Shown: piece after piece, positions 1 to 64,000 of the stretch | How the letters are laid out: every line of letters starts with the position of its first letter | Position numbering within the stretch: position 1 is the first letter of the stretch | Origin: Flavobacterium alkalisoli | GTDB lineage: Bacteria; Bacteroidota; Bacteroidia; Flavobacteriales; Flavobacteriaceae | DNA length: 64,000 nucleotides | Reading direction: 5' to 3' | NCBI RefSeq assembly: GCF_008000935.1 | Contig: NZ_CP042831.1 | Coordinates: 3,534,001 to 3,598,000 of the forward strand | Notes under the pieces: model-generated | What the model was told of the DNA's origin: nothing | Databases searched by the model: none | The model's input: only the letters and a program-made list of their open reading frames with translations | Made by a program: the position numbers and the translations under genes

Positions 1-2
1 TT

Positions 3-1550
3 TATACTCCCATACTACAGGGCTGTTATCCGGATCCAAGCATTACGCGTAAAGGAAATGATTATTACTTGGTAAATTCTTCGTTTGCCATGTTTCCAGG
101 AGTTCCTATTTTTCATTCTACCGACTTGGTAAACTGGAAACAGATAGGACATGTACTGGACAGGGAATCTCAGCTTAAGGTAGAAGATTCACGAATATCC
201 GGCGGGGTATATGCGCCTGATATTAAGTACAATCCTCATAACGATACTTTCTATATGATTACTACAGAGATTGCAGGAGGCATGGGTAATATAGTCGTAA
301 AAACAAAAGAACCTTCTAAAGGCTGGAGTGATCCGTTTAAACTTAATTTTGAAGGAATAGACCCGTCATTATTTTTTGATGATATCGGTAAAGCTTACCT
401 GGTGCATAATGATGCCCCGGATAAAGGCACTGAATTATATGAGGGACATAGGGTAATAAAAATATGGGAATATGATTTGCAAAAAGACCAAGTTGTTCCT
501 AATTCAGATAAAATTATTGTTAACGGCGGAACAGACATTACACAAAAACCAATTTGGATTGAAGGGCCTCATATCTATAAAAAGAATAATAAATATTATC
601 TCATGTGTGCTGAAGGCGGTACAGGCGACTGGCACAGTGAGGTAATTTTTGTAAGCGACAACCCTACAGGTCCCTATCTTCCTGCAAAAAACAACCCTAT
701 ACTTACCCAACGCTATTTCGCAAAAGACAGGACAAACAAAGTAGACTGGGCAGGGCATGCAGATCTTGTGGAAACACCTGACGGAAACTATTATGGAGTA
801 TTTCTTGCTGTTCGCCCTAATGAAAAACAGCGTGTAAATACAGGACGTGAAACATTCATTCTTCCGGTAGATTGGAGCGGAGAATTCCCTGTGTTTGAAA
901 ATGGTCTTGTTCCTTTAAAACCTTTATTAAAATTGCCAAATGGTGTTGAAAATAAAACTGGTAAAACCGGGTTCTTACCTAACGGAAATTTTGGCTTTAC
1001 AGAAAATTTTACCTCTAAAGAGCTAGACTATCGCTGGATTGGCATAAGAGGTCCAAGAGAAAAGTTTATAGTAACGGGAAAGAATGGCTTAAAAATCACA
1101 CCTTTCAAAACTAACATTAAAGCAACTGCTCCTACTTCTACCCTTTTTTACAGGCAACAGCATGCTTATTTTGAAGCAAAAGTAAAACTATCATACAAAC
1201 CCAAATCAGAAAAAGACCTTGCAGGTATTACCTGTTTTCAGAATGAAAAATTTAATTATGTATTTGGGCTTACTAAAAAAGAACAGGATTATTACCTTGT
1301 GCTTGAGAGAACAGAAAATGGAAAATCGACAGTTATTGCCAGTCAAAAAACAGACATAAACAATCCATTATATCTACAGGTAACTACAAAAGGAGATGAT
1401 TATACTTTTAATTACTCTTTTGATGGCAGTAAATTTAATAACCTTGGAGGAGTTGTATCAGGCGATATTCTTTCAACCGATGTTGCCGGAGGATTTACAG
1501 GAAACCTTATTGGTTTATATGCTACAAATTCAAATGATATTTTTCCTTAA
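3..1550 (+). CDS. GH43 family glycoside hydrolase (beta-xylosidase/arabinofuranosidase type), 5' partial
   Basis: The frame is open from the window edge and reads a typical GH43 start (YPDPS followed by DYYLVNSSF) before the first internal start near base 69, so the real start lies upstream. The three expected five-bladed propeller acids are visible: Asp in YPDPS (general base), Asp in APDIKY (pKa modulator) and Glu in IEGPHIY (general acid). The last ~200 residues form the C-terminal beta-sandwich of the xylosidase subfamily, so it probably removes xylose or arabinose from xylo-oligosaccharides. The C-terminus stops right after GLYATNS; family members usually continue with an ADFDxFxY strand, so the last strand may be lost. 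No partner gene lies downstream. Confidence 0.88.
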   Translation, partial: YTPILQGCYPDPSITRKGNDYYLVNSSFAMFPGVPIFHSTDLVNWKQIGHVLDRESQLKVEDSRISGGVYAPDIKYNPHNDTFYMITTEIAGGMGNIVVKTKEPSKGWSDPFKLNFEGIDPSLFFDDIGKAYLVHNDAPDKGTELYEGHRVIKIWEYDLQKDQVVPNSDKIIVNGGTDITQKPIWIEGPHIYKKNNKYYLMCAEGGTGDWHSEVIFVSDNPTGPYLPAKNNPILTQRYFAKDRTNKVDWAGHADLVETPDGNYYGVFLAVRPNEKQRVNTGRETFILPVDWSGEFPVFENGLVPLKPLLKLPNGVENKTGKTGFLPNGNFGFTENFTSKELDYRWIGIRGPREKFIVTGKNGLKITPFKTNIKATAPTSTLFYRQQHAYFEAKVKLSYKPKSEKDLAGITCFQNEKFNYVFGLTKKEQDYYLVLERTENGKSTVIASQKTDINNPLYLQVTTKGDDYTFNYSFDGSKFNNLGGVVSGDILSTDVAGGFTGNLIGLYATNSNDIFP

Positions 1551-1773
1551 GTGATAAATCATGAAAAGTTAATTCCAGTTCCTGACTTTACATTATATTT
1601 TCCAATAGAAACAGTTTTTTTACTTATCAGACAGTTAATTTGCTTATGGTGCTCATCTATTTATAATCTAAGAAAAATAAAATCTTGATTGGAGAGCATT
1701 CAAAATTTTCGAATAAGTATATATACTGAAACAGATGTGTTTCGATTTTTATATAACAAATCCAATAAACAGC

Positions 1774-2020
1774 AACAGGACATCAAAACCGATAAAGTGA
1801 AAACTTCTCCTACACAAAGTAGGTTAATTTCTTTAAATCCTGCATAAAATGGTTTGAAATTTGTCCTGTTGGGGTCACAAGCAAAAATCCCTAAATCGAT
1901 ATGATTTAGGGATTTTTTTATTTGTATAATCTTACATATTTAGAATTATACACTAAGATTTATAAGATTTTACAGCGGGTTTGATGTCCCAAGTAGTTAC
2001 CCCGACAGGATTAAACCGTT
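1774..2020. repeat. Dispersed non-coding repeat, copy 1
   Basis: About 245 bp almost identical to 20,823-21,066; the core is shared with 22,881-22,989. It contains AAATCCTGCATAAAATGGTT, then a GGGGTCACAAGC block, then a terminator hairpin. No reading frame is kept. The rest of the 1551-2246 gap shows nothing recognisable. It may be a mobile-element end, an attachment-site remnant or a small-RNA 3' end. Confidence 0.8.
1883..1919 (+). terminator. Hairpin terminator in repeat copy 1
   Basis: AATCCCTAAATC pairs perfectly with GATTTAGGGATT over a 5-nt loop and is followed by a T run. The copy at 22.9 kb has the stem AATCCCGAAAT/ATTTCGGGATT, a compensated base-pair change that argues for a conserved RNA stem. 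Confidence 0.75.
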
Positions 2021-2246
2021 TAAATACTAAAACTAAATCTGTAAATTTTTATATTATGAAGACTTAAAAAACTCTCAGAGCTGTTGACAGTTTTTCTTTA
2101 AAAGCCCTCAGGAGCAATCGCGGGAGATTCAAAAAGTTTATGTCAATAATTCTAACTCAAAAAATGCCAGTATGAAAACCTCAAACCTGACAAGCTATAT
2201 CTTTTTCATATTTATATAGTTTCCTTTTTAACTATTGGAACTGGCT

Positions 2247-3089
2247 TTATTTCCTCCCCGCCCAGCGCGCAATAATGGTCGGATCCCTATGGTTAAAGAA
2301 GGCACTTTGACGTGTGTCAAGATCAGCTATAGCCTCCATATTCTCCAGGGTGAGTGTAAAATCCCATATATCGTAATTCTCCATAAGCCTTTCCCTGTGC
2401 ACTGACTTCGGTATCACAGCGATACCTCTTTGAATAAGCCAACGCAATGTAACCTGTGCCACGGATTTATTATACCGCCTGCCGATATCCCAGAGCAGTT
2501 CATTAGTAAAAAAATTATTCCGTCCCTCGGCAAAGGAAGCCCAGGATTGTACACGTACCTTCTTATCCTCCAGAAAAAGCTGTTCAGCCTCACGCTGGTA
2601 AAAAGGGTGTACCTCTATCTGATTTACTGCAGGGGGAATTGCATTATGGGAAATAAGGTCGATTGCCCGCTCAGGGTAAAAATTACTAACCCCGATAGCT
2701 CTGATCTTACCTTCCCTGTATAAATCTTCCAGGGCGCGCCAGGAACCGTAATAATCACCAACTGCCTGATGTACCAGATATAGATCCAGATAGTCCAGCT
2801 GCAATTTCTTCATCGAAAGTTCAAAAGCTTTTTTTGTATTGTCATAACCGGTATCACGCACCCATACCTTGGTGGTAATAAAAAGTTCTTCCCTTGGGAC
2901 ACCACTTTTCTTAATGGCACTGCCCACTGCCTGTTCGTTGCCATAGGCCGAGGCGGTATCGATAAGGCGATAGCCCGCTTCAATGGCGGCCAGGACAGTC
3001 GCTTCACATACCGAAGGATCTGTAATCTGGTATACCCCCAGTCCCAGCAGGGGCATAGCTACCCCGTTATTGAGTTCTATTGTCTGCAT
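2247..3089 (-). CDS. Aldo/keto reductase (AKR), copy 1
   Basis: NADPH-dependent aldo/keto reductase of about 280 residues, close to the diketogluconate-reductase/AKR5 type. The catalytic tetrad is complete: Asp44 and Tyr49 in IDTASAYG, Lys74 in TTKVW and His107 in LVHQ. The C-terminal cofactor site IPKSVHRERL is intact. It would reduce small aldehydes or ketones in the cytoplasm. It lies 102 bp downstream of a very similar gene on the same strand, a tandem duplication. The gap carries an 8-bp inverted repeat (ATAAGGGC/GCCCTTAT, about 3125-3155) that may separate the two. The natural substrate cannot be read from the sequence. Confidence 0.93.
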   Translation of the reverse strand: MQTIELNNGVAMPLLGLGVYQITDPSVCEATVLAAIEAGYRLIDTASAYGNEQAVGSAIKKSGVPREELFITTKVWVRDTGYDNTKKAFELSMKKLQLDYLDLYLVHQAVGDYYGSWRALEDLYREGKIRAIGVSNFYPERAIDLISHNAIPPAVNQIEVHPFYQREAEQLFLEDKKVRVQSWASFAEGRNNFFTNELLWDIGRRYNKSVAQVTLRWLIQRGIAVIPKSVHRERLMENYDIWDFTLTLENMEAIADLDTRQSAFFNHRDPTIIARWAGRK

Positions 3090-3191
3090 GCTTCACTTAT
3101 TGTATAGTATTGTTTCCTTCAATGCATAAGGGCAGGGAATGTCCAGCCCTTATACGCTGCTTTGATCCCATCGGGTCCCTTCATCCCCCGA

Positions 3192-4061
<870 letters not shown>

Positions 4062-4081
4062 TTAATTATTATTCTGATTTT

Positions 4082-4891
4082 CTACTGACTGTAGTCGGTA
4101 GAGATATCCTTTACTGACCAGTGGATTACAGCAGGGTGGCAAACAAAATAGCCTTCCACTGTGGGATTAAACCTTTTCTCCAAATCCTGTGCTGACCCTG
4201 ACTGCGATTCCCCAATTCCTGTCCATCCCTGAATCAAGACAAATCTTTTAGGGTCATCGGCATACTGATAAATGTTAGCTTCAAGATTCATCTTCAAATC
4301 TCTGGATTGAGTAATCAGCTCTTTTACCGCAGCGATAAAGGATTGTCTTTTATAGAGAGGAACCTCATACAAGGTAATACCATAGTGTGAAGTTTTCGGA
4401 TTATCTGCCCTTGGCGGTACTGTCGCAGGAATTTCGCAGACTTCCCTTAGTGTAATACCCACTGGCTCCCCAACTACTGATTTTTGTATCACCGCTATGG
4501 CATCCCTGAAATAAGGTTGCCTCTTGTGGTACTCATGAGCAGCTTTACCGGTAAACCTCTCAAACCAGATGGGTGCAGGTGTTCCCTCTTCCGGAATGTA
4601 CAAACTAAAGCACAAATTGCCGGGCTCCTCCCGGGAATGTGCTATGTTCTTTTGTACCGCAGCAAGAAATTCGTCCCAGCAATCCCTTTTTATTTCGCCG
4701 AAAAAACCTATCTCCTGAAAAGTTTCTGTATTTTGAGTATCTGTCGGCAGATCCTTACCATTCATACTATCTCTTTCTTTTTCCGATTTATTACATTCCA
4801 TAATCAGTAAAACGGCTGCGCTAGTAAGCAGAAAACCTGCACCCCGCCTGGCTTTCAAAATTAGTTTGTCATACGCTTTTTGTACTTTCAT
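4082..4891 (-). CDS. Putative lipoprotein with two antibiotic-biosynthesis-monooxygenase (ABM)-like domains
   Basis: The start at 4891 is preferred because the longer frame would run through the putative operator. The N-terminus has basic residues, a hydrophobic stretch and a Cys (LLIMEC), resembling a lipoprotein signal. Residues ~55-145 resemble an ABM/dimeric alpha-beta barrel domain (CWDEFLAAVQKNIAHSREEPG, WFERFTGKAAHEYH). A second, weaker repeat follows (YGITLYEVPLYKRQSFIAAVKE). Such domains act in quinol or small-aromatic oxidation without a metal. The gene lies 52 bp downstream of the TetR gene and shares its operator-like sequence. Confidence 0.7.
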   Translation of the reverse strand: MKVQKAYDKLILKARRGAGFLLTSAAVLLIMECNKSEKERDSMNGKDLPTDTQNTETFQEIGFFGEIKRDCWDEFLAAVQKNIAHSREEPGNLCFSLYIPEEGTPAPIWFERFTGKAAHEYHKRQPYFRDAIAVIQKSVVGEPVGITLREVCEIPATVPPRADNPKTSHYGITLYEVPLYKRQSFIAAVKELITQSRDLKMNLEANIYQYADDPKRFVLIQGWTGIGESQSGSAQDLEKRFNPTVEGYFVCHPAVIHWSVKDISTDYSQ

Positions 4892-4904
4892 AGTAATTTT
4901 TATA

Positions 4905-4925
4905 TTAAACCAATCGTTCCAAAAT
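4905..4925. promoter_or_regulatory. Operator-like site before the ABM gene
   Basis: TTAAACCAATCGTTCCAAAA is nearly the same as the site before the TetR gene (5537-5556). The shared core is TTAAACC-N3-CGTTCCAAA. Its position just upstream of the 4891 start suggests control by the adjacent TetR protein. Confidence 0.6.
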
Positions 4926-4943
4926 AAGAGCAAAAAAAAAAAT

Positions 4944-5516
4944 TTACTCCAATACGCCTGTTAAAATTTCTGCAGTTTGTTTTGTCAATTGAGTATCAGA
5001 AAACAATATCTGTACGTTATATATTGAGGTAAGCCCGGAGACTAAGAAATGTGCTAGCGCGCGGGGCGACTTATCCGATTTCAGACTGCCATCTTTTTTT
5101 GCCGCTGTCAGTAACTTCTCAAAAAGGCTTACCGTTTTTAGTGACTGTGCCGTAAGCATCGAATTAACTTGCCTGTCGACAACAGCCAGTTCGAATACCG
5201 AGTTGGTAAACAGACAATTACCTTCCTTCACTGCCGACTGGAAAACCGAGCGGATAATATTCCTTACAGCCTGCAAGGGCTCAGCACTCAGCTCTGAAGC
5301 AATACGGTACTGCATGTCCTTATCCCGAATATAATCCTCAAGTGATTTTAAAAATAGATCGTGCTTATTGCCATAGGTAAGATACAGGCTGCTACGGTTA
5401 ATTTTCATCGCTTCCACCAGATCACTCATGGATGTGGCATTATAACCCTTTTTCCAAAAAAGGTCTCTAGCGGCTCTTAGCTTTTCGTTATAGTCGAATT
5501 CTTTGTTCCTTGGCAT
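4944..5516 (-). CDS. TetR/AcrR family transcriptional regulator
   Basis: 190 residues, normal for the family. The N-terminal helix-turn-helix is clear (residues ~10-50: EKLRAARDLFWKKGYNATSM, then SDLVEAMKINRSSLYLTYGNKHDLF). The rest is the all-helical ligand and dimer domain. It probably represses itself and the downstream ABM and reductase genes until a small ligand binds. A good Bacteroidota promoter (TTG-N20-TATCTTTG) lies immediately upstream and its spacer holds the putative operator, so autoregulation is likely. Confidence 0.9.
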   Translation of the reverse strand: MPRNKEFDYNEKLRAARDLFWKKGYNATSMSDLVEAMKINRSSLYLTYGNKHDLFLKSLEDYIRDKDMQYRIASELSAEPLQAVRNIIRSVFQSAVKEGNCLFTNSVFELAVVDRQVNSMLTAQSLKTVSLFEKLLTAAKKDGSLKSDKSPRALAHFLVSGLTSIYNVQILFSDTQLTKQTAEILTGVLE

Positions 5517-5523
5517 AACGGTA

Positions 5524-5556
5524 CAAAGATAACATATTAAACCGAACGTTCCAAAT
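5524..5556 (-). promoter_or_regulatory. tetR promoter with overlapping operator
   Basis: On the minus strand TTG (5552-5554) is followed by 20 bp and TATCTTTG (5524-5531), matching the Bacteroidota -33/-7 consensus. The operator-like TTAAACCGAACGTTCCAAAT (5537-5556, + strand) fills the spacer. The same motif recurs at 4905-4925. Confidence 0.7.
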
Positions 5557-5734
5557 AAAAATTTGATTACTATAAAAAGTCTTTTGGAAAAGGTGTCATA
5601 AAAAATACTGTCTTCATATCATAATGCCCCCTAACCTTCCTGGATGCGGGAGCATGAAATCATATGTTCATCTTCTAATAAATTCAGGAAAAATTTCAGG
5701 AAGTAATGCTAAGCATCTGCCTGAAACAAATCAT

Positions 5735-6559
5735 TTATTCAATAATGTGTACTACTCTGTCAGCTTCACACAACCTGAAATAACCTAAAGCATAATTTTC
5801 TGTATCATTCTGATTAACAATATTACCGCGTATATTGGCCGAAGGGGTCGCAAAAGGATTGGAGTCACTGGTATCCAGAATCAGGTTCATATAATTATAG
5901 AATTGCTCTGATACCCCGCGAAGGGTAATCGTAACAGGGACACCCGCACTCAGTTTTTCCTCAATCATCTCATTGCGTATCTCGTTCCCGTCAAAAAACT
6001 CATCATCGGTAAGTTCATACTCGGGATAGGGTAAAACCTCCGTGTTAAACTCGGTAAGGTAAAAATTGCTTTCACCGGGAGGATCATCATAGTAAAAGGC
6101 TAACTCAATATTATCACCCGAAAAATCTTCTACTACCCCCTGTTCCACACTATTTATTGAAGCTACCGGCACAAGGGACTCTGAGGCAGTATAAGTCTGC
6201 CCTTCAGCAATAACAGTAAGAGTATAACCAACATTAATTTCCGGCACAAAAGTATGGCAGATATATACTCCTGCCTGTTCAGATTCCTCAAAAACAAATA
6301 CAGTGCCCTGAGCATTTTCGATATAAACCTGGGCGCCTGACACCTTAGGAGGTGTCGGGTTGTAGTAATCGGTCATACGGCTGATTTTTATAGACTGTGT
6401 ACTTCCGTCTGAACCTTTTTGCCATAGGATTTCAGCATCAATAACAATCTTGTCCTGTCCGGAAGCCAAGTCAACTTCTATGACATCTTCACAGCCAACA
6501 AACGGTAATACAATCAATAATATCAAGTATCTAAGCATATTTATTTTTATGTTTTTCAT
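5735..6559 (-). CDS. DUF4249-type lipoprotein, TonB receptor partner
   Basis: The start at 6559 lies 4 bp after the receptor stop, so the two are co-translated. The N-terminus has a lipobox (LLIVLPFVGC). The DUF4249 signature follows: EDVIEVDL near the mature start, IVIDAEI, and an Ig-like fold with VSGAQVYI and GYTLTV. Proteins of this family are surface or periplasmic lipoproteins always found after a TonB-dependent receptor and probably help to capture its ligand, like SusD for SusC. The ligand is unknown. Intact. Confidence 0.82.
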   Translation of the reverse strand: MKNIKINMLRYLILLIVLPFVGCEDVIEVDLASGQDKIVIDAEILWQKGSDGSTQSIKISRMTDYYNPTPPKVSGAQVYIENAQGTVFVFEESEQAGVYICHTFVPEINVGYTLTVIAEGQTYTASESLVPVASINSVEQGVVEDFSGDNIELAFYYDDPPGESNFYLTEFNTEVLPYPEYELTDDEFFDGNEIRNEMIEEKLSAGVPVTITLRGVSEQFYNYMNLILDTSDSNPFATPSANIRGNIVNQNDTENYALGYFRLCEADRVVHIIE

Positions 6560-6563
6560 AAGG

Positions 6564-9179
6564 CTAAAATTTAAAATTATATGATACACTGGGAATAATG
6601 CCAAAGATGGAGAGGCGTGTGGCCTGATTCATACCGGTGTCTTCATTGGTACCAAACTGTATGGAGGCTGCATTTTTACGGGCATACACATTATAGATAC
6701 TAAATACCCAGTAACTTTGCCACCCTCTTTGTTTATCTGGTTTTGGGGTGTAGGTTGCTGCCAGGTCGAGGTGGTGATAAGCAGGCAATCTGTTTTGGTT
6801 TCTCGCAGGGAAATTAGGTACGTGTATATTTCCAAACTCATAGTATCCGTCGGGGAAAGTGACCGGTCTTCCGGACTGTAAGGTAAAATTCGCACTAAAT
6901 GACCATTTAGGACTCCACTCATAATTCCCTGTAATATTTAGGTTGTGCAACTTATCATAGGGTGATAAATACCACTCCCCATTAGCTATCCCCGGTTCTT
7001 CAGGGGTTCTGCCGGAGGTTTTCTGTTCTGCTTTTGACAGCGTGTAAGCTAGCCATCCGGTCAGCCTGCCGGTATTTTTGCGCAATAGGAGCTCAAGTCC
7101 ATACGACCTTGCCTTACCATTTAGAATCACCCTTTCCATATTATTGTTTCCCAGTATATCAGCACCGTCAATATAATCAACACGATTACGTATTGTCTTG
7201 TAAAACACTTCTGTTTCAAGAGAATATTCCTTATTCTTAAAATTTCGGAAATAACCTAGCGCATATTGATCCAGTAACTGCGGCTCTATAAACGGACCGC
7301 TGGGGGTCCAGATATTCATTGGCAATGGCGACTGCGTATTGGTAAGGATATGAATATACTGTGCCATACGGTTGTAACTGGCCTTAAGAGAGTTATCGTC
7401 ACTTAGAATATAAGACAGGGAAGCACGTGGCTCGAAATTTTCAAAGCCGGCAATCTTTTCACCCCTGCCATAAGATACCGATCCCGTAGGTACAGCTTCC
7501 TGATAAATATCATACAGTGGGTTATACACAACCGCCTTATTGTCTGCATAAGTACTGATTTCCTCAGCCCCATAGCGATAGAACATACTGTAACGAAAAC
7601 CATAACGCAGATTTAACTTTTCGGTTATCTTATGTTCGATATCAAGATAAGCCGCGGGCTCTAAGGCATATTTTTTATCTAACTGCTGGAAATTGAAACT
7701 GGAATCACCTCCCTCCGGTTTTAGGGTTCCCGGATTGAAATCATAATAGGTAGCCTCCACCCCGTAGTTCAGATTGAATTTTTCCGACAGCCTTTGCTGC
7801 CAGTTGTACTTCAGTCCATAGGTCTTGACGGCACTATCCCAGTTAAAATTTTCAGAAGCGATGGAAAGGTTGAATTTATAATCGCTGTAATACAGTGATA
7901 ATCGTGTATCGATAGCCTCCGAAAGCTTATAATTCCAATATATATTGCCCATTGTATTACCGTAGGTGCTTGCAAACCTGTTTCCAATATCAAAGACATC
8001 ATTACCAAGATAGCCTGAAAAATGAAGGCTGCTTTTTTTCCCTACTTTGTAATTGAATCTACCGTTAAGATCATAAAAGCTGGCAGAATTGCTATTGTTA
8101 GCTAATTTTAAAAAGAGGTGGGCATAAGAGGCCCGCCCTGCCAGCATAAAAGAGCCCAGGTCTTTTTTTACCGGTCCCTCTACCATAAGCCTACTGGATA
8201 TAAGACCTATCCCCCCATTGACTTTCAGGCTATCACCACGTCCCTGCTGCTGGTGTACATCTAAAACCGAGGATACCCGCCCTCCAAAAGCCGCCGGAAT
8301 ACCTCCCTTGTATAGGTCAAGGCTCTTTACTGCATCGGCATTGAAAACGGAAAAGAAGCCAAACATGTGCGAATCATTATAGATGGGAGCACCATCCAGC
8401 AAAACTAAGTTCTGGTCCGCTGCCCCGCCCCTCACGTTAAAACCTGAGGACCCCTCCCCGGCGTTAGTAACACCCGGAAGTGTCATAAGTGATTTTATTG
8501 GATCCGGCTCGCCCATAGCAGCAGGTATACGCTTAATCTCCTGCATAGTAAGGCTGTTGATACTCATTTGCGGCTTTCGGATATCTGTAGCCTTATTGTT
8601 TTGGGTGATTACTACTTCCTTCAAATTTTGCATGTCCTCTTCCAAAGTAAAATTCGAAGAGGTATTCCCGGATACCCTTAAAGTCCTCTCAATGTTTTTA
8701 AACCCCAGGTACTGAACAATAATTGTGTAACTTCCTGAGGGTAGCCGTAATATGTATTTACCATTAACATCAGTACTTACGGCAGCCTGTGTTTCTCTGA
8801 TATAGATAGTAGCTCCCGGTAAGGGCCCGCCCGAAACATCTGTAATAGTACCGGTTAAAGTATAATTTTGACTACTCTCGTAATTTGAATGCTGCTTTAC
8901 TGTAATATTATTTCCAATTACAGTAAAATGTAAGGGCAATTGTTTTTCCATACGGGTAAGTAGTTCCTGTACGGTTACGTTTTGTAAACGCAAAGGTTCC
9001 TTCAAATAACGCTGGTCGGTATTGATCTGGTCGGTAAAGGCAAACTTATAGTCTGTCTGTGCCTCTATCTGGTTGAATATTTCCTTTAAGGTAGCTGTTT
9101 GATCCAAAGAAAGGCTTACCTCCTGTGCAAACAGACTTAGGCTTAATACTAAAAAGCATGATGAAAAAATATGCTTCAT
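6564..9179 (-). CDS. TonB-dependent outer-membrane receptor with STN and carboxypeptidase-like domains
   Basis: 871 residues. In order: signal peptide (residues ~1-18), STN domain (~19-95; DQTATLKEIFNQIEAQTDYKF), carboxypeptidase-D regulatory-like domain (~105-190; TGTITDVSGGPLPGATIYIR), plug (~200-310; GFNVRGGAADQNLVLLDGAPI), then a beta-barrel ending in YNFKF. The STN domain is the part that signals to a FecR anti-sigma factor, and FecR and sigma genes lie directly upstream, so this is a transducing importer like FecA. The substrate is not evident. Complete. Confidence 0.93.
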   Translation of the reverse strand: MKHIFSSCFLVLSLSLFAQEVSLSLDQTATLKEIFNQIEAQTDYKFAFTDQINTDQRYLKEPLRLQNVTVQELLTRMEKQLPLHFTVIGNNITVKQHSNYESSQNYTLTGTITDVSGGPLPGATIYIRETQAAVSTDVNGKYILRLPSGSYTIIVQYLGFKNIERTLRVSGNTSSNFTLEEDMQNLKEVVITQNNKATDIRKPQMSINSLTMQEIKRIPAAMGEPDPIKSLMTLPGVTNAGEGSSGFNVRGGAADQNLVLLDGAPIYNDSHMFGFFSVFNADAVKSLDLYKGGIPAAFGGRVSSVLDVHQQQGRGDSLKVNGGIGLISSRLMVEGPVKKDLGSFMLAGRASYAHLFLKLANNSNSASFYDLNGRFNYKVGKKSSLHFSGYLGNDVFDIGNRFASTYGNTMGNIYWNYKLSEAIDTRLSLYYSDYKFNLSIASENFNWDSAVKTYGLKYNWQQRLSEKFNLNYGVEATYYDFNPGTLKPEGGDSSFNFQQLDKKYALEPAAYLDIEHKITEKLNLRYGFRYSMFYRYGAEEISTYADNKAVVYNPLYDIYQEAVPTGSVSYGRGEKIAGFENFEPRASLSYILSDDNSLKASYNRMAQYIHILTNTQSPLPMNIWTPSGPFIEPQLLDQYALGYFRNFKNKEYSLETEVFYKTIRNRVDYIDGADILGNNNMERVILNGKARSYGLELLLRKNTGRLTGWLAYTLSKAEQKTSGRTPEEPGIANGEWYLSPYDKLHNLNITGNYEWSPKWSFSANFTLQSGRPVTFPDGYYEFGNIHVPNFPARNQNRLPAYHHLDLAATYTPKPDKQRGWQSYWVFSIYNVYARKNAASIQFGTNEDTGMNQATRLSIFGIIPSVSYNFKF

Positions 9180-9275
9180 AAATTTTTGTACTTTTGAATA
9201 AATTAAAATAGTGTAATGCTGTTTTATTGCAGAAAGGATGTTTAGTTTCGCGGCTAGGGCATCCTTTTCTTTTGC

Positions 9276-10112
9276 TTACCTGAAAGTGATTTGTTTCAGT
9301 TCTTCATTTACTGTAGGTGTTAGGTTATACATTTGGCCTATAATGGTAAGGATACCTGAGAGTTCTTCCTTTTTATTTATGCGAAGGGTAATCTCTTGGT
9401 TAATATAACCGGCGGGCATTTCCACGCGATATCCGTAATTCTCCTTTATATATTGAATTATTGCACTCATCTTTTCACCGTCAAAATCCCTGAAACGCTC
9501 AAATGCCTTCACATTTACGGTGTTGGTATCATAAGTAAATTCTTCACCCGGTGCCAGTATCCATTTGCTGGCATTATTCGCTACACTCATCTGGACTTTA
9601 CCTTCATAAAGCTGTACGGTAACCGTTCCGGTATCATCTTTAAGGTTAAATGAGGTACCCAGTACCGTGGTGGTGGTTTGCCCGCAGAAAACCCGGAAAG
9701 GATGTTTTTTATCTTTTTGTACCCTAAAAAAAGCAGTACCCTTTATTATGATGTCTCGTCTTTGTGAAAAATCATCCCTGTATTCTATCGTGGCATCAGG
9801 TTCAAGCTCCACTATCGAGTGATCCGGCAATTCCACCTTTTTCATCATACCTGTCGGATTCCCGATAACCGTATAAGCCATACTGCTGCCGTTGCCAGAG
9901 ATATCCGTTAAGGTTAACAATGCGGTCAACGATAAACCAATAACAAGGCAGGCAGCAACTAAATACCTTATTTTATTAGCCCGGCGCCTCTTAGCAGGAA
10001 ATACCTGCCCGGAAAAGTCATTCCAGGAAGCCTCTTTCTTCTCTTTAGGCTGCATTACTGGTTTTTCTTCCCAGACACCCTTTAACTTCTCTTCGATTTC
10101 TTTTTTATCCAT
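9276..10112 (-). CDS. FecR-family anti-sigma factor
   Basis: 278 residues. A cytoplasmic N-terminal domain (~1-65) binds sigma; one membrane segment (~67-90, IRYLVAACLVIGLSLTALLTL) follows; then the periplasmic FecR domain (~100-200, VELPDHSIVELEPDATIEYRDDF, GTAFFRVQKDKKHPFRV, VLGTSFNL) and a C-terminal DUF4974/STN-like domain (~205-278). It relays the state of the TonB receptor to the ECF sigma factor. It lies 96 bp before the receptor and 2 bp after the small upstream gene. Confidence 0.92.
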   Translation of the reverse strand: MDKKEIEEKLKGVWEEKPVMQPKEKKEASWNDFSGQVFPAKRRRANKIRYLVAACLVIGLSLTALLTLTDISGNGSSMAYTVIGNPTGMMKKVELPDHSIVELEPDATIEYRDDFSQRRDIIIKGTAFFRVQKDKKHPFRVFCGQTTTTVLGTSFNLKDDTGTVTVQLYEGKVQMSVANNASKWILAPGEEFTYDTNTVNVKAFERFRDFDGEKMSAIIQYIKENYGYRVEMPAGYINQEITLRINKKEELSGILTIIGQMYNLTPTVNEELKQITFR

Positions 10113-10114
10113 AA

Positions 10115-10324
10115 TTATAGTTTTTGACAGGAAATACCCTGTTTGATAAATACAGAAAGGGCGACCCCTTCTATTTCCCTGTTGGTTTCAATACTGAAAA
10201 TATGGCTGGCGTTTTCCAGCTCAAAACGGATCATCCCATCGGATATGACATGCTGCAATACCTTAGCAAGGTATTGTGCCTGTTCTTCAGTCTCGATATT
10301 TGTTTTGAAGATTTCAAGCCCCAT
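10115..10324 (-). CDS. Small HMA-like/ferredoxin-fold protein
   Basis: 69 residues between the sigma and FecR genes, 2 bp before fecR. The pattern (FKTNI near the start, an amphipathic helix, FELENASHIFSIETN, and a hydrophobic C-terminal strand ending in Cys) matches a common small Bacteroidota family with a heavy-metal-associated-domain-like fold, but without the CxxC metal site. Its role is unknown. Overlapping plus-strand frames are rejected because this one fits the operon direction and spacing. Confidence 0.65.
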   Translation of the reverse strand: MGLEIFKTNIETEEQAQYLAKVLQHVISDGMIRFELENASHIFSIETNREIEGVALSVFIKQGISCQKL

Positions 10325-10369
10325 TAAGGTTGTTATTTACAGATATAACAAACGGGGTAAAAAAAGTTC

Positions 10370-10912
10370 CTAAGCTGAACCTAATTTTTTTTGAATAAAT
10401 TTATTTGCCAGGTAAATATGGTTGGCAATAGTCTTTTCAGAGAGACTGGTGATTTCCGCTATTTCCTCATAGGAATAGTTATTAAGCTTATGCAGGGTAA
10501 AGATTTTACGCTGCTGCTCAGGAAGCTGCTCCAAAAGCGCATACAGCTGTTTTCTTCTGTATTCCAGTTGCTGAATATCAGTTTCTTCACTTTCTTCCTC
10601 TTGCAGGGGCACTAAGGGTTCGAGCGGTATAACTTTGTTTTCTCTGTTAACGTGATTGATAATTATATTCCTGCAGATAACAAAGAGCTGCTTATCAAAA
10701 AGTATCTCTTCATTTAATAATTCCCGTTTTTTATAGAGGTGTAGAAAGGTTTCCTGTACAAAATCCTCAGGGGTAAGAAATTTAAATTTAAATTTTTTCG
10801 CCACCTGTATCAGTCGGTCATAACTATCCAGATACACTTTCTTAAATGTCTTGGGGTTGCCGCGCTTAAGGTTTTTGATAAGGTCCTTGTTGTTCATAAT
10901 GTAACTATACAT
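10370..10912 (-). CDS. ECF RNA polymerase sigma factor
   Basis: 180 residues (175 if the second Met at 10897 is used). Region 2 (~15-85) includes PEDFVQETFLHLYKKRELL; region 4 (~120-172) includes LPEQQRKIFTLHKLNNYSYEEIAEITSLSEKTIANHIYLA with a clear helix-turn-helix. Region 3 is absent, as in ECF factors. It should direct transcription of the TonB receptor operon under FecR control. A 46-bp gap separates it from the next gene. Confidence 0.93.
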   Translation of the reverse strand: MYSYIMNNKDLIKNLKRGNPKTFKKVYLDSYDRLIQVAKKFKFKFLTPEDFVQETFLHLYKKRELLNEEILFDKQLFVICRNIIINHVNRENKVIPLEPLVPLQEEESEETDIQQLEYRRKQLYALLEQLPEQQRKIFTLHKLNNYSYEEIAEITSLSEKTIANHIYLANKFIQKKLGSA

Positions 10913-10926
10913 TCTATATAACTCTG

Positions 10927-10957
10927 TAACGGCAAATATAGTATGCCTGTGCCGTTA
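10927..10957. promoter_or_regulatory. sigma-factor promoter flanked by an inverted repeat
   Basis: TATATTTG (minus strand, 10933-10940) is a consensus -7 box. A perfect 8-bp inverted repeat, TAACGGCA (10927-10934) and TGCCGTTA (10950-10957), brackets it. No TTG is seen 19-21 bp upstream, so an activator or alternative sigma may be needed. Confidence 0.5.
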
Positions 10958-11011
10958 GCCTGTTACATATTATCATGAAAATAAATCTCATATCCTAAAT
11001 TTAGGATTATC

Positions 11012-11632
11012 TTCCGAACGCCAAAAAATCAATACCTGGTCCAGCAGGGCGATGAGGCAAAATACGAATATTTGATCATGAGCGGTATTTTCACGGTATT
11101 CTATCTTGATCAGGACGGAAAAGAGCACATCGTGCAGTTCGCAACCGAAAACTGGCGGATGTCGGACTATATTGCCTATTTTAATCAGAAGCATGCCAAT
11201 ATGTATGTCCTGTGTATGGAGCCAGGAGAGGTGCTGTGCCTTACCTTTGAGGGCAGGGAACAACTGTCGCTGGGCCCGCATAAAATGTAACACTTTTTTA
11301 GAATAAAACTTACCAACGGTTATATAGCGCTTCAGCAAAGGAATATCTCTTTACTATACCATAATCCCCAGCAACGTTATGAGGAATTCTTCCGGATGTA
11401 TCCCGCTATGCTGCAAAAAGGATTACATTCTCAATACCTGTTTGTAAGGCCCGATTTCAGGAAAACGGGTATCGCAACGCAGCTGTTAACGGAAGCTAAA
11501 AATTACGTACGCCGTAATAATGGCAAAGGTCTGGCACTTGAAACAGCAAAAGATAACCCTGCACGGGCACTTTATGAGAAAATGGGATGGAAACAGGACC
11601 GGGATTATTTACACTACTATTGTACGGTATAA
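11012..11632 (+). pseudogene. Chimeric pseudogene: Crp/Fnr regulator fragment joined to a GNAT acetyltransferase C-terminus
   Basis: From 11,012 the frame reads a cyclic-nucleotide-binding fragment of a Crp/Fnr regulator (YLVQQGDEAKYEYLIMSGIF, then FATENWRMSDYIAYF) with no start codon; it is open back only to a stop at 10,982. A stop at 11,288 ends this frame. The Crp linker helix then continues in another frame (about 11,297-11,420: FRIKLTNGYIALQQRNIS, RYEEFFRMYP). With no break it runs into a GNAT acetyltransferase C-terminal half (YLFVRPDFRKTGIATQLL, ETAKDNPARALYEKMGW). The helix-turn-helix of the regulator and the N-terminal half of the transferase are missing. This is decayed DNA from two genes joined by a deletion. 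Confidence 0.75.
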
Positions 11633-11633
11633 A

Positions 11634-11664
11634 ACAAAGGAAACGACTATTCGTTTCCTTTGTT
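11634..11664. terminator. Intrinsic terminator after the Crp-GNAT remnant
   Basis: ACAAAGGAAACG and CGTTTCCTTTGT form a perfect 12-bp stem with a 6-nt loop. It can serve both the plus-strand remnant and the minus-strand gene ending at 11,712. Confidence 0.65.
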
Positions 11665-11711
11665 AGGCAGATTGAGTTCCGCGTAATGGTCTACCTAACA
11701 TAACCGCACAT

Positions 11712-12668
11712 TTATCTTTTTTCCAAAACATGGATTACTTTATTTTTCGTGTCCCATATGGTAATGTACTGGGATAGGAAAGAATGGTCGAGCGTGAATG
11801 TATTTTTTTCATTTATTCCCAAAGGTTTGTGGGCAGGGCTGAACTTTTCCTTGTCCATACCATAAAGATTTACGGTTAAACGGTCATCAATTTTAATATT
11901 GTACCAATTATAAATTGTACTTGGTTCATCGTAAAAATTTTCAATATCCCCTTCCTCCTTTAACTTTTCAAATTGCGAATCCTCTATAGTAAAACTGCCT
12001 TTTCCACCAGCCGTATCAAAAGTTACCAAAAAATCAACTCCTTTATGGTGTACTTTAATCATGGGGTGATTATCCAGCTTTCTTGTAAAATAAGGTAATG
12101 AAGTAATATAATTTTTATTTTTTTTGATGTCTTTCCAGTTTTCTATACCTTCTTCTTGCTTATAAAAGGTGAGCTCACTTCTTAAATAATCAATTTTCAT
12201 ATCATAGCCGTTAAAGTAATCAAAACCTATCTGGCCAATAACTGTAGGGGTTATTCCCTCAAGAAAATCAAAATTATTACCCCTTACTTCCTTTACATCA
12301 TTATAGAGTGTATCACCAACCACTATCCTATTAATTACAGGATATTCCAGCACCTCATACTTCTGCCCGCTGCCGACAAATCCCGAACCGACCACCTCGG
12401 ATTCAACCCCTGTCACTTTCTTTGAATGAAGCGAAAACGCCTCCGCATTGCCGGTATCAAACATCCAACGTCCTTTAACGCCATTGATTTCACCTTCAAT
12501 AAAGGGCCAGTCACGAATCATCACCAACGGCACTTTTATAACATCTCCCACCAAATAAATACGCTTATCTTGTATTATTTTTGAATTTTCTTCTAATCCA
12601 TTTTTCTGAGCATTAACGCTGAAAGAGGTTAGTATGCTAAGTAAAAATACTAACTGTATTTTCTTCAT
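11712..12668 (-). CDS. Secreted retropepsin-like aspartyl protease
   Basis: 318 residues with a signal peptide (MKKIQLVFLLSILTSFSVNAQ). Two aspartyl-protease half-sites are visible, WMFDTGNAEAF (~residue 70) and VTFDTAGGKGSF (~215), each with the DT(G/A) active-site pattern, plus the hydrophobic VIGQIGFDYF strand. The two-lobed arrangement suggests a single-chain periplasmic or secreted enzyme. The second site has DTA instead of DTG, a common and usually functional variant. The gene stands alone. Confidence 0.72.
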   Translation of the reverse strand: MKKIQLVFLLSILTSFSVNAQKNGLEENSKIIQDKRIYLVGDVIKVPLVMIRDWPFIEGEINGVKGRWMFDTGNAEAFSLHSKKVTGVESEVVGSGFVGSGQKYEVLEYPVINRIVVGDTLYNDVKEVRGNNFDFLEGITPTVIGQIGFDYFNGYDMKIDYLRSELTFYKQEEGIENWKDIKKNKNYITSLPYFTRKLDNHPMIKVHHKGVDFLVTFDTAGGKGSFTIEDSQFEKLKEEGDIENFYDEPSTIYNWYNIKIDDRLTVNLYGMDKEKFSPAHKPLGINEKNTFTLDHSFLSQYITIWDTKNKVIHVLEKR

Positions 12669-12813
12669 TTTTCTTATTTTTATTGGTAATAACGATACAA
12701 AGAACCTTTAATTGTACGAATTCAATCTTACTTCCCAGATAGTTTTAAAGGTGGCTCATTACCCCCTTTCGCCTCAGCAGGATACTGTTTATTGTAATGA
12801 ACTCTCATGGGAA

Positions 12814-13719
12814 CTACTTAAAACCTGCCCTAAACTCGAGCGGGCTTTGATTGGTTTTGCTCTTAAAGATCTTACTAAAGCTCTGCGTGTGCTCGTAACC
12901 AAGTTCATAAGCTATCTCACTAACTGAGAGTTCGGTAGTGGATAATCGCTCTTTTGCTTTCTCAATCAGCCGGTCATGAATGTGCTGTTGCGTACTCTGT
13001 CCGGTTTGCGCTTTCAGGAGACCATTTAAATAGTTAGGGGATAAATTCAGGGACTGGGCAATAAATTTAACGGTAGGCAATCCCTTCTCTGCTGCTGCAT
13101 CACCATCGTAATAGGCATTTAATAGTTCTTCTAGACGCTCCAGTATCTGGGAATTTGCGATTTGACGTGTAATAAACTGGCGTTGGTAAAAGCGTTTAGC
13201 ATAGTTTAGAAGGGTTTCTATCTGTGTAATTATAATACTCTGGCTAAACTTATCAATATTATTTCTGTATTCCTGTTCGATATTCCTGAGAATCGAAGTA
13301 ATGGTGAGTTCTTCCTTCTCTGAGAGAAATAAAGCTTCGTTAACCGAATAGCCAAAATAGTCATATCTTCTGATTGTTTTTGCCAGCGGAAAATTCCATA
13401 GAAAATCGGGATGGACAAGCAACATCCATCCCGTATGTGTTAGTTCACCATCTGCCTGAACAGAAAACAACTGACCCGGTGCTATAAAAAGCATTGCTCC
13501 CTCATCAAAATCATAATCCTGCTGCCCGTATTTCATTCTACAGTTAACATTATTTTTTAAGGCAATAGCATAATAGTCTTGTAATATAGCCTTAGGTTCA
13601 TCATCCCTGATATAGGGTATCGACTCAAAATTAATCACGCTTATAAGAGGATGCTCCGGTTTGGGCAGGCCCCTGAACTGATGATAATCACTGATTGTTT
13701 TAAAACGATACGGTTGCAT
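12814..13719 (-). CDS. AraC-family regulator (operon C)
   Basis: 301 residues. The C-terminal ~100 residues hold the two AraC helix-turn-helix motifs (VKFIAQSLNLSPNYLNGLLK and SVSEIAYELGYEHTQSFSKIF, ending in SPLEFRAGFK). The N-terminal domain is a cupin-like sensor (YGQQDYDFDEGAMLFIAPGQL). It starts 17 bp after the stop of the NmrA-like gene, so the two form one operon. It probably activates the promoter at 14,659-14,717, which carries 21-bp-spaced repeats. It is a paralogue of the AraC gene at 14,786. Confidence 0.9.
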   Translation of the reverse strand: MQPYRFKTISDYHQFRGLPKPEHPLISVINFESIPYIRDDEPKAILQDYYAIALKNNVNCRMKYGQQDYDFDEGAMLFIAPGQLFSVQADGELTHTGWMLLVHPDFLWNFPLAKTIRRYDYFGYSVNEALFLSEKEELTITSILRNIEQEYRNNIDKFSQSIIITQIETLLNYAKRFYQRQFITRQIANSQILERLEELLNAYYDGDAAAEKGLPTVKFIAQSLNLSPNYLNGLLKAQTGQSTQQHIHDRLIEKAKERLSTTELSVSEIAYELGYEHTQSFSKIFKSKTNQSPLEFRAGFK

Positions 13720-13736
13720 AATGCTTTCTTATTTAC

Positions 13737-14636
13737 TTATAGCTGACTGTAAGCATGTGCAAAATCTTTTGCAAAATCTGCCATTTTAACGCTACCCATT
13801 ACCGCCGGCCTGTTACGATCGTAATCTTCATACAGTAGGCCACTATGAATAGCAGCATACATTTCAGCCATTTTCATCGCAATTTGAGGGTTCATTCCTA
13901 CACCCACCAGCCCTTGTGTCATTTGCTCATCAGTAAGCTCCTGCCATTGCAGTTCCTCATCCCCTACAGCCTTACCTAGAATGCCAATCAGTTCCTTATA
14001 GGTAATTTCTTCACTGGCCACATAACGGACTTTTCTGCCAGGTACCGCCAGGGAGATCTCTTCAGCAATAACACCTGCGATGTCTCTGGGTGAAACCCAT
14101 GCATTTACCACGTCCTTGCCTATATTCATTGCAATATATCCATTATTTTTTGCCGAATGGGCATGTGGCAGCAGATTGTAATAAAATTCGGTCGGACGGA
14201 TATGGGTAATGGCTACCTCCGGCGGTAACCGGTTTAACAGCTGCTCTACCTGATAGGTGCCCTCAAGGATACCGTTGCCTTTTTCCAGATGGGCGCCAAT
14301 GGAGCTGAGGTTAATGACCCGTTTTACCCCTGACTGCCTGATAGCCTGTAGATAACTGTTTGCCAACCTACGGTAATAACTAATTAAATCAAGACTATGG
14401 TCAAAGTAATTGGCCGGCGGAACCATGGTATATACGACATCGGCATCCTTAAAAGTGGCTTCAAGAAAACCTGTATCCTGTAGCGAACCTATCGCAGCCA
14501 TTGCCCCGAGGCTTTCTATATCTTTCTGTCTCGCTGCCCTGCTGCTAACCACAACTACAACGTGTCCTTTTTGTACCAACTTCTCTGTAAGTGGCCTGCT
14601 AATGTTCCCCAAGGAACCTGTTACGATAATTTTCAT
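13737..14636 (-). CDS. NmrA-like NAD(P)-binding oxidoreductase
   Basis: 299 residues of the atypical short-chain dehydrogenase/NmrA type. The cofactor loop is at the N-terminus (IIVTGSLGNISRPL, modified GxxGxxG). The usual Tyr-x-x-x-Lys pair is not obvious, as in many NmrA-like quinone reductases or redox sensors. GAHLEKGNGILEGTYQVEQLL and IRPTEFYYNL are typical of the family. First gene of operon C, co-transcribed with the downstream AraC gene. Confidence 0.85.
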   Translation of the reverse strand: MKIIVTGSLGNISRPLTEKLVQKGHVVVVVSSRAARQKDIESLGAMAAIGSLQDTGFLEATFKDADVVYTMVPPANYFDHSLDLISYYRRLANSYLQAIRQSGVKRVINLSSIGAHLEKGNGILEGTYQVEQLLNRLPPEVAITHIRPTEFYYNLLPHAHSAKNNGYIAMNIGKDVVNAWVSPRDIAGVIAEEISLAVPGRKVRYVASEEITYKELIGILGKAVGDEELQWQELTDEQMTQGLVGVGMNPQIAMKMAEMYAAIHSGLLYEDYDRNRPAVMGSVKMADFAKDFAHAYSQL

Positions 14637-14658
14637 TTCTTTGATTTTTGTTTATAGC

Positions 14659-14717
14659 AAAGTTCTCTAAAAGGAAAGATGATAATGTAGCCAAATCAAC
14701 GCATGATGTAGCCAATT
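14659..14717 (-). promoter_or_regulatory. Operon C promoter with two 21-bp-spaced direct repeats
   Basis: Direct repeats ATGTAGCCAAAT (14,685-14,696) and ATGTAGCCAATT (14,706-14,717) are spaced exactly 21 bp, two helical turns. They lie 18 bp upstream of a weak -7 box (minus strand GAACTTTG, 14,659-14,666). No TTG is found at -33. This is the expected layout for an AraC-type activator; the AraC of this operon is the best candidate. Confidence 0.6.
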
Positions 14718-14785
14718 AATACTACAGGCCTAAAACAATAAAAACCGTTCGCATTTTGCTGTTATGACGGAAATGAAGGAGTATT

Positions 14786-15700
14786 TTAATGGAATGCTTT
14801 ACGGAATTCTGTCGGGGATTGTCGGGTCTTCTGCCTGAACAGCTTACTGAAGGACTGCGGATACTCAAAACCCAGCTCGTAGGCTAGTTCACTCACTGAT
14901 ATAGCAGTAGTACTGAGTCGCTCTTTGGCATGAGCAACTATTTTCTCCTGAATATGCTGCTGGGTAGTCTGCCGGGTATGAGTACGTAGAAGAGTACCCA
15001 GATAGTTTGGAGAAATATTCAGTTCTTCTGCCACCGCATTTACCGTAGGGATACCTCGCTCCAGGCCTTCTTTCCTGTCAAAATAACGACTGAGGATATG
15101 TTCAAACATTTCCAGCAGATCATATCCGGACTTTTTTCGGGTAATAAACTGGCGCTCATAGAACCGTTCTGCATAAATTAAAAGCCTTTCTACCTGGTTT
15201 ACTATAAGGTCCTGGCTGAATTTGTCAATCGGCGACTGATACTCACGCTCCATGCTTAGCAAGATATGTTCAATCGCTTTTTCTTCCGTCTCGGAAAGGA
15301 AAAGGGCTTCGTTAGCTGCATACCCGAAGAAATCATAAGACTTTATTTTCTTTGCCAGCGACGTGTTCCATAAAAAATCCGGATGAATCAAAAGTAGCCA
15401 GCCGTTGGGTTCCACGCTCACCTTTTGATTGACTTCAAGCCTCAAGAACTGAAGCGGCGAGATGAAACTGAGCAGTCCCTTATTAAAGTCGTATACCTGC
15501 TGCCCATAGTTAAATTTAGCAGTTACATTTCGCTTTAGCCCTATTGAATAAAAATTCTGGATCCAACTGATATAGTTCTCTTCAAAAGGATAGTGCACCT
15601 TGCTGTAATCGATAAGACTGATAAGCGGATGCTCGGGCTCAGGAAGATTACACAAGGCATGAAATTCTGCCACCGAGTTCAAACGGAATATCTTGTCCAT
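14786..15700 (-). CDS. AraC-family regulator (operon B)
   Basis: 304 residues, closely similar along its whole length to the AraC protein at 12,814 (same NEALFLSETEEKAI and ERFYERQFITRK blocks). Two C-terminal helix-turn-helix motifs (VNAVAEELNISPNYLGTLLR; SVSELAYELGFEYPQSFSKLF). The N-terminal half is the sensor. It lies 27 bp after the lipocalin-like gene and is the last gene of operon B. It probably regulates the operon promoter at 17,087-17,146. Confidence 0.9.
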   Translation of the reverse strand: MDKIFRLNSVAEFHALCNLPEPEHPLISLIDYSKVHYPFEENYISWIQNFYSIGLKRNVTAKFNYGQQVYDFNKGLLSFISPLQFLRLEVNQKVSVEPNGWLLLIHPDFLWNTSLAKKIKSYDFFGYAANEALFLSETEEKAIEHILLSMEREYQSPIDKFSQDLIVNQVERLLIYAERFYERQFITRKKSGYDLLEMFEHILSRYFDRKEGLERGIPTVNAVAEELNISPNYLGTLLRTHTRQTTQQHIQEKIVAHAKERLSTTAISVSELAYELGFEYPQSFSKLFRQKTRQSPTEFRKAFH

Positions 15701-15727
15701 ACTGCTAAATTACTCAATTGTATTTAA

Positions 15728-16165
15728 TTAATCTTCGATACGCTGCCATTCGATAAGGACAAAGGCATCATTCTCCAATGGTAAATGCTCTACCAAGAGG
15801 CCTCCCTTTCGCTCAAGGGTAAGCTCATTACTCCTTCTCTCAAGACCATTCCAGTTAGGGAACGTACAACCGATAACATGCTGGCCGGTAAAATCTCCGT
15901 GCTCATCAACACTGTAGGTACCATATAGTGCCAGAGCCCCTTTGACCGCAGCCTTCAACTCTTCACAACTGCCCAGGCTTCTGTCTTCTGTTCTGAATTT
16001 TGGAACATCCAGGTCATGTAACACCACATTAAACCGCATATTTTCGGTGAATATTAGTAATCCTCCCGGATTTTCGCCAAATAACGGCGTAGCAGTATTC
16101 TGAATTTGAAGTTTTGCAGATAGGAGTTTATAAGCTTCCTCTAGATTATTGTTTTTCATAATCAT
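15728..16165 (-). CDS. Lipocalin-like domain protein
   Basis: The start at 16,165 (or 16,159) is chosen because the longer frame adds unrelated residues. About 145 residues with the lipocalin_5-type pattern: LLIFTENMRFNVVLHDLDVPKF, ALYGTYSVDEHGDFTGQHVIG and TFPNWNGLERRS. Such proteins bind small hydrophobic molecules; the ligand here is unknown. No signal peptide, so cytoplasmic. It lies between an SDR and an AraC gene in operon B. Confidence 0.72.
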   Translation of the reverse strand: MIMKNNNLEEAYKLLSAKLQIQNTATPLFGENPGGLLIFTENMRFNVVLHDLDVPKFRTEDRSLGSCEELKAAVKGALALYGTYSVDEHGDFTGQHVIGCTFPNWNGLERRSNELTLERKGGLLVEHLPLENDAFVLIEWQRIED

Positions 16166-16270
16166 ATCTGGATTTTGGATTATAGTAAATAGAATAGCTA
16201 AGTCATAGTAGCTTAAATGCAAAATCACTTCCTGCCAATTACAGGAGCTAAGATATGCGCTGCTGTGTAA

Positions 16271-17026
16271 TTATAGCATCTGCCCTCCTGAGACCTCAAT
16301 ACGCTGTGCGGTGATCCACTTCGCATCCTCAGAGCATAAAAACGCTACGACGCTTCCTATGTCGGTAGGCAGCCCTACACGGCCTAAAGCAGTATGTGAT
16401 GCTATATGGCTGTTCATCTCGGCATTGTCGCGAACCATCCCGCCAGCAAAATCAGTCTCAATAGCACCAGGTGCCACAATATTGACGCGAATGCCGCGCA
16501 CGCCCAAATCTTTGGCGAGATACTTAGTCAGGTTTTCCATTGCGGCCTTTGTCGAAGAATACGCCGGATAGTAAGGCAGGATGATACGGGTAAGACCGGT
16601 CGATATATTTACAATACCCCCTCCGTCATTCATATGCGGCAAGGCTTTTTGCGTAAGGAAAAAAGGGCCTTTAAACTGAATATCGATTAAAGAATCAAAA
16701 TCTTCCTCACTGGTATCCGCAAATGCGGCGGTTACGCCGATACCGGCATTATTAACAAGGAAATCAAATTTATCCGTAGCGAAGCCGGTGTTCAACACTT
16801 TTGTCAGCTCGCTGAAAAAGAAATCAAATGTTCCTGCTTTTCCTGTATCTAGCTGCAGTGCATGTGCTTTTTGGCCTATACTTTCAATTTCTGAAACTAC
16901 TTTAAGAGCCTGCTCTTCTTTACTGTGATAGGTCACAATAACATCCAGACCCTTTTTAGCAAGGTTTAGCGCCATATCCTTTCCTAATCCCCGGCTTCCC
17001 CCGGTAACTACTGCAATTTTGTTCAT
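16271..17026 (-). CDS. Short-chain dehydrogenase/reductase (operon B)
   Basis: 251 residues, classical SDR. Cofactor site TGGSRGLG (residues ~8-15), NNAG (~91), catalytic Ser (NIST), Tyr and Lys in YPAYSSTKAAM, and the PG motif followed by IETDF. Ser after the first strand (TYHSKEE) suggests NADPH use. First gene of operon B; a consensus -7 box and 21-bp direct repeats lie upstream. Substrate unknown. Confidence 0.92.
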   Translation of the reverse strand: MNKIAVVTGGSRGLGKDMALNLAKKGLDVIVTYHSKEEQALKVVSEIESIGQKAHALQLDTGKAGTFDFFFSELTKVLNTGFATDKFDFLVNNAGIGVTAAFADTSEEDFDSLIDIQFKGPFFLTQKALPHMNDGGGIVNISTGLTRIILPYYPAYSSTKAAMENLTKYLAKDLGVRGIRVNIVAPGAIETDFAGGMVRDNAEMNSHIASHTALGRVGLPTDIGSVVAFLCSEDAKWITAQRIEVSGGQML

Positions 17027-17086
17027 AATTATACATTTTTACCAAGCAACACGGCTGTGAAGCTTTACATTCAACTTTGTTTTATA

Positions 17087-17146
17087 CAAAGGTACCTAAG
17101 CAATACATAGCATTAGTTGCAATAAACAAAGGAATAGTTGTAAAAA
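17087..17146 (-). promoter_or_regulatory. Operon B promoter with two 21-bp-spaced direct repeats
   Basis: TACCTTTG (minus strand, 17,087-17,094) is a perfect -7 box. AGTTGCAA (17,115-17,122) and AGTTGTAA (17,136-17,143) are direct repeats 21 bp apart, 20 bp upstream of the -7 box. No TTG sits at -33, which suits an activator-dependent promoter. The extended motif is TAGTTGYAAWAA. Confidence 0.65.
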
Positions 17147-18067
17147 TCAAATTATCAAGGCAGCACGAAACTTAACCGGGCTTTCTCCTGTCTGCTTTTT
17201 GAAAAAGTTTGAAAAATGAGAGATCTCCTCAAAAGCAAGGCACTCTGCAATAACAGCTACTGGCCAGTCCGTCTCCCTTAGCAGAGTTTTTGCCTCCTGG
17301 GCAATACGGAGGTTAATGAACTGCTTGGTACTGAAGGAAGTCTCTTCTTTAAGGGTCTTATTAAGATGGTTCACATGTATGGCCAAGCGAGCTGCATAGT
17401 CTTCAGCCTTTCTTAACTGCAGCCGCTGTTTGGGACTATCAATAGGAAACTGACGCTCTAAAAGTTCTATAAAAAGACTTACTATCCTTTTACCGGCACT
17501 AAGCACACCCAGTTTGGACTGTTCAGGCATTAATTTCTGCCCTTTGTGTACAAGCTCCAGCACGTAATTTCGCAACAGGTCATACCGATAAACATAGTCA
17601 GAATCCAGCTCTTCCTGCATCTTTCTGTAGATAAGGCTGATGACGTCATAATCTTGTTCTGTTATTTCAAATACAGGTGTGGCGCCCTGCCTGAATACAG
17701 GTAGCATATCCAGTTTTTCACTTATGTTCTCACTCGCTAAAAAATCGTATGTAAAAACACAGAAAAATCCGGACTGCTCCTCACTAACCGGATTAAAACT
17801 GTAGGGTATTTTGGGAGTGGCAAACAAAAGCCCGTAGCGCTCTATGAAAAGTGTCTTATCGGCATATTCCACTTTGTTGGCACCTTTAATGAGGCTGATT
17901 TTAAAATAGGTTCGCTTATCATAGGGCATCACAGGGGAACTTGCCATACTCCTATGCACTTTTTCTATTTCAAAAACATTGAAATGACCCAATTGATCCG
18001 TGGCAATATGTGGATTATCCGTCTTTATCTGGGCATAAAACTCCGCAAGGGACGTTGTAGTCTTCAT
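17147..18067 (-). CDS. AraC-family regulator (operon A)
   Basis: 306 residues. The C-terminal DNA-binding region has the motifs AEDYAARLAIHVNHLNKTLKE and PVAVIAECLAFEEISHFSNFF, ending in SPVKFRAALI. The N-terminal cupin-like sensor differs strongly from the other two AraC proteins. Last gene of operon A, 82 bp after the NTF2-like lipoprotein. It probably acts at the repeats 19,695-19,723. Confidence 0.88.
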   Translation of the reverse strand: MKTTTSLAEFYAQIKTDNPHIATDQLGHFNVFEIEKVHRSMASSPVMPYDKRTYFKISLIKGANKVEYADKTLFIERYGLLFATPKIPYSFNPVSEEQSGFFCVFTYDFLASENISEKLDMLPVFRQGATPVFEITEQDYDVISLIYRKMQEELDSDYVYRYDLLRNYVLELVHKGQKLMPEQSKLGVLSAGKRIVSLFIELLERQFPIDSPKQRLQLRKAEDYAARLAIHVNHLNKTLKEETSFSTKQFINLRIAQEAKTLLRETDWPVAVIAECLAFEEISHFSNFFKKQTGESPVKFRAALII

Positions 18068-18149
18068 ACCATAAAGTTACAAAAATTAAACAACCGGAGC
18101 TCATCGTTTACTTTTGAGTGAGGTTGAGGCCTGCCTTATGATATAAAAA

Positions 18150-18893
18150 TTATTCTTCTTTGTAAAAAATGTATCCGCCATGATGCAGGGTTTTTTCATC
18201 TACAAATTCTCCATCTGCCGTAAATCCGCTATCATCCACATAGTCAATATGATTCCCCGAAACCGTATAGCTTCCGCGGTATGCGCTTCTACGGTTACCC
18301 CGTGCCTCATCATAACGTCCGTCTGGAAGCAATTGTTGTCGGATATGACCATCTTTGGTCACCCACATTCCAACATATTTATTATTTTTTTCCATTGTTT
18401 TCTTTTTAATTGAGGTCATTAGTTCCGACAGTTCATAAGTATCCAAAAATGCAACTCCGCTTACGATCCTGTTATTTTTCAGCTGCATTTTCCACACATA
18501 GGTGTTTTCATAAAGCTGCCCTTTAACTGTGCTGGCCTGTGCCTTAAAATGAAGCCATACATAATCCTCATCACAGCTCAGGCTTATGAGTTTTGGCTTC
18601 AGGGGGGTTGTGAAACGCTCCATTATCGGTTTGACCGCATTCTCCAAAAAGTCGTCCTTACTACTATATACGCCGGAAACCGGCGAGCGGCCAGAAACAG
18701 TCCATATAACATCCTCATCCAGAAGTTCAAAAAAACTTTCCTCCCCGTTTTTCCACTTCTCAAATTGCAGGGCAACCAGGTCTTTTGATTTATTCACTTC
18801 TGTAAGTTTTGCATTGGGAGTCTTTGTTGAACAGGAAACAAACCAAAATGAAACGACGATTATTATAAAAGCTATTATACTCTTATTTTTCAT
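18150..18893 (-). CDS. Lipoprotein with NTF2/SnoaL-like and Atu4866-like domains
   Basis: 247 residues. A lipobox (IIIVVSFWFVSC) gives export and lipid anchoring. Residues ~40-155 form a SnoaL/NTF2-like alpha+beta domain (FFELLDEDVIWTVSGRSPVSG). Residues ~170-247 match the Atu4866 type (YVGMWVTKDGHIRQQLLPDG, GRYDEARGNRRSAYRGSY, HGGYIFYKEE). The two domains are usually separate proteins, so this is a fusion. One base separates it from the SDR gene stop. Function unknown. Confidence 0.72.
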   Translation of the reverse strand: MKNKSIIAFIIIVVSFWFVSCSTKTPNAKLTEVNKSKDLVALQFEKWKNGEESFFELLDEDVIWTVSGRSPVSGVYSSKDDFLENAVKPIMERFTTPLKPKLISLSCDEDYVWLHFKAQASTVKGQLYENTYVWKMQLKNNRIVSGVAFLDTYELSELMTSIKKKTMEKNNKYVGMWVTKDGHIRQQLLPDGRYDEARGNRRSAYRGSYTVSGNHIDYVDDSGFTADGEFVDEKTLHHGGYIFYKEE

Positions 18894-18894
18894 A

Positions 18895-19638
18895 TTATAA
18901 TGATTTTTGAGCAGTAGGCCTTACCACAAGTTCATTTACATCCACATCGCCAGGCTGAGAAACCACATAGGCAACCGCTTTGGCTATAGCCTCGGCAGGT
19001 AAGAGATTGGTCCTGAATTTTTCTATGGCCAACTTCTTTAGTGCCGGGTCTGAAATGGTTTCCGCTAATTCAGATTCGGTAGCACCCGGTGCTACTATAG
19101 TTACCCGTATGTTCTCACTTACTTCCTGACGTAAACCCTCTGAAATAGCCCTCACTGCAAATTTTGTAGCACTGTAGACTGTAGAGGTGGGTCCTACCCA
19201 GCGGTCCCCAACTGAGGTAATATTGATAAACTGACCGCTATCCTTCTGTTCAAAAACAGGCAGTGTGGCAGCAATGCCGTGCAGTATGCCTTTAATATTC
19301 ACATCGATCATTTTATGCCATTCTCCAATCTTATAACTATTGATCATCGAAAGAGGCATCAGTCCTGCATTATTTACAAATACATCTATTGTTCCAAATT
19401 CCGCTACGGTAAAATCAACAAATGCTTTCATTGCATCGGGTTGTGTCACATCTAATTTTCTATAGGCCGCCACTCCGCCTTTTTCAGCAATGTCATCTGT
19501 AATACGCTGTAGCTTATCAGTACGTCTTGCTCCCAAAACAACTTTGGCCCCAAGTCCTGAAAGGTGACGGGCTATAGCTTCGCCAATACCACTGCTTGCC
19601 CCTGTAACTGCAATTACTTTTCCCTGAATGTTTTCCAT
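18895..19638 (-). CDS. Short-chain dehydrogenase/reductase (operon A)
   Basis: 247 residues, classical SDR: TGASSGIG near residue 12, an Arg-Arg cofactor-binding pair in GARRTDK (NADPH preference), NNAG, catalytic Ser in NITS, and Tyr/Lys in TVYSATKFAV. First gene of operon A, followed by the lipoprotein and AraC genes. Substrate unknown; similar genes are often annotated as broad carbonyl reductases. Confidence 0.92.
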   Translation of the reverse strand: MENIQGKVIAVTGASSGIGEAIARHLSGLGAKVVLGARRTDKLQRITDDIAEKGGVAAYRKLDVTQPDAMKAFVDFTVAEFGTIDVFVNNAGLMPLSMINSYKIGEWHKMIDVNIKGILHGIAATLPVFEQKDSGQFINITSVGDRWVGPTSTVYSATKFAVRAISEGLRQEVSENIRVTIVAPGATESELAETISDPALKKLAIEKFRTNLLPAEAIAKAVAYVVSQPGDVDVNELVVRPTAQKSL

Positions 19639-19672
19639 ATCTACTGATTTAAATTAATATTGCAAATTTGGC

Positions 19673-19723
19673 CAGATAAAGTGTCATCTGCCTATTCAAA
19701 TCAACTGTTGTTGTGTTCAAATC
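19673..19723 (-). promoter_or_regulatory. Operon A promoter region with two 21-bp-spaced direct repeats
   Basis: TTCAAATC occurs at 19,695-19,702 and again at 19,716-19,723, exactly 21 bp apart. A near-consensus -7 box (CAAATTTG, 19,673-19,680) lies between them and the SDR start at 19,638. Third promoter of this type in the region, each with a different repeat sequence. Confidence 0.5.
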
Positions 19724-19800
19724 GTGGATATGGGAAGAAGAGGGCCTTCGACATACTGGATAGAATTCATGAGACTATGCCTCCGCTTACCGGCTGTTCA

Positions 19801-20079
19801 TTACAAATACCTGCTTTTAAAGACAGTCAGCTTGGTTCGGGTCATTTCATCTATGGTGTGGGCTATTCCCCCCATGCCGATACCGGAGGAATCCCCACCT
19901 CCAAAGGGCATCCAGTCAGCCCTGAAAGCAGTATGATCATTAACCATCAGGTCGTCTTCACCCCCGGGATGCGGGTTGTCAGTTTTGTAAACGTGTGATG
20001 TGCTGGCAAAGATGAAACGCGCATTGGGAACAATTTTTTTTGCGGCGTTAATGAGATTGCGGGTACCCTCAAGATTGGT
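19801..20079 (-). pseudogene. Chimeric remnant: NAD-dependent epimerase fragment joined to an aldehyde dehydrogenase C-terminus
   Basis: Read on the minus strand, the upper half (about 19,950-20,079) encodes NLEGTRNLINAAKKI and FIFASTSHVYKTDNP, an epimerase/SDR-e interior with no start. In the same frame it continues into the C-terminal end of an NAD(P)-dependent aldehyde dehydrogenase (VNDHTAFRADWMPFGGG, GGIAHTIDEM) and a stop. Both partners lack most of their length. It abuts the antiporter remnant at 20,092. Confidence 0.72.
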
Positions 20080-20091
20080 CTACCAAATTAA

Positions 20092-20517
20092 TTATCACCA
20101 AATAAAAGCTTTAATAAAGATTCAGTCTTCGATGAATTTCTGCTTCAAATCGGGAAACTTATTGATGAGGTGCTTAATACTATCCTGTTTGCAATGATTG
20201 GCCTGCAATTAGTATCAATGCCTTTTCTGCGGGAATACTGGCTGTTAGGTATTGTAGGTATTTTAATTCTGCTCGTAGCAAGGATGGCCAGTGTATCATT
20301 GCCAACCTTGTTTGTTTTGGGCAAACTAAGATTAAGTAACCTTTTCACCTTAACCTGGGCAGACCTTCGAGGAGGTATTTCCATAGCTATGGCACTGTCT
20401 TTACCTGTCTCACCATTTAGGGAAAGTATACTTTCCTGCTGTTATTTTATTGTGCTATTCTCCATTATAGGCCAAGGTCTCACTATTAATTGGGTAGTAA
20501 AGCGGATGAGTAATTAA
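20092..20517 (+). pseudogene. Na+/H+ (CPA1) antiporter, C-terminal remnant
   Basis: Open frame without a start codon, preceded by an in-frame stop at 20,089. It reads the last membrane segments of a CPA1-type cation/proton antiporter (LIDEVLNTILFAMIGLQLV, WADLRGGISIAMALSLP, IVLFSIIGQGLTI). LRGGISIAMALSLP is the conserved ion-site helix of the family. The first two thirds of the gene are missing. Third truncated gene at this spot, so the site is a deletion or recombination scar. Confidence 0.75.
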
Positions 20518-20822
20518 TAAAGTTAAATAGATAGATTTATACGAAATCTGACAAAAAAATCCATTTGACAAAAATGATAGCTGATTATTTTAAGCTCCCG
20601 AACTGGTTTATTTAACAAAACTCCGTAATGTAATAAGATAAATCAATCTACAGCACAAATATTAAAATAATTAATTATTGTAAAAGGTTCTTTCTTAACA
20701 CACCATAAAATTATCTTAAATTTTAAATATCACTAAGATAAAGGTACTCGAAAATTGTCCGGGTAAGTCCGATCGCCAGAATAGAATTAGCAATCAATCT
20801 CTTAAGTTATTCTTTAAACCCC

Positions 20823-21066
20823 AACAGTACATCAAAACCGATAAAGTGAAAACTTCTCCTACACAAAGTAAGTTAATTTCTTTAAATCCTGCATAAAATG
20901 GTTTGAAATTTGTCCTATCGAGGTCACAAGCAAAAATCTCTAAATCGATATGATTTAGGGATTTTTTGTTTTAATAATCTTACATATTTAGAATTATACC
21001 CTAAGATTTATAAGATTTTACATCGGTTTTTATGTCCCGAGTAATTATCCCGACAGAATTAAATCC
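20823..21066. repeat. Dispersed non-coding repeat, copy 2
   Basis: Nearly identical to 1774-2020 over ~240 bp, including the terminator hairpin (about 20,930-20,967) with one G-T wobble. With copy 1 it brackets the 18.8-kb block of accessory genes. The remainder of the 20,520-21,141 gap is AT-rich with no visible gene. Confidence 0.8.
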
Positions 21067-21141
21067 CTTTGGGATTTATAAATCAAACAGTTTATTTATA
21101 TAAAAACAAGAAACTCTCAGCTGTGCTGATTGTTTTAGAAT

Positions 21142-21498
21142 TTAACCTAAACGTTTTAAAATGAGCGACCGTAAACGCTCTTCATGCTCATCTCCCCAAT
21201 TCCCTATAGCAGCAATTACAGGAATGAGTGTTTTGCCAAAATCTGTTAGACTGTATTCTACTTTTGGAGGTACAACAGGATAAATAATCTTTGAGACAAG
21301 CTCATGGTCTTCTAATTCCTTTAATTGTATATTTAAAACCCTTCGTGAAGCATCGGGTATTTTACGCTGTAATTCGCTTGGACGCTTATGCCCCTGATCG
21401 ATAAACCAAAGCAAACGTATCTTCCACTTGCCATAAAGTACTTCACCTATCAAATCAAGGCCACAATTAAGATTAGGTATTGTTTTTCTCTCATACAT
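21142..21498 (-). CDS. HxlR-family transcriptional regulator
   Basis: 118 residues with the single winged-helix HxlR domain: CGLDLIGEVLYGKWKIRLLWF, RPSELQRKIPDASRRVLNIQLKELE and VEYSLTDFGKTLIPVI. It diverges from the SDR/SnoaL operon at 21,634, which it probably represses. Its promoter is perfect (TTG-N20-TAATTTTG, minus strand, 21,503-21,533) and overlaps an inverted repeat. The Cys in NCGLDL sits where redox- or aldehyde-sensing members carry theirs. Confidence 0.92.
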   Translation of the reverse strand: MYERKTIPNLNCGLDLIGEVLYGKWKIRLLWFIDQGHKRPSELQRKIPDASRRVLNIQLKELEDHELVSKIIYPVVPPKVEYSLTDFGKTLIPVIAAIGNWGDEHEERLRSLILKRLG

Positions 21499-21502
21499 AT
21501 TA

Positions 21503-21555
21503 CAAAATTAAATCTATATACCCATTTGTGCAATAGGGGAATAATTTATCCCTAT
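21503..21555. promoter_or_regulatory. HxlR promoter and putative operator
   Basis: Minus strand: TTG at 21,531-21,533 and TAATTTTG at 21,503-21,510 with a 20-bp spacer. The inverted repeat ATAGGG (21,533-21,538)/CCCTAT (21,550-21,555) overlaps the -33 box and lies between the divergent genes. Confidence 0.6.
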
Positions 21556-21633
21556 CTGAATCGTAACTCCGTACTTGTGAGGAACTAACGTACTCCCGAG
21601 ATTTGTACAAAGAAATTTAAAATACAACACACG

Positions 21634-22416
21634 ATGGATTATCAAAACGAATTATCAGGCAAAATTGCTTTAGTAACAGGAGGTACAAAAGGAACCGGAA
21701 AAGCAATTGCAGAAAGGCTGCTTCAGGCAGGCGCAACAGTAATTACTACTGCCCGAAACTTTCCTGAAGACGAAAACAGCCAGCTCCGTTTTATCCCTTC
21801 TGATTTGAGTAAAGCGGAAGATGCACAAAAACTGGTTAACGAAGTACTCTCCATTTACGGGAGACTGGATATCCTTGTAAACAACATGGGTTCTTCAACA
21901 ACACCTGCCGGTGGCTTTAACGCTTTAAGTGATGAAGACTGGGTATCAACCCTAAAAGCCAATTTGCTGGCTCCCGTTCGGCTGGACAGGGCATTTTTAC
22001 CGCAAATGATAGAAAAAAAGAGCGGTGTTATTATACATATAGCCTCTATTCAGGGCATACTGCCCTTATATGATTCTACCCTGCCTTATGCCGCTGCAAA
22101 AGCAGCGCTGAGAAATTACAGTAAAAGCTTATCCAATGAAGTTACACCACAAGGCGTCCGCGTACTAACGGTTTCTCCCGGATGGATAAATACATCGGCA
22201 TCGAAAGCATGGTTGGGCGAAATTGCAAGAAACGCAAACACTACCATAGAAGAAGCCCAACAAAGTGTTATGAATGCTCTTGGTGGAATACCTTATGGCA
22301 GGCCAGCAGAACCGGAAGAAGTAGCCGAATTAATTGGTTTCCTTGTTTCACCCAGAGCCAATTATTTGACCGGAACTGAATATGTAATAGATGGCGGTAC
22401 GGTACCGACAATTTAA
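21634..22416 (+). CDS. Short-chain dehydrogenase/reductase
   Basis: 260 residues, classical SDR: TGGTKGTG at residue ~15, NNMG in place of NNAG, catalytic Ser in HIAS, Tyr/Lys in LPYAAAKAALRN, and a C-terminal LTGTEYVIDGG. The T after the first strand and ARNF favour NADPH. It is divergent from hxlR and 21 bp before a SnoaL-like gene; the two are one operon, likely induced by an electrophile or a small carbonyl compound. Confidence 0.92.
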   Translation: MDYQNELSGKIALVTGGTKGTGKAIAERLLQAGATVITTARNFPEDENSQLRFIPSDLSKAEDAQKLVNEVLSIYGRLDILVNNMGSSTTPAGGFNALSDEDWVSTLKANLLAPVRLDRAFLPQMIEKKSGVIIHIASIQGILPLYDSTLPYAAAKAALRNYSKSLSNEVTPQGVRVLTVSPGWINTSASKAWLGEIARNANTTIEEAQQSVMNALGGIPYGRPAEPEEVAELIGFLVSPRANYLTGTEYVIDGGTVPTI

Positions 22417-22437
22417 TAATCTTTAAAAATAATAACA

Positions 22438-22761
22438 ATGAATTTACCAAAAGTAATTGCAGACTTGGTTGATGCGCAAAACAGTTTTGATAGTGTTGCC
22501 TATGCCAATTGTTTTTTTGAAACTGCCACCGTATTTGATGAAGGCAAAACGCATTCCGGAAGACAGGAAATACAGTACTGGATTGACGAGGCGAACAAAA
22601 AATACAGGACCGTGATGAAACCTCTTACATATATCGAAAATGGCACGGCAAGTATCTTGTCAGCCGAGTGTTCCGGCACTTTCCCGGGAAGCCCAATTAC
22701 ACTAAAATTTCATTTTGATATTGTTGATCAACAAATCCAGCATTTAAAAGTGACCGAATAA
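22438..22761 (+). CDS. SnoaL-like/NTF2-fold protein
   Basis: 107 residues. The start of the domain reads DLVDAQNSFDSVAYANCFFE, then a conserved EGKTHSGRQEIQYWIDEANKKY helix and TILSAECSGTFPGSP beta strands, as in SnoaL-like small enzymes or binding proteins. Cytoplasmic. It follows the SDR gene by 21 bp. Catalysis cannot be shown. Confidence 0.8.
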   Translation: MNLPKVIADLVDAQNSFDSVAYANCFFETATVFDEGKTHSGRQEIQYWIDEANKKYRTVMKPLTYIENGTASILSAECSGTFPGSPITLKFHFDIVDQQIQHLKVTE

Positions 22762-22880
22762 GAAAATACATTTTGTCACTCTCTTTTATTAAAGGCTTAA
22801 ATTATCACACTACATACCCAATTGGACACCCAAACCACTAAAGGCAAAAATTATATTACAAAATAGCCTGAATAATAAGC

Positions 22881-22989
22881 TAATTTCTTCAAATCCTGCA
22901 TAAAATGGTTTGAAATTTGTCCCGTTGGGGTCACAAGCAAAAATCCCGAAATCATATTATATTTCGGGATTTTTTGTTTTATTATCCTA
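22881..22989. repeat. Dispersed non-coding repeat, copy 3 (short)
   Basis: Shares the core TTTGAAATTTGTCC, GGGGTCACAAGC and terminator with copies 1 and 2, but stops after the hairpin. The stem is AATCCCGAAAT/ATTTCGGGATT, changed on both sides relative to copy 1. It also terminates the SDR/SnoaL operon. Confidence 0.75.
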
Positions 22990-23014
22990 ATCGAATGGCA
23001 CATGGTACCAAACC

Positions 23015-24955
23015 TTATTCTTTAAGCAAAGTAAATGTGGTATAATCTCCTGAGATGTCTCCAACCCATAATTTATAAATACCTGTGGGTAAAAAACTAA
23101 TATCTAATATATTCTCTTTTGAATTTAAGCTACCGACTTTCAATGTCTGGCCCAACTGATTATACAGAATATATTCCTTACCCTCATCTATAAGTTGTAT
23201 ATTATAAATACCTTTTGAAGGGTTGGGATATATCTTTACGTTTTCTATACTATTTTTATCTATACTCAGCTCACCTTCTACTTTAAAATTTATTGATTCT
23301 CCACTCCCCATATCGCCTCCGCCTTGCAGCAGAATGCCATTATAATTAAGGCTATAATAACCATTGCCCTGGGTACAACATAGTCCGTCTCCATAACTAT
23401 CACTAATTGAAAACAAATAACAACCGTTAGGGAGAGTCATATCCTGTATATACAACTGATTATCATCATAAGAGTCTCCACTATGGAGTACAGCACCATT
23501 TTCATTGGTAAGCTGCCAACTTATATCTTCTCCAAAATTATCTGTAAGTATTTCCAAAACTATTTGATTGTCTGGTACAATCCTTTTAACAAAGTTAGCC
23601 TCAAGTATATCATTTTCCTGATTTTCATCACTTACACCATTAATACTTAAAAGGTTTACAACAAAACTATTATTGCCATTATCTCCAAGAACATTAGGCA
23701 AATAAAGAACTTCTGCTTCATTCTCACTTAGATTACCTTCCCAATATATATTTTGCGGTGTATTATCATTTATACTGTACTGAATTACAGCTTGAGAGAT
23801 TACAGAGCTTCCATTATTGACTATCCTTATTACCGATTCTATTCCATCTCCGCATATTGAAGTTCCCTGATCAATAAATCTAATCTCACCATCAAGCGAA
23901 TAGGTTGGTAAAGGAGGGTAAAAACCAACACTCAACTGTCCTGTATCAGCAGGATCAAGCCACTCTTTAAGTCTGGTGTCAGGTGTAATTCCGGCATTCC
24001 AGGATACATCAAACCTTCCATAAACATCTAATGCCCCATTAGGATTACTTCCGTTACAGGCTGAAGCGCCAGCCCATAATTGCCCTATAATTTCACCCTG
24101 ATCAGTGTAAAGCGGAGAACCGGATGAACCCCCTTCGGTTGTGCCAATTTCCCAATTATTGATAAGCCACTTTATATCTCCATTATCCTCATCTAATATT
24201 TCAGGGCTATCAAAATCCCTGCATATTTTCATAATATCCCCTGCAGGATGATGAATTCCGAAAGTAAATAAGGAAGGAATTCCACTCCTGTCCCATCCAG
24301 ACCATACCAGGTTCCATTCTTCCGGAAGGTCTGTATTTATCTCCATTAGCAAAAAGTCTGTTTGTGCACGTCGTGCCCGTAATGTTGCCCCGCTTACAGT
24401 TTGGTTTTCGTTGATGGACTGATCTCCCCAACCTGATGACGGACAGTCGGGGTTTGGGTTTATCCAGTTAAACCTAAAGGTGTACATAGCTGTATCTACC
24501 CAGGCATGATTTGCCGATAATATATAAGGTGTACCGTCATTAAGGGTATTATTTATAAGCGCTCCGCTAGCTAAAAAAGCACCTTCATCTGTACCTCCTA
24601 ATATCATTGTAACTGATTTTTTACAATGATTTTTTATATTTTCTATACCATCCATAAAACACTCTACATCAAAATTACAGGATAGCGATAAAGTCTCATT
24701 AGTACTTTTGGTAGCTACATTCTGATAGCCAAGTCCTGCTTTAAATAATTCAAAACGACCGAGTCCCTTTACATTTCCCGGCTCATAATATTCCAGCCAT
24801 ACATCACCCCCGCTTATAGGCCAAATACCGAAATAAGACGGATTATTGTTTTGAAGTGAATCATATATATCAGCCTCTTGCCTATGCCCTTCTGGGTAAG
24901 CATATAAAAGTGCCCCTTTAGGAATAAAAAAATTCCTAATCCAAAAATGAATATT
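23015..24955 (-). pseudogene. Lys-C-like serine protease with T9SS sorting domain, 3' part split off by the prophage
   Basis: Family S1 (lysyl-endopeptidase-like) catalytic triad: His in LSANHAW, Asp in TDFLLMEI and Ser in EGGSSGSPL. It is followed by a jelly-roll-like region (TDNFGEDISWQLTNENG, DGLCC) and a type IX C-terminal domain (VKIYPNPSKGIYNIQL, LPTGIYKLWV). The apparent start in this half (24,973) lies in prophage DNA. Host coding begins at the TATT junction (24,952-24,955) and its missing N-terminus with the signal peptide is at 60,850-61,126. The product would be secreted if the gene were restored. Confidence 0.88.
24952..24955. repeat. Target-site duplication, left junction (TATT)
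   Basis: The same four bases flank the prophage at 60,850-60,853. Removing the prophage and one copy restores the protease frame (Ala-Lys-Asn-Ile-His-Phe-Trp). Mu itself duplicates 5 bp; only four match here, so boundaries are certain to 1-2 bp only. Confidence 0.7.
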
Positions 24956-25065
24956 CATAATCGGCAAAACCAAAACCGCAAAAAATTAGCCTAATGGATT
25001 GGAATGCCGGGTTCAAATTTAAGTCATTTTTTTAAACATCTTTAAAAGGCTTTTTAAAGGCATTT
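24956..25065. other. Prophage left end
   Basis: Begins CATAATCGGC and has A-tract motifs CGGCAAAACC and CCGCAAAAAATTAG near the junction, akin to the right-end repeats. Farther in are TTTAAAAGG-type repeats. Presumed transposase binding region. No gene. Confidence 0.45.
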
Positions 25066-25105
25066 AAAAGCCCTGCTCCGGTTATCGGTTGCAGGGCTTA
25101 TTTTT
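25066..25105 (-). terminator. Terminator of the leftward late operon
   Basis: On the minus strand AAGCCCTGC pairs with GCAGGGCTT (25,068-25,076 and 25,091-25,099), followed by T residues. It lies just after the methylase stop. Confidence 0.75.
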
Positions 25106-25119
25106 TGACTTTATAAGCA

Positions 25120-25977
25120 TTACAGGCTATAAGAAGTAACCCACTGCTTATGTAGCATGATATCGGTATATGTGGCAGAATGATTCATCTGCATGGCTAT
25201 CTCCTTTTTCTCAGCTCCTTTAAACGGATTCTCTCCACCTGTTTTAGTTTCCACCCACTCACACAGCTCCAATATAGAGGACTTATTAGAGGCGAAATAA
25301 AAGTACGGCTTACCCTTCAACACGTCTAACACGTCAAGGTAGTCGCCAAGTTTCCAGTAATTCTTATAGGTTCCTGCCTCTGTAGACAAATACGGCGGGT
25401 CTACCAAAAACACAACGTTGGCCACGTCCTTATACTGTGCAAACAACTCCTTATAATCCTTACGCACTATAGTAAGGCCGTCCAGATACCCGGAAGCATT
25501 ATAATCGTTCTTGCGCACGCAGTTGTATAATGTGTTTGCCTTCAGCTCATCCAGTGACTGTACATAGTTCATACTAAACAGCAATGATGAGGACAATGTT
25601 ATGTAATCTACATATCCGGGTTCTGACGCTACCCGGCCAAGAACCGCCTCCTTTACCTGTCCAGTTATACGCTTATCTTTTGGGTAGTCATCTAATAGCT
25701 CCCGCAAGTCGGCCATAATACTGTTAGTGGTTGGTATTGCCTTAATTCTGTCGCTGTAGTTGTCAAAATCATTATACACTACAGTGGCATCCGGATAAAC
25801 ACTTTTAACGGTATGGCTCAGTAAACCACTGCCGCCAAACAGGTCAACATAAACAGCATTTGCCGGATACTGTTTTAAAGCTTCTTTAAAGTCTTTTAAA
25901 AATCTTCTTTTTTGCCCCATAAATGGCAGGGGTGCTGTTGTAAAAACTTTCTTTTTTTCGTTCATTTTACTATTCAT
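25120..25977 (-). CDS. D12-class DNA adenine-N6 methyltransferase
   Basis: 285 residues from the start at 25,977; the longer frame would translate a strong hairpin. Motifs in order: PFMGQKRRF (~15), the SAM-binding VDLFGGSGLLS (~45), YNDFDNY, and the catalytic DPPYLS (~205). This is the Dam/D12 class. No restriction gene is nearby, so it is an orphan methylase that may protect phage DNA or mark it for packaging or regulation. Last gene of the leftward late operon, with a 330-bp leader full of hairpins. Confidence 0.9.
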   Translation of the reverse strand: MNSKMNEKKKVFTTAPLPFMGQKRRFLKDFKEALKQYPANAVYVDLFGGSGLLSHTVKSVYPDATVVYNDFDNYSDRIKAIPTTNSIMADLRELLDDYPKDKRITGQVKEAVLGRVASEPGYVDYITLSSSLLFSMNYVQSLDELKANTLYNCVRKNDYNASGYLDGLTIVRKDYKELFAQYKDVANVVFLVDPPYLSTEAGTYKNYWKLGDYLDVLDVLKGKPYFYFASNKSSILELCEWVETKTGGENPFKGAEKKEIAMQMNHSATYTDIMLHKQWVTSYSL

Positions 25978-26016
25978 TTTTTGATTGATGATTGATGATT
26001 CCGTATATTTGCAGCT

Positions 26017-26104
26017 CTCACGGTAATAATTACATATAAAAGCCACAACCCGAAGACTTACGTCCTCCGACTGTGGCTTGTGCTAATTAAATACCGTGAG
26101 AAAG
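26017..26104 (-). promoter_or_regulatory. Long imperfect palindrome before the methylase gene
   Basis: Outer arms CTCACGGTA and TACCGTGAG, then AATTA/TAATT, then AAGCCACA pairing with TGTGGCTT, and an inner G-U-containing stem around GTAA. On the minus strand the wobble pairs are better, so the RNA form is in the methylase leader. It could be an attenuator or a protein-binding site. Confidence 0.6.
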
Positions 26105-26313
26105 TTTTAATTTGTCGGGGGACATTTTATCCCCTTTTATAATCTGAAAACATAACCCCTCGACCGAAAGGTGGCAAAGTAAATTAAGGTAAGGTGTGGT
26201 TTATTTGCCTGAGGGGTTTCTTTAAAATATTAGTTTTTCTATTTTAGAAAGTCCCTCGGTCATAAGGCAAAAAAGGTAAGGTGTGGTTATTTTACTAAGA
26301 GGGACTTTCTTTA
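26105..26313. other. Gene-free leader with two similar structured units
   Basis: Unit 1 (about 26,155-26,217) is closed by ACCCCTC/GAGGGGT; unit 2 (about 26,249-26,306) by GTCCCTC/GAGGGAC, a compensated change. Both share GGTAAGGTGTGGTT in the middle and similar arms. On the plus strand unit 1 contains an ACC-GAAA-GGT hairpin and a GGCAAA/TTTGCC stem. A GGGGA/TCCCC hairpin lies at about 26,118-26,138. Confidence 0.55.
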
Positions 26314-26520
26314 TACCTCCTCTGCCTGTATAGGCTTAAAATCTATTACTTCATATTGATTGGCATTAAGGTACTGCGCCATGCTCAGGCTAATTATGCT
26401 GTTACCGTCTGCATCGAGTACCGGGTTAAACTTAAAAGACATTCCGGGAGCATCCTGCCCCATAAGCTGAGCCGCAAGCTCAGGCGTTAGTTTTGCTACT
26501 GATTTAATTAGTTGTTCCAT
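26311..26520 (-). CDS. Small phage protein of unknown function
   Basis: 69 residues, acidic at the C-terminus, with a Leu/Met-rich start (LIKSVAKLTPELAAQLMGQD). The stop of the preceding fibre gene overlaps its start by one base, so translation is coupled. Located at the end of the tail-fibre group; may be an accessory fibre or assembly protein. Confidence 0.6.
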   Translation of the reverse strand: MEQLIKSVAKLTPELAAQLMGQDAPGMSFKFNPVLDADGNSIISLSMAQYLNANQYEVIDFKPIQAEEV

Positions 26521-28412
26521 TATGCTATTTGGTTAAGGCCAAAACCTGCTAAAAGATTATTAATGTTTGCTCTGTGTCCTTGTATCTGAGCCATTGTTAT
26601 TGAACCGCCCATTAAGTATTCACTCATCCCGTCTGTTCCATATACTCCTCCAAAACCTAATAATATTTGATTTGCAGAAATAATGCTCGACGAGGTTACT
26701 GTCCTTGCGTATTCCGTATCACCATTTATATATCTTACAGCTTCAGAACTATCCCTTACTAAGGCTTTTAAGCCTGTTTCAAGAGTAGGAACTCCTCCTG
26801 AAAAATCTGTTAATGATTGATTTATTCTTATAGCTGTAGTTGAAGACAATCCAAATGTACAGTTCCTATTGCTTGCGAGTATCCCTTCTCTTCTGCTTGA
26901 ATTACCGCCATCTTTGTATAAAACATACATTCTTGAAGCATCATTTAGCGTGTAATTTCTCCCCATTATAGCCGGGTTAAACTGAGTGTCAATATAACCA
27001 TCAAGACCGTTGCCTTCAAATCCGTATGCTCCATAAGTAAGCCCGCCGTAAAGCATGAATAAATTATCACCCTTTTCGGTTGTTGCATCTGTAGGGATAA
27101 AATCAGAAGCATAACTGTTATTCTCTAACTGTGGGTGCCAAACGTACCATATATCATCTAAACTTTGAGTTGAACCCACATCACCATAATATATACTATA
27201 AGAATTACCTATAACACAATCAGTTGCTGTGATAGAAATTTTAAACCAACCATTTCCCACATTTTGTATTGTTCCATTAGTAATTGTTCCCAAATCATAA
27301 TTAATAACACCTGTTTTTTTTATAATAGATGTAGTATCATCTCTTAACCTAAAATTTGCAGTTAAAGCCGTCCCTGATTTTGTGTAAATACTATATGTTA
27401 AAGTTGTTGAGTTAGCTATTATACCTGTTTTTCTTGATACACCGGGATTCCCTTTAAATTGAAATTTACAAGCAGTAAAGCTACCATCTGGAGCAGTTGT
27501 TTCTAAAGTATTGGGTTCTTTAATATTCCCGGTTCCTGAATAACTCCATCCTGAATTAGTAAAATAAGTACTATAAGTACAAAGGTTTTCTATAGTTCCC
27601 TTACCAAAAGGGTTACGCCAGTTAATACGGGCAAAGTTCATTAACGCAGGGTCATTATAGGCAAATAAGCCATATAAGTCCTGCTTATGCCAAACGCCAA
27701 TTCTAATCTCCTGTTTTATAAATTCATTGATTAAAAGCTTTTCCCTCAGATCGGGTGCGGTAAAATTCTTTTGCTGCGCCTTTGCAAATATCATCCCTGT
27801 ATCATACAGCAGGCGTTTCTTGCCGTAAATGGTGTTACCCCTTATTATAGTGAAAGGCTTGTGTTTTCCTAAGCCTAAAGCAGCACCATAAGTAGGTGTA
27901 TAAGCCGTTGGTGTGTCGCTTAAAACGTTTGCCCTTTCAAGTTGTAGACCATATATTTTAAAGCTCTTTGCTGTAGCTGCACTGATGTTTTTATATACTG
28001 AAATAGATGTAATAGTCGCCCCCGGTGCAATTGCCACATTTATCCAAACCCTATAAATCCCGTTACCTAAATGTAGGTGATTTGGTATATATACAGTGTT
28101 AGCATTATAGGTAAATGCAAAGTCGAGATTACCGGGTACTGTACTTGGCTCTAAGCCGTCATCCATTTTTACGTAAGCAGAAATAATAATCCTGCCATTT
28201 GGTACAACCACAACATTACAGGGCATTACCGCCTGTCTTGTTATACTGTTGTTTCCAAACGATATGGCCTTACTCTCATTTATATGCCCTTCCCAGTCAA
28301 AGCTTACCTCACTTGTATTTGCTAATACAGTAAAATTATGATTGTTGGGCAGTTCGTTTTTACCCCCGTAAAAATAGATTGGATTGTATTTTATATTATT
28401 GTTTAAAACCAT
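26520..28412 (-). CDS. Large tail fibre/receptor-binding protein with lectin-like domains
   Basis: 630 residues from 28,412, one base after the previous stop. Two internal beta-rich carbohydrate-binding-like modules can be seen (around residues 40-165, SKAISFGNNSITRQAV to LQLERANVL, and ~275-430, ENLCTYSTYFTNSGW to PQLENNSYASDF). A C-terminal LamG/concanavalin-like part follows (GYIDTQFNPA, ANQILLGFGGVYG). The position after other fibre genes and this modular make-up suggest a host-recognition protein. No enzymatic motif seen. Confidence 0.68.
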   Translation of the reverse strand: MVLNNNIKYNPIYFYGGKNELPNNHNFTVLANTSEVSFDWEGHINESKAISFGNNSITRQAVMPCNVVVVPNGRIIISAYVKMDDGLEPSTVPGNLDFAFTYNANTVYIPNHLHLGNGIYRVWINVAIAPGATITSISVYKNISAATAKSFKIYGLQLERANVLSDTPTAYTPTYGAALGLGKHKPFTIIRGNTIYGKKRLLYDTGMIFAKAQQKNFTAPDLREKLLINEFIKQEIRIGVWHKQDLYGLFAYNDPALMNFARINWRNPFGKGTIENLCTYSTYFTNSGWSYSGTGNIKEPNTLETTAPDGSFTACKFQFKGNPGVSRKTGIIANSTTLTYSIYTKSGTALTANFRLRDDTTSIIKKTGVINYDLGTITNGTIQNVGNGWFKISITATDCVIGNSYSIYYGDVGSTQSLDDIWYVWHPQLENNSYASDFIPTDATTEKGDNLFMLYGGLTYGAYGFEGNGLDGYIDTQFNPAIMGRNYTLNDASRMYVLYKDGGNSSRREGILASNRNCTFGLSSTTAIRINQSLTDFSGGVPTLETGLKALVRDSSEAVRYINGDTEYARTVTSSSIISANQILLGFGGVYGTDGMSEYLMGGSITMAQIQGHRANINNLLAGFGLNQIA

Positions 28413-28413
28413 G

Positions 28414-29613
28414 TTACGAACGGTAAGAAAGGTTATACTCAAGAGTTCCGGCAGGTGCAGAACCCGTATAGGTTAAAATAATATTGGTAGCGTCACAGCT
28501 CACAGCAAACTGACCCGGTAAAGCTGCCGCATTAGCAGCTACAACATTAACCCATGTAGGCACACCCGGCAGGCCGTGAGGTATATTAATCGTAGTACCT
28601 CCCGGGGCTGTTAAGGTAGTTTTGCCATAGTACTCCTCGCTGTCGTCTTTTACAAAGCTTAACGTTCCCTCATCATCGGTAACGGCTAAAGAGTTCATAA
28701 CTTCAAGCTTCAGTACAGGGATATCGCTGTTTACCCCTAAGGCTATCTTAGTGCCGAGGTCGGTTTGTATTTGGTTAATCTGCCCCTGTAATTTACCCGC
28801 TGCCGCAAGTATGGTATCGGCAGCAACTACAGCCGCATTACTTACTGCAAATCCCGTAAGCGTTACACCCCTTACAGTCGTAGGAGCGTCAGCCGTAGCC
28901 AGTTTTGAATCAAGAGCAGTTTGTAAACCGTTAATTCTTGAAATATCAAAATCTACATTAAAGAGAACCGTTCCGGTACTACTTTTGAACTGTAAACGAC
29001 CCGGAGTAGAACCCCACCCGGCTATGCTTACCAAGTTGGCTACAAAATCGGCTACAGGTATAGAAGCAAGTAACTCATCTGCATCATTACGCAGCTCTAA
29101 TGTCTTATCAACAGAGTTATAAGTTATGCTTGTACCTTCGTTGTTCAGAGAACCAAGATTAGCTGATGCAATAGTGGTTCCGGCACCGTCCCTTAAGCTT
29201 AGGGTTGCCGATGCAGGTACAAAAACAATACTCATGCTTTGCACAAAAGTCATTAACGCATAATCTTCCATACCAATAATCTCATTGGCCGCATGCGAAT
29301 GTGCTTCTGGTGGAAATGAAATAGGGATATTTATAATGTCGCCATAATCCCCGCTTTTACCTACCGCACTTATATCGGCATCATTTGCCTTAGCATCAAA
29401 TAGGTCAGCGTGTGCCTCTGGGTCAGTTAGATGGCCATTTAATTGAGCGGCCTCTGCCTTAGCTGCTAAAGTAGCCGTTAAGTCCTGTACCTTGTTTTGC
29501 GGTATATTGTCATCCTTATGCCAAAAGGAAGTAAATGTCTGAAGGAACTGGTTTTCTGTAGGCTTGTCGCCTGTTTGAAACCAACTTAAAATTGTATTGA
29601 TGTTTGTTGCCAT
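28414..29613 (-). CDS. Tail fibre shaft-like protein
   Basis: 399 residues. The N-terminus has a motif common in Bacteroidota phage fibres (LSWFQTGDKPTENQFLQTF, SFWHKDDNIP), followed by alanine-rich helices, DAKANDADI repeats and a beta-rich C-terminus with GTLEYNLSYRS. Probably trimeric. It precedes the large fibre by one base. Confidence 0.65.
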   Translation of the reverse strand: MATNINTILSWFQTGDKPTENQFLQTFTSFWHKDDNIPQNKVQDLTATLAAKAEAAQLNGHLTDPEAHADLFDAKANDADISAVGKSGDYGDIINIPISFPPEAHSHAANEIIGMEDYALMTFVQSMSIVFVPASATLSLRDGAGTTIASANLGSLNNEGTSITYNSVDKTLELRNDADELLASIPVADFVANLVSIAGWGSTPGRLQFKSSTGTVLFNVDFDISRINGLQTALDSKLATADAPTTVRGVTLTGFAVSNAAVVAADTILAAAGKLQGQINQIQTDLGTKIALGVNSDIPVLKLEVMNSLAVTDDEGTLSFVKDDSEEYYGKTTLTAPGGTTINIPHGLPGVPTWVNVVAANAAALPGQFAVSCDATNIILTYTGSAPAGTLEYNLSYRS

Positions 29614-29614
29614 A

Positions 29615-30463
29615 TTATCCTATTCTATGAATGAAATAAACTATCCTGTGCGGGTTAAGTATGTTAACAGGCTGCGAACCTCCAGTATTATTCCCGGTAG
29701 AAGTTACACCGTCAGCAGCTATGGTTTTTACAGGTACGTCATTACCGTAGTCAATAACTTCGGCTGCGCCGTCCTTACGTTTTAAAATGCTGCTGTCTAT
29801 CGGGTGCGAGTGAGGTGGTAGGTTGTTTGCCGATAGTGTTACCTGTTTAGAACCTCCCTGCCCTAATAGTGTGTTAAATGTTGAGTCGTCAGGGTCAAGA
29901 CCAACCGGGAACTTACCACGTAAAGGAGTGTACTCTGCCCACCCGGCAGGAATTTCGCTTGCGGGCTTCATCCAGAGTATAACACCTCCTGCCGCCTGAA
30001 ATACAGCGTTTATACTCTCTAAAGTCTGTACCCTTGCGGTTAACTGATTCACTGCGGTTAGTGATGCCTTAGCGTTAAGTATTGCCTCAAGGCCACGTGT
30101 TGGGTAACAACGTTGAAAACCTGCCCAAGAAATAGATCCTGTTCCGGTGCCGAAAGATGCCCAACGTATTTTGTGTACCGTCTGTATAGTTCCGTTCTTG
30201 TAAGGTCGGTTAACGTTCTGCTCATTAATAATGATAGATGCCTGTGTTACACCGCCTCTAAACTCCATTACCTCACCATTTATAAAGAGAACACCGTCAC
30301 TTGTGGTGTTGTTAGAGTTGTTATACACACAGCCCTCTATAATGGAAAAGTCACCCGCTAAAAAGCCCAGTGCATTAAAGAGGGTGTAGCTATCCTGAAG
30401 TTCCTGAAGCCTTTCCTGATGCAGTTTTAAACCGCCTGTATTAGTAAATACTGATTTGTTCAT
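29615..30463 (-). CDS. Tail fibre with collar-like domain
   Basis: 282 residues. The C-terminal ~120 residues have the tail-collar pattern: IPAGWAEYTPLRGKFPVGLDP, QVTLSANNLPPHSHPI and a final HRIVYFIHRIG. The N-terminal part should attach to the baseplate. Adjacent to the other fibre genes, one base after the previous stop. Confidence 0.75.
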   Translation of the reverse strand: MNKSVFTNTGGLKLHQERLQELQDSYTLFNALGFLAGDFSIIEGCVYNNSNNTTSDGVLFINGEVMEFRGGVTQASIIINEQNVNRPYKNGTIQTVHKIRWASFGTGTGSISWAGFQRCYPTRGLEAILNAKASLTAVNQLTARVQTLESINAVFQAAGGVILWMKPASEIPAGWAEYTPLRGKFPVGLDPDDSTFNTLLGQGGSKQVTLSANNLPPHSHPIDSSILKRKDGAAEVIDYGNDVPVKTIAADGVTSTGNNTGGSQPVNILNPHRIVYFIHRIG

Positions 30464-30464
30464 A

Positions 30465-30953
30465 TTATTCGCTTATTACTAAAATTGTATATCTTTTCCC
30501 GCCTGCTTTATAAAAGCGTATATGTGCATTTACACTGTGCAGGCTGTTATCATAAACCTCCTGAGGCACATAAACAATAAAATCTAATCCGGTATCGCCC
30601 GTTTCTCCTTCAGTATATAACCAAAGGAAATCCTCCTCTGTTTCACTGCCTATATATTCATCCTGTTGTTCTGCCTCGGTATAAATTACGGCCGTTTCAT
30701 TAATCTGGCCATTCGTTATATATATGCGCCTTAACACCGTATCAAACTTATCGTTTAGAGACTTCCTGAGATAACATACCTGCCCGTTATGGTTAAGCTT
30801 GTAAATGTTCTCCTTTCTTAATTGAAACCAGTTATAATACACTGTTTCAATAGGCTTTAAAAGCACGGATAAAAACCTGATATTTTTAAGCTTCCGCTTA
30901 TTAATAGGTAGTTCATTAATAAGCAGCAATAGGAAGTTTACATCAAACCACAT
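30465..30953 (-). CDS. Baseplate-associated phage protein, unknown
   Basis: About 162 residues from the Met at 30,953 (an upstream Met at 30,968 is possible). The start overlaps the baseplate gene stop by 11 bases. It lies where Mu encodes gp48 (tail-tip/wedge protein), so a similar role is likely by position. No family motif seen. Confidence 0.55.
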   Translation of the reverse strand: MWFDVNFLLLLINELPINKRKLKNIRFLSVLLKPIETVYYNWFQLRKENIYKLNHNGQVCYLRKSLNDKFDTVLRRIYITNGQINETAVIYTEAEQQDEYIGSETEEDFLWLYTEGETGDTGLDFIVYVPQEVYDNSLHSVNAHIRFYKAGGKRYTILVISE

Positions 30954-31785
30954 ACGTAATATTATCAAACGTTACTACTTCAAAATATCCTGACTCCGGT
31001 ATCGTTGCTATGTTTAACGGCTGAAGGTCGCCATAGCCTGCCGTCTCTGCATCAATCCACGAGGTCTCAGCGTTTAATATTGTAGCATCAATCACTCCCG
31101 GAACAACCTGCAACCTGTCAATTAAATGGTTAAGGCGAAGCTCCCCGTTAAATGGCAACTCCTTCATGTATGCCTGTATCGCTTCATTAACCGGGTTGTT
31201 TCCGTTTAGTATGCTTATGCCATTAGCATCCAGTACAAGCGCATCACGTTTAACCTGTATTGATAGGTAAAGCCTGTCCGGCAGGAAGTTTATAATCTCA
31301 AGGTCAACACCTGCCCATTTAACCTCCTCCATATAAGCTTCAAAAGCTTCTTTTTGCTCAAGGGGTATTGGGGCAAGAACCCCGTTTTCTTCGCCCGCTA
31401 TTTTAATAATTACCGTACTGCTGTCTTCAGCTTCATTAACGGCACAGTACTTTACAACTTTAGCCGCTTCTATTTGCTCATCCGTTGCCCCTGTAGTATC
31501 AAAATAGTCATGGTCTGTAACTAAATCAAAGCCATATAAAAAAGCTAATGCCATAGTTCTGTACCACGGCAGTCGGCCTGACTTTTGGTTAAATAAGGTA
31601 GTGGCCACTTCTGCATCGTGCGTATCAAACAGATTTTCCATAGTTCCTATTGATACCGCCACTATATAAGTAAACAGCCTAAACATGGCCGTTGCACTTG
31701 TTGACGTAAACACTAATGATAAAACACTATCATTAGCGATGGCCAACAACATTTCATTTTGTATTTCAGATATCTGTCTTGCCAT
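30943..31785 (-). CDS. Baseplate wedge protein (gp47/J-like)
   Basis: 280 residues. The N-terminal helix (ISEIQNEMLLAIANDSVLS), the central WAGVDLEIINFLPDRLYLSIQV and the late LRLNHLIDRLQVVPGVIDATIL match the baseplate J/gp47 pattern: the subunit that links the tail hub to the fibres. Located between LysM-type and gp48-like genes, as in contractile-tail modules. Confidence 0.72.
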   Translation of the reverse strand: MARQISEIQNEMLLAIANDSVLSLVFTSTSATAMFRLFTYIVAVSIGTMENLFDTHDAEVATTLFNQKSGRLPWYRTMALAFLYGFDLVTDHDYFDTTGATDEQIEAAKVVKYCAVNEAEDSSTVIIKIAGEENGVLAPIPLEQKEAFEAYMEEVKWAGVDLEIINFLPDRLYLSIQVKRDALVLDANGISILNGNNPVNEAIQAYMKELPFNGELRLNHLIDRLQVVPGVIDATILNAETSWIDAETAGYGDLQPLNIATIPESGYFEVVTFDNITYVV

Positions 31786-31787
31786 AA

Positions 31788-32090
31788 TTATGATACTATA
31801 AAAGTTGAACCTATTATCATATAATCTATACCATCCGGTTCGCTTGGTATCTGTTCCAGAGTAGCAGCTGTCGCTATAAGTTGGTTGTACTTCACAAAGT
31901 TGTTTACAATCTCAGGCTTCTTAAATTTGCTGTCCGGGATAGTTAATATTTGTCCCGGAACAAGAGCTGAAGTTATTGACAGGTTGTTAGCCAGAGCCAA
32001 TTCAAAAACTGCCTGAGCATTGCCAAGCTCCTGAACCGCTATATCAAAAAGGCTTTGATTATTGGATATTGTCACCGTTTTTTGTGCCAT
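31788..32090 (-). CDS. LysM-domain tail protein
   Basis: 100 residues from the ATG at 32,090. One LysM domain (SNNQSLFDIAVQELGNAQAVFELALANNLS, LVPGQILTIPDSKF). In Mu-like phages LysM proteins sit at the tail hub. It overlaps the end of the holin gene by 32 bases. Confidence 0.72.
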   Translation of the reverse strand: MAQKTVTISNNQSLFDIAVQELGNAQAVFELALANNLSITSALVPGQILTIPDSKFKKPEIVNNFVKYNQLIATAATLEQIPSEPDGIDYMIIGSTFIVS

Positions 32091-32628
32091 CAAACTCAAA
32101 CCATTTGTTAAACTTCCTTAGTACTACTCCGTGCAGGCCTTTTGCTTCAGCATAGCCCAACGCTGATAAATTTTCCAAATAAGATATAACCATCTGAAAC
32201 ACGATGCCTACAAACACAATGTAGTATAGCCATCCGAATGGGTTAATCTCAAATCCTACTATTACTTTTGACTCCATCTTTGAGGCAAAGGTGTACAGCA
32301 GTGCAAGTATCTGTATATACACGCCAATCTTTAAAAACATCCTACCCAGCTTGCGGCTCTGGATGCGCTCACCCTTCTTCTTTAAAGCGACCTTTATGCC
32401 TGTTTGAAACTCAGCAGCGCACAGCCAAACAAAAGCTCCCACAACCATGATATCAAGCCCCAAAGAACCCTCTATAAACTCTCTTATTGTGCCAAGCGAC
32501 ACTATTAAAGGGAGTGTTACTTTTAGGTTCTTCATGTAAAACAGCTTAAACACCGTTGTACACAGGTCGTTTGTATTGGCATAACCAAAACCTTTAAGCA
32601 GGTAATTTAAATGCTCTATAAGCTTCAT
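32059..32628 (-). CDS. Phage holin family protein
   Basis: 189 residues with three or four membrane segments: VTLPLIVSLGTIREFI, LGLDIMVVGAFVWLCAAEF, IGVYIQILALLYTFA and LYYIVFVGIVFQMVI. This layout fits the holin_4 (toxin-secretion/phage-lysis) family. It would open the inner membrane for the endolysin. The endolysin and spanin genes lie ~1.5 kb upstream in the same operon. Confidence 0.72.
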   Translation of the reverse strand: MKLIEHLNYLLKGFGYANTNDLCTTVFKLFYMKNLKVTLPLIVSLGTIREFIEGSLGLDIMVVGAFVWLCAAEFQTGIKVALKKKGERIQSRKLGRMFLKIGVYIQILALLYTFASKMESKVIVGFEINPFGWLYYIVFVGIVFQMVISYLENLSALGYAEAKGLHGVVLRKFNKWFEFDGTKNGDNIQ

Positions 32629-32909
32629 ACTTTTATGATAAGATTATTAAAATCATTACTGATTTCAGGGTTAGCGTAACCATCCATCTGTAATTGTAAT
32701 GTAAGGTCACGTACAAATTTTTGTTTGCTTGCGGTTGATTTCTTGAGATACTTTGACGCTCCAAAACCAACTAAAGGAAATTGTTTATACTCTCCCGGAT
32801 GCGCTAAAAAAATACAGTTAACGTGCTGTTGGTCACTTTGTATTATAGCAAAGTCCCCGTTTTCAGTCATCAGGTCAAAGTTTTCGTCCAGGGCTATATC
32901 CTTATTCAT
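32625..32909 (-). CDS. Baseplate wedge protein W (gp25/gp46-like)
   Basis: 94 residues: DIALDENFDLMTENGDFAII near the start, then QHVNCIFLAHPGEYKQFPLVGFG. This is the GPW/gp25 pattern of contractile-tail baseplates. It overlaps the next gene by four bases (coupled translation). Confidence 0.65.
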   Translation of the reverse strand: MNKDIALDENFDLMTENGDFAIIQSDQQHVNCIFLAHPGEYKQFPLVGFGASKYLKKSTASKQKFVRDLTLQLQMDGYANPEISNDFNNLIIKV

Positions 32910-32911
32910 GT

Positions 32912-33100
32912 TTATTCTACTTTACCGTTTAATAGCGCACCGCCGTTAGATGGGCAAAGACCCACAACAGTACCGCTCTTAACATACACCTCAATAGCAT
33001 CGGCCAACTGCTGTGCAACTGTCTCAACGTTGCTACTGGTGGTAGGGTTATTAAATATGGTTATCAAGGTTTGAATTAATGTTGGTTTGTCTAATCCCAT
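32912..33100 (-). CDS. Small phage protein, unknown
   Basis: 62 residues, alpha-helical at first (TLIQTLITIFNN, ETVAQQLADAIEVYVKSG), with a Gly/Val-rich end resembling a short tail-spike tip or assembly factor. It lies between the spike and wedge genes and overlaps the spike stop by one base. Confidence 0.55.
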   Translation of the reverse strand: MGLDKPTLIQTLITIFNNPTTSSNVETVAQQLADAIEVYVKSGTVVGLCPSNGGALLNGKVE

Positions 33101-33624
33101 TACTCTATCAGTATTTTATTAAGTTTGGTTTTGTTAGTGTCAGTTATGCTCTGTTTTATTTGTGTTATCACCGGAACATTAGGCGTTACACCCACAGAAA
33201 CAACTATCTTGTTAACCTCGTCGCATAAAGCTCCGAATCCGTCCTGAAATTGGTTTAAAACCGTTTTAAGGTTCTCTCCCTGATTGGTTATCCTTACACC
33301 TTCTTCCTGAAGGTCAAAAACAAGCGCACCAATTTTTACATTTATCGTTTCGACTTCTGAGCAGGCCAGTAAGAAAGCTTCGCTAACATCATTCTCAATA
33401 ATAGCACACAATACTTCGCTACCAACCTTCGGAACAACTTTAAACTTATTGGCCTGCTCCTCATCGATAATTGCATGAAAGCGCACATCTAACAAGTCCG
33501 GCAGGTCTGTCCGGGAAACATCTAAAACATTATCCCGTACCTCTTTTACAGTTCCGGACACTACCGTCATAATAAGCTGCTTCTTTACAAGAGCTTCAAC
33601 GGCCTGCTTAAAAGTCTCTAACAT
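33100..33624 (-). CDS. Baseplate spike protein (gpV/gp45-like)
   Basis: 174 residues. An OB-fold start (VVSGTVKEVRDNVLDVSRTDLPDLLDVRFHA, VPKVGSEVLCAIIENDVSEAFLLACSEVE) is the mark of the tail spike/gp45 group. It pierces the outer membrane of the next host. Follows the lysis genes by one base. Confidence 0.75.
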   Translation of the reverse strand: MLETFKQAVEALVKKQLIMTVVSGTVKEVRDNVLDVSRTDLPDLLDVRFHAIIDEEQANKFKVVPKVGSEVLCAIIENDVSEAFLLACSEVETINVKIGALVFDLQEEGVRITNQGENLKTVLNQFQDGFGALCDEVNKIVVSVGVTPNVPVITQIKQSITDTNKTKLNKILIE

Positions 33625-34209
33625 TTAAAACTGTTTTAAAGTCTTTTTAAAATCCCTGTATTTCTTATACAGCCATCTTACTATTACTACCGCAATGAGA
33701 ACCAGTATCGCTGCCCACCAGTACGACCATAAGCTCACAGGTTCACTATGTACAAACTTATTGTCGCTTTCCTGCTTAATCTCGGTAGAACCTTCGCTCT
33801 CAAAATCTGAAGCTTTGGCCACATCATTTTGTTTTTGAGTCTGCTCTTTGGCCGTCTCTGTAGATGCTTCCTTTTTGGTAGTTTCTTCCTTAGAGTTTGT
33901 CAGCTCTACTTCAGCATTTGTAAAGACTGTTTTACGGCCTTCAGGGTCTTCCACTGTCATTGGCTTATCCTTATCGATTGGGGTAAGCTTAACACCGGAT
34001 GCAGTCACTGTACTTTGCGTATTGCTTTCTGATGCTTGCGTTTTTTCAGTATTCTTTTCTTCAGACGATCTGTCTGTTTCCGTTTGGCTCAGGCTACTTT
34101 TTTGCTCTTGGTTAAGCTCAAGTTCCTGACTCTCTTTGGCCACTTGCCGGGTTTTACATCCGTACATAATGAACACGGCCATGAAGGATAATACTATTAA
34201 CTTTTTCAT
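33625..34209 (-). CDS. Putative unimolecular spanin (u-spanin)
   Basis: 194 residues. An N-terminal lipobox (FMAVFIMYGC) predicts outer-membrane lipid anchoring; a highly polar Gln/Glu/Lys/Ser-rich stalk (residues ~25-150) follows; a C-terminal membrane segment (WAAILVLIAVVIVRWLY) and basic tail end the protein. One protein anchored in both membranes is the design of phage T1-type u-spanins. It overlaps the endolysin stop by four bases. No rz/rz1-like pair is seen elsewhere. Alternative: a simple exported lipoprotein. Confidence 0.72.
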   Translation of the reverse strand: MKKLIVLSFMAVFIMYGCKTRQVAKESQELELNQEQKSSLSQTETDRSSEEKNTEKTQASESNTQSTVTASGVKLTPIDKDKPMTVEDPEGRKTVFTNAEVELTNSKEETTKKEASTETAKEQTQKQNDVAKASDFESEGSTEIKQESDNKFVHSEPVSLWSYWWAAILVLIAVVIVRWLYKKYRDFKKTLKQF

Positions 34210-34532
34210 GGCTTCATTTCAAAATGGTTAGCATCCCAACCCCAGTCATACCCGGCAACGTTATCCGGGTGCAGTGATTTCCATTTTTCTGCAAGAGGCT
34301 TGTAAGGCTCTCTTTGGGATTGATAAACACCATTAACAAACAGGTTAAGGTCTATTGCAAGTTTGTCCTGATGTCTGCTGTGTGTTGTTTTAGTCAGCCC
34401 TTTTTTCAGGTATATTTGTTGTTGTTCCTCAGTTCTTAACAGTTCGCCTGCTGTAAGCTCGTAACCGTTCTCATAAGCCCAAAGAATCAAGAGGGCGACA
34501 TTTTTTAAGAATATACTTTGCTTTTTTCTCAT
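34206..34532 (-). CDS. M15-type peptidoglycan endopeptidase (endolysin)
   Basis: 108 residues, the short form of the M15 family. Zinc ligands fit HSRHQDKLAIDLNLF (His, Asp) and WDANHFEMKP (His). It would cut the peptide part of peptidoglycan. No signal peptide, so release depends on the holin. It overlaps the hub gene start and the spanin start by four bases each. Confidence 0.85.
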   Translation of the reverse strand: MRKKQSIFLKNVALLILWAYENGYELTAGELLRTEEQQQIYLKKGLTKTTHSRHQDKLAIDLNLFVNGVYQSQREPYKPLAEKWKSLHPDNVAGYDWGWDANHFEMKP

Positions 34533-35524
34533 AACTTCATTCCTAATGTATTGGTTCTTTTAAATCCGTCATTGCCATTAAAATCAATAGTAACGGCCTC
34601 TATCAAGTATTTACCCGCACGCTCACTATTCTCATAGTTAGGGTCGGTAATAAAAACACCGTCTCCGGGTTTGGTTCGTGGTACTCCCCATGTTGGAATA
34701 CTTCCTCTGTAGCCGTCAAAGCTCAGGGACTTGTATGTCTTTTCGGTTAGGTTCTTCAGCTCGTCAAGTGTCTTGTTGGTAAAATGCAGTGTGCGCACAG
34801 CTCCAAGCTTATCGCCAAAGTCATAGGTTAAACGGCCGCCTTTCCTGTTGAGGGATATTCCTTTGAGTAGTACTCGTATATCCTCTTTTCTCAGGAACTT
34901 GAGTTCGTTAGCCTCATTAGCCCTTACATTGCGGTTTATGTTTACCTGATGTACCGCTATGGGTGCAACATCAATCATAAACCCAACAGTAAGCACACCG
35001 CTTTTAAAGTAACTGTGCAGGCCGTAACTGGATTTTAAACCCTCAAGTATTTTGTATGCTGAGGCATTGGACAAAGTGAACTTTCCGAGGTTAATGTCAT
35101 CAATAACATTATAAGTATAACCCGGAGCAATGTATTTTAAAAGCTGTAGGAGCGTTACATTAGGGAACACCTTTGTATAACTGGTGCGCTTTAAATGCCA
35201 CATTTCGTCCTCACAGTCAATTTCGAGCGGTATGTCAGCCCCAATGGAGCTGACAACACCCGAAAACTCCTCCTCATTGTCTCCGTCATAACCCAATTTA
35301 ATGCTAACGGCATCACCTGCCTTAATGAACTCGGTAATGTTCTTTCGGGCAATCGACTCAACGCTCCCGTTAACAATGGCCGAGTTGTATTCACGTGGCA
35401 GGATGATTTTAGCCGTTTTTGTCTGGTTCTTTATACTTTGTTCAATGTGTATGTTGTTAACCCTGTCAAACCTTACATTCCCTATCGTAACCTCGCAGGT
35501 CATGTTATAAAACAGATAGTTCAT
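34529..35524 (-). CDS. Baseplate hub protein (gpD/gp44-like)
   Basis: 331 residues. Typical hub features: an N-terminal KTAKIILPREY strand region, FIKAGDAVSIKLGYDGDNEEEFSGVV, LEIDCEDEMWHLKR, and FKSGVLTVGF. It forms the centre of the baseplate and carries the spike. The start overlaps the preceding stop by one base. Confidence 0.78.
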   Translation of the reverse strand: MNYLFYNMTCEVTIGNVRFDRVNNIHIEQSIKNQTKTAKIILPREYNSAIVNGSVESIARKNITEFIKAGDAVSIKLGYDGDNEEEFSGVVSSIGADIPLEIDCEDEMWHLKRTSYTKVFPNVTLLQLLKYIAPGYTYNVIDDINLGKFTLSNASAYKILEGLKSSYGLHSYFKSGVLTVGFMIDVAPIAVHQVNINRNVRANEANELKFLRKEDIRVLLKGISLNRKGGRLTYDFGDKLGAVRTLHFTNKTLDELKNLTEKTYKSLSFDGYRGSIPTWGVPRTKPGDGVFITDPNYENSERAGKYLIEAVTIDFNGNDGFKRTNTLGMKL

Positions 35525-36114
35525 TATGCGTTGGGATTTATAAGGGTAAACGTCACTGGCTCAATACTGCGGGCTATAAGCATGTACTGCATTGTATCTT
35601 CAAAACCCTGAACCGGGTTGAACTCTATATCTGTGAAGTATATCGTTTTAATATCTTTATCAAAGAACTGTGTACCTACTACATCTACAACATTGTTGTA
35701 CTTAAACAGGCGGTAAAGCCTTTTTATCAGGTCTTCAGGATATGTCCTGTTTTTAACGTCTATCAGTAAGCCCCGCATCCGGATATCGAAGGGTCTGGTA
35801 CCCCACCGCTCTATAACTAAGTTATCTGTACCGTTGACTTGCGTTTCTATCAAGTCCTTTTGCTGTGTGAAACTTATTAATGGCGGTGGAGCAAGTAACC
35901 CGTCAAAATCTTTAGCGTTTAGCATATCGCCAAACTTTACACTGTCTGACTCATACAGGAACTCTATATCTTCAAAGCTTCCTTCGCTTTCCGGATAGGT
36001 TACAAGACTATAGTCGTTAGTAACCCTTGCCTGAGAGGGGAGCTTAGTTGTTGCTAAGAACCCAAAAGCGGCAGCATACCTGCCGCTTAATGAAATAATC
36101 AGTTCCTGTGTCAT
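35524..36114 (-). CDS. DUF6046-like phage tail protein
   Basis: 196 residues: VTYPESEGSFEDIEFLYESD, WGTRPFDIRMRGLLIDVKNRTYPEDLIKRLYRLF and a final IARSIEPVTFTL. Looks like the DUF6046 group of Bacteroidota contractile-tail phages; probably a tail or baseplate adaptor. Its ATG overlaps the TGA of the frameshifted chaperone product. Confidence 0.6.
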   Translation of the reverse strand: MTQELIISLSGRYAAAFGFLATTKLPSQARVTNDYSLVTYPESEGSFEDIEFLYESDSVKFGDMLNAKDFDGLLAPPPLISFTQQKDLIETQVNGTDNLVIERWGTRPFDIRMRGLLIDVKNRTYPEDLIKRLYRLFKYNNVVDVVGTQFFDKDIKTIYFTDIEFNPVQGFEDTMQYMLIARSIEPVTFTLINPNA

Positions 36115-36691
36115 AACAAATCTCCTGTCATTTTGTTACCTAATATTCCTTTTTCGGCTAAGAACTGAACCTGAGCCCACTTCTCAGCCCACTGCGTGTC
36201 GCTTAATTCTTCAGGGAAAGGGATATGTAAGAAGTGCGATATCATTGCATCTATCTTCATTATGGTATCCTTTGTATCGCTGAAGTTTAAGCCGGAGCAG
36301 TCGCTTAGAACTTTTTTACCCTACCGTCTCTAATTGGTATTAGCTCTGCAACTAATGAAACGGTAGTCATAAATAAAGCGTCATCGGCCAGTACTTCTTC
36401 AAGGTGTGTTTTTACACACTGCTTAATTAATATTTCCTGCGCTTTTTTAGGGTTAATGTCGATGTACTTCATGTACTGCGACATTGTAGCCCTGTCCGGA
36501 ACTATAGCCACTACGTCATAGTACTCGGCTCCCGTATCACTTACAGGCACTTCAAGTATTCTTAACTTGTCAGCACCGTAAGCAGTTATAAATGCGCTTC
36601 TTTGTTCCGGGGTTATTGCCGGAGACTTGCATAAGCTTACAGCTTTTGCAGCTTTTTCAATTTTTGTTTCCTGAGGATTTGTTCCTGTCAT
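36111..36691 (-). CDS. Tail assembly chaperone, minus-1 frameshift long form
   Basis: If ribosomes slip at 36,311-36,317, the frame continues as VLSDCSGLNFSDTKD, IDAMISHFLHIPFPEELSD and ends at a TGA (36,111-36,113) overlapping the next ATG. The product would be ~193 residues, a G/GT pair. The extension is free of stops over 66 codons and otherwise has no start of its own at the right place. Experimental proof is lacking. Confidence 0.7.
36305..36691 (-). CDS. Tail assembly chaperone, short form
   Basis: 128 residues, helical after a charged start (KAAKAVSLCKSPAITPEQRSAFI, PKKAQEILIKQCVKTHLEEVL). It lies between tail tube and later tail genes, the place of the gpG-type chaperones in lambda- and Mu-like phages. 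Its 3' end carries the slip site A AAA AAG five codons' space from the stop, giving a longer form by minus-1 frameshift. Confidence 0.75.
   Translation of the reverse strand: MTGTNPQETKIEKAAKAVSLCKSPAITPEQRSAFITAYGADKLRILEVPVSDTGAEYYDVVAIVPDRATMSQYMKYIDINPKKAQEILIKQCVKTHLEEVLADDALFMTTVSLVAELIPIRDGRVKKF
36311..36317 (-). other. Slippery heptamer A AAA AAG
   Basis: In the zero frame the codons are GTA AAA AAG, placing the canonical minus-1 heptamer (as in dnaX) two codons before the zero-frame stop. Confidence 0.75.
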
Positions 36692-36702
36692 AACTTTAAT
36701 TA

Positions 36703-37119
36703 TTAAATTGGGTTATTGTGGTCTATATCTAAAACAAACAGAGTGTATTGCTTATTTAAGCCCATATCTCCTGTTACATCACGGCCTTGGTTCTGGAACT
36801 TGGCCACGATGGTATCATTCACCGGAACGTTAAACTCGTTAATGAAAGTCACGTTAATATCAAAAGGAGCGATATTAAGAAGGTTACCGCCTGCCGCCTG
36901 TTCTACAGGCACGATATCATGCATCATTACCGTCATTGTAGCCGTTGGCGTTATCTTACCTCTTGACCATGAAGTCGCTTTAGACTTCAATGTATGGTTA
37001 AGCTGATGCTCCTGCTCGGTGTCGTATGTTATTTCCACCACTTCAATAGATACACCGTTAAAAGTTACTTCCACGTCCGCACTATCGTACGCCTTTCTAT
37101 TTCTGATTACTGTAGACAT
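36703..37119 (-). CDS. Tail tube protein
   Basis: 138 residues, all beta-like: SADVEVTFNGVSIEVVEITYD, GKITPTATMTVMMHDIVP and DINVTFINEFNV, with a final TLFVLDI strand. Matches the phage tail-tube fold in size and pattern. Directly follows the sheath gene (one-base overlap). Confidence 0.75.
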   Translation of the reverse strand: MSTVIRNRKAYDSADVEVTFNGVSIEVVEITYDTEQEHQLNHTLKSKATSWSRGKITPTATMTVMMHDIVPVEQAAGGNLLNIAPFDINVTFINEFNVPVNDTIVAKFQNQGRDVTGDMGLNKQYTLFVLDIDHNNPI

Positions 37120-38363
37120 TATGCTATATTTGTTCTGAGGTTAGACGTTCCTGTTATCTCCCCGATAGTGCCGTAAGGAACTATTACGTAAGAGGTTTTT
37201 AATACCTTTTCTGTCACAAGGTCACTGTTTGGGTCTACAAACATTTCCCCGGCAGAAATTTCTTTCCTGCGTACCATTCCGGCATACACTTCATCACCAA
37301 GCCCTTTAAAGTACTTTAGCACCCCAACAGGCAGTTTACCCGTTGCCGGGTCAACCGGATAAGACTTTTTAACCTTTGGCAGTAATGCCGTCCTTAAAAG
37401 CCTTATACTCTTATCGTGAGTACGGCCATAAGCGATAGTGTGCTGATTGATATTGCCTTCTGCATCCTCAATAATCTCCACACATACGTGGTCATTATTC
37501 CACCTTACACCCTCCATACCTGAGTAAACAAAACCGAATATATAACCCTTGTTTTCAAGTGTCTGAAGGTCACTAAACACCTCCTCAATTTTCTGATGAG
37601 ATGAAAGCCCAGGAGTAAGCCATGTTCCAAGAGTGGCAGAGGTAAGATTAAAATCCTCGTTGTCTCCGATGTTTTGCTCAACCCTTGCCTTAGAGACTGT
37701 ACCCAGTGCAGTACCCACATCTGCAAATTTTCGTGCATTGTCGGTTTTAGTGTCTGCATGGTCATAGTCCTGACCGATTACAATACTAACCTTAGGAGCT
37801 GCCACATTCTCAATTGCTCTTAAATCGGCTGCGGCTGCGGCTGCGCCTGTGTAGCTGTAGCCCTCAAGAACAATATTTAAAGGGAAGTGGTTGTTATACG
37901 CCCAGTCTGCTAAAGCCTGAGCTTTAGGGATTGAGTTGTACACGTCATCCGGAAGACCGTTAAGGGGAACTATTTCGCCTACAGGGTTTACAGCTATTGC
38001 CAACTGTCTTACCTCTCCTTTGGCAGCGATAAGCAACTGTTTTGCTTTATCGGCATCCTCCAGTATTTCTGCAATGGTAGTGGCCGCAGGCACAAGCATA
38101 ACATAAAGCTTTTGGCCTTCTCCTGCCATTCTGTAAAACTCCTTCAGGTGGCGTGTTGCGTTTACGTTATTAGTTGCATCAAAGGCTGCTGTAAATCCGG
38201 CAGACGCTACATCTACCGAATTGAACAGCGTTTTAACCTCCCCGTGAACAGTTGTATCAGTTGCAGCACAGGCAATAATAATGGCCGAAATACCGTCGCT
38301 TGCATTAAGCGTATTTGCTCCAACCTGACCGTTGGATATTCCTACTCCGTCTAAATTTGCCAT
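37119..38363 (-). CDS. Contractile tail sheath protein (DUF2586-like)
   Basis: 414 residues, alternating alpha/beta, starting with GVGISNGQVGANTLNASDG and ending with the domain that joins neighbours (YVIVPYGTIGEITGTSNLR). LRAIENVAAPKVSIVIGQDY and GLGDEVYAGMVRRKEIS are typical of the DUF2586 sheath group. Shows that the phage has a myovirus-type tail. Confidence 0.75.
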   Translation of the reverse strand: MANLDGVGISNGQVGANTLNASDGISAIIIACAATDTTVHGEVKTLFNSVDVASAGFTAAFDATNNVNATRHLKEFYRMAGEGQKLYVMLVPAATTIAEILEDADKAKQLLIAAKGEVRQLAIAVNPVGEIVPLNGLPDDVYNSIPKAQALADWAYNNHFPLNIVLEGYSYTGAAAAAADLRAIENVAAPKVSIVIGQDYDHADTKTDNARKFADVGTALGTVSKARVEQNIGDNEDFNLTSATLGTWLTPGLSSHQKIEEVFSDLQTLENKGYIFGFVYSGMEGVRWNNDHVCVEIIEDAEGNINQHTIAYGRTHDKSIRLLRTALLPKVKKSYPVDPATGKLPVGVLKYFKGLGDEVYAGMVRRKEISAGEMFVDPNSDLVTEKVLKTSYVIVPYGTIGEITGTSNLRTNIA

Positions 38364-38372
38364 ATCTTACTA

Positions 38373-38786
38373 TTATTGCGCGTTTGTATTGTCTTGTGCC
38401 GGGTCTTTTACAGGCTCTTTAGCAGGTTCCGTACCCGGAGCCTCAAGCTCTTTTATTCTTGCCTCAAGGGCATCCTGAACAGTTTTCCTGTCATCTCCTT
38501 CAAACTCTTTAAGAGCTTCCAGAGTCTCAGCTGCTTTAATCGCCTTAACAGTTTTTGCAACGTTGGGGCGGTCTGGCTGTTCCTGCGCCTTAGAAGATTC
38601 TGTCTCCGTTACTACCGAAGCTTTAGGTATCTCGGTAATGTCTTCAGCCTTTTTAACACTGTTACGCGCTAAATTGCTGCTCGTAAAAAATTCCCCTCTA
38701 TCATTAATGTAAAGAGTTTTTACTGTAGGGTTGGCCTTAAATATATTAGCGGCCAACGCCTTGTTTTTATCAGTTAACTTTGCCAT
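38373..38786 (-). CDS. Phage structural/accessory protein, unknown
   Basis: 137 residues. The N-terminus has a strand-rich FKANPTVKTLYINDRGEFFTS, the rest is Lys/Glu/Pro/Gln-rich and likely flexible. Located between capsid and sheath genes, as the small HI1506-type proteins of Mu-like phages; may be a head-tail or head-decoration protein. Confidence 0.6.
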   Translation of the reverse strand: MAKLTDKNKALAANIFKANPTVKTLYINDRGEFFTSSNLARNSVKKAEDITEIPKASVVTETESSKAQEQPDRPNVAKTVKAIKAAETLEALKEFEGDDRKTVQDALEARIKELEAPGTEPAKEPVKDPAQDNTNAQ

Positions 38787-38800
38787 ATTTTTTATATGTT

Positions 38801-39886
38801 TTAAACGTCTGCTGAAAGAATAGCACCCTGTGCCCTTGTCTTACGCGGCAGAACGATGTAGTTATGACGAACGTTGTACAACCAAGCATGGTTCTGGGTT
38901 GTAGGCTCATCAGTATAGTTTTTAGTAGAACCCGCAGCTCTGAACATATCCGGAGCATAGAAGGATACAGTTGCCTGTACATCACCTGCAACCACCGCAG
39001 CCCCAAAGCTCTTTTTAGTAAGAGTGGCCAAAGTGTAATAAGGCATATCCACGTACATAAATGTCAGGAAGCCACAAAGGCGGGTGTTAAGTAATCCTGC
39101 ATCATCGTGAGCAAGGTGGTCAGTCGACTTATTTGCATTGATACACTCAATAAGTAAATCATTGTAATGGTCTGATGTCAAAACCAACACGCGTTTAGCT
39201 AAAGGAATCTTTTTGCTGTCGTATTGTTTTTTATGGTCTACAAGGTCTTTCATTATCAGACGTTTCCTTCCGGTACCATCATCCGGGCCACTTGTAACAA
39301 GAACAGGCGTTGTTGCAGTTTCGGCAGCAGGCCCTAAAGCATGAACCGCCTTATTGTGCTTGGTGTCCATAATGGCGTTTTTGTGCTTCTCCTGTACAAG
39401 GCGTATCTTGTCGTATGCGATGTACTGAATCTCTAAATCACTAACCCTCGTAGCTTTGGTTGTGAAAGAGTCCAGAGATATAGGGATATCGTTATCGGTC
39501 TGGTCTGCAAAGCCAATAGGGTACGTGGTATTGTTTATTAGTACCTCCGGGTCAGCTCCTACATCAACCAAATGGATCACTTCGTTTTCGCCCCTTGTAG
39601 CTACCACGTGCCTTGACTCATCCGGGATAAGGTTAAGGAAGCTTGCAGCTTCTGCATCCCTGAAGTCCTGAACAAGTACATCCGTCCAAATCTCTTGATT
39701 AAGACCTTCCTGAGCGATACCTCTGAAGAACATAGGGTCTATAAACTGTACACCCGTACCGCCCGCAAAGACAACAAAGGCGATTACTGCCGGGTTACAC
39801 CCCACTAAAGGGCTAAAGAACATCCCCGCCACAATAGCAAGCAGGAGGTTCATTAAAATTGCTGAGATTGATAATTTACGCTTCAT
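38801..39886 (-). CDS. Major capsid protein with hydrophobic N-terminus
   Basis: 361 residues. The capsid-like part starts near residue 50 (QFIDPMFFRGIAQEGLNQEIWTDVL) and ends LYNVRHNYIVLPRKTRAQGA. Residues 1-50 form two hydrophobic segments (ISAILMNLLLAIVAGMFFS and AVIAFVVFAGGTGV) with a Cys between them, like a signal or membrane anchor. That is odd for a capsid subunit and could be a prosequence removed by the adjacent protease. Confidence 0.75.
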   Translation of the reverse strand: MKRKLSISAILMNLLLAIVAGMFFSPLVGCNPAVIAFVVFAGGTGVQFIDPMFFRGIAQEGLNQEIWTDVLVQDFRDAEAASFLNLIPDESRHVVATRGENEVIHLVDVGADPEVLINNTTYPIGFADQTDNDIPISLDSFTTKATRVSDLEIQYIAYDKIRLVQEKHKNAIMDTKHNKAVHALGPAAETATTPVLVTSGPDDGTGRKRLIMKDLVDHKKQYDSKKIPLAKRVLVLTSDHYNDLLIECINANKSTDHLAHDDAGLLNTRLCGFLTFMYVDMPYYTLATLTKKSFGAAVVAGDVQATVSFYAPDMFRAAGSTKNYTDEPTTQNHAWLYNVRHNYIVLPRKTRAQGAILSADV

Positions 39887-39892
39887 ATATAA

Positions 39893-41029
39893 TTACTGAT
39901 TTTTAAAAGGTTTATTGAACTTTGCCTGATACAGCTCACCGAATGACTCCGGGTTCTTTTGCGCCAATGCCTCAAGCTCCTGTGGTGCTTCTTTTTGGTA
40001 CTTATCCCAATCCCAACCCTCACGAGCTGCGGTTGTATCAGAACCGGAACCACCTCCTTTAACCTGAGAGCTTAGCGGGGTTCTTTTACCCAGACCCTCA
40101 AGAACCGTCTCAAGTGCCTGTATACCTGAAGCCTTGCCAATGCTTTCGTAAGTCTCTCTTTGAGCTGCCGTAAACTTACCCGCAGCCTGACCTGCATCAA
40201 GCATGTTTTTTATTTGAGTATCCCTTTGTTCGTTCAGGGTTTTCTCAAGGGTTTCATACTTTGTTTTTTCGGCCTGTAGATTGCTTTGCAGCGTGGCCGT
40301 CTTGTTGTTAAAATGGTCTTCAATAGCCTGAATGACCGCTGTGTCAGATGATTGTTCATTTACGCCAACCAGTCCGAACTTAGCAATTACATCTTTTTTC
40401 ATTTCTAAAGGGTTTTTATTGTCGTTATTATTGTTGTTGTCATTCCCGGCCAATAGTGCGGCAAATGAGTTAAAAGTCGTTGTAAGGTTGTCTGTGGGGT
40501 TCTCAACCTCGGTAGTAGTTGTTACTGGCTCAATGATATCATCTATAAGCTTAGCCTCTTTTGCCTGTTCAGCATTAAACCAATTATCACCTACAAGCAG
40601 CTCTTTTGCCTGCTTTTCGGTCATGCCTGTTTTAGCGATAAGCTTTTTGGTGAAGTTCTTTTCAATAGAGCGTAACAGGTCGGCGTTTGACTCATGCTTC
40701 TTAGCGTCTCCCCAAGTGTACCCTGAAGGCGCGTGTATCATTAAAAAGCCGTTTTCAACCATATACACCTTGCGAGCGGCCAGAGTAAGTATAGCAGCCA
40801 TAGAAGCGGCCACCCCGTCTATGTAGATATCGCAGGGAGATTTAGCGGTAAGGATTGAGTTGTACATGAGATTGCCGTCAAAGACAGAACCGCCATTACA
40901 GTGTAAGTGAATATCTATTACCGGGAACGTGCCGTCAATCCTTGAAAAAACATCAAGAAAGTAAGTGCCGTCTCCTTCCCAAATAGTCCCGTAAACAAAA
41001 ATCTGATTGCCTTTAACTTTAATAATCAT
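39893..41029 (-). CDS. ClpP-like head maturation protease fused to scaffold
   Basis: 378 residues. Residues 1-170 are a ClpP-type serine protease: catalytic Ser in GVAASMAA and His in MIHAPSG. A flexible Asn-rich linker (~200-210) leads to a coiled-coil scaffold (~210-378). An internal Met before KKDVIAKFG (about base 40,400) may start a separate scaffold, as in Mu I/Z. First gene of the leftward late arm. Confidence 0.82.
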   Translation of the reverse strand: MIIKVKGNQIFVYGTIWEGDGTYFLDVFSRIDGTFPVIDIHLHCNGGSVFDGNLMYNSILTAKSPCDIYIDGVAASMAAILTLAARKVYMVENGFLMIHAPSGYTWGDAKKHESNADLLRSIEKNFTKKLIAKTGMTEKQAKELLVGDNWFNAEQAKEAKLIDDIIEPVTTTTEVENPTDNLTTTFNSFAALLAGNDNNNNNDNKNPLEMKKDVIAKFGLVGVNEQSSDTAVIQAIEDHFNNKTATLQSNLQAEKTKYETLEKTLNEQRDTQIKNMLDAGQAAGKFTAAQRETYESIGKASGIQALETVLEGLGKRTPLSSQVKGGGSGSDTTAAREGWDWDKYQKEAPQELEALAQKNPESFGELYQAKFNKPFKNQ

Positions 41030-41185
41030 GTGTTGGTGTTTGCTTTAAATCTTAGGCAAACATCGCCCGAAAAAACATGCTGTAAAAACAATCCTGAAAG
41101 GGTTGCGATTTTCTCTGAAAGGGTTGCAAACATTTGATTTTAAAAGGGTTTAGTTTTGGAGCTTTGCTCCAAAACCACGCGCAAT
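41030..41185. promoter_or_regulatory. Divergent late promoter region
   Basis: CTGAAAGGGTTGC occurs at 41,094-41,106 and 41,115-41,127, direct repeats spaced 21 bp. A partial third copy (AAAAGGGTTTAG) follows. A perfect 10-bp stem GTTTTGGAGC/GCTCCAAAAC (41,153-41,175) lies in the terminase leader. The region separates the two late arms, so a late activator probably binds here. Confidence 0.6.
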
Positions 41186-41623
41186 ATGAGTGTACTTTCC
41201 AATGAGAAAAAAAGGGCGTTAGCCGAAAGGATGTTTATAAACGAAGGAATGAGCTGCAAAGAGATTTCCATTCAGATTGATGTGTCAGAACAGACCCTGA
41301 GCAGGTGGCGCAAAGGCAGAACCGGAGAAAAGGACTGGGACAACCGAAGGGCTGAGGTTATAAGCGCACCGCACGTAATCAAAGAAATATTACTCAAGGA
41401 GCTGAAGCTCGTAGCAGAAGGCGAAAAGCCTAATGTAGATGCAGACGCACTGGCTAAGATATCAAAGGTACTGGAAACAGTTTCCGGAAAAGTGTCTGTA
41501 CAGGTGGTTTTAAGTGTTTTTCAGGAGTTCGACAACTGGATGGCAAGTCAAGAACCGGAGGTGGCTGTATCATTCCTTGAGTGGCACAAAAGGTTTATTT
41601 TATATAAAGCATCAGTAGAATGA
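41186..41623 (+). CDS. Terminase small subunit-like protein
   Basis: About 145 residues from the ATG at 41,186 (an upstream TTG at 41,156 would fall in the hairpin). N-terminal helix-turn-helix (RALAERMFINEGMSCKEISI, DVSEQTLSRWRKGRTG), then a helical region. Such proteins recognise phage DNA for packaging. Overlaps the large subunit start by four bases. Confidence 0.75.
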   Translation: MSVLSNEKKRALAERMFINEGMSCKEISIQIDVSEQTLSRWRKGRTGEKDWDNRRAEVISAPHVIKEILLKELKLVAEGEKPNVDADALAKISKVLETVSGKVSVQVVLSVFQEFDNWMASQEPEVAVSFLEWHKRFILYKASVE

Positions 41624-43191
41624 TAGACAAGAAGTATGAGAAGCTCATAAAGCAATATGAGCAGCATTGCACACGTATTGAGCAGGCAACATTTATAAAT
41701 ATACATGAGAACCCGGCAGACAAAAACAGGCGTATTAAAGAGCTTGAGAAAGAGTATGTCGACTGGTTTGAGTGGTATTTCCCTATGTATGCAAAATCTA
41801 AGTGCGCAAAGTTCCACAGAAAGCTTGCCAAATTAATTATCGAAAATGACATCATAAGCTTACTGGCCGAGATATATCGTTCGGGCGCAAAGTCAGTTCA
41901 TATTGACATGGGTATCCCTTTATTCTTATATGTTACCAAGCGATTAAAATTCATGCTGCTTATAGGGAAGACCGACCAAAAATCAAAGAAACTTATAGCA
42001 GACATCCAAGCTCAGCTACAATACAACCAAAGATTTATAAACGACTATGGCCGTAAGTTTAAATATGGCGATTGGAGTTCCGGAGACTTTACAACTTCAG
42101 ATGGGGTAAAATTCATGTGCCTGAGTATAGGACAAGACCCAAGAGGTTTAAGAGTAGGTGCGGAACGTCCGGATTATATTGCAGTGGATGACGTAGACTC
42201 TAAAAAACGATGTAAAAATGACAAGCTCAGCCGTGAAGCTTACGAGTGGGTATGGGAAGACTTACAGGGCTGTTTTGACGAAGGAGCTAAAAGACGAAGG
42301 TTCATTGTTGCTAATAATAATTTTCATCCAAACACAATTATAAATCAGGCCAAGAAAGAGTTTAAGAACATCATAGCAAAAGCTAAGGAAGCAGGCCGCC
42401 CAATACGTCATTTTATCGTATCGGTTAAAGCAGTTAAAGACCTTATAAGCTTTGAACCTTCATGGCCTGAAAAAACCTCGGCAGAGTATTGGAGACAAAA
42501 GTTTGATGAAACACCGGAACGAAGCTTCAAACGAGAGTATATGCATGAGCATGTTCAGGACGGGGAAATTTTTAAAAATGAACACCTAAGGTACAAGCCA
42601 CGCTTAAAGTTACGGGAATATGACGGACTTGTTTTTTACGGTGACTTATCGTATAAGGACAACGGAGATTTTAAGTCGTTAGTCCTTGTGGGTAAAAAAG
42701 GAAGGGAATACCACAGGCTATTAGTTTTCTGCCGCAGAACCTCAAGAACCAACGCAGCAAAATGGCTCTATGATATGTACGAAAAGCACAATTTAGAAAA
42801 CTACAATATAAGGTATTACATAGAGGGTCTATTTGCTATGGATGAGTTTGTAAATGACTTTGATACGGAGGGCGACTTACGAGGATATCATATACCTGTA
42901 GTGGCAGACAAAAAAAGCAAGACCGACAAGTTTGACAGGATTGAGTCAATGCAGGGAATATTTGAGAGAGGTAATATGTACACCAGTACCGAGATTCAGG
43001 AAGACCCGGACAGCAAAACCTTAGATGACCAACTGTTAGCTTTTGAGAAAGGAAGTACCGCTAATGATGACGGCCCCGACTCCTTACAATCTGCAATAGC
43101 TAAACTAAACGCTGTCACTTATGTGGACGGATTTGAGACACGTACAACATCAAGGAGAGATATTATTAACCGCAGCAAAAACCGATACTAA
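41620..43191 (+). CDS. Terminase large subunit
   Basis: 523 residues. The N-terminal half is the ATPase (KSVHIDMGIPLFLYVTK region; acidic YIAVDDVDS as Walker-B-like) and the C-terminal half is the RNase-H-like nuclease (VFYGDLSYKDNGDFKSLVLVG, IRYYIEGLFAMDEFV). The Walker A is degenerate. It cuts and packages DNA into the head. Confidence 0.82.
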   Translation: MIDKKYEKLIKQYEQHCTRIEQATFINIHENPADKNRRIKELEKEYVDWFEWYFPMYAKSKCAKFHRKLAKLIIENDIISLLAEIYRSGAKSVHIDMGIPLFLYVTKRLKFMLLIGKTDQKSKKLIADIQAQLQYNQRFINDYGRKFKYGDWSSGDFTTSDGVKFMCLSIGQDPRGLRVGAERPDYIAVDDVDSKKRCKNDKLSREAYEWVWEDLQGCFDEGAKRRRFIVANNNFHPNTIINQAKKEFKNIIAKAKEAGRPIRHFIVSVKAVKDLISFEPSWPEKTSAEYWRQKFDETPERSFKREYMHEHVQDGEIFKNEHLRYKPRLKLREYDGLVFYGDLSYKDNGDFKSLVLVGKKGREYHRLLVFCRRTSRTNAAKWLYDMYEKHNLENYNIRYYIEGLFAMDEFVNDFDTEGDLRGYHIPVVADKKSKTDKFDRIESMQGIFERGNMYTSTEIQEDPDSKTLDDQLLAFEKGSTANDDGPDSLQSAIAKLNAVTYVDGFETRTTSRRDIINRSKNRY

Positions 43192-43640
43192 TGGCAAGAT
43201 TTTTAAACGATACCGATTATACAGCAATAGTGCGTAACGAGATTAAAGCAGCACTACTAAGCAATTATAACGATGCAAAGCTTCACACGGCCGAGAACAT
43301 GGCCGTGTCACAGATTAAGAAATATATAGCAGGTAAACATCCGGTTGACAAGGTATTTGTAAACTATGACTCAAACGACCCCGGAGCGACAGACGGCAGG
43401 GATGCGTACATAGTAATGCTCACTATAGACCTTACACTTTACCACCTGTACTCATCTACCGCACCTAACCTAATACCCAAACACAGGAGTGAGCGGTACG
43501 GCGATGCTCTGGAATGGTTAAAAGGTGTAGCTAAAGGCGACTTTGTGCCTGACCTGCCCTTGTACGAAAACGAGTCCGGAGACGAAATGATAAATATTAA
43601 AATCAGGAGCGCACGACAAAGTGAAGACCAAAAGTGGTAA
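43191..43640 (+). CDS. gp36-family (DUF1320) phage protein
   Basis: 149 residues: LNDTDYTAIVRNEIKAALL, AENMAVSQIKKYIAG, YIVMLTIDLTLYHLYS and RYGDALEWLKGVAKGDFVPDLPL. This is the DUF1320 pattern of Mu gp36, a head-completion or joining protein. Starts one base inside the terminase stop. Confidence 0.78.
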   Translation: MARFLNDTDYTAIVRNEIKAALLSNYNDAKLHTAENMAVSQIKKYIAGKHPVDKVFVNYDSNDPGATDGRDAYIVMLTIDLTLYHLYSSTAPNLIPKHRSERYGDALEWLKGVAKGDFVPDLPLYENESGDEMINIKIRSARQSEDQKW

Positions 43641-43700
43641 CACATAACCTTTAAAACACCTTTAAAACGCATTTTTAACGCAATAACACATCAAAACAGC

Positions 43701-46226
43701 ATGAAGATATTAGGTAGAGAGTTTTCATTCGGCACAGGCCGTAAAAACACGTCCGCACCTCAGGCAGCAAAAACAAGCGGCCGGGAACGTGTGAGCGATG
43801 CCGACAGGCGTATTATAGATAAGCTTGTAAAACAGTACTCCGACCGCTCCCGGAAAGATATACAAAAGTGGCGTAACGCTATCAAGTATGCCGAACATCC
43901 TGAGAAGCCCAGAAGGGATGCATTACAGGACTTGTACAATGACCTGAAGACAGACGGCCATTATAAAGCTCAGGTACGCATGCGTAAGTATGCTACCCTT
44001 AATACTGACTTCTCAGTAAAGAATAACAACGGAGACGTAAACGAGGAAGCCACCAAGTTCTTAAACTCGGCTTGGTTCTATGACTTTACATCCAAGGCAC
44101 TGGACTCGATACTCTATGGAACCACCCTTATTGAGTTCTTAGCATTTAGTCAAAAGAAAGCGGAATTTAAGCTTATACCGAGGCGAAATGTGGTACCGGA
44201 ACTCAAAGCGGTTTTTCCTGACCTTACAAAAGATGATTTCATAAAGTATGATGACCCGTATTATGAAAACTGGCTAATTGAGATTACCGACACAGAGACA
44301 GAGCTTGGCCTTATGAACGATATCGTGCCGAACCTTATCTGGAAGCGTAACGTTTCACAGTCGTGGGCAGAGTTCTGTGAGAAATTCGGTTTACCTCTTA
44401 TTACGGCCACCACAAACTCAACAGACCCGAAGGTAATAGACAAGGTAGATTATATGCTTCAACAACTCGGGGAAGCTTCTACCGGGGTTTTCCCTATAGG
44501 TACCACTATCGACTTTAAGGAGTCTAACCGTACCGATGCCTTTCAGGTGTACAATGAGTTTATCAAAATGAATAAGACGGAAATCTCAACTGCTATCGTA
44601 GGAGGAAACATGATAACCGAGAACGGCTCATCACGAAGCCAGAGCGAAGTACATGAGCGTAACCTTGACGATAAGATTGCAGTAGCCGACAAGCGTTTTG
44701 TAACCTTTTTGGTAAACGATCAGTTGATTCCGCTTTTAATCAATCAGGGCTATTCGATATTTAAAGACGGAGATGTTCTTGAGTATGACCAGAGCCACAA
44801 CCTTGAGCTTGATAAGTTTTGGACTATCGTGAACGGAATGATTGAAAAGGATTATGAGCCGGACATGGACTGGCTTTCTAAAACGTTTAGCGTTCCGCTT
44901 ATCGGTAAAAAAAAAAGCTCCTTTAACACCGTAGCGATGCACGAGAGCATTTACCAGAACCTAAACCTGCCACAGTATCCGGATAAGTGTTGCGACGAAC
45001 ATATGTTTGCCGTTAACAAAAAGCTTCAGGATGCCATAAAGCAGCACCACGATAAGCTCACTCAGGAAGTATGGGAAAACAAAGACACTCTAAGCACAGA
45101 GGCGCAGCTCATGGCCGACGAAGGACTTGCATTCCTTAATGGCCTGCATGAAGGTTGGGGCAAAAGAAGAATGGAAGCCGGATGGAATGAGCCAGACCAT
45201 TTAGCCCTGAGCATGATGGAGTACAACCTTTTTGAGTTTGCAGAAGGTAAGACTGAGGCAAGACTGGCCACGCTATCAAACCTGCTTATCAATAAGGACA
45301 AAGCACAGATAAGGAGCTTTGATGAATTTAAGGCAGAGGCTGCAAAGCTCGCAGACAACTTTAACGGCAACTGGCTTGAGACAGAGTATAACCTTTCGGT
45401 AGCTACCGGGCAAACGTCAGCAGCTTATTTAAGGTTCTTGGCCGAGAAGGACACGGTTACATCATTTGTACAGTATCAGACTGCCGGAGATGATAGGGTA
45501 CGTGCGGAACACCAAGCCCTTGACGGTAAAATATTCTCACTGGACGACAAAGAAGCCATGAGGTTATGGCCGCCTAATAGTTACGGCTGCCGTTGTGAGA
45601 TGGTACAGTACTTAGGTAAAACAGAAGGTAAAGTAACAGCCGGGAATGCTGCAAAAAAACTGTTAGGCGACAAATTTACCGACTCTAAGTTTGACATCAA
45701 CCGGGGCGACCTGAAGGAGGTATTTACCAAAGCGCAGCAGTATGCTAAAATGGACGGCAAGAAGATAACTAAAATGACCTATGAGAAGGCGTACAACCTG
45801 CCTGCCTTTAAGGACATGAAGTCCCTACCTAAAGCAGAGCTTGACAAGAGCATCACGCCTGACAATGTTGGTGAACTGTTTAAAGAATCTGTAAAAGGTT
45901 TAATGGGATTTGAAGACTATTTAAAAAGGAAAACAGTACTAACCAAAAAGAACTTTAAAACTCACACTTCAGGCAAGTACGTAAAGGCAGACGAAAACAG
46001 GCATCAGCTATTCCCGCTTGTAAAGGATGTGCTTTTATCTCCGGATGAAGTGTGGTTAAAGCCACAGGCCAAACAAACAATGTATGTACGCTTCTTTGAA
46101 AACTTTGTAATGGTAGTGCCTGTAAATGCAGGTAACAGATACAACGAAGTAGGTACATGGTTTAAAATGAAGGTTGGCGAGGAGATAATCAGAAGCGGTA
46201 TTTTAATACATAAAAATAGGCTTTAA
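43701..46226 (+). CDS. Portal protein fused to MuF head protein and a C-terminal PBECR-like nuclease domain
   Basis: 841 residues. Residues ~30-470 are a DUF935 portal (IWKRNVSQSWAEFCEKFGLP, SSRSQSEVHERN). Residues ~480-680 are a Mu gpF/SPP1 gp7-like head-morphogenesis domain with AGDDRVRAEHQALDGKIF and WPPNSYGCRCEM. Residues ~715-841 resemble the phage barnase-EndoU-colicin/RelE-like (PBECR) nuclease (HQLFPLVKDVLLSPDEVWL, YVRFFENFVMVVPVN). In Mu these parts are separate proteins. No immunity gene follows. Confidence 0.78.
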   Translation: MKILGREFSFGTGRKNTSAPQAAKTSGRERVSDADRRIIDKLVKQYSDRSRKDIQKWRNAIKYAEHPEKPRRDALQDLYNDLKTDGHYKAQVRMRKYATLNTDFSVKNNNGDVNEEATKFLNSAWFYDFTSKALDSILYGTTLIEFLAFSQKKAEFKLIPRRNVVPELKAVFPDLTKDDFIKYDDPYYENWLIEITDTETELGLMNDIVPNLIWKRNVSQSWAEFCEKFGLPLITATTNSTDPKVIDKVDYMLQQLGEASTGVFPIGTTIDFKESNRTDAFQVYNEFIKMNKTEISTAIVGGNMITENGSSRSQSEVHERNLDDKIAVADKRFVTFLVNDQLIPLLINQGYSIFKDGDVLEYDQSHNLELDKFWTIVNGMIEKDYEPDMDWLSKTFSVPLIGKKKSSFNTVAMHESIYQNLNLPQYPDKCCDEHMFAVNKKLQDAIKQHHDKLTQEVWENKDTLSTEAQLMADEGLAFLNGLHEGWGKRRMEAGWNEPDHLALSMMEYNLFEFAEGKTEARLATLSNLLINKDKAQIRSFDEFKAEAAKLADNFNGNWLETEYNLSVATGQTSAAYLRFLAEKDTVTSFVQYQTAGDDRVRAEHQALDGKIFSLDDKEAMRLWPPNSYGCRCEMVQYLGKTEGKVTAGNAAKKLLGDKFTDSKFDINRGDLKEVFTKAQQYAKMDGKKITKMTYEKAYNLPAFKDMKSLPKAELDKSITPDNVGELFKESVKGLMGFEDYLKRKTVLTKKNFKTHTSGKYVKADENRHQLFPLVKDVLLSPDEVWLKPQAKQTMYVRFFENFVMVVPVNAGNRYNEVGTWFKMKVGEEIIRSGILIHKNRL

Positions 46227-46301
46227 ATCGCCTGCTCTTAGAGATATTCTCAGGGTTGCGAATGCATTAACCCTAATATTAACCAGCACGATTTAAAGCC
46301 T
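46218..46301. other. Branched inverted-repeat element between portal and tape-measure genes
   Basis: Outer stem AGGCTTTAAATCG/CGATTTAAAGCCT is 13 bp and perfect. Inside are GAGA-TAT-TCTC and AGGGTT...AACCCT hairpins. The outer arm includes the portal stop codon. It could be a terminator, RNA processing site or small structured RNA. No T run follows. Confidence 0.65.
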
Positions 46302-46337
46302 TTAGTGATTACAAAGATATAAAATTATAAATATACT

Positions 46338-48461
46338 ATGCCAAGCAAATTAGAATTATTAATGGAGCTTAAAAATAAGCTCTTTAACACTAAGCTAAAA
46401 CAGGTGCAGGAAAAGCTTGGAAAGGCGACCGACTACATGAAAGGCAAACTAAGGAGCCTGAAAGAGTATACGGTGCGTTCCTTTAAGGCTATGACAGAGC
46501 AAATGCCTCTTTTTGGGCGGGCGGTGGAGTTACTCGGTAATCCTTACGTCTTGCTCGCCTCCGGTATCGTGGCCGTAACCGGGTTACTCGCTACCGGAGT
46601 TAACGAAGCAGGTAAGTTTAATGCCGAGTTCCTGAACATTAGGCAGCTTAACCTCGACAAGACCCAGGAACAACTTACCAACTATAAAACCCTAATCCGG
46701 GACTCTGCATTTGAGACAGGAAAGGCTGCTACCGATACGGCAAAGGCTTATTATGATATCCAGTCGGCATTGGGCTACTATGGTAAGGATGCCAAAGAGA
46801 TATTTACACAGGTGGCCAACTTTAGCACCGCTACAGGAGCCGACCTGAACGACTCTATTAATGCCACAACAAAAGCCATTAAAGCCTTTGGGCTTGGTGT
46901 GGGAGACACCCGGATGTTACTGGAGAGTAACGCACGGGCGGTACAGGTAGGTATTACCACCTTTAAGGAACTGGCTCAGGTGCAAACGGAATATGCCGGA
47001 GCTGCTAAAGGTGCAGGTCAGAATGTAGATGTGGCCAACAAAATTTTTGCCGGGTTCACATCAATTGCAAAAGGAAGTGCCGAAGCCGCTAACATGACAA
47101 AGACAGCCTTTCAGGGGCTTACTCAGGAAGCCACAATAAAAGGGCTTAAATCAATAGGCGTTAGCCTGTATGACAATAAAGGGCAGGTAAGGGATTTAAC
47201 TAAGGTTCTTGAGGAGGTAAACACCAAGTTCCAACGAATGACCCCTAAACAGATTGATGAGCTTATCAATAAGATAGGAGGCCCCGAAGGGTTAAGAGCT
47301 TTATTCGTTAAACTTAAGACCGGAGCTGATGACTTCTTTAACACCTTCAACGCTTTTGATGCCTCAAGCTTTAACCTTGACGATGCACTGAAGAACGCTA
47401 AAGGAGACTTTAAAACGCTTTCAACCATCGTTAAAAACAAGTTTAACACGGTAATGATAGGCTTAGGTGAAAAGATACTTCCTTCAGTAGCTCATGGCCT
47501 TGAGTTTTTAGAAAAGTTACTGGACAAGGTTTACAGGAATATGGATACTATAATCGTGGTTGTAAAGAGAGCAGCTTTGGCGTTTGCAGTATTCAAAACC
47601 ACTAACCTGCTTGTGGCCTCATCGGTAGGTAAAGTGGCAATGGCATTTACAGGGGGATTGTCAAACGGCATTAAAGCGGCCACTACAGCTATGAAAGGGT
47701 TTAATACTGCATTTAAGTCTAACATGGTGGGGCTTATAGCATCTATGATTGCCACACTTGCAGTAAGTATCTCCGACCTGAAGTTTCAGAGTGAGGAGTT
47801 TCAAAAGTTCCTTGAGAAGGAAAAGACCTTTGACGAGAAGCGTGCAGGGCTTGTTAAAGGCACAAAGCTTGATTTAACCAAGTCTACACTGGCAAGTATT
47901 GATAAACGACAGGCAGAGGAGCTTAAAAGTACTGCACAGGGAAGGATACAGGAAATTGATAATTCTGTCTCTACCTTAAAAGCCACCTTAAAGGCAGGAG
48001 AAAACCAAAATGCAAAAAATATCAACAGTCTTTATAGACAGCTGAAGGAAGAACAGAAAAACCCTAATCAGTCATTCCCTGAAGTGCAAAAAAGGATAAA
48101 GAAACTCAAGTTTGACATAGACCAAAACATTAGGGAGATTACAGGAGGTTACACTTCCGACGACCTGACCAGTATGCGCAAAAAGAACGAGCAGATCCTG
48201 TCGAACCTTTCCGGGCGCAAATTAGTGGCAGATGATGAAAGGGGTAGCAGCGGTAGCTCTATGGCCAGTGAACAGGTAAACAGTGTAAGTGAAAGAGCTT
48301 CACAACCCCGCAGTATTACTATTAATATTGAAGCTCTTAACAAAGGCGGCATTAACACCTCAAAAACCACACTGGCCAACAAAACACCGGAGGAAATTGA
48401 GGAGTGGTTTAATGAGGCTATGATGAGAGTGCTTAGAGGTGTAGAGTTAAGCTATGAGTAG
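46338..48461 (+). CDS. Tail tape measure protein (TP901-like)
   Basis: 707 residues. Helical start, then the TP901 core (residues ~95-340: FETGKAATDTAKAYYDIQSA, TGADLNDSINATTKAIKAFG, SAEAANMTKTAFQGL), hydrophobic segments at ~60-85 and ~410-480, and a coiled-coil end. It sets tail length. It lies on the opposite strand from sheath and tube. Confidence 0.85.
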   Translation: MPSKLELLMELKNKLFNTKLKQVQEKLGKATDYMKGKLRSLKEYTVRSFKAMTEQMPLFGRAVELLGNPYVLLASGIVAVTGLLATGVNEAGKFNAEFLNIRQLNLDKTQEQLTNYKTLIRDSAFETGKAATDTAKAYYDIQSALGYYGKDAKEIFTQVANFSTATGADLNDSINATTKAIKAFGLGVGDTRMLLESNARAVQVGITTFKELAQVQTEYAGAAKGAGQNVDVANKIFAGFTSIAKGSAEAANMTKTAFQGLTQEATIKGLKSIGVSLYDNKGQVRDLTKVLEEVNTKFQRMTPKQIDELINKIGGPEGLRALFVKLKTGADDFFNTFNAFDASSFNLDDALKNAKGDFKTLSTIVKNKFNTVMIGLGEKILPSVAHGLEFLEKLLDKVYRNMDTIIVVVKRAALAFAVFKTTNLLVASSVGKVAMAFTGGLSNGIKAATTAMKGFNTAFKSNMVGLIASMIATLAVSISDLKFQSEEFQKFLEKEKTFDEKRAGLVKGTKLDLTKSTLASIDKRQAEELKSTAQGRIQEIDNSVSTLKATLKAGENQNAKNINSLYRQLKEEQKNPNQSFPEVQKRIKKLKFDIDQNIREITGGYTSDDLTSMRKKNEQILSNLSGRKLVADDERGSSGSSMASEQVNSVSERASQPRSITINIEALNKGGINTSKTTLANKTPEEIEEWFNEAMMRVLRGVELSYE

Positions 48462-48942
48462 TAATATTTTTATCAAGCTTAAAAAGCTAAGCCGGATACA
48501 TGAGGGCTTTGTCCCTAAAGCGGCCACAATAGCGGTTAACTTCAGCAAAGAACGCTTTGTTCAAAAAAACTGGGTTGACCGCAGCCGTGAGCCGTGGGAA
48601 CCACGTAAGCGTAAAGACCGGGGTTCGTTAATGGTTAGAACCGGGCGGTTAAAACGTTCCATCCGTAAAATACGGGTTGGCCGCACTTACTTTATAATCG
48701 GTACCGATGTGCCTTATGCTCAGGCACATAATGACGGCCTTACCATTAACCGGACGGTTACGGTAAAGCAACACCAAAGAGCCGTAAGGAGAGGGCGCAA
48801 TCAGCGTAAAGTAACCGTACAGGCACACACCCGGAAAATGGAGCGTACATTTAAAAAGAGGCAGTTTTTAGGGGAATCTCATGTACTAATGAGAAGGATT
48901 GAAAGAACACTTGAAAACGATATTAAAGCAGTTATAAAATAG
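48454..48942 (+). CDS. Virion morphogenesis protein (gpG/tail-completion type)
   Basis: 162 residues, very basic. WVDRSREPWEPRKRKDRGSL, MVRTGRLKRSIRK and VPYAQAHNDG are the hallmarks of the phage virion morphogenesis family (Mu G). Helps join head and tail. Overlaps the tape measure stop by eight bases. Confidence 0.8.
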   Translation: MSSNIFIKLKKLSRIHEGFVPKAATIAVNFSKERFVQKNWVDRSREPWEPRKRKDRGSLMVRTGRLKRSIRKIRVGRTYFIIGTDVPYAQAHNDGLTINRTVTVKQHQRAVRRGRNQRKVTVQAHTRKMERTFKKRQFLGESHVLMRRIERTLENDIKAVIK

Positions 48943-48949
48943 TTTTAAA

Positions 48950-49483
48950 ATGAAAGAGTTTTACAAAGAGCTTACCTCCAAAATTACAGGAGAGGAAGCC
49001 ATAGAGAAGTTTACGGAAAAGAATGTTAAGGCCGTTGCAATGGTAGACCTTTACAAAGGGCAGTATTTGTATGAAAAGGAATTTGAACAGCTATTGCTCC
49101 CGGCCGTATTGGTAGAGTACAATATAAATCATGACACGAACACGGCAACCATTAGCCTGCATTGCTGTTGGGAACAGATATATGAAACCGATAATAAAAG
49201 TGCCGACAGGGAAAGTGCCTTACTGTTTTTTGACTGGCAGGACGTTCTATATGACCTCGTGTATCAGCTTGAAACAAAAAACACCGGAAAGCTAAAGCTT
49301 ATTACTGAAGGACTGGCTCAGGATGAAAGCCCTACAACGGTACACATTTTTAGCTTTGAATGCAGTTACATGGGCAGGGTTAAAAAAGCTATAGACGGTT
49401 ACAACCAAGCCAGTGGCGAAGATGTAACCACCACCGGAACCATAAAGACAAATACACAGCAGGTTGACTTTAACTTTGACTAA
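48950..49483 (+). CDS. Phage head-tail connector-type protein, unknown
   Basis: 177 residues, beta-rich in the middle (QLLLPAVLVEYNINHDTNTATISLHCCWEQIYE). Position after the morphogenesis gene resembles the gp37-type tail-terminator group of Mu-like phages. Last gene of the rightward late arm. Confidence 0.6.
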   Translation: MKEFYKELTSKITGEEAIEKFTEKNVKAVAMVDLYKGQYLYEKEFEQLLLPAVLVEYNINHDTNTATISLHCCWEQIYETDNKSADRESALLFFDWQDVLYDLVYQLETKNTGKLKLITEGLAQDESPTTVHIFSFECSYMGRVKKAIDGYNQASGEDVTTTGTIKTNTQQVDFNFD

Positions 49484-49573
49484 GAAAAAGTAAAACATTA
49501 ACACTCATTTAACAGTTTAAAGCGGTATTATTTTTTTAATTTGTTCTTATTCAACCAATTAAATGTTAATCTT

Positions 49574-49861
49574 ATGAAGAAAAAAACCTTACTACTTCTA
49601 ACTTTTTTTGGAGCTGTAGCCACAGCTTTTCCTCAAACTCGTAAATGTGCCTGCGGCAGTTATTCATCAGGCCAAACAATTGAGTATACTGTTATAGATA
49701 GCGGTAGAGACTGTTGTGACGAAAGAGCTGTAGGTGTAAATAATGCTTACGCGTTTAAATGGGAACCTGCAGGCGCCAACAACTTTACTTTGGTAGAAAC
49801 CATTACTTACCCGACAAGCCAACTTGCACAGAATGATTGTTGCGATGAAGACGCAGCTTAA
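49574..49861 (+). CDS. Secreted Cys-rich protein, phage cargo
   Basis: About 95 residues from the Met before KKKTLLLLTFFGAVATAFPQ, a clear signal peptide. The mature part has several Cys pairs (KCACGSYSS, DCCDERAV, NDCCDED). No family is recognised. It lies after the late genes, with its own weak promoter (TTAATTTG, ~49,537), so it may be expressed in the lysogen. Confidence 0.65.
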   Translation: MKKKTLLLLTFFGAVATAFPQTRKCACGSYSSGQTIEYTVIDSGRDCCDERAVGVNNAYAFKWEPAGANNFTLVETITYPTSQLAQNDCCDEDAA

Positions 49862-49887
49862 GTTTAACGATTAAAAGAAAATACATT

Positions 49888-50454
49888 ATGAAAAAAATAT
49901 TTTGCATTTTAGCTTTTACATCTTTATTTGTAGGTTGTTCCGATGATAAAGATACTACTACTGAAGACACCTCTCTTAAGTCAAAGGTAGTTACTGAAGA
50001 AAGAGCCGGGGGGATGATTCCAAGGGACAGGATTATTTATAACACCCTTTCTGATGCTGAGAGTATACCTCTAACTAAATTAGAAGAGTTGTATAAAGAA
50101 GACGTAAGAACTGCTGAAGCTGATTATACAACCAACCTTAAAAACATGTGGTTAACTTTAATAAACCACAGAGTATATAATGAAGGTACTGAGGAGCAAA
50201 AATTGTTTTGGATTAATGAACAGATAGCTCTTGATAACAATCTGCCTCATTTTACAGGCTTTTATAACCTGCTTGCTTCATCCAAATTATTAAGTAATGC
50301 AGAGAAAGATAAAATTTTGAAAGATTTTATTGAAAAGAATGAAAAAGCAATTAGTGCCGTTCAATGGACTACACCTAAAAAGAAGAAGGCTAAGGAGATG
50401 GAACTTACCTACGCGACGAGTGTATATCAAAAACTCATATCCACACAAAAATAA
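49888..50454 (+). CDS. Secreted lipoprotein, phage cargo
   Basis: 188 residues with a lipobox (LAFTSLFVGCSDD). The mature part is helical (PLTKLEELYKEDVRTAEADY, SKLLSNAEKDKILKDFIEKNEK). No family recognised. Follows the Cys-rich gene by 26 bp, likely co-transcribed, and ends at a shared terminator. Confidence 0.65.
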   Translation: MKKIFCILAFTSLFVGCSDDKDTTTEDTSLKSKVVTEERAGGMIPRDRIIYNTLSDAESIPLTKLEELYKEDVRTAEADYTTNLKNMWLTLINHRVYNEGTEEQKLFWINEQIALDNNLPHFTGFYNLLASSKLLSNAEKDKILKDFIEKNEKAISAVQWTTPKKKKAKEMELTYATSVYQKLISTQK

Positions 50455-50482
50455 AAAAAGCCCTCATATGAGGGCTTTACTT
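50453..50482. terminator. Bidirectional terminator
   Basis: GCCCTCAT/ATGAGGGC (50,460-50,475) with A and T runs on the two sides, between two convergent genes. Confidence 0.8.
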
Positions 50483-50941
50483 TTTCTTACCAAAGGTTTT
50501 AATATTTGGATTTTCCATAAACAATACAAGCTCTGAAGATTGATTATAATATTTCGCATCGAAACCTTTTAAACCTTTTATCTCTACATAGTCTTGTACT
50601 TTTTTAAGAGTCGGTTTATCCCAGTTCAGTTCTAAATAAAATCTATCCTTATTAAATTTATATTTATCAACCCTTACTGTTTGAACTTTTTCTTCAGTAT
50701 AAGTTACCTCTATCTTTAATTCATTTTTTAGAGTCCATGAATAGGTCGTATATCCTAATAACGATTCTAAATTTCGAGTCTCCTCATCAGAGCTAATTAC
50801 CTCTACAGGCTTCCCGTACTTTGACGTTAATTGCGCTTTGGACTTAAAGACAAAATCTTTAAGAGTTGCTCCGGTCAGTTCCTGAGCTTGTAAAGTTACT
50901 GCCGTGCTGAGCAGCAAAAATAAGGTAAGGATTTTTTTCAT
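50477..50941 (-). CDS. Secreted protein, phage cargo, unknown
   Basis: 154 residues with a signal peptide (ILTLFLLLSTAVTLQAQ). The mature part has LTSKYGKPVEVISSDEETRN and LLGYTTYSWTLKNELKIEVTY; family unknown. Convergent with the lipoprotein gene. Not needed for phage growth by appearance, so a candidate lysogenic-conversion gene. Confidence 0.65.
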   Translation of the reverse strand: MKKILTLFLLLSTAVTLQAQELTGATLKDFVFKSKAQLTSKYGKPVEVISSDEETRNLESLLGYTTYSWTLKNELKIEVTYTEEKVQTVRVDKYKFNKDRFYLELNWDKPTLKKVQDYVEIKGLKGFDAKYYNQSSELVLFMENPNIKTFGKKK

Positions 50942-50951
50942 ATTTCTGTTT

Positions 50952-51080
50952 TTAAGGTTGTACTGGTTCTGCTACCACTGCAATAGTATTGCAGCTATTA
51001 CATTTACTTTCCCAATGCTTGTTTTTAAGGTAAGTTTCTATGTTCTCACTGCCGCAGCTTTCGCAATAATCTGTTATCAT
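50952..51080 (-). CDS. 42-residue zinc-ribbon-like protein
   Basis: Reads MITDYCESCGSENIETYLKN then KHWESKCNSCNTIAVV; two CxxC pairs form a likely zinc ribbon. It starts just after a strong terminator and may have its own promoter (TAACTTTG, minus strand, 51,098-51,105). The downstream secreted-protein gene begins 10 bp later. Confidence 0.6.
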   Translation of the reverse strand: MITDYCESCGSENIETYLKNKHWESKCNSCNTIAVVAEPVQP

Positions 51081-51106
51081 AGGTTATAAATGAGGTTCAA
51101 AGTTAG

Positions 51107-51133
51107 CAAAAAAAAGAGGCCTAAGCCTCTCTT
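51107..51133 (-). terminator. Terminator of the early operon
   Basis: On the minus strand GAGAGGC-TTAG-GCCTCTT is followed by eight T residues, after the FtsK-gamma-like gene. Confidence 0.8.
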
Positions 51134-51152
51134 TATCTATTATGGATTTACT

Positions 51153-51392
51153 TTACAAGTTCTGCAGGTGAGTTTCTAAGTCGTCCAGTGACTTGATTTG
51201 CACTACACAGTAAGGCTGTTCTCCCGTCACTATCTCAGCAGCTCTTAGCTGTTCTACAATCCTACTGGCTCTCATATAGCCTATTTTTAACTTCATTTGA
51301 AGTCTTGCAGGCCTTACTTCTCCTGTTTCGACAACTATTATAGCTGCATCTTTAAAGAGGTCATCTACCTCAATTTGTTCAGTTTTTGTCAT
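51153..51392 (-). CDS. FtsK-gamma-domain-like winged helix protein
   Basis: 79 residues. DDLFKDAAIIVVETGEVRPARL then KLKIGYMRASRIVEQLRAAEIV is the gamma domain of FtsK translocase, which reads polarity sequences on DNA, but here it stands alone without the motor. Last gene of the early operon. Possible uses are binding host KOPS sites or marking replication ends. Confidence 0.72.
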   Translation of the reverse strand: MTKTEQIEVDDLFKDAAIIVVETGEVRPARLQMKLKIGYMRASRIVEQLRAAEIVTGEQPYCVVQIKSLDDLETHLQNL

Positions 51393-51401
51393 GTTTTAAA
51401 A

Positions 51402-51830
51402 CTATTTTAAAGGTTGTGCTTTTTGGGTTTTGTAGAATACGCCTATCTCGTTTCGGGTGTTGTTTTGCCATATCGACAAGACAATAAAATCAAGCTCCTT
51501 TATGTAGTTGCTAAACCGTATCTCTCTACCATCCGGGAGGTACACAATATACCAACAGTCGCCATTATTGAAAACCGAATATTCCAGAAGGTGTAAATCA
51601 AAGTACTCGCCTGTATAATCACTAAGGTTTAGTGTGATGTTGTCTTCAGCTATTTTTATCAGCACCTCTTTGCCGTTTTGCGCCGTGTAGTCTCCTAAGA
51701 GTTCTACCGGAACAGGATCATGTGATGTAAAATCTATTGGTTCATCATCGTAGTAATCTTCTACCGGGCTGCATGATGTGATAGCTATTATCACAATAAC
51801 AAACACTACAGCTGCTATTATTTTTTCCAT
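51402..51830 (-). CDS. Small lipoprotein, unknown
   Basis: 142 residues with a lipobox (VIVIIAITSCSPV). The mature part is acidic and beta-rich (DYTAQNGKEVLIKIAEDNITLNL, WYIVYLPDGREIRFSNYI). Within the early operon, so it may be made early to alter the surface. Confidence 0.6.
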   Translation of the reverse strand: MEKIIAAVVFVIVIIAITSCSPVEDYYDDEPIDFTSHDPVPVELLGDYTAQNGKEVLIKIAEDNITLNLSDYTGEYFDLHLLEYSVFNNGDCWYIVYLPDGREIRFSNYIKELDFIVLSIWQNNTRNEIGVFYKTQKAQPLK

Positions 51831-51851
51831 GATTTAAGAGTCTTTTAAAGG

Positions 51852-52295
51852 TTAATATTTATTCCATTCGTTCTCCCAATACCTTTGGTTGAGGTAAGTG
51901 GTAGGATTTGCCTTCTCTCTTTGAAGGTGTCGCCTTAAATGAGCATCATAAGGCTTAATGCCTGTTAGTGCGGCAATTTTATCGGCTTTAGACATCCGTT
52001 TCCAGATGTTAGCAGCCATAGGCTTTTTGCCAACCTTAAAAGCATAGGCATCCCAAAAGTGGTCAAAGCTCAGGTCAAGTTCACCGCCATGTACGGTAAA
52101 ATTATTTATGGACATAAAGGTTCTAATACCCACCTCATTGAATGGGAATCTACCGTTATATAACCACTTCTTTTGCACATCGTTTAGCTCTCCGTCTAGC
52201 TCATACGACTGTAAGCTTCCGTTTAAATCGTATTTAAACACCAGTGAGCCTTCAAAGCTCGTCCCGGTTATGGTGTAAGTTTTTAAAGTACTCAT
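51852..52295 (-). CDS. Phage early protein, unknown
   Basis: 147 residues: an N-terminal beta region (TYTITGTSFEGSLVFKYDLNG), then a basic helical end (KPMAANIWKRMSKADKIAAL, HLRRHLQREKAN). It starts one base before the previous stop. May bind DNA. Confidence 0.55.
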   Translation of the reverse strand: MSTLKTYTITGTSFEGSLVFKYDLNGSLQSYELDGELNDVQKKWLYNGRFPFNEVGIRTFMSINNFTVHGGELDLSFDHFWDAYAFKVGKKPMAANIWKRMSKADKIAALTGIKPYDAHLRRHLQREKANPTTYLNQRYWENEWNKY

Positions 52296-52612
52296 TATGC
52301 TAATTTTTGATTGATTATTCCAATTATATCACGTGTTATCCTCCTGTTGTCAGTTTCGGTGTAGTCAATGAAGGTTAACAAGAACTGGTGCAGGGCAAAA
52401 GCTTCGTAATACTGTAATGAAATTTTGAATTTCTTATCTGATACCCGCTTATCTATAGCTTTTTTAAGAAGCTTATCTGCAACCTGAGACATAAGGTAAA
52501 AGGCACTTTTTTCACTTTTAAGCAAACCTCTTGACATTATAGGCAGGTTGTCTGCAATCAGCTCATTTATTATAGCTAACTGAAATATTGAAAGCTCTAT
52601 TTTTAGTTTCAT
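52295..52612 (-). CDS. Phage early protein, unknown
   Basis: 105 residues, helical: KIELSIFQLAIINELIADNL, ADKLLKKAIDKRV, YEAFALHQFLLTFID. Overlaps the DUF2786-like gene by four bases. No family recognised. Confidence 0.55.
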   Translation of the reverse strand: MKLKIELSIFQLAIINELIADNLPIMSRGLLKSEKSAFYLMSQVADKLLKKAIDKRVSDKKFKISLQYYEAFALHQFLLTFIDYTETDNRRITRDIIGIINQKLA

Positions 52613-53214
52613 GCTTCAAGATATAATCCTGTTGATACCTGACTGTTGTACTCGCCACCCTGAACGCCTGACAAGGCCATCCTGTCTTTACGTTCCTTAT
52701 CGGTAAGCGTTGAAAGGTCTACCGTTTCCAGTTGGTCTGTATGGTAAATCTTACTTGCTACCACATACTTTCTGAAAAACAAATCCTGAAGCTCAGCACG
52801 CCTTTTATTCTTTGTTTTAACTGACCTGCATCTGTTTATTTTAGGCAGGCAAAGCTTTTTATACTGTGCTTTCATGTGCCTGCGGAAATACTCGTATGCT
52901 GTATCTATAAGGATAAAATCAACATATTCAAGCTTCATAACTACCTCACGACACATCCTTGTATCCCTGTAAGCTGCCACTTCTTTGCCTTTTAAGAAAT
53001 ATTCTATCAGTTGTGAAAGCAGCATAAGCTCCAAATTGGTAGAATATTTAAAAGTGTATCGCCTGAGCTTTATTGCTGCTATGGCCGACTCATCTAAGTT
53101 GTACTTTTTTAAAAGCTTGTCAAGGGCTTTTTTAGCAGCTTCACGCTCTCCCTGTTCGCCTCGGTTCACAAGCTCGTAAACCTTAGCAATTTTGTTTTGT
53201 ACTTCTTCTGTCAT
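52609..53214 (-). CDS. DUF2786-like early protein
   Basis: 201 residues. The first ~45 residues (QNKIAKVYELVNRGEQGERE, AKKALDKLLKKYNLDESAI) match the DUF2786 start. The rest is helical with a Lys/Arg patch (INRCRSVKTKNKRRAELQDL). Function unknown; seen in many Mu-like phages. Confidence 0.6.
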   Translation of the reverse strand: MTEEVQNKIAKVYELVNRGEQGEREAAKKALDKLLKKYNLDESAIAAIKLRRYTFKYSTNLELMLLSQLIEYFLKGKEVAAYRDTRMCREVVMKLEYVDFILIDTAYEYFRRHMKAQYKKLCLPKINRCRSVKTKNKRRAELQDLFFRKYVVASKIYHTDQLETVDLSTLTDKERKDRMALSGVQGGEYNSQVSTGLYLEA

Positions 53215-53215
53215 A

Positions 53216-53356
53216 CTAACTTTGTGTTATAGGTTTGTCTAAATGCGCCCCGCAGGCTGTACAGGCTGTTACTGTAGTTTCACACGTGGCAGAACTGTCC
53301 AGAACCTTAGTGTACCGGCTCTCGTGAGCGCATGCTTTTTCTTCGTTATTCTTCAT
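53216..53356 (-). CDS. 46-residue Cys-containing protein
   Basis: Reads MKNNEEKACAHESRYTKVLD and ATCETTVTACTACGAHLD; three or four Cys and His could bind zinc. Its ATG lies inside the end of the previous gene (11-bp overlap) and its stop is two bases before the next gene start, so it fills the gap. Weak evidence apart from spacing. Confidence 0.5.
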   Translation of the reverse strand: MKNNEEKACAHESRYTKVLDSSATCETTVTACTACGAHLDKPITQS

Positions 53357-53582
53357 CCGGAAATAGTTTAGTTTGATTGTTCTCTGCTTCTTTAAGCTTT
53401 TTTAGTTCCCTTTCGGCAGGTATGCCCAGGTACTCGTCAAAAGTGCGTTTAGAGATGTGGTAATGAGGCAGGATGTACGTTTTGTAGATGTGTACATTAG
53501 TCATACCAAGCGACTGACAGTCTTTTGTAAGGTTCTGTATCTCTATAATGCGGGTGTAATAGTTTTTCTTGTTATAGGCCAC
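53346..53582 (-). CDS. Small early protein, unknown
   Basis: 78 residues: KNYYTRIIEIQNLTKDCQSL, YHISKRTFDEYLGIPAERE; looks like a small helix-turn-helix. Starts one base before the GemA-like stop. Possible DNA-binding regulator. Confidence 0.55.
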   Translation of the reverse strand: MAYNKKNYYTRIIEIQNLTKDCQSLGMTNVHIYKTYILPHYHISKRTFDEYLGIPAERELKKLKEAENNQTKLFPDEE

Positions 53583-54046
53583 TAATTAAAGTTAGGTTTA
53601 GGAAGCCCTTTAGAGTGGAAATAAGCCTTTGTCCCGGCTTTTGCCGCCGAACGGCTATAATTACTCTCTATGCCTCTAAACTGCTTTACAAGGCGCTCTA
53701 ATTCGTCAAGCTCATACTCGTTCAGTCGCTTTTTGAGTATGCTGCTGTTTAACATGAAGCGGTTAAACACTTTCCAGTCGTTTGGATTGTGTATCCCGGT
53801 TCTTTGAGCGATGGTTAATACTTCACTTCTTAACTTCCTTTTGGCAAGCTCCGTGTTTGCATCAAGGTTAGTCCTATATCTGTAATCGTTGTCGAGCTTT
53901 TCGCACAGCTCGTCGATTTCAATACTTAACAAATCCTTACTGCTTTGGGTTCTGCCGGAAGTCCATGCATAAATTAGCTCATGGCGTTGCTTTTCGTCAA
54001 TGCCATACTTGCTAAAGAGGGTCATTAGTTTTCTTGTTGTTGCCAT
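53582..54046 (-). CDS. GemA-like (DUF1018) regulatory protein
   Basis: 154 residues. KLMTLFSKYGIDEKQRHELIYAWT, then TGIHNPNDWKVFNRFMLNSS and LNEYELDELERLVKQFRGIE follow the pattern of Mu gp16/GemA, which changes host gene expression and supercoiling. Preceded 18 bp upstream by tRNA-like element E1. Confidence 0.6.
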   Translation of the reverse strand: MATTRKLMTLFSKYGIDEKQRHELIYAWTSGRTQSSKDLLSIEIDELCEKLDNDYRYRTNLDANTELAKRKLRSEVLTIAQRTGIHNPNDWKVFNRFMLNSSILKKRLNEYELDELERLVKQFRGIESNYSRSAAKAGTKAYFHSKGLPKPNFN

Positions 54047-54064
54047 GATTTACATAATTTATTA

Positions 54065-54106
54065 GCTCCGCTCCCGGTCTCGAACCGGGATGAGTGCCAC
54101 TGCGGA
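54065..54106 (-). other. tRNA-like element E1
   Basis: Minus strand: TCCGC/GCGGA acceptor-like stem, a mini hairpin AGT-GGC-ACT, and a perfect T-arm CCCGG-TTCGAGA-CCGGG. No anticodon arm. It fills the gap between a stop (54,110) and the next start (54,046). Confidence 0.6.
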
Positions 54107-54109
54107 TTG

Positions 54110-54364
54110 TTACTTACTTAATTCTGTTTGAACAATTAAGCGATTAGCGATGTAATTAAAATCAAGAGGATCTATTTCCTCTTCTGTAAACTTGATGTAA
54201 ATGTGTTGTGGAGCGCTTGTTGCTAACACGCGAATGAAATCACTCATGTTGTCGCCCTCTCTTAGTTCATCTAACCCTATATAATTTTCACTCTCTTCAT
54301 CAAATAGGGTTTGAAGTGCCGACAACACCTTACCTGCGTACTTAATTTGTTTTTCTATGTTCAT
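54110..54364 (-). CDS. Small acidic early protein, unknown
   Basis: 84 residues: IEKQIKYAGKVLSALQTLFDE, NYIGLDELREGDNMSDFIRV and HIYIKFTEEEIDPLDFNYI. No family recognised. Lies between tRNA-like elements E2 and E1. Confidence 0.6.
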   Translation of the reverse strand: MNIEKQIKYAGKVLSALQTLFDEESENYIGLDELREGDNMSDFIRVLATSAPQHIYIKFTEEEIDPLDFNYIANRLIVQTELSK

Positions 54365-54382
54365 TTTTAGTATTTAAATTTG

Positions 54383-54438
54383 TTCCCTGAGCGGGATTCG
54401 AACTCGCAGTAAAAGGCATTCCAATTTGCCTTCAGGGA
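54383..54438 (-). other. tRNA-like element E2
   Basis: 56 nt, minus strand: acceptor TCCCTGA/TCAGGGA (7 bp), D-arm-like AGGC with loop AAATTGGAAT, then T-arm GCGAG-TTCGAAT-CCCGC, discriminator A. No anticodon arm. It ends 18 bases before the start at 54,364. Confidence 0.72.
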
Positions 54439-54453
54439 TAACCAACTACCTAA

Positions 54454-54627
54454 CTAATCATACTTTTCTGCAATGTCTACAGCTATTGTAAGTAATAAAG
54501 CTGCGACAAAAGGCATCCAAATTGGGCTAAGAACCCAACCCCAGTTCCAGTCAATTAGCTCTGTTAATTTTAGAGCGATGAACAGTACCTGTATTACTGT
54601 CCAGAGTTTAAATTTGCTTTTTTCCAT
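54454..54627 (-). CDS. Small membrane protein
   Basis: 57 residues from the ATG at 54,627: KLWTVIQVLFIALKLTELID, then WNWGWVLSPIWMPFVAALLL. Two membrane segments. Similar tiny membrane proteins occur in many phages; function unknown. Confidence 0.65.
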   Translation of the reverse strand: MEKSKFKLWTVIQVLFIALKLTELIDWNWGWVLSPIWMPFVAALLLTIAVDIAEKYD

Positions 54628-54650
54628 ATCTATGATTGTTTTAAAATTTG

Positions 54651-54768
54651 CTCCCTGAGCGGGACTCGAACCCGCACGTACCTCCTCCTTTAGGATTACA
54701 AAGGATTTACACCTTTCGTTGCACTCGCCCTCTCGTGGGCTATCGTCTACCAATTTCGACATCAGGGA
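54651..54768 (-). other. tRNA-like element E3 (118 nt)
   Basis: Same acceptor (TCCCTGA/TCAGGGA), D-arm TCG-AAATTGGTAGA-CGA resembling tRNA-Leu, and T-arm GCGGG-TTCGAGT-CCCGC. Between them lie 60-70 extra bases with hairpins GCCC-ACGAGA-GGGC and AAAGG-TGTAAAT-CCTTT. The loop lacks U33, so no isotype is assigned. Ends 23 bases before the 54,627 start. Confidence 0.68.
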
Positions 54769-54821
54769 AAACCAACTAACCAATTTTCCTTTTGTTCCGA
54801 TATGTCAATGAACTTTATTTG

Positions 54822-54877
54822 CTCCCTGAGCAGGACTCGAACCCGCAGTAAAAGGCATTCCAATTCGCCTTCAGGGA
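54822..54877 (-). other. tRNA-like element E4
   Basis: 56 nt, close copy of E2 (loop GAATTGGAAT; T-arm GCGGG-TTCGAGT-CCTGC). It stands 53 bases upstream of E3, a tandem pair after the DUF3164 gene. E2, E3 and E4 share the leader GTTGGTT before the acceptor. Confidence 0.7.
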
Positions 54878-54905
54878 TAACCAACTAACCAAATAAACAC
54901 ACTAC

Positions 54906-55625
54906 TTATAAGCTCGAAAACTGTACGTTTATATCCTGCCACTTTCCGTTTTCATCAACCGCATAAGCTCGGCAGTAAGTTGATGAGCCTGTAACTCGCT
55001 GACAGTCTACAAGCTTATCAAACTCCTCTATCAGGGCGGCATCACCTAAGTCATTTACCTGCTTGCGGGCTTTGGTTAGGAGCTTGGCATCGTAATCGCC
55101 TTTTGAGTTCTTCATCAGGATGCCGTCCAGAAGGTTGTAAAAGCCCTTATTCCTGTCCTGAAACTTCGCCCTGAATATGTCTCGTATAGAGTTAATATGA
55201 ACAATTGCCTCCTCTGTGAACTCAAAGCGTTCCTGACGCTCTACCTGCACCTTCATTTTGCCGTCATCACTTTTAAAAGTGAAAGTGTTTTGCTCCTTCA
55301 GCTCTTTACCGTTAACCTCAAACATCTTTTTAAACAGCTCGTTTGCCTGAGTGATAGTGTCAGCCTTTAGCTTGACAAGCAGCTCACTTGCTGCCCTGAA
55401 CTGGCTCACAGTGTCACTAATAAATTTTTCCTTTTGTTTCTCAAAAGCTGCCTTTTTAGCTTTGTTCTCGGCATCCTTTTGCTCCTTACGATAGGCAAGT
55501 ATGCGCTCAAGCTCTGCATCGCTTAATCCTTCAATGTCAATAGGCTTGTTTGTTAACCCTTGCTGAATCTGAGAACCTACCGTTTCAGCTCTGTTTACCT
55601 CAATATCTTCTACCTTTGTTTTCAT
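54906..55625 (-). CDS. DUF3164 family early protein
   Basis: 239 residues. A helical, charged centre (AENKAKKAAFEKQKEKFISD), then EAIVHINSIRDIFRAKFQDRN and VNDLGDAALIEEFDKLVDCQR, with GKWQDINVQF at the end. This is the DUF3164 pattern of Mu-like early regions. Function unknown. Confidence 0.72.
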   Translation of the reverse strand: MKTKVEDIEVNRAETVGSQIQQGLTNKPIDIEGLSDAELERILAYRKEQKDAENKAKKAAFEKQKEKFISDTVSQFRAASELLVKLKADTITQANELFKKMFEVNGKELKEQNTFTFKSDDGKMKVQVERQERFEFTEEAIVHINSIRDIFRAKFQDRNKGFYNLLDGILMKNSKGDYDAKLLTKARKQVNDLGDAALIEEFDKLVDCQRVTGSSTYCRAYAVDENGKWQDINVQFSSL

Positions 55626-55797
55626 GTTATTTCTAATTGTATGTTGTAATTAAATTTTGTTTTTAACTCGTTTAAATACCTGTTGGTTTGCTCATCGTTA
55701 TAAGGCACATTACTGTCCTTTTGTTGGGGTCATAGCGATAAAGTTTCTTTATCCTTTGGTGCAGCTTATACCTTCGGTTTTGCTGAGCGGCTGTCAT
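55622..55797 (-). pseudogene. Small early gene with a minus-1 frame break
   Basis: Zero frame starts at 55,797 in an ATGA overlap with the previous stop (QQNRRYKLHQRIKKLYRYDP). After NK the matching continuation lies in the minus-1 frame (KDSNVPYNDEQTNRYLNELK) and ends in an ATGA overlap with the next gene (55,622-55,625). So one ~58-residue gene is split at CAAAAGG (~55,729). Either a real frameshift, a sequencing error or programmed slippage. Confidence 0.55.
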
Positions 55798-56102
55798 ACC
55801 TTAATTTTTCGAAGTCCGCTGTTTTCCAAATCCATAAGCTTGTTTACATGGTAGTCACGGGACTGCTTGTTAAGCCTGTAATCATGTGTACCTTCGGGGT
55901 TCGCTAAAAGCCATTCATTAAGCTTGGCTATTTTTCTCTCAAGTTGGTCGGCATTCATTTCCATTGGTTGGCGTTTTTGTTGGTTAATTCTGTCGTACAT
56001 TCTCTGAGCTATAGCTCCGGCAATACTTAACACTGGTTTTCCTGACGGCGTGGTTAAGATTAAGTGCCTCTTTTCCGGGTTGTAGATGTAGTTTGCTGTC
56101 AT
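55794..56102 (-). CDS. Phage early protein, unknown
   Basis: 102 residues: YNPEKRHLILTTPSGKPVLSI, IAQRMYDRINQQKRQPMEMN and LERKIAKLNEWLLANPEGTH. Likely partly coiled-coil. Two bases after the MuB-like stop. No family recognised. Confidence 0.55.
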   Translation of the reverse strand: MTANYIYNPEKRHLILTTPSGKPVLSIAGAIAQRMYDRINQQKRQPMEMNADQLERKIAKLNEWLLANPEGTHDYRLNKQSRDYHVNKLMDLENSGLRKIKV

Positions 56103-56104
56103 AA

Positions 56105-57016
56105 CTAAGCTTTTTGGGTTATTAACTCTCTTTTTATTACTCGCTTAACCCTTCTCATGTCCTGTACAACCTGTAAGATTTGCTTTTGACCTTCCTGTCC
56201 TATAGTCACAGGCAAAGGGTTACATTCTTTAAATATCTTTTGTGCTTTAGTTTTGTCGTGTATGCCGTTAGCCTGACATATCATTTCGATATCTTTAGCT
56301 GTAGAACCTATAAGGGTTACATAGTTTCGGCCAAAGCGGCTGTCTATCTCGTCATAGCCTTTAGAGTTAAGCCTTACGCCGTTTTTAATCTCTTTTTTAA
56401 GGTTCTCAGTGCCACATATTACAAGCCCCACCTTATCTTCAAGCTCATTAAAAAACGGTATCAGGTAACGAAGTGCCGGAGCTTTAAGCTTGTCGGCCTC
56501 ATCTATGATTAAAAGAGGCTTTTCAAAGGCTCTCTCATTAAAGAAGTTGATTATTTTAGCACCTAACTTGTAAACCGATACTGCGCCTCTTGGTATCTCT
56601 ATCCCAAGACTTGTAGTCAGTTCTGTTAAAAACTCACGTTTTGCCCATTCGTTTGCCTTTATTCTGTACACGCCCGGCATAGTTTTTACAAATACCTCAA
56701 TAGCGGCAGATTTACCCGCTCCGGCTTTTTCTGATATTGGTATAAACAGGCTTTGTTCTTTAGCGTCGTTTAATACTGTCCAGATGGTTTTAAAGTTGGT
56801 AGTTTCGGCAATTTGCCAACCTGAGAAAACTACATTTAATCGGCCTGCGACCTTCATCCACATTTCAGGCTTAATAAGGTTCCAGTTACCGTTTATCATA
56901 TTGGAGATTGTCGCATTTGACACATCGCATTTAACAGATACTTTGTTCCCGCTTCCTAATGCTGTTATTTCACGGTTTATGGCTGTTACAATCTCGCTTT
57001 TTTGTACATTTGTCAT
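56105..57016 (-). CDS. MuB-like AAA+ ATPase, transposition target protein
   Basis: 303 residues. N-terminal helix-turn-helix (KCDVSNATISNMINGNW), Walker A in SEKAGAGKSAA (~105), Walker B in PLLIIDEADKL (~165), a sensor region (GLVICGTENLKKEI) and a C-terminal domain. As in Mu, it follows the transposase gene. It would select target DNA and stimulate the transposase. Confidence 0.88.
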   Translation of the reverse strand: MTNVQKSEIVTAINREITALGSGNKVSVKCDVSNATISNMINGNWNLIKPEMWMKVAGRLNVVFSGWQIAETTNFKTIWTVLNDAKEQSLFIPISEKAGAGKSAAIEVFVKTMPGVYRIKANEWAKREFLTELTTSLGIEIPRGAVSVYKLGAKIINFFNERAFEKPLLIIDEADKLKAPALRYLIPFFNELEDKVGLVICGTENLKKEIKNGVRLNSKGYDEIDSRFGRNYVTLIGSTAKDIEMICQANGIHDKTKAQKIFKECNPLPVTIGQEGQKQILQVVQDMRRVKRVIKRELITQKA

Positions 57017-57034
57017 GGTTTACTTGAGTTTTGG

Positions 57035-59125
57035 TTAATATTGATTTTTAGTAAAGGAATTAATATCGATCTCGTGGCTGTTGGTTGTATTGTAAGTGCT
57101 GCCAACAGCTTTTTTTATACCTTCGTTTTCTATTTGTGCTGATTGAAGCAGTAGAGCTGTCTCCGCTCTTTCGGCATCCTGTTTGTTTGTAAAGCGTCCC
57201 ATAATCAGGCTCACATCATCATATCCGGTTTTCTCCTCAAGTTCTGCCTGTTTTCGGGCTTCAATATCTGCAAGCCTTTGTTTTGCCTCTGCAAGCTTAT
57301 TGTATTCGGCTTGAGGGCCGTAAAGTTGTGGTTTGCTGAACTCCTGAGCTTCGCCAAGATGCACAAGGAAAGCCCCTTTTGATTTGAACAGGTACACGAA
57401 GCTTAAATCTTCCATGTCGTAACTGATTATTACCTCTGCCTCGTTGCTCATTACCTCATAATCCACTTGGTAAATGCGCTCTGTTTTCTGAATTTCTGTC
57501 TTAATAAACCCATTACGGATTTGAAGTTTCTTTTTAAGACCGAAAATCATTGAGATTTGATAGTTTTCTAACCATTGTACGTGAGGTTTTTCACTCTCAT
57601 CATGCATTAGCTTAGGTGTTTTATTCAAATCTTTATTCTTGCGGGAGTAGTAAGAGTATGGAGTGGTTCTGTAAGCCTCTACAATACCCTCAGCCTCGTT
57701 ATATGCTGCGGCAAGGTCAAACCCGGCCTTATTGCTTTCTTTTTCAAGTTGGGACAGGTACTCAGGGCTGCGGTGTGCGTGCGTCCTTCTTGATTTGATA
57801 CCCTCACCGTAATAGTATTGGCTGTCCATCATAAATACTGACTGTAAGGTTCCGAACCAACGCTCAAGTGATGCCTTTGCATTTGCATTGTGCGCAATGG
57901 TAACTTTTACAGCCATTTGCTCTAATGAGCTTATAAGTCTTTTGGCCTCATCGGTATTGTGTCCCGGAAAACGGTCAAATACTAACTCGTAAGGAAGATA
58001 CCCGGCAGACTGAACCGCCATTTTAAGGGCATTTATAACGCTCCAACGGTTCTCGCTATAGTCAAAGCAATAACCAAGTACATCGCCGCTGTGAACATCT
58101 CTTACAGCTACTATGTAAAGGAACTTTTTAGCTCCGTCATCTGCCTTGTGTGATATGATGTTAACACGGGTAGCATCTACCTGCCAACAATCTCCCGCAA
58201 AAAGTGCGTTTTGTAGTGGTACATAGCCCTCATAAATAGAGGCTTTTGTAGTACCCTTACCAAACCTTTGAGAAGCGGTAAGGAACTTTGTATTATGCTG
58301 CTCGTAAATGTTTTGGCCAAACCACCTGCGTGAAGGCACTTTCTTACCAAGCAGGCGGCACATATCCTGTATTTTTCTTGTTTTAAAGTCGTTTGAATAG
58401 TTTTGCCCCATTGCTGTAAGCTGCATAGCCCAAGACAGAACCTCCGGGTCGTTGTACTCAAGAGCGTTGGTGTTCCCGGCACGTGGTAGCTGTATCACTT
58501 CTGCAATAGCTGCTCCTGTCTCGGTTACTTCGGCAATCTTTTCTTTAAGTATCCTGTAATTTTTAGGAAGGTAGCGCAGCTCGTGTTTTTCAATAAGGTC
58601 AGCAAGAATCTTGTAACCTTCATTAGCTGTCCTGAACTCGTTTTCCTGAATATAGGTAATACAGAACTCAAGAACCGTACAAGCTTTGGCAAGTGCCTTT
58701 TGTTGTTCTTTAGTACAATCTATATAGCAATGCAAAAAGTCTTTTTCATTAGCCTTTATATAGCCTTTAAAATAGCTTTCAAGTAATTGATTATCCTGTT
58801 GAGCTTCAAAATTCTTAAAGCTCTCTACAAGGTCATTCTTATCTCCAAACAAATCTCTGTAAAACTTAGGGCTTCTGTTTGGCAGATAGTCAATATCATA
58901 ATAGAACTGGCTGTTAATTTTTGCCCATCTCCAACTTTTACCGGAGGCAGGCAAAATATTAAAGCGTTGGTAGCAGTTTTGAACCGTCTTTCTATAAACA
59001 CTGCGAACCTTCCATAAATACTCTGTAGTAACTCCACAAACTTCAACGACTAAACGCTCATTAAGCCAAACAGTTTGGCCATCTGAGGTTTTTCTTAAAA
59101 GTATGTCGTTTGGTTTGAAGTTCAT
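57035..59125 (-). CDS. Mu-type DDE transposase
   Basis: About 696 residues from the ATG at 59,125; the longer frame would translate element E5. The N-terminal part is DNA-binding. The catalytic core has the DDE acids in WQVDATR, VFDRFPGHN and ASLERWFGTLQ. A Mu-like C-terminal beta-barrel and tail interact with the ATPase. It catalyses replicative and integrative transposition of the prophage. Preceded by E5. Confidence 0.9.
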   Translation of the reverse strand: MNFKPNDILLRKTSDGQTVWLNERLVVEVCGVTTEYLWKVRSVYRKTVQNCYQRFNILPASGKSWRWAKINSQFYYDIDYLPNRSPKFYRDLFGDKNDLVESFKNFEAQQDNQLLESYFKGYIKANEKDFLHCYIDCTKEQQKALAKACTVLEFCITYIQENEFRTANEGYKILADLIEKHELRYLPKNYRILKEKIAEVTETGAAIAEVIQLPRAGNTNALEYNDPEVLSWAMQLTAMGQNYSNDFKTRKIQDMCRLLGKKVPSRRWFGQNIYEQHNTKFLTASQRFGKGTTKASIYEGYVPLQNALFAGDCWQVDATRVNIISHKADDGAKKFLYIVAVRDVHSGDVLGYCFDYSENRWSVINALKMAVQSAGYLPYELVFDRFPGHNTDEAKRLISSLEQMAVKVTIAHNANAKASLERWFGTLQSVFMMDSQYYYGEGIKSRRTHAHRSPEYLSQLEKESNKAGFDLAAAYNEAEGIVEAYRTTPYSYYSRKNKDLNKTPKLMHDESEKPHVQWLENYQISMIFGLKKKLQIRNGFIKTEIQKTERIYQVDYEVMSNEAEVIISYDMEDLSFVYLFKSKGAFLVHLGEAQEFSKPQLYGPQAEYNKLAEAKQRLADIEARKQAELEEKTGYDDVSLIMGRFTNKQDAERAETALLLQSAQIENEGIKKAVGSTYNTTNSHEIDINSFTKNQY

Positions 59126-59152
59126 TTTACTGTTACTGGTTCTAATTGGTTG

Positions 59153-59194
59153 CTCCCGGAGTGGACTCGAACCACTCTGTAGGCCTTTCGGGAA
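59153..59194 (-). other. tRNA-like element E5
   Basis: 42 nt, minus strand: acceptor TTCCCG/CGGGAG (6 bp, one wobble) stacked directly on a 6-bp T-arm GAGTGG-TTCGAGT-CCACTC: 12 bp in total. No D or anticodon arm. It ends 27 bases before the transposase start. Confidence 0.62.
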
Positions 59195-59236
59195 AATCAC
59201 TACATTTGAGGTGTCTAATCTTAAATCGTAGTAACT

Positions 59237-59509
59237 ATGGATGATAACCTCACCTTTAGGGAGGATAAAATGTTTAATTATTTGTTCTCAAAAATTCTCG
59301 CTTTACAAACCGACCTATTTTTACAGGAGCAGATAATAAAAGCTTTAGCCACTCAGATAACCGGAAAGGAAGCAATCGGGAAGGTTTTGTTTGACGAGGC
59401 TGCAAAGCAGAAAGAAGCCGTTTTTGCAAATCTGACCGAGACTTTAATAAATGAGCTGAAGTCAGAGTCTGAGGAATTTGGCTCTTACTTAGAAGGTCTT
59501 TTACGTTAA
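59237..59509 (+). CDS. Small phage protein antisense to the early transcript
   Basis: 90 residues, helical: FNYLFSKILALQTDLFLQEQ, ALATQITGKEAIGKVLFDEA and LINELKSESEEFGSYLEGLL. Its strand is opposite to the early operon that crosses it. It converges with the Ner-like gene (4-bp overlap). May be read in the lysogen to oppose early transcription. Confidence 0.6.
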   Translation: MDDNLTFREDKMFNYLFSKILALQTDLFLQEQIIKALATQITGKEAIGKVLFDEAAKQKEAVFANLTETLINELKSESEEFGSYLEGLLR

Positions 59510-59721
59510 TTGTAATTAGCCTCATTTTGCTTCTTTTTAAAGGGCTTTGCTGCTTCCTTTATTTTCTTTACTGTTTTCTGTCTCTTGGCTGTAAAGCCAT
59601 CACCGTCATATAAACCGCTAAGTACATCACGCACATATCTTGGAGTGACGTTTGTCCTTTCTGCAACTATTGTCGCCGCACCGTGGTAATAGCTGTCAGT
59701 AAATTTTTTTCGTGTACTCAT
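59506..59721 (-). CDS. Ner/Cro-like small DNA-binding protein
   Basis: 71 residues: YHGAATIVAERTNVTPRYVRDVLSGLYDGDG is a helix-turn-helix; the end is Lys-rich. First gene of the early operon, divergent from the repressor, the position of Mu ner. Likely shuts down repressor or early transcription. Confidence 0.72.
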   Translation of the reverse strand: MSTRKKFTDSYYHGAATIVAERTNVTPRYVRDVLSGLYDGDGFTAKRQKTVKKIKEAAKPFKKKQNEANYN

Positions 59722-59755
59722 ATTTTTTGATTTACTTTGTTAATTATTACAGGAA

Positions 59756-59787
59756 CAAATATACTAATATATTCGTATTTATAGCAA
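59756..59787 (-). promoter_or_regulatory. Early promoter and repressor operator
   Basis: Minus strand: TTG (59,785-59,787), 21-bp spacer, TATATTTG (59,756-59,763). An imperfect palindrome CAAATATACTAATATATTCG covers the -7 box, so a repressor there blocks the early operon. Confidence 0.65.
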
Positions 59788-59789
59788 AA

Positions 59790-60695
59790 ATGAACGAAAA
59801 AAACGAAAATGTTCGTACAAGAATAAAGAATTTTGTTGATAGTCAAGGGATTACGCAGAGAGATTTTTTTGAAAAAACAGGTCTTTCACGTGGTTTATTG
59901 GACACTGACAAGCTAAATAAGGACGTGGGAGCTGATAAAATTACGAATATATTAGTTGCTTTTCCTGAATTAAGCTCTGACTGGCTTATGACTGGATTGG
60001 GTAAAATGATTAAAACCAAAACAGCAAATAACCTTACCGATGAAAACAGTAAGGAAAACGGTAAGGATTTTGGCAGTAAACCAAATATGCAAAAAAACTT
60101 ACCTTATATTATTGAGGGTGGAGACATCGCCGAAATGGCAAGTGACTGGAATGAGCATAAGAAGTATAGCCGGGAAACGATAAAGAACCTACAGCGGCCG
60201 GATAGCCCTAACTTAGACAGGAGTAAAGGGTTACAGGTTAATCCTTATATACTTAGGACAGACAGGAGAAAGGAGATGCAGGTAATACCTATATATAATA
60301 TGGAAGCATCTGCCGGGCTTGTACACTTACTGGACAATCCTAACAGTCAAAACCCAATCGACTATATAAGCATACCTAATTTACCTAACTGTGACGGAGC
60401 TTTGTTTGTTACCGGAGATAGTATGTATCCTTTACTAAAAAGCGGCGACATAGTGGCTTATAAGAATGTACAGGATATAAAAAACGATATTTTCTGGGGA
60501 GAGATGTATCTTGTGTCGTTAGATATGAGCGGCGAGGAGCTTGTGACAATCAAGTATGTGCAGAAATCGGAGAAAGCAGGCCATATAAAGCTTGTAAGCC
60601 AAAATAAACACCATCAGGACAAAGAGGTTCGTCTAAGTAAAATAAGAGCCTTAGCACTTATTAAAGCATCAATACGATACAATCTTTTGTACTAA
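59790..60695 (+). CDS. C-like repressor with XRE helix-turn-helix and S24 peptidase domain
   Basis: About 301 residues from the ATG at 59,790. N-terminal helix-turn-helix (QGITQRDFFEKTGLSRGLLDT) and C-terminal LexA/CI-type S24 domain with Ser in GDSMYP and Lys in VTIKYV. It should keep the prophage silent and cleave itself after DNA damage (RecA). Divergent from the early operon, as in CI-type temperate phages. Confidence 0.9.
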   Translation: MNEKNENVRTRIKNFVDSQGITQRDFFEKTGLSRGLLDTDKLNKDVGADKITNILVAFPELSSDWLMTGLGKMIKTKTANNLTDENSKENGKDFGSKPNMQKNLPYIIEGGDIAEMASDWNEHKKYSRETIKNLQRPDSPNLDRSKGLQVNPYILRTDRRKEMQVIPIYNMEASAGLVHLLDNPNSQNPIDYISIPNLPNCDGALFVTGDSMYPLLKSGDIVAYKNVQDIKNDIFWGEMYLVSLDMSGEELVTIKYVQKSEKAGHIKLVSQNKHHQDKEVRLSKIRALALIKASIRYNLLY

Positions 60696-60849
60696 GGCCG
60701 TTTTTCGCCAAAAATAAAATGGGTAATTAAAGTTTTCGCCAAAATTAGGATAAGGCTTCAACCAAAAATTAAAGAGTAATTAAATCAAATTCAACCAAAA
60801 TTATAATTAATCCCTTTATTTACTTGTATTTTTAGTTTTACCCCTCAAG
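60696..60849. other. Prophage right end with transposase-binding-like repeats
   Basis: Four similar blocks: TCGCCAAAAAT (60,705), TCGCCAAAATTAGG (60,736), TCAACCAAAAATTAAAG (60,758) and TCAACCAAAATTATAA (60,791). The spacing (22-33 bp) suits MuA end-binding sites. The end reads ACCCCTCAAG before TATT. Confidence 0.6.
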
Positions 60850-61126
60850 TATTTTTAGCATTATCAGATGTAAATCTTAATTTCCAAACACGGTCGCCGT
60901 TAGGCAGTTCTGTCCAGGTACCACTATTAGTTGTGGTATAATCAACATCGGTCAGGATAGCAAACTCATATAAGGGGGTTTTGGCATCTGTTGCAATTTT
61001 ATCTTCAACATATTGCTTTTCAATAAGAGGCAAATATACCCTGGAGTCGTTTTGCTGACTTCGTTCCTGTCCGTAGATTTGGACAAGGCTTAAAATAAGA
61101 AATAAAAAAAGTATTGTTTTTCTCAT
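60850..61126 (-). pseudogene. Lys-C-like protease, 5' part split off by the prophage
   Basis: Starts with a signal peptide (ILFLFLILSLVQIYGQ) and reads TPLYEFAILTDVDYTTTNSG, WTELPNGDRVWKLRF, SDNAKN, typical of the propeptide of Lys-C-like proteases. It breaks at 60,850. Joining SDNAKN to IHFWIRNFFIPKG at 24,955 gives the expected start of the mature region. Confidence 0.85.
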
Positions 61127-61375
61127 AAATTAGATGCATTATAAAAATAATTGGCTTAAAATTAGACATTTATTCTTCTCTTCTTATAAATTTTTATAGG
61201 TTTAGTATATTTTTCCTAAATAGCTAAATAAGGTCAATTAAATTGACGAATTTTTATCACATTGATTTCCTTTATTTCAGATTCTGCAATTTTCCAATTT
61301 AGGAAATCGAAATACTTATATGATATAAACTGCTCCTGTTAAAATGATTTTAATCCTATAAATTCACTTAAATAA

Positions 61376-61408
61376 AAAAAGCCCATACAATGTATGGGCT
61401 TTTTTTAT
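61376..61408. terminator. Bidirectional terminator
   Basis: AGCCCATACA/TGTATGGGCT with A and T runs. The identical hairpin is at 63,730-63,750. Nothing else is seen in the 61,127-61,417 gap. Confidence 0.75.
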
Positions 61409-61417
61409 TTATCAATA

Positions 61418-62431
61418 TTACCTATTTCGTTCGTCTATTATTTCAGATAGAATCTGATAGGATTTAATCCTGTCATTATGATCATAAAAGTTTGACACGA
61501 CCATCAGTTCATCTACACCGGTTTCATTCAGGAATCTATCCACCTGCTTCGCAACAGCTTCTTTCCTTCCTACAAAAGAGTATTTAAGCATTTCCCTTAC
61601 TGCAGGGTTATGCTGAATCATCATCAGTTCATCCGTCATTTCCATAGGTGGCTGTAAAGGTTCTCTTTTTCCTGTAAGTATGCCTAAAAACATCCTTATC
61701 AGTGACGTATAGTTCCTTTCAGCCTCATCATCGGTATCGGCTGCAATTACATTAACACCTGCAATGGTGTAAGGCTTATCAAGATACTCAGAAGGCTGGA
61801 ACTCTTTTCTGTAAATATGTAGTGCTTCTTCCAGCAACCCCGTCGCAAAATGACTGGCAAAAGCATACGGAAGTCCCATTTTTGCAGCAAGGTGAGCACT
61901 GTCTAAACTCGAACCTAAAATATATAATGGTACATTAACCCCTTCGGCTACTACAGCACGTACCTGCTCCCACTCGCTTTCTGTTGAGAAATACTGTTGT
62001 ATTTTCTCAATCTCAGCAGGAAAACTGTTTACCGACTGCATTCTGTCACTTCTGATAGCGTGTGCCGTTAACTGGTCGGTTCCCGGCGCCCTTCCTAATC
62101 CTAAATCAATTCGGTTAGGATATAGCCTCCCGAGCGTACCAAACTGCTCAGCTACTATAAGCGGTGAATGATTAGGCAACATTATACCTCCCGATCCTAC
62201 ACGGATTGTTTTTGTATTTCCTGCTATGTGCCCTATAAGTATAGAAGTGGCAACGCTGGCTACATGTACCATGTTATGGTGTTCTGCCAACCATAGCCTC
62301 TTGTACCCCATTTCTTCGGCCTTTTGTGCTAAAGTAACACTGTTTTTAAATGTTTGTTCTATAGTAACGCCACGCGATACAATGGCAAGCTCAAGTATCG
62401 AGTAAGCTATTTTTTTATTTGTTGTTTCCAT
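61418..62431 (-). CDS. LLM-class flavin-dependent oxidoreductase
   Basis: 337 residues of the bacterial-luciferase-like family. GYKRLWLAEHHNMVHVASVATS, TIRVGSGGIMLPNHSPL, RIDLGLGRAPGTDQLT and GRKEAVAKQVDRFL are the usual blocks. Uses reduced FMN; substrate unknown. Host gene after the prophage; 69 bp before it lies the HxlR gene on the same strand. Confidence 0.9.
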   Translation of the reverse strand: METTNKKIAYSILELAIVSRGVTIEQTFKNSVTLAQKAEEMGYKRLWLAEHHNMVHVASVATSILIGHIAGNTKTIRVGSGGIMLPNHSPLIVAEQFGTLGRLYPNRIDLGLGRAPGTDQLTAHAIRSDRMQSVNSFPAEIEKIQQYFSTESEWEQVRAVVAEGVNVPLYILGSSLDSAHLAAKMGLPYAFASHFATGLLEEALHIYRKEFQPSEYLDKPYTIAGVNVIAADTDDEAERNYTSLIRMFLGILTGKREPLQPPMEMTDELMMIQHNPAVREMLKYSFVGRKEAVAKQVDRFLNETGVDELMVVSNFYDHNDRIKSYQILSEIIDERNR

Positions 62432-62500
62432 AATTTATTGTGCGTTTCCGCAACTATTCATATTAATATTGTTTAGACTCAGCTTATTTAGTGAGTTTAA

Positions 62501-62854
62501 TTAAACAACATTACTTTCTCCTATTATTACCTGCCTGTGTTTTGCGCCCCATGCTGCAAGATCATGAATAAGGTTTTGCAGGGACTGCCCATAATCCGTA
62601 AGGTTGTATTGTACCGATATCGGCTGGGTATCTAAAACAGTACGTTTAATAAGCTTATTAAGCTCCAATTCCTTCAGCTCTTTACTTAATTGTTTGTTAG
62701 ATATACCATTAAGATCATTCAGTATATCAGAAAAGCGTCTTTTATTATAGTAGCACATGGTAGATATAATGGATATTTTCCATTTCCCTCCCAACACGTC
62801 CATTGTGTCGTGGATAGCCATGATTTCTTTCTTGTGGCAAATGTTTTCTGTCAT
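62501..62854 (-). CDS. HxlR-family transcriptional regulator
   Basis: 117 residues: NICHKKEIMAIHDTMDVLGGKWKISIIS, RRFSDILNDLNGISNKQLSKELKELE and VQYNLTDYGQSLQNLI. Cys in NICHKK may be the sensing residue. Divergent from the SDR at 62,959, with six GTTAC repeats between. Likely controls both genes. Confidence 0.92.
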   Translation of the reverse strand: MTENICHKKEIMAIHDTMDVLGGKWKISIISTMCYYNKRRFSDILNDLNGISNKQLSKELKELELNKLIKRTVLDTQPISVQYNLTDYGQSLQNLIHDLAAWGAKHRQVIIGESNVV

Positions 62855-62856
62855 AA

Positions 62857-62904
62857 GTTACCTGGTTACTCTAAAGTTACTGTTACTTTTAGTTACAAAG
62901 TTAC
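62857..62904. promoter_or_regulatory. Array of six GTTAC repeats
   Basis: GTTAC starts at 62,857, 62,865, 62,876, 62,882, 62,892 and 62,900, all in one orientation. Likely HxlR operator. A consensus -7 box for the SDR (TACTTTTG) is at 62,925-62,932. Confidence 0.6.
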
Positions 62905-62958
62905 AATAATAAATTAATGTAATTTACTTTTGTACTGTTAATAATTAAAAATCAAAAA

Positions 62959-63702
62959 ATGAGTTTAGTAAACAAGAACGTAGTAATAACGGGCGGAAGT
63001 ACAGGAATAGGTCTAGCAACAGCAAAAGCATTTATTAATGCCGGAGCAAACGTAATAATAACAAGCAGAAGTGCCGATAACCTGCAAAAGGCTTCAGATG
63101 AAATCAATAATCCGAATTTAAAGACTTTAGTGTCTGATACCTCAAACCTTGATGGTATTGCAGTTTTGGAAAAATTTGTTGCAGAAAACAACTGGAAACT
63201 AGACGTACTTTTCCTGAATGCCGCAATCGCCACATTCGGACCTATAGCACAAACAACCGAAGAAGATTTTGATGCTCAGTTTAATACCAATGTGAAAGGT
63301 CATTATTTTACATTACAAAAATTAATGCCTCATCTGGCTAATGGTTCGTCGGTTATATTCACCTCATCAATAGTGGCAACAGCTGCCGGTATAGGAACCA
63401 GTATATATTCTGCTACAAAAGGAGCCATAAACAAAATTGCCCAAATTGCAGCAAACGAACTGGCTGAAAGAAAAATACGTGTAAACCTTGTTAGCCCGGG
63501 ACCAATACAAACACCGGGACTGGATAGTGTAGCGAATGTTGAAGCTAAAGAAAATTTAGCGGCATCAACCGCGCTACAACGCCTTGGTACTGCCGATGAA
63601 ATTGCAAATACAGTAGTGTTTTTATCTTCCGGCCAAGCAAGCTTTATAAGTGGTGCAGACATTACTGTTGATGGTGGCGCCATTACTTACATGTTGAAGT
63701 AA
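62959..63702 (+). CDS. Short-chain dehydrogenase/reductase
   Basis: 247 residues: TGGSTGIG (~11), SRSADN (NADPH-type), NAAI in place of NNAG, catalytic Ser in TSSIV, and Tyr/Lys in SIYSATKGAIN, ending with ISGADITVDGGA. Divergent from hxlR, which probably represses it. Follows the same design as the 21.1-22.4 kb unit. Confidence 0.92.
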   Translation: MSLVNKNVVITGGSTGIGLATAKAFINAGANVIITSRSADNLQKASDEINNPNLKTLVSDTSNLDGIAVLEKFVAENNWKLDVLFLNAAIATFGPIAQTTEEDFDAQFNTNVKGHYFTLQKLMPHLANGSSVIFTSSIVATAAGIGTSIYSATKGAINKIAQIAANELAERKIRVNLVSPGPIQTPGLDSVANVEAKENLAASTALQRLGTADEIANTVVFLSSGQASFISGADITVDGGAITYMLK

Positions 63703-63726
63703 TAATCAGGTATCAATCTAAAAAAA

Positions 63727-63756
63727 TAAAGCCCATACAATGTATGGGCTTTTTGC
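63727..63756. terminator. Bidirectional terminator
   Basis: Same AGCCCATACA/TGTATGGGCT stem as at 61.4 kb, between convergent genes. Confidence 0.75.
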
Positions 63757-63762
63757 TTTCTC

Positions 63763-64000
63763 TTACTCAACCGATTTAAACTGCTTCATTTCGTTTAAAG
63801 GCTCTATCGTGGTATATTCTTTCCATACAGAAGGATCGTAACTTCCTAACTGCATATAATCAAATTCGGGTTCCTGAGCGGCTTCATAATCGCCTTCTGT
63901 TATTGCTGATTCCGACATAACAAAATATTCTTCTTTCTCAAACTCATCCATTTCGGCTTTAAAGTCAAAACCTACCTTGTCTTTATCACCCTCTGTTATC
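63763..64000 (-). CDS. Unknown protein, 5' partial (3' end only)
   Basis: The frame is open to the window edge, so the start lies outside; the Met at 63,951 is internal. The C-terminus is acidic with many aromatic residues (KAEMDEFEKEEYFVMSESAI, SYDPSVWKEYTTIEPLNEMK). The SYDPSxWKEY ending resembles the C-terminal tail of some large secreted Bacteroidota proteins, but no family can be named. Confidence 0.55.
   Translation of the reverse strand, partial: ITEGDKDKVGFDFKAEMDEFEKEEYFVMSESAITEGDYEAAQEPEFDYMQLGSYDPSVWKEYTTIEPLNEMKQFKSVE

Follow-up and report, generated by a model that had tools for sequence, protein, structure and literature searches.

In the punctuation model of mitochondrial gene expression, tRNAs mark the boundaries between the genes of a polycistronic RNA and are excised by nucleases (PMC8601606, available text). 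mascRNA and menRNA, within MALAT1 and MEN-beta respectively, are reduced tRNA mimics that RNase P and RNase Z cleave within a long RNA; two D-loop guanines and the T-loop make up an elbow, which has been proposed to recruit both enzymes to mascRNA (PMC11693755, available text). Bacterial RNase P reads the length of the T-arm/acceptor stack together with an RCCA end; it also acts on bacterial mRNAs (that of T4 gene 32 and a polycistronic mRNA) and on the C4 RNA of phages P1 and P7 (PMC11143913, available text).

The window (the whole stretch of 64,000 nt that was analysed) includes the early operon of a Mu-like phage on its minus strand. The operon is interspersed with five elements, E1–E5, that appear to mimic the upper half of a tRNA molecule; the features read by RNase P and RNase Z are apparently retained, and the parts needed for decoding dropped. 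Starting from the 5′ end of the operon the features are:

59153..59193, minus strand: E5, minimal element with 11 bp, a TTCGAGT loop and a GG-holding linker AAAGGCCTACA
57035..59125, minus strand: MuA-like transposase (rve core; phrog_310), the first gene past E5
56105..57016, minus strand: MuB-like AAA transposition protein (phrog_296), preceded by no element
54906..55625, minus strand: DUF3164 gene, directly upstream of E4
54822..54877, minus strand: E4, with a D-like arm and no anticodon arm
54651..54768, minus strand: E3, a 118-nt long form with a T-arm, a D-like arm and several internal hairpins
54454..54627, minus strand: 57-aa accessory ORF (phrog_1374), between E3 and E2
54383..54438, minus strand: E2, with a D-like arm and no anticodon arm
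54110..54364, minus strand: 84-aa accessory ORF (phrog_37916, weak), between E2 and E1
54066..54106 (up to the discriminator-like base), minus strand: E1, minimal element with 11 bp, a TTCGAGA loop and a GG-holding linker AGTGGCACTCA
53582..54046, minus strand: 154-aa conserved early gene (phrog_14123), past E1
51106..51149, no strand assigned: hairpin flanked by A/T runs, where sub-threshold Rfam matches correspond to a hairpin with a T run

The last of these is likely a two-way terminator closing the early operon. All five elements were located on the minus strand where the earlier note had placed them, and four stand within the 18–27 nt ahead of a start codon that it had claimed, the next ATG lying 27 nt from E5, 23 nt from E3, 18 nt from E2 and 19 nt from E1. 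E4 has no start codon directly 3′ and is followed by E3, the acceptor of which is identical to that of E4 and the T-arm similar. The gap from the upstream stop is 28 nt for E4 (that of the DUF3164 gene), 15 nt for E2 and 3 nt for E1. The D-like arms of E2 and E4 both carry TTGG, as described earlier. A 12-bp helix had also been ascribed to each of E2–E5; that of E2 has one A.C mismatch, and E5 has 11 bp in the family register, as does E1.

ARAGORN calls no tRNA anywhere in the window, and the anticodon arm is absent from E1, E2, E4 and E5, which bears out the view that the elements are non-decoding. With the Rfam tRNA model RF00005, E2 scores 30.2 bits, just over the gathering score of 29, and E4 25.2 bits, below it; E1, E3 and E5 give no match at E ≤ 10. 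True tRNA genes are rejected on the basis of ARAGORN, these scores and the missing anticodon arm. Folded singly, the elements are only moderately better than shuffled sequences (z from −0.7 to −2.6), which is weak evidence by itself.

The core form is 40–44 nt in length, and comprises an acceptor/T-arm helix of 11–12 bp, a T-loop of the TTCGANN type and a short linker. Like the mitochondrial marks, the elements are tRNA-shaped, are encoded on the mRNA strand and stand at the junctions between genes of a polycistronic RNA; unlike them, they are not genuine tRNAs. In organelles real tRNAs double as cut sites, whereas the marks of the phage early operon would be dedicated top halves, lacking the decoding parts in their core form, and their cutting is something we infer. 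The elbow of two D-loop guanines and T-loop is probably shared with mascRNA and menRNA, and the 11–12 bp stack, T-loop and two elbow guanines of such a substrate are all present. The human RNAs differ in that they are non-coding and have, besides a small D arm, a region resembling an anticodon stem; the phage elements keep to 40–44 nt and occur in many copies at gene junctions. T4 gene 32 and C4 RNA are parallels in that an mRNA or a phage RNA is the target of host RNase P. To our knowledge these targets, and the polycistronic mRNA, are single sites of varied shape, with no repeated family of tRNA top halves.

E1–E5 are evidently members of a large family of phage RNA elements. The survey set comprised 68 loci of Mu-like (transposable) phages, mostly IMG/VR contigs, the named relatives being from Bacteroidota, and the scanner found 128 elements in 49 of the loci. 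For these elements the earlier note had proposed a role in RNA processing, end protection or translational control. Relatives lacking the elements, or pairs that are not conserved, had been expected to speak against the proposal, and the outcome is for the most part favourable to it: many relatives have them, but 19 of the 68 loci are without a scanner match (three of the 19 do have covariance-model matches), and on that count a feature of all relatives is rejected. A general feature of Mu-like phages is rejected also, Mu, D3112 and B3 having neither a scanner match nor a full-length model match. In the earlier locus set plus the window, distinct scanner matches at a score of at least 24 number 121 on the plus strand and eight on the minus strand. 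Of the eight, five are E1–E5, whose mRNA strand is the minus strand; L083 accounts for two, both tRNA-like genes, and L017 for the last, which has a linker of 4 nt. Nearly all matches are thus in the orientation of the mRNA. Block shuffles gave two scanner matches. The covariance-model search of related phages proposed in the earlier note, performed with a 23-row model, returned 118 full-length matches from 85 sources (the 23 model rows included), all 118 in the same orientation as the early genes and none inside an ARAGORN-called tRNA; the multi-genome searches score the best 15 candidates per genome, so that the counts are lower bounds. Chance hairpins are rejected by the strand bias of the scanner matches, set against the two in shuffles, and by the covariance-model matches. 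Across 33 loci of relatives ARAGORN identifies 10 tRNA genes, eight of them on the plus strand, and some loci carry longer, almost complete tRNA-like forms.

Two element patterns retrieved 19 new contigs, of which 13 match MuA, MuB or other early genes. The other six match no early gene; the scanner matches in L172, with long linkers, look spurious, and L174, L180, L181, L186 and L205 may represent short sequences or phages of another kind. Where the transposase similarity is only distant (five loci, L163–L167), there was no covariance-model match and a single scanner match above 24, in L165, with a linker of 55 nt. The family was not found in Rfam, and no earlier description was found in the open-access literature, which leaves most subscription papers uncovered.

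In F. cerinum (L004), the transposase of which is 78% identical to that in the window, the equivalent of E5 has a T-A to C-G change in the T-stem that keeps the pairing, and a degenerate element lies ahead of the 154-aa gene. A further close relative (L006) has no equivalent of E5 and carries a near-identical copy of E1; in the predicted folds of E1 and of this copy the T-loop is partly closed, which counts against processing.

Double changes keep the pairs across relatives, in agreement with the claim that the structure is selected. Over all 60 distinct minimal elements (those left once duplicates are removed) 656 of 660 helix cells are paired, compared with a shuffle maximum of 484, and covariation is 0.831 versus 0.156 shuffled for 23 sequences and 0.418 versus 0.113 for 31 sequences, each value being reached by 0 of 500 shuffles; these counts are partly selected because the scanner demanded pairing. 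Five measures were computed for the 23-sequence alignment (A4), and two are weaker, double-change pairs being reached by 7 of 500 shuffles and further pair types by 77 of 500. Alignments A4 and A5 draw on A3, which has 61 sequences, and contain 54 of them; L022:7120, L030:8369, L031:6433, L041:8409, L047:9697, L049:6864 and L053:7172 are omitted, and a T-stem pair is broken in L030:8369 and L031:6433. The 43 matches with longer linkers are outside the covariation counts.

Two conserved features were not scanner criteria. GG is found in the linker of all 60 minimal elements, and a C after the discriminator (C74) in 59 of the 60; C74 is present in 36 of the 37 where the register rule made no use of it, and C makes up 10.3% of the leader 3′ of the elements. 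The longer-linker matches have C74 in 37 of 43 and GG in the linker in 42 of 43. From its position, the linker GG probably plays a part like that of G18 and G19, the D-loop guanines of the tRNA elbow. CC after the discriminator occurs in none of the 60 minimal elements, in 23 of which (those with 11 bp) the register rule bars it.

The usual layout is a stop codon, a few bases, the element, ∼20 nt and a start codon. An ATG-initiated ORF of 30 codons begins 8–35 nt past 71 of 86 minimal elements (random sites 18.75%), and five of the 86 lie inside an ORF of at least 100 aa (random sites 58.7%). For 84 of the 86 there is an upstream stop, with a median gap of 3 nt and 58 of the 84 within −2 to 10. 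Elements are frequent ahead of the transposase and varied accessory genes, and almost never found ahead of MuB and five other early genes. This association with accessory genes, the linker GG and the host-type C74 are three points that the earlier note does not mention, and they strengthen its case. In all loci they precede 21 of 71 transposases and 8 of 50 154-aa genes, or 18 of 67 and 7 of 41 when the 11 loci fetched for the element pattern are omitted.

The 3′ end of the elements resembles that of host pre-tRNAs, with C74 and no CC. Of 46 Rfam matches in the host, 30 were used, and these represent 26 distinct tRNA genes; C74 is present in all 26, and 22 are without CC. A CC after the discriminator would hinder RNase Z. 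The host has both RNase Z (315.6 bits) and a type A RNase P RNA (189.7 bits).

The elements are probably punctuation marks in a polycistronic early mRNA, which the host enzymes RNase P and RNase Z would excise. RNase P would cut the 5′ border, just past the upstream stop, and the cut past N73 or C74 would fall to RNase Z or to a different enzyme that trims 3′ ends. Both cuts would release a short mini-RNA and leave the downstream gene with its own message and a leader of ∼20 nt, and neighbouring cistrons, often accessory, would be separated and insulated. A ribosome terminating at the abutting stop would occupy the 5′ strand, in competition with folding of the element. Several features count against cutting by RNase P. 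U1-A72 (54 of 60 minimal elements) and A at −1 (41 of 60) prevail, compared with G1-C72 and U at −1 in model substrates; several helices have 11 bp and not 12; and RNase P pairs with RCC where the elements offer R-C-A.

The constant order of stop, element, ∼20 nt and ATG would also be expected of an element that acts uncut, with a compact fold that blocks re-initiation or ribosome read-through and keeps the next start unpaired; cleavage is only what we infer, and the likeness to tRNA would then serve stable folding, or contact with the ribosome or a factor. Any hairpin would be enough for this, however, leaving the joint keeping of the T-loop, GG, 11–12 bp and host-type C74 unaccounted for, and we regard it as rather unlikely. 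It is improbable that the elements are sites where a tRNA-binding protein of host or phage controls the downstream genes or protects ends. Such proteins, for example the CCA-adding enzyme, TruB/TrmA and EF-Tu, do read features of the acceptor and T-arm, but several require a free 3′ end, which is absent in a long mRNA before cutting.

The neighbouring genes are diverse, with 135 downstream of elements falling into 59 families and 107 upstream into 57 (counts that include the 11 loci fetched for carrying the element pattern), and E1 precedes different genes in the window and in L006. Similarity is higher for elements of the same locus (0.87, 81 pairs) than for those of different loci (0.69, 3159 pairs). 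These observations would fit short homologies serving mainly for the swapping of accessory genes, with the structure incidental. That is very improbable, as the paired changes and the orientation with transcription of 118 out of 118 matches call for a reason at the level of RNA, as do GG and the T-loop, kept in unpaired stretches; gene swapping at the elements may be a by-product. The longer, almost complete forms could be taken as remnants of phage tRNA genes, decayed and functionless, but this is scarcely credible: decay would account neither for the pairing of 656 of 660 helix cells nor for convergence on a single short form in dozens of phages.

If the elements are indeed punctuation marks, a cut signal is separable from tRNA and reusable as a gene divider, which suggests how early operons take in new genes without upsetting their neighbours. 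They would add an RNA family missing from Rfam, and supply a natural insulator part for Bacteroidota. In RiboJ and Csy4 insulators, which are man-made in use, a cut element frees a gene from upstream sequence by means of a ribozyme or a CRISPR nuclease; the phage elements are natural and would depend on host enzymes. We suggest tentatively that Bacteroidota phages might possess a tRNA-free code, in which a portable, host-excised mini-tRNA of ∼42 nt allows almost any accessory gene to be independently processed, and which reaches a non-Mu phage (L161) and, at full size, hankyphage. On this reading the mini-RNAs, once released, might receive a CCA tail and function as small RNAs themselves.

The hankyphage ‘tRNA-Arg’ appears to be related to the phage elements, and it and other phage entries of this kind in databases may be something other than tRNAs. 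RNA-seq of hankyphage induction (jmh43::dcas9-repcHP) is described in PMC12135933. The ‘tRNA-Arg’ is located between the annotated third and fourth genes, 10 nt past the stop and ∼25 nt before the start, and has C after the discriminator, but differs in its full-size form. In hankyphage jmh72 ARAGORN no longer calls a tRNA, and the anticodon region, read by eye, is CTCCC-GCAA-GGGAG.

Between ~59.7 and 51.1 kb the minus strand looks like a transposable phage's early region, in a source genome of 3.99 Mb on a single contig. Following an S24-type repressor that runs in the opposite direction, the order is a small ORF, a MuA-like transposase (closest named relative Flavobacterium cerinum, 78%), a MuB-like AAA protein, DUF3164 and small genes. 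Five tRNA-like elements reported here in an earlier note are all confirmed at their positions:

59153-59193, minus strand: E5, short form
54822-54877, minus strand: E4, form with an extra hairpin
54651-54768, minus strand: E3, long form
54383-54438, minus strand: E2, form with an extra hairpin
54066-54106, minus strand: E1, short form

Four lie 18–27 nt before a start codon, as had been described; the exception is E4, which precedes E3. On the plus strand, a 90-aa ORF (59237-59509) faces the interval that separates the small early ORF from the transposase. By eye the arrangement seems similar in the F. cerinum locus (L004), and another relative (L006) has neither this ORF nor E5.

E1 and E5 are 41 nt in length up to the discriminator-like base, and are built from five outer pairs, an 11-nt linker, six inner pairs and a TTCGANN loop. 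E2 and E4 contain the additional D-like hairpin with TTGG claimed for them, while E3 is a 118-nt form with an acceptor identical to theirs. The leader common to E2, E3 and E4 (54439-54458, 54769-54788 and 54878-54897) ends TAGTTGGTTWTCCCTGA and is continuous with the acceptor; because they share it, the three are likely duplicates. ARAGORN called none of the five as a tRNA in the window, and E2 alone passed the Rfam tRNA cut-off.

E5 is present in L004, where one T-stem pair has gone from T-A to C-G without loss of pairing, and a degenerate element with a different acceptor, missed by our pattern scanner, lies ahead of the 154-aa gene. In L006 E1 precedes a different gene. Protein searches named relatives in Flavobacterium, Chryseobacterium, Riemerella, Elizabethkingia, Aquimarina and the like, and IMG/VR was scanned with transposase alignments (51 and 66 loci, in overlapping sets). 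The scanner, using only the T-loop and a 12-bp interrupted helix, gave 121 plus-strand and 8 minus-strand matches at a threshold score of 24, with 2 in block-shuffled sequences. Five of the minus-strand matches are E1–E5, two are tRNA-like genes and one is a match in L017 with a 4-nt linker. The two tRNA-like genes lie in a Mu-like contig (L083:7265-7415, minus strand), on the strand opposite the transposase. The 128 elements are spread over 49 of 68 loci; linkers are up to 12 nt in 86 (minimal elements), 13–30 nt in 12 and longer in 30, the last grading into nearly complete tRNA shapes. ARAGORN found 10 tRNA genes in the 33 loci examined, 8 on the plus strand.

Of the 660 helix cells in 60 distinct minimal elements, 656 are paired (shuffle maximum 484). 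Since pairing is what the scanner selects for, more weight falls on the background rate and on features outside that selection. GG is present in all 60 linkers, at positions 4–5 in 55. C74, the C following the discriminator-like base, is found in 59/60 and R-C-A in 55/60, the register rule for the 23 elements of 11 bp itself using R, then C, then not C; among the 37 whose rule did not use C74 it is present in 36. The leader downstream of the elements is only 10.3% C. On alignments of both 23 and 31 sequences the covariation score exceeds all 500 shuffles and every slid register, bearing out the proposal that the structure is under selection. Weaker measures on the smaller alignment were reached by 7/500 shuffles (double-changed pairs) and 77/500 (further pair types).

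An ORF with an ATG start and 30 or more codons begins 8–35 nt downstream of 71 of the 86 minimal elements (18.75% of random sites), and 5 of the 86 fall inside an ORF of 100 codons or more, compared with 58.7% of random sites. The upstream stop was identified for 84, with a median gap of 3 nt. An element lies ahead of 21/71 transposase orthologues (18/67 excluding loci fetched by element pattern), 1/71 MuB orthologues and 8/50 orthologues of the 154-aa gene (7/41 with the same exclusion). None precedes orthologues of the 102-aa (0/5), DUF3164 (0/8), 78-aa (0/37), 201-aa (0/12) or 147-aa (0/26) genes, and the genes downstream of 135 elements belong to 59 families. The genes marked are therefore the transposase and, mostly, accessory genes of varied kinds.

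The host encodes both RNase P and RNase Z. Its RNase P RNA contains a GGGUAGG segment, which we take, by E. coli RNase P RNA, to hold the GGU pairing with R73-C74-C75. Host tRNA genes resemble the elements at this end: among 26 distinct genes, taken from the 30 of 46 Rfam matches that were fetched, C74 is present in 26/26 and CC absent in 22/26; this may be a partial CCA or an RNase P contact. The sequence comparisons show the structure, strand, place and 3′ signature of the elements. What the elements retain is what the two enzymes measure (PMC4919913, PMC11143913, PMC11693755): the elbow, the 3′ end and the stack of acceptor on T-arm. In mascRNA the elbow is built from the T-loop and a pair of D-loop guanines and is a proposed recruiter of RNase P and RNase Z (PMC11693755); CCA is an RNase Z antideterminant (PMC4919913). 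An R-C-A end would keep two of the three RNase P RNA pairs and avoid the antideterminant. These retained features, the presence of both enzymes and the R-C-A end together point to excision. The elements would fold within the early mRNA and be cut out of it, leaving each downstream gene with a short leader, and this excision would affect expression. Punctuation by tRNAs is already a known kind, as is the action of RNase P on mRNAs; a repeated, non-decoding family of tRNA top halves at phage gene junctions was found neither in Rfam nor in the open-access literature searched (including PMC10367356, PMC12135933, PMC12710915 and PMC7761591).

The covariance-model search suggested in the earlier note, with a model from 23 sequences, gave 118 full-length matches in 85 sources, all on the early-gene strand (judged from ORFs in L161). 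No full-length match occurs in phages Mu, D3112 and B3, five distant-transposase loci or 18 host tRNA loci, these sets giving 8 partial T-arm matches at 14–17 bits. On the window's own genome the model returned E1 and E5, both included in it, and one 19.5-bit match (E 0.77). Shallow whole-genome searches, scoring the best 15 candidates per genome, found matches in at least 3 further genomes of 397 in the family, at least 4 of 395 in the order and at least 2 of 395 in the phylum. Searching by element pattern alone brought in 19 contigs; early-gene matches are present in 13 of them and absent from the other 6. The cultured phage fF4 has two elements.

In 17 hankyphage records a full-size form occupies the gap between the third and fourth annotated genes, and four of these records list a tRNA-Arg at that place. 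The layout (L120:1767-1850; L216:328-411; L215) is a stop, 10 nt, the element, ~25 nt and a start. In hankyphage jmh72 the anticodon region, CTCCC-GCAA-GGGAG, is by eye a hairpin whose loop is GCAA, and the element has lost its ARAGORN tRNA call. This 'tRNA-Arg' looks like a full-size relative of the elements and is probably non-decoding.

In 7 of 9 matched genomes the element lies within a stretch holding MuA and MuB homologues. The other two, G774 (a contig of 3.7 kb) and G023 (locus L161), gave no MuA or MuB homologue match; read by eye from its ORFs, the G023 region looks like the early region of another, non-Mu phage type. Its elements are at 6582 and 8002, and by eye the neighbouring ORFs are SSB-like, KilA/Ant-like and helicase-methylase.
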